A DNA stretch of 10,184 nucleotides from JAMORN01 sp027063545 [NCBI: bacterium] (GTDB taxonomy: Bacteria; JAMORN01). The notes beneath the pieces were generated by a model. It made no database searches. It saw only the letters and a program-made list of their open reading frames with translations, and was not told the origin of the DNA. Position numbers and translations under genes: made by a program. The stretch's first letter is position 1; every line of letters starts with the position of its first letter. Positions 1-10,184 of this stretch are shown here, piece by piece. The stretch lies in the NCBI GenBank assembly GCA_027063545.1, contig JAMORN010000081.1, positions 1 through 10,184 on the forward strand. The letters are read 5' to 3'.

Positions 1-26
1 TTATTGAAGAAAAGATAGCTACTACT

Positions 27-1430
27 CTATTTCTCAAATATATCTTTATCGACTGATAAATCAACTTTTTCATAATACTCTCCTGAAAAGCAAGCAAAAC
101 AATAACTCTGCTTCTTTTCTTCTGCTACAACCTCTTTTAATCCCTCTAAAGAAAGATATTTTAAACTATCTACTTCCAAAAATTTTTCTATCTCATCTAT
201 CTTCATATTATGTGCTATTAATTCTTCTTTTGAAGGGAAATCCATACCAAAATAACATGGATATTTTATAGGCGGTGAACCTATTCTTAAATGAACCTCT
301 TTAGCACCTGCCTTTCTTAAAATCTTTGCTAATTTTTTTATAGTTGTTCCTCTCACTATAGAATCATCTATTAAAACCACTCTTTTACCCTCTATTACAT
401 GCTTTATGGGATTAAATTTTAACAATACCTTAAAGTCTCTTAAACTTTGATGTGGTTGTATGAAAGTTCTACCAACATAATGATTTCTTAATAAGCCCAT
501 TTCAAAAGGAATGCCACTTCTTTGAGAAAAACCTAATGCTATAGTATTTGCACTATCTGGTACTGGAATAACAATATCTGCATCAATAGGATCCTCTTCA
601 TATAGCTTTGCCCCTAATTTACGTCTGATTAAATCGCAATATTCTCCAAAAATTATTGAATCTGGTCTTGAAAAATATATTAATTCAAATACACAATAAG
701 CCTTTCTTGTGTTTTCTTCACTATATTTAATACTTTTAACACCTGAAGAATCTATAACAACCATCTCTCCCGGTTCAATATCCCTTATATATTCAGCACC
801 TACTATATCAAAAGCACATGTCTCACTTGCTACTATATATGAAGATTTTAATTTTCCTAAAGCTAAAGGTCTATACCCCCTAGGATCTCTAACAGCTATT
901 AATTTATCCTCTGTCATAAATATTATAGAAAACGCTCCCTGAAGTTTTTTTACAGCATCTATTATCATCTCTTCTATTGTAGACTTTTTACTCTTAGCAA
1001 TTAAATGAAGAACAACCTCACTATCTGAGGTTGACTGAAATATATGACCTTCTTCCTCCATTTCTATTCTTATCTTATGCGCATTAGGAATATTTCCATT
1101 ATGAACAACTGCTAATTGACCTTTTTTATAATTAATAACAATTGGTTGAATATTAGAAAAATTTGTTGTACTACCTGTTGTTGAATATCTATTGTGGCCT
1201 ATTGCAATATGCCCCTTTAATTCAGAGATTATCTGTTCATTAAAAACATCTTTAACTAAACCATGATTTTTATAATAATAGATCTTTTTACCATTAGAGC
1301 TCGCTATTCCTGCACTTTCTTGACCTCTATGTTGAAGAGCATAAAGCCCTAAAAAGACTAACTTTGAAGCTATATTGGAGCCGTAAACACCTACAACCCC
1401 ACAATACTCTTTTATAATATCACTACTCAT
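27..1430 (-). CDS. purF: Amidophosphoribosyltransferase (glutamine PRPP amidotransferase)
   Basis: Catalyses the first committed step of de novo purine synthesis in the cytoplasm, making 5-phosphoribosylamine from PRPP and glutamine. The 467-residue protein has the full family layout. A nine-residue propeptide precedes Cys10 (CGVVGVYG), the expected N-terminal nucleophile of the glutaminase domain, followed by RYSTTG (82-86), HNGN (110-113) and STSDSE (133-138). The phosphoribosyltransferase domain carries the PRPP loop VVLIDDSIVRGTT at 351-363. Cys246, Cys392, Cys444 and Cys447 sit where the [4Fe-4S] ligands of the Bacillus-type enzyme lie, so this is probably the oxygen-sensitive, propeptide-processed class. 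The ATG overlaps the stop of the upstream carbonic-anhydrase-like gene (ATGA), with GGGAG ten bases before it, which supports translational coupling and this start. It is last in the visible run; only 26 bases follow its TAG. Identity is very secure. Confidence 0.97.
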   Translation of the reverse strand: MSSDIIKEYCGVVGVYGSNIASKLVFLGLYALQHRGQESAGIASSNGKKIYYYKNHGLVKDVFNEQIISELKGHIAIGHNRYSTTGSTTNFSNIQPIVINYKKGQLAVVHNGNIPNAHKIRIEMEEEGHIFQSTSDSEVVLHLIAKSKKSTIEEMIIDAVKKLQGAFSIIFMTEDKLIAVRDPRGYRPLALGKLKSSYIVASETCAFDIVGAEYIRDIEPGEMVVIDSSGVKSIKYSEENTRKAYCVFELIYFSRPDSIIFGEYCDLIRRKLGAKLYEEDPIDADIVIPVPDSANTIALGFSQRSGIPFEMGLLRNHYVGRTFIQPHQSLRDFKVLLKFNPIKHVIEGKRVVLIDDSIVRGTTIKKLAKILRKAGAKEVHLRIGSPPIKYPCYFGMDFPSKEELIAHNMKIDEIEKFLEVDSLKYLSLEGLKEVVAEEKKQSYCFACFSGEYYEKVDLSVDKDIFEK

Positions 1431-1948
1431 ATATCAGCTACTCCCTTTTTATGTTCCTCTTTTAATTTAATATATTCTAAAGCATTTTCTTTTATTGTTT
1501 CTATTTCTTTAGATGTTAATTCTCTAATAACTCTTGCTGGTACTCCCATTATTAACACTCCAGATGGATATTTCTTATTTGGGGGTAGTACACTTCCTGC
1601 TGCAACCAAGCTATTACTTCCTATTTCAACATTGTCAAGAATTATTGCCCCATTTCCAATTAAACAATTATCTCCTATTCTGGCATTATGAACTATTACA
1701 TTATGACCTATTGTCGTATAACTTCCTATTCTAACCTCTCCTCCTGTTAATATATGAATAACACTATTATCTTGAACATTTGTCCCTTTTTCTATAAAAA
1801 TATTTCCAACATCTCCTCTTAAAACAGCCCCATACCAAATACTAACATCTTCTTCCAAAAAAACATTACCTATAATTGTAGCAGTTTTGGCAATAAAAAC
1901 ACCTTCTTTTGTTTTTGGTATCTTATTCCCTAATTTTAAAACTACCAT
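1427..1948 (-). CDS. Gamma-carbonic anhydrase family (left-handed beta-helix) protein
   Basis: A 173-residue hexapeptide-repeat protein of the YrdA/PaaY/CaiE gamma-carbonic anhydrase group. Repeated I/V-G-x-x motifs run from about residue 20 to 120 and should form a left-handed beta-helix, usually a trimer with metal at subunit interfaces. The three expected metal-binding histidines are present as His65 (SVIHI), His82 (IGHN) and His87 (VHN). So are the family residues Arg44/Asp46 (LRGD) and Gln59/Asp60 (NVQD). The C-terminal 35 residues form a charged helix, typical of the group. True carbonic anhydrase activity is unproven for many members, so the substrate is left open. The ATG lies seven bases after AAGGGAG and overlaps the upstream fumarase stop by 7 nt; its own stop overlaps the purF start. 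Both junctions suggest coupled translation in one operon. Confidence 0.93.
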   Translation of the reverse strand: MVVLKLGNKIPKTKEGVFIAKTATIIGNVFLEEDVSIWYGAVLRGDVGNIFIEKGTNVQDNSVIHILTGGEVRIGSYTTIGHNVIVHNARIGDNCLIGNGAIILDNVEIGSNSLVAAGSVLPPNKKYPSGVLIMGVPARVIRELTSKEIETIKENALEYIKLKEEHKKGVADI

Positions 1949-2466
1949 ATAGAATCTCCCTTAGAATCAATAGCTACTATTACTGGGAAATCTTCCACAT
2001 AAAGTAATCTTATAGCCTCTGGACCTAAGTCTTCATACATTATTACTTTACTTTCCTTTATTTTCTTAGATAAAAAAGCCCCTGCTCCCCCTATTGTTAT
2101 CAAATATAATCCATTATTTTTCTTTATAGCTTCTACTACTTCTATAGATCTTTTCCCTTTTCCAATAGTGGCTCTAACTCCCATATCATATAAAAAAGGA
2201 GCAAATCTATCCATTCTTGAACTAGTTGTAGGACCTGCTGAACCTATAACCTGATTTTCCTTTGAGGGAGTAGGCCCCATATAGTAAATAAAACTATTTT
2301 TAATCTCAAAATTGATATTTCTATTATTTTTAATATCCTCTACAAGCCTTTTATGTGCTTGATCTCTAGCTGATATCAAATAACCTGTCAATAAAACATA
2401 AACACCGGCAGAAAGGTCTAAAAATTTATCAAAATCTCTTTCAATATTTAATTTTATTACTTCCAT
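1942..2466 (-). CDS. Class I fumarate hydratase beta subunit (C-terminal domain), FumB/TtdB type
   Basis: The small subunit of a two-subunit, Fe-S-dependent fumarase, which hydrates fumarate to malate with the alpha subunit encoded just upstream. The 174-residue length fits a stand-alone beta subunit. Family motifs in order are LLTGYLISARDQAHKRL (25-41), YYMGPTPSK (61-69), GSAGPTTSSRMDRF (75-88), IGKGKRS (101-107), TIGGAGAF (124-131) and EDLGPEAIRLLYVEDFPVIV (145-164). The alternative is L(+)-tartrate dehydratase beta, which shares this fold and cannot be excluded by eye; genes of this pair also carry inconsistent symbols, so none is given. It starts 24 nt after the alpha stop with an AGAG-type ribosome site about nine bases upstream, and its TAG overlaps the start of the next gene by 7 nt. 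Confidence 0.93.
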   Translation of the reverse strand: MEVIKLNIERDFDKFLDLSAGVYVLLTGYLISARDQAHKRLVEDIKNNRNINFEIKNSFIYYMGPTPSKENQVIGSAGPTTSSRMDRFAPFLYDMGVRATIGKGKRSIEVVEAIKKNNGLYLITIGGAGAFLSKKIKESKVIMYEDLGPEAIRLLYVEDFPVIVAIDSKGDSIW

Positions 2467-2490
2467 AGTATAAAAATCTCTTTTGTTTAG

Positions 2491-3354
2491 TTAAAAATTA
2501 ATAATTGTATGCCTTACACTATGGCAATTAAAATTAACAGCCACAGATAAACTGGCTATATGGGAAGCATATGTTTCTATAAATACATCAATTACTGTTG
2601 GATATCCTCCAACTCCCATAGGACCTATATCCAACTCATTTAATTTTTCTATTAATTCTATTTCTTTATCTCTATAAAACTCAATTTTATTTCTTTCTCC
2701 TATATTTCTAAATAAAGCTTCTTTAGCCATCAACATTGCTTTTTCTGCTGTTCCTCCTATACCAATACCAACAATAACTGGAGGACAAGAATTTATAGCT
2801 TTATTTTTCACAACATCTATTATAAAATCTTCTATATCTTCCCAAGATGAAGTAGGTGTAAACATTTTAAAAACAGCTGTATTCTCACTTCCTGCACCTT
2901 TTAACATAATCTTTATAGTCAGCCCTTTGCTCTCACTATTGAATTTATAATAGAAAATAGCAGGGGTATTATCTCTTGTATTAACTCTATTAATAGGGTC
3001 TTTAACAACAGATTTTCTTAAATGACATTCTATATAAGCTTCTTTTACTGATTGATTTAATACATCTTCTATATTAAAATCTATATATACATCCTTCCCT
3101 ATTTCTATAAAAAATAAAACAATCCCTGTATCCTGACATAAGGGGATTCTTTCACTTTCAGCTATTTTATAATTCTCTATTAATATCTCTATAACCTTTT
3201 TTGATAATCCAGAAGTTCTACCTAGAATGTTATTGAAATAATCTTTTATATCTTGTGGTAACTCTGTTGCTATTCTACAAATTTCTTCTTTAATTTTTTC
3301 TTTCAAAAAATATTTATCTATATACTTACTCATAATGAAAAAATAAAAAAACAT
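2491..3354 (-). CDS. Class I fumarate hydratase alpha subunit (N-terminal domain), FumA/TtdA type
   Basis: Catalytic Fe-S subunit of the two-subunit class I fumarase (or, less likely, tartrate dehydratase). The three cysteines expected to bind the [4Fe-4S] cluster are visible: Cys73 in PLCQDTG, Cys190 in SCPPVIVGIGIGGTAEK and Cys277 in NCHSVRH. GSENTAVFKMF (155-165) and GPMGVGG (244-250) are further family signatures. Such enzymes are oxygen-sensitive and common in anaerobes. It leads the run that continues to the beta subunit, the gamma-carbonic anhydrase homologue and purF. The start is uncertain. The upstream ATG given here (3354) has GGAAA nine bases before it but adds an unusual hydrophobic MFFYFFI. 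An internal ATG at 3333 (MSKYIDKYF) gives a more family-like N-terminus but has no visible ribosome site. The protein is otherwise complete. Confidence 0.94.
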   Translation of the reverse strand: MFFYFFIMSKYIDKYFLKEKIKEEICRIATELPQDIKDYFNNILGRTSGLSKKVIEILIENYKIAESERIPLCQDTGIVLFFIEIGKDVYIDFNIEDVLNQSVKEAYIECHLRKSVVKDPINRVNTRDNTPAIFYYKFNSESKGLTIKIMLKGAGSENTAVFKMFTPTSSWEDIEDFIIDVVKNKAINSCPPVIVGIGIGGTAEKAMLMAKEALFRNIGERNKIEFYRDKEIELIEKLNELDIGPMGVGGYPTVIDVFIETYASHIASLSVAVNFNCHSVRHTIINF

Positions 3355-3444
3355 AACTTATATTTCCAATAATTTATTTTTTGGGGTATTGTATTTTAAA
3401 ATTTATTTTTATTCTACAAAAACAATAAAAACAAGGAGGAACGC
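3355..3444. promoter_or_regulatory. Divergent intergenic region, probable promoters for the fumarase run and the plus-strand barrel gene
   Basis: This 90-bp AT-rich stretch lies between divergently transcribed genes and must hold the start signals for at least the plus-strand gene. A weak plus-strand candidate is TTGTAT (3389-3394), with TATTCT (3410-3415) or TTCTAC (3412-3417) as the -10 element; neither matches the consensus well. On the minus strand several A/T-only hexamers could serve and none stands out. AAGGAGG at 3433-3439, five bases before the plus-strand ATG, is a strong ribosome site. No convincing operator palindrome or riboswitch was seen. The assignment rests on gene orientation, not on motif strength. 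Confidence 0.4.
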
Positions 3445-3924
3445 ATGAAAAAATATACCTTACTTTTCATAATACTACCTATTTTAATGTTTAGTACTAT
3501 AAGTATTAAAGCTCAAAATTTAGGTTTTGGATTTAAAGTAATTCCTCAACTATGGGGAGATCCAGAAGGACAAATGATTAGAACTAAATTTATTGTAAAT
3601 CCCGATAATGATTTAGCTGTAGAATTAAGATTGGGTTTTAATGGAGATACCACATCAACTAATTTAGCTATGGGATTTTATTTATCAAAAGGTATTATCT
3701 TAAAAGAAGATTTTTCTCTTAATGGATTAGGCGGCATTGTTTATAAAAATTTCTGGGGTAATCAATTTATTTTAGAAGCAGGTGCTGAATTTGAATATTT
3801 TTTTGCGGATTATTTTAGTGTATCTGCAGAAGCACTATTATATTTTAATGTATCAAATACTATGTATGGTATAGGGGCTCACTCATTTGGGACTAGTGTA
3901 ACGTATTATATTATTCAGGAGTAA
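3445..3924 (+). CDS. Small outer-membrane beta-barrel-like protein, exported
   Basis: A 159-residue protein with no family I can name. Residues 1-24 form a classic Sec signal peptide: MKKY, a hydrophobic core LLFIILPILMF, then SIKA before a likely cleavage at A23-Q24. The rest alternates short amphipathic strands rich in Gly and aromatic residues (for example around 25-36, 57-65, 73-82, 92-103, 107-119, 123-134 and 147-157), as expected for a barrel of roughly eight strands in the outer membrane. There is no lipobox cysteine, so it is not a lipoprotein. The last strand ends VTYYIIQE, without the usual terminal aromatic residue. The start is firm, with AAGGAGG five bases upstream. It is the only plus-strand gene here and seems to be a single-gene transcript between a divergent run and a terminator. 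Cell-envelope role is inferred; function unknown. Confidence 0.85.
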   Translation: MKKYTLLFIILPILMFSTISIKAQNLGFGFKVIPQLWGDPEGQMIRTKFIVNPDNDLAVELRLGFNGDTTSTNLAMGFYLSKGIILKEDFSLNGLGGIVYKNFWGNQFILEAGAEFEYFFADYFSVSAEALLYFNVSNTMYGIGAHSFGTSVTYYIIQE

Positions 3925-3949
3925 AATCTAGTGTTATAAATTATTTATT

Positions 3950-3981
3950 AAATTCCCCTACTTTGAAGTAGGGGAATTTTT
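3950..3981. terminator. Bidirectional intrinsic terminator between convergent genes
   Basis: A perfect inverted repeat has left arm AAATTCCCCTACTT (3950-3963) and right arm AAGTAGGGGAATTT (3966-3979), separated by TG; a realistic fold opens the inner pairs into a loop of 4-8 bases. On the plus strand the stem runs into TTTTT (3977-3981) and then a T-rich stretch, ideal for ending the barrel gene transcript. On the minus strand it is followed by an A/T-rich stretch with a poorer T-run, so it may also end the DUF3109-side transcript. The final six codons and the stop of the minus-strand gene lie inside the hairpin. Confidence 0.9.
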
Positions 3982-4518
3982 GTCTTTATTTTTGTATAGA
4001 TCAAAATATTTCATAAATAATTGAAAACCTTCTTCGGAAAAGATCTCTTTTATAGGTTCTTTAAGAAAATCAACTAAATATATATCACTATTTAAAGCTA
4101 ATCTACACTCTCTATAAAAAACAAACTTTAAATATTTATTTCTATATGCCTCAATTATTCTTAAAGGAAATAATCTACATGATAAAGGCTTAGGAAAATC
4201 TATAACTCCTTCTTCATAGGCTCTTTGAAAAGCACATCTATATAAACCATTACTATCTCTTATTAAAAAGATACATTCTCCATATTTATCAACAAATGTA
4301 TAACATTTATCCCCAGAACATGTTATACCTTTATTAAACTCTACAATCCTTTTCTTTTCTTCTGGTAAAAATTCCAATATTTTATAATAAATGTTGTCCC
4401 ATAGAATAACTTCCTTTCTAAAAAGAGGAGCTCCTATACCATCTTCTCCACGACAGCAAAAACTATTACATCTATTATAATAACATGAAAATTTTATAGA
4501 AAAAATAGAAGTATCCAC
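3958..4518 (-). CDS. DUF3109 / YkgJ-like cysteine-cluster protein
   Basis: A 186-residue (from GTG) cysteine-rich protein matching the DUF3109 group as I remember it: an N-terminal CxxxxCxxxCC cluster (Cys12, Cys17, Cys21, Cys22), then GAPL (29-32), CIFL (82-85), YRCAFQRAYEEGVIDFPKPL (93-112) with Cys95, SCRLFPLRI (113-121) with Cys114, and Cys138. Cys67 and Cys72 are additional. The conserved cysteines suggest a bound metal (zinc or Fe-S), but no biochemical role is known to me. The only canonical start in frame is GTG at 4518, which has no close ribosome site. The in-frame codons upstream read FIKIDDIL, which fits the usual DUF3109 N-terminus, so the real protein may start at a non-canonical AUA at 4533 or 4539, next to the ftsY stop. 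It is last in the minus-strand run, and its C-terminus NSPTSK is encoded within the terminator hairpin. Confidence 0.85.
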   Translation of the reverse strand: MDTSIFSIKFSCYYNRCNSFCCRGEDGIGAPLFRKEVILWDNIYYKILEFLPEEKKRIVEFNKGITCSGDKCYTFVDKYGECIFLIRDSNGLYRCAFQRAYEEGVIDFPKPLSCRLFPLRIIEAYRNKYLKFVFYRECRLALNSDIYLVDFLKEPIKEIFSEEGFQLFMKYFDLYKNKDKNSPTSK

Positions 4519-4535
4519 TAAAATATCATCTATCT

Positions 4536-5432
4536 TTATAAATCCTTTGTAAATAAGTCCTCCACAAATTTTTCAGGATTAAATTCCTCTATATCTTCTA
4601 TTTTCTCTCCTGTTGTTATGTAATAAACAGGAACATTTAAAAATTCTTTTATAGAAAAAATAATTCCACCTCTAGCTGTACCATCTAGTTTTGTTAAAAT
4701 AATAGAAGTAACTCCTACTATATTACTAAAAACTTTTGCCTGTTCAATACCGTTTTTACCTGTTGTAGCATCTAATATTAATATAGTTTCATGAGGTAAA
4801 TCTGAAGAATGTTTTTTTAATACTCTCACAATCTTTTCCAATTCAGCCATTAAATACTTTTTATTATGAAGTCTTCCTGCTGTATCTATAATAACCACAT
4901 CAAAATTTTTAGATTTTGCTTTTTCATAAGCACTATAAGCTATAGCTGCTGGATCACTTCCTGGCATACCCTTCATCAATTCCACGTCTATCATTTCTGC
5001 CCATTTTTCAAGTTGTTCAATCGCTCCAGCTCTAAATGTATCAGCTGCAGCTATTAAAACTTTTTTCCCCTTATTTTTTAAAAGATTTGCCAATTTAGCT
5101 ATTGTTGTAGTTTTACCGACACCATTAACCCCAACTATTAAAATCACAAAAGGAGATTGGGTATTATCTATCTTTTCTATGAGAGGTGTTGTTTCATTAT
5201 ATAAAAGTTCTTGCAAATGCTTTTTTAATATATTCAAAAGTTCTTCTTTATCAACTTTTTTATCTATCTTTTCTTTTAATTCCTCTATTATTTTATCCAC
5301 CGTCTTTACAGAAATATCACTTTCTATTAAAAGTTCTTCTATTTCCCATAAATCCTCCTCTTCTATCTTTTCTTTTTTAAAAATACTTCTAATCTTAGAA
5401 AAACTATTTTTTATACCTTTAAATATAGCCAT
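4536..5432 (-). CDS. ftsY: Signal recognition particle receptor FtsY
   Basis: The SRP-family GTPase that docks SRP-bound ribosomes at the inner membrane for co-translational insertion of membrane proteins. At 298 residues it is the short form: a basic amphipathic start (MAIFKGIKNSFSKIRSIFKK) likely to contact the membrane, without the long acidic A domain of the E. coli protein. The N domain spans about 20-90. The G domain shows the P-loop GVNGVGKTTT (101-110), DTFRAGAIEQL (131-141), DTAGR (183-187), DATTGKNG (221-228), TKLDGTARGG (247-256) and the closing TGEKIEDIEEFNPEKFV (274-290). DTFRAGAIEQL and the closing motif point to FtsY and not Ffh, and no methionine-rich M domain is present. AAGGAG five bases before ATG fixes the start. 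It follows the HDOD gene by 12 nt, and its stop lies within the probable initiation region of the DUF3109 gene. Confidence 0.97.
   Translation of the reverse strand: MAIFKGIKNSFSKIRSIFKKEKIEEEDLWEIEELLIESDISVKTVDKIIEELKEKIDKKVDKEELLNILKKHLQELLYNETTPLIEKIDNTQSPFVILIVGVNGVGKTTTIAKLANLLKNKGKKVLIAAADTFRAGAIEQLEKWAEMIDVELMKGMPGSDPAAIAYSAYEKAKSKNFDVVIIDTAGRLHNKKYLMAELEKIVRVLKKHSSDLPHETILILDATTGKNGIEQAKVFSNIVGVTSIILTKLDGTARGGIIFSIKEFLNVPVYYITTGEKIEDIEEFNPEKFVEDLFTKDL
4543..4548 (-). promoter_or_regulatory. Candidate ribosome site for a non-canonical start of the DUF3109 gene
   Basis: AAAGGA on the minus strand lies inside the last codons of ftsY. It is 24 bases from the GTG at 4518, too far for normal initiation, but exactly nine bases from an in-frame ATA codon at 4533-4531. 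This spacing, with the family-like residues encoded between ATA and GTG, is the reason to suspect an upstream AUA start. A second purine stretch, GGAGGA (4558-4563), lies further upstream. Confidence 0.35.
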
Positions 5433-5444
5433 TTCATCTCCTTG

Positions 5445-6347
5445 TTAAACGCTATTTAATAGATTATTAAAATCTAAAATCTTTTCTTTTATATCGGATT
5501 CTTTATCTATTAAAAATTTTATATTAAAATTATATTCTTTGCTTATTCTTTCTATTATATTCTCTTTGCTTTCGTCAAAAACTTCTCCTTTAAACATATT
5601 AAAACCTAATTTATGAGAATAAAAATCTGCTATACTCACAATAAAAATGATTATTTTTTCTTTAGATATACAATCCTTTATCTCCTCAACAATTTTTTCT
5701 AGCTCTTTATATCCTTGATCCATACTCAATGCCTTACTAATAGTAGATGGCAACTTCCATGTTTTAGCTATTGCTTCCCCCACCATTGCTCCTGTTATTC
5801 CAAAAATTTCTAACTCCAGTTCCCTACATTCTATATAATTTTTACACTCGCCTAACCTTTCAACATACTCTTTATATTTATCCTTATATTTTCCATATAA
5901 AAATACCTTTCCTATATCATGAAGTAATGAACCTATATATCCCTCATCAGGTTCCAATTCCTTAAAAATTTCTGCATTTGTATTATATTGTAAAATCTCA
6001 CGGCAAATAACTGCAGAAGCCAAAGAATGAAGCCAAAAATTATTCTTATCATCTGTATAAGGTAAATCTATATCCATAAATTTTTTTAAACCTATAGATA
6101 TTAACATAGCAAATATTGCATTAAACCCTAGAAATAAAACAGCTTTTCTTACTGTTGTAATCTCTTCAGGTGGTGAATAAAAAGCTGAATTAGCTAGTTT
6201 TAATAATCTTATAGTAAAGCCTGGATCCTTTTCAATTAATGAAATTATTTTATCCGTATCAGGCTCTTCTTTTGATAATTCATTAAAAAGTAATGTTATA
6301 ATCTCAGGAAGAACCGGAAGATCTGAAATATTAAATTGGGTATCCAC
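5445..6347 (-). CDS. HDOD domain protein
   Basis: A stand-alone HDOD-domain protein of 300 residues. HDOD domains are HD-superfamily relatives, usually without proven hydrolase activity, found in bacterial signalling proteins. The family opening LPVLPEIITLLFNEL (10-24) is followed by ISLIEKDPGFTIRLLKLANS (35-54), FYSPPEEITTVRKAVLFLGF (56-75), WLHSLASAV (105-113) and GSLLHDIGKVFL (139-150). His107, His143 and Asp144 are retained. The later histidine usual in the G-x-x-H-x-x-V-G motif is replaced (GITGAMVG, 183-190), and the following HH pair is absent (ALSMDQ, 206-211), so metal-dependent catalysis is unlikely. The C-terminal 80 residues are lysine- and glutamate-rich helices of unknown role, and no output domain is fused. 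It starts with GTG, confirmed by AAGGAG five bases upstream, and lies 20 nt after the barrel gene and 12 nt before ftsY, so it is probably co-transcribed with both. Confidence 0.92.
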   Translation of the reverse strand: MDTQFNISDLPVLPEIITLLFNELSKEEPDTDKIISLIEKDPGFTIRLLKLANSAFYSPPEEITTVRKAVLFLGFNAIFAMLISIGLKKFMDIDLPYTDDKNNFWLHSLASAVICREILQYNTNAEIFKELEPDEGYIGSLLHDIGKVFLYGKYKDKYKEYVERLGECKNYIECRELELEIFGITGAMVGEAIAKTWKLPSTISKALSMDQGYKELEKIVEEIKDCISKEKIIIFIVSIADFYSHKLGFNMFKGEVFDESKENIIERISKEYNFNIKFLIDKESDIKEKILDFNNLLNSV

Positions 6348-6352
6348 AAATG

Positions 6353-6358
6353 CTCCTT
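6353..6358 (-). promoter_or_regulatory. Ribosome binding site fixing the GTG start of the HDOD gene
   Basis: AAGGAG on the minus strand, five bases upstream of the GTG at 6347. The same spacing and sequence precede ftsY, and AGGAGG at 7135-7140 has the same spacing for the barrel gene, so GTG is accepted as the true start here. Confidence 0.85.
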
Positions 6359-6367
6359 GTTTTTTTA

Positions 6368-7129
6368 TTATAATATAATTCCTACCATTATATCAAAATA
6401 AGGTGATACACCACCTGTTTTACTATTTGTTTCATCTGACACAACAGCATTAAAACTTGCTCCGAGATCGATAAATAATATTGGTACAGCAGGTGGGTGA
6501 AGTCTTATACCAGCAGACCCACCTACAAAGGTAGCGCTTCTATATTCATCAATTGATGGGTTATTATCTGGAGGAGCATATAATTCTCCCCAAAAACCTA
6601 ATTCTCCTATAACAGAAAACATTTCATTCATCTTTTGTCCCATACCTAAGCCTATTGCAACTTTAGAATCTGCACCATTAAATCCTACTCTTCCTGAAAT
6701 AGAAACAACACTTTTAAAATATGATGTATTTCTAATATATTGAGTATAGAATAATCCTAACTGATTTTTTCCTGCAAGTCCAAATCCTAAAGCAACATTA
6801 GGCATAAGTCCAAACTTAAATCCTAGTCTTAAATCAGATATATGCTCAAGTATAGAAGCCTGAACCTGCCAACCACTTCCTAATCCAAATGAAATCTCAT
6901 GAAGTCCGGCAACAAAGCCATACATTGGATCAACATCTGGTAAAGCTGTATAGTAAAGATGGGTTGGAGTTGTTGAAGCTAAAGTAGTCTCAGCAGAATG
7001 ATAAGTCTTTTTTGTATTAGATGAATTTCCTTCATCATATATAACAGATGATTCCTTTGTATTACCAGCATATATTGATATATTTGCAAAAATAATTACT
7101 AGCAAAATATAAATTATAAATTTTTTCAT
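6368..7129 (-). CDS. Outer-membrane beta-barrel protein, exported
   Basis: A 253-residue exported protein of no family I can name. Residues 1-21 are a Sec signal peptide (MKKF, hydrophobic IIYILLVIIFANI, cleavage after IYA). A polar Ser/Thr/Asn-rich linker (22-56) precedes a barrel-like region. There Gly and aromatic residues alternate with polar ones in strand-length blocks, for example GFVAGLHEISFGLGSG (71-86), LRLGFKFGL (100-108), NVALGFGLAG (111-120), VVSISGRVGF (141-150), SKVAIGLGMG (155-164), FVGGSAGIRL (201-210) and PYFDIMVGIIL (243-253). The last residue is Leu, where many barrels end in Phe, Tyr or Trp. No lipobox is present. AGGAGG sits five bases before ATG. It lies between the degenerate HD-GYP gene (17 nt) and the HDOD gene (20 nt), both on the same strand. 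It shows no obvious sequence likeness to the other barrel protein at 3445-3924 beyond general composition. Function unknown. Confidence 0.85.
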   Translation of the reverse strand: MKKFIIYILLVIIFANISIYAGNTKESSVIYDEGNSSNTKKTYHSAETTLASTTPTHLYYTALPDVDPMYGFVAGLHEISFGLGSGWQVQASILEHISDLRLGFKFGLMPNVALGFGLAGKNQLGLFYTQYIRNTSYFKSVVSISGRVGFNGADSKVAIGLGMGQKMNEMFSVIGELGFWGELYAPPDNNPSIDEYRSATFVGGSAGIRLHPPAVPILFIDLGASFNAVVSDETNSKTGGVSPYFDIMVGIIL

Positions 7130-7146
7130 ACAACCCTCCTATTATT

Positions 7147-8283
7147 TTAAAAATAATATTCTTCTATTGGTGGTATAGGTTCTATTTTTATATTATAAAA
7201 CGTTAAATTTATCTCTATAGGCTTTGGTAATCTTCTACCCTGCTCATCATATAATAAATGTATAACAGGAATCTTATCTTTTCTTTCTATATTATCTCTT
7301 ACTACAACTCCTTTATAATTCGAAAATCTCCCTCTATCTTCAACTTTTACCCAAATTCCCTCTGGATATATATTTAATTTAAATCTTAAGGCTTTTACTA
7401 CATCTATATTAAATTCATCGGGATTTAAGTACAAATCTCTAAGTACATCTCTTAAATTTATATAAAAATCATCATTATTACTATAATTTACATTTTTTTC
7501 GTAAAAAAATACAACTTTTATTATTGAACTAGATAGAGTTATGGTATCCTTTTGAGGAATATTAATAAACTTTTTACTTCCATACTTAACAATCCTACCT
7601 ATAATAATTGGAGAAAAAGGAATCTTAGAGATTAAATAGTAAGAATAATCCCCTATTGCCATAGGAAAAAAATCATTCCAGTAATCGTCTAAATCTTCTA
7701 TTGAAAGAATAAGTCTTCCAGAAAAGAACAATAAAGAAGCTATTAATAAAAAGGACAGCTGGGTTAAATCTAATTTAAGTCGATATCCTGTAATTACAGA
7801 AATTATAGAGATTGAGATAGACCTCCAATAAAGGGATTCATCATATTTTCTTAAAAGTAATAAAGGATATAACAAAAGATCACCATCTCTATTTTCTAAA
7901 TATATATTCCATATATTTTTTATCTCGTCTCTTATTACTCTTGAATAAACTACTCCCTTATAATTATCACTATATATACTAAATCTTTTAAAATAGTCTT
8001 CTTTTATAATATTTTTTACTATTTCTTTTATACATTTTTTATGGTTAATATAGTGTTTTGAATATATCTCTATTTTTTTTGTAAAAAAATCAAAATTTCT
8101 CTGTAAATCATCTTCTATAGTATAATCTACTATAACCTCATCTATTTTTAACTTTTTTAGAATATCTATAACCTCTTTTGTTATTACAACTCCAGGGACT
8201 AATACTGCTACTCTATTTTCATCATATATGTAGGTTGCAATTATATCCCCTTCTTTTAAATCTTCTATTTTTCTCTTTATCAT
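7147..8283 (-). CDS. Degenerate HD-GYP family protein with DUF3391-like N-terminus (pseudo-enzyme)
   Basis: A 378-residue protein whose outline follows HD-GYP cyclic-di-GMP phosphodiesterases, although the catalytic residues are gone. Residues 4-55 resemble the DUF3391 start (IEDLKEGDIIAT, LVPGVVITKEVIDILKKLKI). The middle keeps LLLLRKYDESLYWRSISIS (141-159), the counterpart of the family L-x-x-x-R-x-Y-D-E-Y-T-x-x-H-S. The end keeps IYPEGIWVKV (305-314) and IHLLYDEQGR (341-350), the usual C-terminal strands. Against the consensus, the first His is Arg154, the HD pair is Phe186-Phe187 (SLLFFSGR), the HP histidine is Phe, the HHE motif is KYGSKK (233-238), and GYP is probably NIP (241-243). It cannot be expected to hydrolyse c-di-GMP; it may bind a nucleotide or a partner. 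The frame is uninterrupted, so it is not a decayed gene. ATG overlaps the mtaB stop (ATGA), with GAGG about ten bases upstream. Confidence 0.8.
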   Translation of the reverse strand: MIKRKIEDLKEGDIIATYIYDENRVAVLVPGVVITKEVIDILKKLKIDEVIVDYTIEDDLQRNFDFFTKKIEIYSKHYINHKKCIKEIVKNIIKEDYFKRFSIYSDNYKGVVYSRVIRDEIKNIWNIYLENRDGDLLLYPLLLLRKYDESLYWRSISISIISVITGYRLKLDLTQLSFLLIASLLFFSGRLILSIEDLDDYWNDFFPMAIGDYSYYLISKIPFSPIIIGRIVKYGSKKFINIPQKDTITLSSSIIKVVFFYEKNVNYSNNDDFYINLRDVLRDLYLNPDEFNIDVVKALRFKLNIYPEGIWVKVEDRGRFSNYKGVVVRDNIERKDKIPVIHLLYDEQGRRLPKPIEINLTFYNIKIEPIPPIEEYYF

Positions 8284-9521
8284 ATAATAGTAGCCTCGTA
8301 GAATGGATATTCTAATTTATCTTTTATTTTAATATAATAAATATTATCCCTTCTTAAAAAATTTGATTTAACTTTTATATCTATAAAATTTTCTGTCTTA
8401 CCAGTATAATAAACACCATGTTTTTCCTCTGGAATAAAAGAAAACTCATAATGTTTTATAGATTCTATAAAATTAATCTTCTTTCTTTTACCTAGTTCCT
8501 GAAGAATCTTTAGCCTTCTTTTTTTTTCTTCTGTTGAAATATTATCATTCATTTCATTAAATATCAAACTCCCTTTCCTATGGGAATAGGTAAAAACATG
8601 GTAATGTTCTATAGGTTGACTCTCAAAAAATCTATATATCTCCTCAAAATCCTTTTTTGTTTCTGAAGGGAAACCTACAATAATATCTGTTCCTAACATA
8701 ATCTTTTCATTTATAGATTTAATTTCATATATCAATCTTTTATAAAAATCTAAATTAAAAGGTCTTCTCATTAATCTTAATATCTTTTCACTTCCTGATT
8801 GTATTGGAATATGAAAAAAAGGACAAAGTCTTTTATCTTCTATTGTTAATTTAGCTAGTTCTATATTAAAATCCCAAGGTTCTATTGATGATATTCTTAG
8901 TCTAAACTCTAAAGGTATATTTAAAATTTTATCCACTAATTTTACTAAATTATAACCATTATAATTATACCTAGCTATATTGGTTCCTGTTAATATTATC
9001 TCTTTTACACCATTTTCTAAAACAAAGGTTACCTCTTCTAATATTTCATTTATATTCCTTGAAGTCTCCTTCCCTCTTAAATTAGGAATTATACAATAAC
9101 TACATTTACTATTACACCCTGTCTGTATTAAGATGTTATAGCGTGTTTTAAAATCCTCTATTGAATCTTTTTTTCTATATGCTACATTTTGGATTCCTAA
9201 AATTTCATAAAATTTTGTAAATTTATCTTTATTTTTTATTAATATTATATTCTTATTACTTTTAAAATCATCCTTTATCCCATTACCATCTATTAAGCAA
9301 CCTGATACTATTATTTTAGAATTAGGATAGTTCTTTAATAAAGTCTTTATCTTATAATTTGATTTTCTTTCGGCATTTTTTGTTACCATACATGTGTTTA
9401 ATACTACAATATCTGGGTTACCAAAATCTATGATAAAATCATTTGATAGAGTATTAATCCATCTTTGAATTTCAGATATATTAGTTCTACATCCAATATT
9501 AAAAAAAGCTATTTTCTTCAT
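8280..9521 (-). CDS. mtaB: tRNA t6A37 methylthiotransferase MtaB
   Basis: A radical-SAM methylthiotransferase that would convert t6A to ms2t6A at position 37 of ANN-decoding tRNAs. The 413-residue protein has the three family domains. The N-terminal MTTase domain has cluster cysteines Cys11 (NIGCRTN), Cys44 (LNTCMVT) and Cys75 (VSGCLID). The radical-SAM domain has Cys136, Cys140 and Cys143 (GCNSKCSYC), then ILTGTNIARY (176-185), RISSIEPWD (209-217), FFHIPIQSGSEKILRLMRRP (235-254) and GTDIIVGFPSET (277-288). A short TRAM-like tail with YTGKTENFIDIKV (372-384) follows. The GC-x-x-N opening and length favour MtaB over MiaB (longer, acting on i6A) and RimO. It lies 15 nt after the GalT-like gene and overlaps the next gene by 4 nt. 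No Shine-Dalgarno sequence is visible before its ATG, which is preceded by A/T-only sequence. Confidence 0.93.
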   Translation of the reverse strand: MKKIAFFNIGCRTNISEIQRWINTLSNDFIIDFGNPDIVVLNTCMVTKNAERKSNYKIKTLLKNYPNSKIIVSGCLIDGNGIKDDFKSNKNIILIKNKDKFTKFYEILGIQNVAYRKKDSIEDFKTRYNILIQTGCNSKCSYCIIPNLRGKETSRNINEILEEVTFVLENGVKEIILTGTNIARYNYNGYNLVKLVDKILNIPLEFRLRISSIEPWDFNIELAKLTIEDKRLCPFFHIPIQSGSEKILRLMRRPFNLDFYKRLIYEIKSINEKIMLGTDIIVGFPSETKKDFEEIYRFFESQPIEHYHVFTYSHRKGSLIFNEMNDNISTEEKKRRLKILQELGKRKKINFIESIKHYEFSFIPEEKHGVYYTGKTENFIDIKVKSNFLRRDNIYYIKIKDKLEYPFYEATII

Positions 9522-9536
9522 ATATTATTAATAAAA

Positions 9537-10184
9537 CTAAATACTTAATAACATTTCCTTTAAGTGTTTAGGATCAAAAATAACACTATAATAATTGGAA
9601 GCTAGTTCAAAACCAGCCTCTGTATTTACTCTAAGATATATTCTAAAGAAAGGATAAAATCCCTCTATCTCTATACCTAACGGCTTATAATAGAAAACCT
9701 CATTATATGGAATATTCCATTCCAATTTTGAATAAATCCACCTTAATGAAAATATTAGATCTTCAAAATTTCTTTCTATTACTTCAAAAACTTCTCCTTT
9801 ATCGTAAATTAATATCTCAATACAAGGATACTTACAACCATAAGGTAAATAGATAAAAATTTTTCCTTGATTATATATAATTAAATCTTCTTTTTGTAAA
9901 TATTCCAATCTTTTTTCTAAATACTCTTTATCTTCTTTTAAATGTTTTAATAATCTTTCTATAAAATTACCCCAGAAAAAACTCCCTATTATCTGTTTAT
10001 GCATATGATAGATAGAAGCCCCTGCTTCTTTTAAGTGATTTTCAAAAAGGAAAATATAAGAAATATTGGTAGCATTATATAGATATTTAACATATTCAAA
10101 AGCTGTTTTGTAATAATAATAAAGCTCAATTTTTGACATAAATTTTTTGGTATAAGGAAATAATTCACCATATTTATCTTTATA
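9537..10184 (-). CDS. GalT-like nucleotidyltransferase, C-terminal part (5' end outside window)
   Basis: The last 215 residues of a protein resembling galactose-1-phosphate uridylyltransferase (HIT-fold superfamily). The frame stays open to the window edge. The Met at 10139 has no ribosome site and lies inside conserved sequence, so it is not a start. The active-site block reads FLFENHLKEAGASIYHMHKQIIG, in two parts FLFENHLKEAGAS and IYHMHKQIIG (visible residues 45-67). Its HMHKQ corresponds to the family HPHxQ, and the second His is the expected uridylylated nucleophile. Further matches are YLPYGCKYPCIEILIYDK (about 111-128), PYNEVFYYKP and the near-terminal RVNTEAGFELAS. Differences from the usual enzyme are HMH for HPH and no CxxC zinc pair in the visible half. 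Galactose or other sugar-phosphate turnover is possible; the substrate is open. It is the first visible gene of the minus-strand run. Confidence 0.8.
   Translation of the reverse strand, partial: YKDKYGELFPYTKKFMSKIELYYYYKTAFEYVKYLYNATNISYIFLFENHLKEAGASIYHMHKQIIGSFFWGNFIERLLKHLKEDKEYLEKRLEYLQKEDLIIYNQGKIFIYLPYGCKYPCIEILIYDKGEVFEVIERNFEDLIFSLRWIYSKLEWNIPYNEVFYYKPLGIEIEGFYPFFRIYLRVNTEAGFELASNYYSVIFDPKHLKEMLLSI

Follow-up and report, generated by a model that had tools for sequence, protein, structure and literature searches.

The window analysed here, 10,184 nt long, is the whole of contig C81 in a draft genome of 1.57 Mb (355 contigs, 83% complete). Seven genes form a packed run on its minus strand, separated by gaps of -4 to 20 nt and coding for a DUF4921 protein, an MtaB-like methylthiotransferase, the protein studied here (P0001), a Pfam-less protein, an HDOD protein, an ftsY-like product and a DUF3109 protein (Table 1). 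The original prediction read P0001 as an intact HD-GYP-type protein in which the recognisable metal ligands had been replaced, and as a maintained pseudo-enzyme acting as a ligand sensor or scaffold. Its coordinates, strand and open reading are confirmed: the frame runs from an ATG at 8283 to a stop at 7147 and codes for 378 aa.

Table 1. Features of P0001 and of neighbouring genes in the window.
Feature	Position	Strand	Evidence or remark
P0001, HD-GYP-derived protein lacking the metal site	7147..8283	-	open frame, 22-relative profile, hhalign
N-terminal DUF3391-like domain, residues 1-75	8059..8283	-	profile on the piece alone E=1.8e-8; PF11871 no match
Residues 134-185, start of HD-GYP core, kept; D148 (= D183 of PmGH), R154 for H189	7729..7884	-	
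Residues 186-288, former catalytic block, unmatched by the profile; F186F187, HHE deleted, KFI, F259	7420..7728	-	
Residues 289-378, core end and C-terminal tail	7150..7419	-	profile domain 2, residues 289-361, 35 bits
MiaB/RimO-family methylthiotransferase (MtaB-like), upstream in the same putative operon	8280..9521	-	ATGA overlap (4 nt)
HDOD-domain protein, two genes downstream of P0001 in the run	5445..6347	-	PF08668 E=2.7e-44; gaps 20 and 12 nt
ftsY-like gene, same run	4536..5432	-	open frame; gap 12 nt

Among the neighbours, the upstream gene had been named mtaB. The ATGA overlap with P0001 stands. The product passes the MiaB/RimO subfamily model (TIGR00089) but misses the MtaB equivalog cut-off (303.9 vs 357.05 bits) and is called MtaB-like here. 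The last gene but one of the run codes for what we take, from its sequence, to be FtsY, the SRP receptor. The HDOD protein retains the motif LLHDIGK, while its later His positions are missing by eye; matches to PF08668 exceed the cut-off at five places in the genome. At 3950-3979, between two convergently transcribed genes, lies a 13-pair hairpin flanked by a T-rich stretch; it overlaps the DUF3109 gene at its 3' end and is likely a two-way terminator. A promoter scan of the window returned 46 sites, with 49.2 expected. Among the matches listed, the surroundings of P0001 relatives inspected by eye are unlike those of P0001.

The reading frame of P0001 has the properties of a coding sequence. 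At the composition of the window (27.5% GC), stops make up 8.4% of codons, and a random frame of 378 codons would be open with a probability of about 4e-15. In a codon model derived from the remaining genes of the window, whose own scores are flattered by this while P0001 was held out, synonymous codon use gives 0.086 per codon for P0001 and 0.057-0.138 for the others. All five other frames of P0001 score negative in the same model.

Standard family models do not recognise the protein. A Pfam scan returned no HD, HDOD or DUF3391 match and, subject to the filters of HMMER, no HD_5 match to E=10; no Pfam match came near its cut-off, no NCBIfam match was obtained, and phmmer against PDB sequences gave no HD-GYP match up to E=10. 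Searching its own genome with PF13487 at E<=1 listed contigs C227, C123, C228 and C219, C81 being absent. PF08668 does not match P0001 either, and in C81 the genome search with this model gives only the neighbour, at 5724-6320. The profile comparison proposed for the original prediction gives two answers: Pfam HD_5 and DUF3391 fail, but a profile of 22 relatives from which P0001 was left out gives it E=1.9e-27, where the best among 2000 shuffles reaches 0.13, and matches residues 1-185 and 289-361. An unrelated protein is ruled out by this difference between the relatives' profile and the shuffles. Scored alone, residues 1-75 (E=1.8e-8), the tail 298-378 (2.4e-8) and the core 134-303 (7.4e-6) each stand clear of the best piece shuffle (0.26), while the linker piece 76-138 stays within shuffles and carries no signal. 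Using hhalign, the probability reaches 99.4% over residues 1-363, and BLASTP against the paralogue on contig C123 of the same genome gives E=4e-10 over residues 1-196.

A match to P0001 at E<=0.01 occurs in 39 of 386 genomes, its own genome counted. BLASTP against a set of loci matched 27 other frames, among which the C123 gene appears twice; 25 of the 27 carry HD.GK or HHE...GYP by pattern, L029 has a variant in the alignment, and L038 has none. The alignment has 26 rows, P0001 and 25 frames, with L003 and L006 added by name; loci that were not aligned include L018, L023, L024, L026, L027, L030, L032 and L034. Column and histidine counts refer to 23 relatives, leaving out L038 (a chance match whose block lacks His) and L004 (a cut fragment with 2 His); the profile additionally omits L035_-1, and the tree holds 21 relatives. 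Two of the loci have peculiarities of their own: in L004 (G055:C309) the HD-GYP gene is split over two overlapping frames, perhaps by a frameshift, and L019 (G141:C1) has a pair of nearby HD-GYP genes on the same strand, whose catalytic ends are identical as far as the locus reaches.

As predicted, P0001 has retained its N-terminal part, its RKYDESLYWRS block and its YPEG...LLYDEQGR tail, all of which can be aligned with HD-GYP proteins. The name DUF3391-like for the N-terminus can be retained in a restricted sense: the Pfam domain DUF3391 (PF11871) is not matched by P0001, so the label rests on resemblance to relatives, and even in these PF11871 is listed in four of the seven scanned, always under its cut-off, and unlisted in the other three. 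The tail follows the pattern iYPeG..V...kGvVv...P.i.LlyDe.G. AlphaFold2 modelling of residues 296-378 from the single sequence gives five strands at pLDDT 67, possibly forming a small beta barrel. Fold searches with this model found nothing significant (Foldseek best E=1.1, VIA-align best Z=4.3), a result that is still compatible with relatives by fold. The whole protein, modelled likewise from a single sequence without alignment, reaches pLDDT 33, too low to be used. Weak KOW-motif similarity was seen in the tails of two of the seven relatives scanned, L014:411-1604 and L022:1483-2673 (16.6 and 19.4 bits, below the cut-off of 22.3).

The active site is numbered here according to PmGH (PMC4159591). 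In an alignment that includes P0001, and with relatives chosen by similarity to it and thus not a random HD-GYP sample, P0001 keeps none of the 12 conserved catalytic and substrate columns, compared with 9-12 in each of the 23 relatives. Other conserved columns are kept in 17 of 33 cases, fewer than in any relative (23-31), and the contrast between 0/12 and 17/33 within P0001 is significant (Fisher p=0.0013). Alignments bear out the predicted replacements of the HD pair by FF (F186 and F187 for H221 and D222) and of the first His by R154 (H189). The HHE motif is replaced as well, with H276 and H277 deleted and GYP represented by KFI in the MAFFT alignment, and KYGSKKFINIP stands where HHExxDGxGYP would be required. 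E185 corresponds to S150, in a column with Y or F in 18 of the 23 relatives, and further substitutions are F259 for D305, R190 for K225, S268 for R314 and D271 for K317. The column of H250 holds M208, I210 or I221 in three alignments, and never His. The YdAL block had been described as gone, and this is true of D305, lost as F259, but Y261 remains, as does the acidic E262 in the D308 column (four of the 23 relatives also have E there). D183 persists as D148.

P0001 has only three histidines, at positions 77, 81 and 342, and its core is consequently His-free, while every one of the 23 relatives has 4-11 in the corresponding block. Ligands hidden elsewhere in the protein are ruled out by the lack of His at 82-341. 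As judged from the alignments, every metal ligand of the HD-GYP site is lost in P0001. Alanine mutants of PmGH ligands are reported to be essentially inactive, except E185A and D305A, in which activity was markedly reduced (PMC4159591); by this established knowledge, c-di-GMP phosphodiesterase activity is predicted to be lost in P0001. Searching 386 genomes with the catalytic block (186-288) alone gave four foreign matches at E<=0.01 per genome, about the chance expectation, the best of them in a protein that is glycosidase-like by eye. Descent from DUF3391-like/HD-GYP proteins, with 0/12 active-site columns kept vs 17/33 others and a His-free stretch from 82 to 341, makes the predicted pseudo-enzyme status of P0001 well supported.

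Inactive HD-GYP proteins are already known, and P0001 adds a further, perhaps more extreme member. It combines HD-GYP descent, substituted catalytic residues and kept flanks, as do inactive regulators of the PA2572/Leptospira type. Leptospira interrogans LIC_10122, LIC_10138 and LIC_10139 have the same three-part build by their published description, to which the likeness refers rather than to a comparison residue by residue: a DUF3391-like N-terminus, a substituted HD-GYP domain and an unannotated C-terminus of beta-strands, which is barrel-like in LIC_10138 and LIC_10139 (PMC12943098). The same source regards the three as catalytically inactive, considers c-di-GMP binding unlikely, notes that changes of this sort may be tolerated by HD-GYP domains, and describes LIC_10122 as missed by standard annotation, with a poorly conserved GYP (PMC12943098). 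Pseudomonas aeruginosa PA2572 (REC + YN-GYP) differs in having a REC input domain instead of the DUF3391-like one and, as its name implies, in keeping GYP; it is reported to show no detectable c-di-GMP phosphodiesterase activity while its regulatory effects remain, and in the two-hybrid results described, the REC domain interacted whereas the YN-GYP domain alone did not with the constructs tested (PMC3411652). The HD-GYP domain of Bdellovibrio Bd1817 is inactive too (PMC4159591), and its N-terminus is of the DUF3391 type (structure 3TM8; PMC12943098). According to the same report on the domain, however, Bd1817 still binds two irons, and its GYP motif is without the Tyr (PMC4159591), whereas in P0001 the metal site itself is erased. 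VC1087 and VCA0895 are named as further inactive HD-GYP proteins (PMC4212101). Our literature search found no paper pairing HD-GYP with the term 'pseudoenzyme'.

The paralogue on contig C123 of its own genome (G000:C123, L005:901-2079:-) shares the architecture of P0001 but passes PF13487 and keeps the His ligands, HHE and GYP. In this paralogue HD reads HN and K225 is M, so both DUF3391-type members found in the genome are altered. At its start it shares 4 nt with an ATPase gene that is MoxR-like by eye. HDOD domains are HD relatives thought to be non-catalytic output modules. One of them is encoded in the same gene run as P0001, which itself fails PF08668.

It was also claimed that P0001 is maintained. 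Indirect support comes from the uninterrupted frame, from codon use that fits this frame, from the packed position with its overlap with the upstream gene, and from the retention of both flanks. Against it stand the smaller number of other conserved columns retained and the lack of any orthologue in the searches; moreover, the protein is fast-evolving, and its long branch equally fits relaxed constraint: the end branch measures 2.28 changes per column outside the catalytic block (median 1.12) and 3.91 with the block (median 0.96), and the tree of 21 relatives does not place P0001. A genome-contig scan for orthologues gave 33 stretches, none confirmed, and a plasmid scan gave none; both scans may omit the window's own or very near genomes, and the collection searched contains one genome of this phylum. 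As a query in genome contigs, the MtaB-like gene found only two loci, at 32-33% identity. Further scans for HD-GYP relatives confirmed none in 161 stretches, and the seven motif-holding frames of at least 100 aa in a scan of 14 stretches were not HD-GYP by eye.

A silenced, redundant HD-GYP copy that drifts without function behind an intact frame, at an early stage of decay, would explain the long branch, the odd amino-acid make-up, the catalytic half unmatched by the profile and the shortfall in other conserved columns (17/33 vs 23-31), and it would suit this reading that the genome codes for another HD-GYP protein whose HD motif is altered. We nevertheless give it a lesser, if real, chance, because 2.3-3.9 changes per column would hardly accumulate without a stop, at 8.4% stops among random codons, unless the frame were under selection, and because codon use remains in frame and the gene sits inside a packed run. 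That frameshifts or misassembly scrambled an ordinary HD-GYP gene might be thought of in a draft assembly of this completeness and fragmentation, and yet we regard such an artefact as next to negligible. Within the block, the other two frames of the same strand hold 15-16 stops and no HD-GYP signal, which excludes a simple hidden frameshift; the three antisense frames carry no signal either, and G189 and I254 are in register within the P0001 frame.

The protein probably works without catalysis, in a role based on protein contacts, as a regulator or a scaffold; such a role has been proposed for other inactive HD-GYP proteins and for HDOD domains. Under this reading, an ancestral HD-GYP phosphodiesterase of the DUF3391-like/HD-GYP/beta-tail type would have lost its metal centre as three aligned polar ligands became Phe (F186, F187 and F259) and the loop bearing HHE...GYP was shortened and rewritten. 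The helical core might still fold, packed by these side chains in place of iron, and P0001 would then serve as a non-catalytic protein-interaction module in a cell with a c-di-GMP system. The scaffold role named in the original prediction would fall within this reading, and the first candidates for partners are the products of neighbouring genes of the run, together with further HD-GYP or GGDEF proteins of this genome.

An enzyme re-invented on other residues, with carboxylates or other side chains forming an active site elsewhere, could draw on Asp residues at 197-204, 271-272 and 279-283 and on the kept D183 (D148); it is very improbable given that residues 82-341 are devoid of His and hold one Cys only (C84), and that P0001 has neither an NCBIfam match nor a Pfam match near its cut-off. 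The predicted ligand sensor, i.e. a receptor that binds c-di-GMP or another nucleotide without cleaving it and signals by conformational change, has more to recommend it. Degenerate EAL and GGDEF proteins are established as c-di-GMP receptors, and the GGDEF and PilZ genes of the genome have kept motifs. However, substrate contacts have changed along with every metal ligand, GYP, R314 and K317 being altered together (KFI, S268 and D271), and for this reason the receptor is less favoured than protein interaction. The loss of these residues is not decisive against binding, because alanines in GYP, at R314 or at K317 are reported not to have substantially lowered PmGH activity (PMC4159591). On the other hand, the Leptospira DUF3391/HD-GYP proteins without substrate residues were judged unlikely to contact c-di-GMP (PMC12943098). 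On balance a receptor is possible but unlikely, and a protein-contact role is the reading we prefer.

The genome carries what looks, from motifs, like a working c-di-GMP set. It has three GGDEF matches with GG(D/E)EF and one PilZ match, and PF13487 exceeds its cut-off on three contigs, C227, C228 and C123. The protein on C227 keeps HD, HHE and GYP, its N-terminus being cut by the contig end; the one on C228 keeps HD, the rest being cut by the contig end. On contig C47 (G000:C47, L053) a GGDEF gene lies near another HDOD-like gene. A bolder form of the protein-contact reading, which we hold to be quite unlikely as a whole, is that the exchange of the iron centre for aromatic packing created a new metal-free output module, an analogue of HDOD yet separate from it. 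Co-expressed with the methylthiotransferase, the HDOD protein and presumably FtsY (the SRP receptor), it would tie c-di-GMP-type machinery to translation or targeting by protein contacts alone, in an isolated phylum.

The case consists of one protein in one draft genome. It represents an extreme loss of the active site in the HD-GYP family, with a catalytic half that is profile-invisible and His-free between two kept flanks. If P0001 folds and is kept, an HD core can be stabilised without metal. Since annotation by family profiles misses such proteins, inactive HD-GYP regulators may be under-counted.
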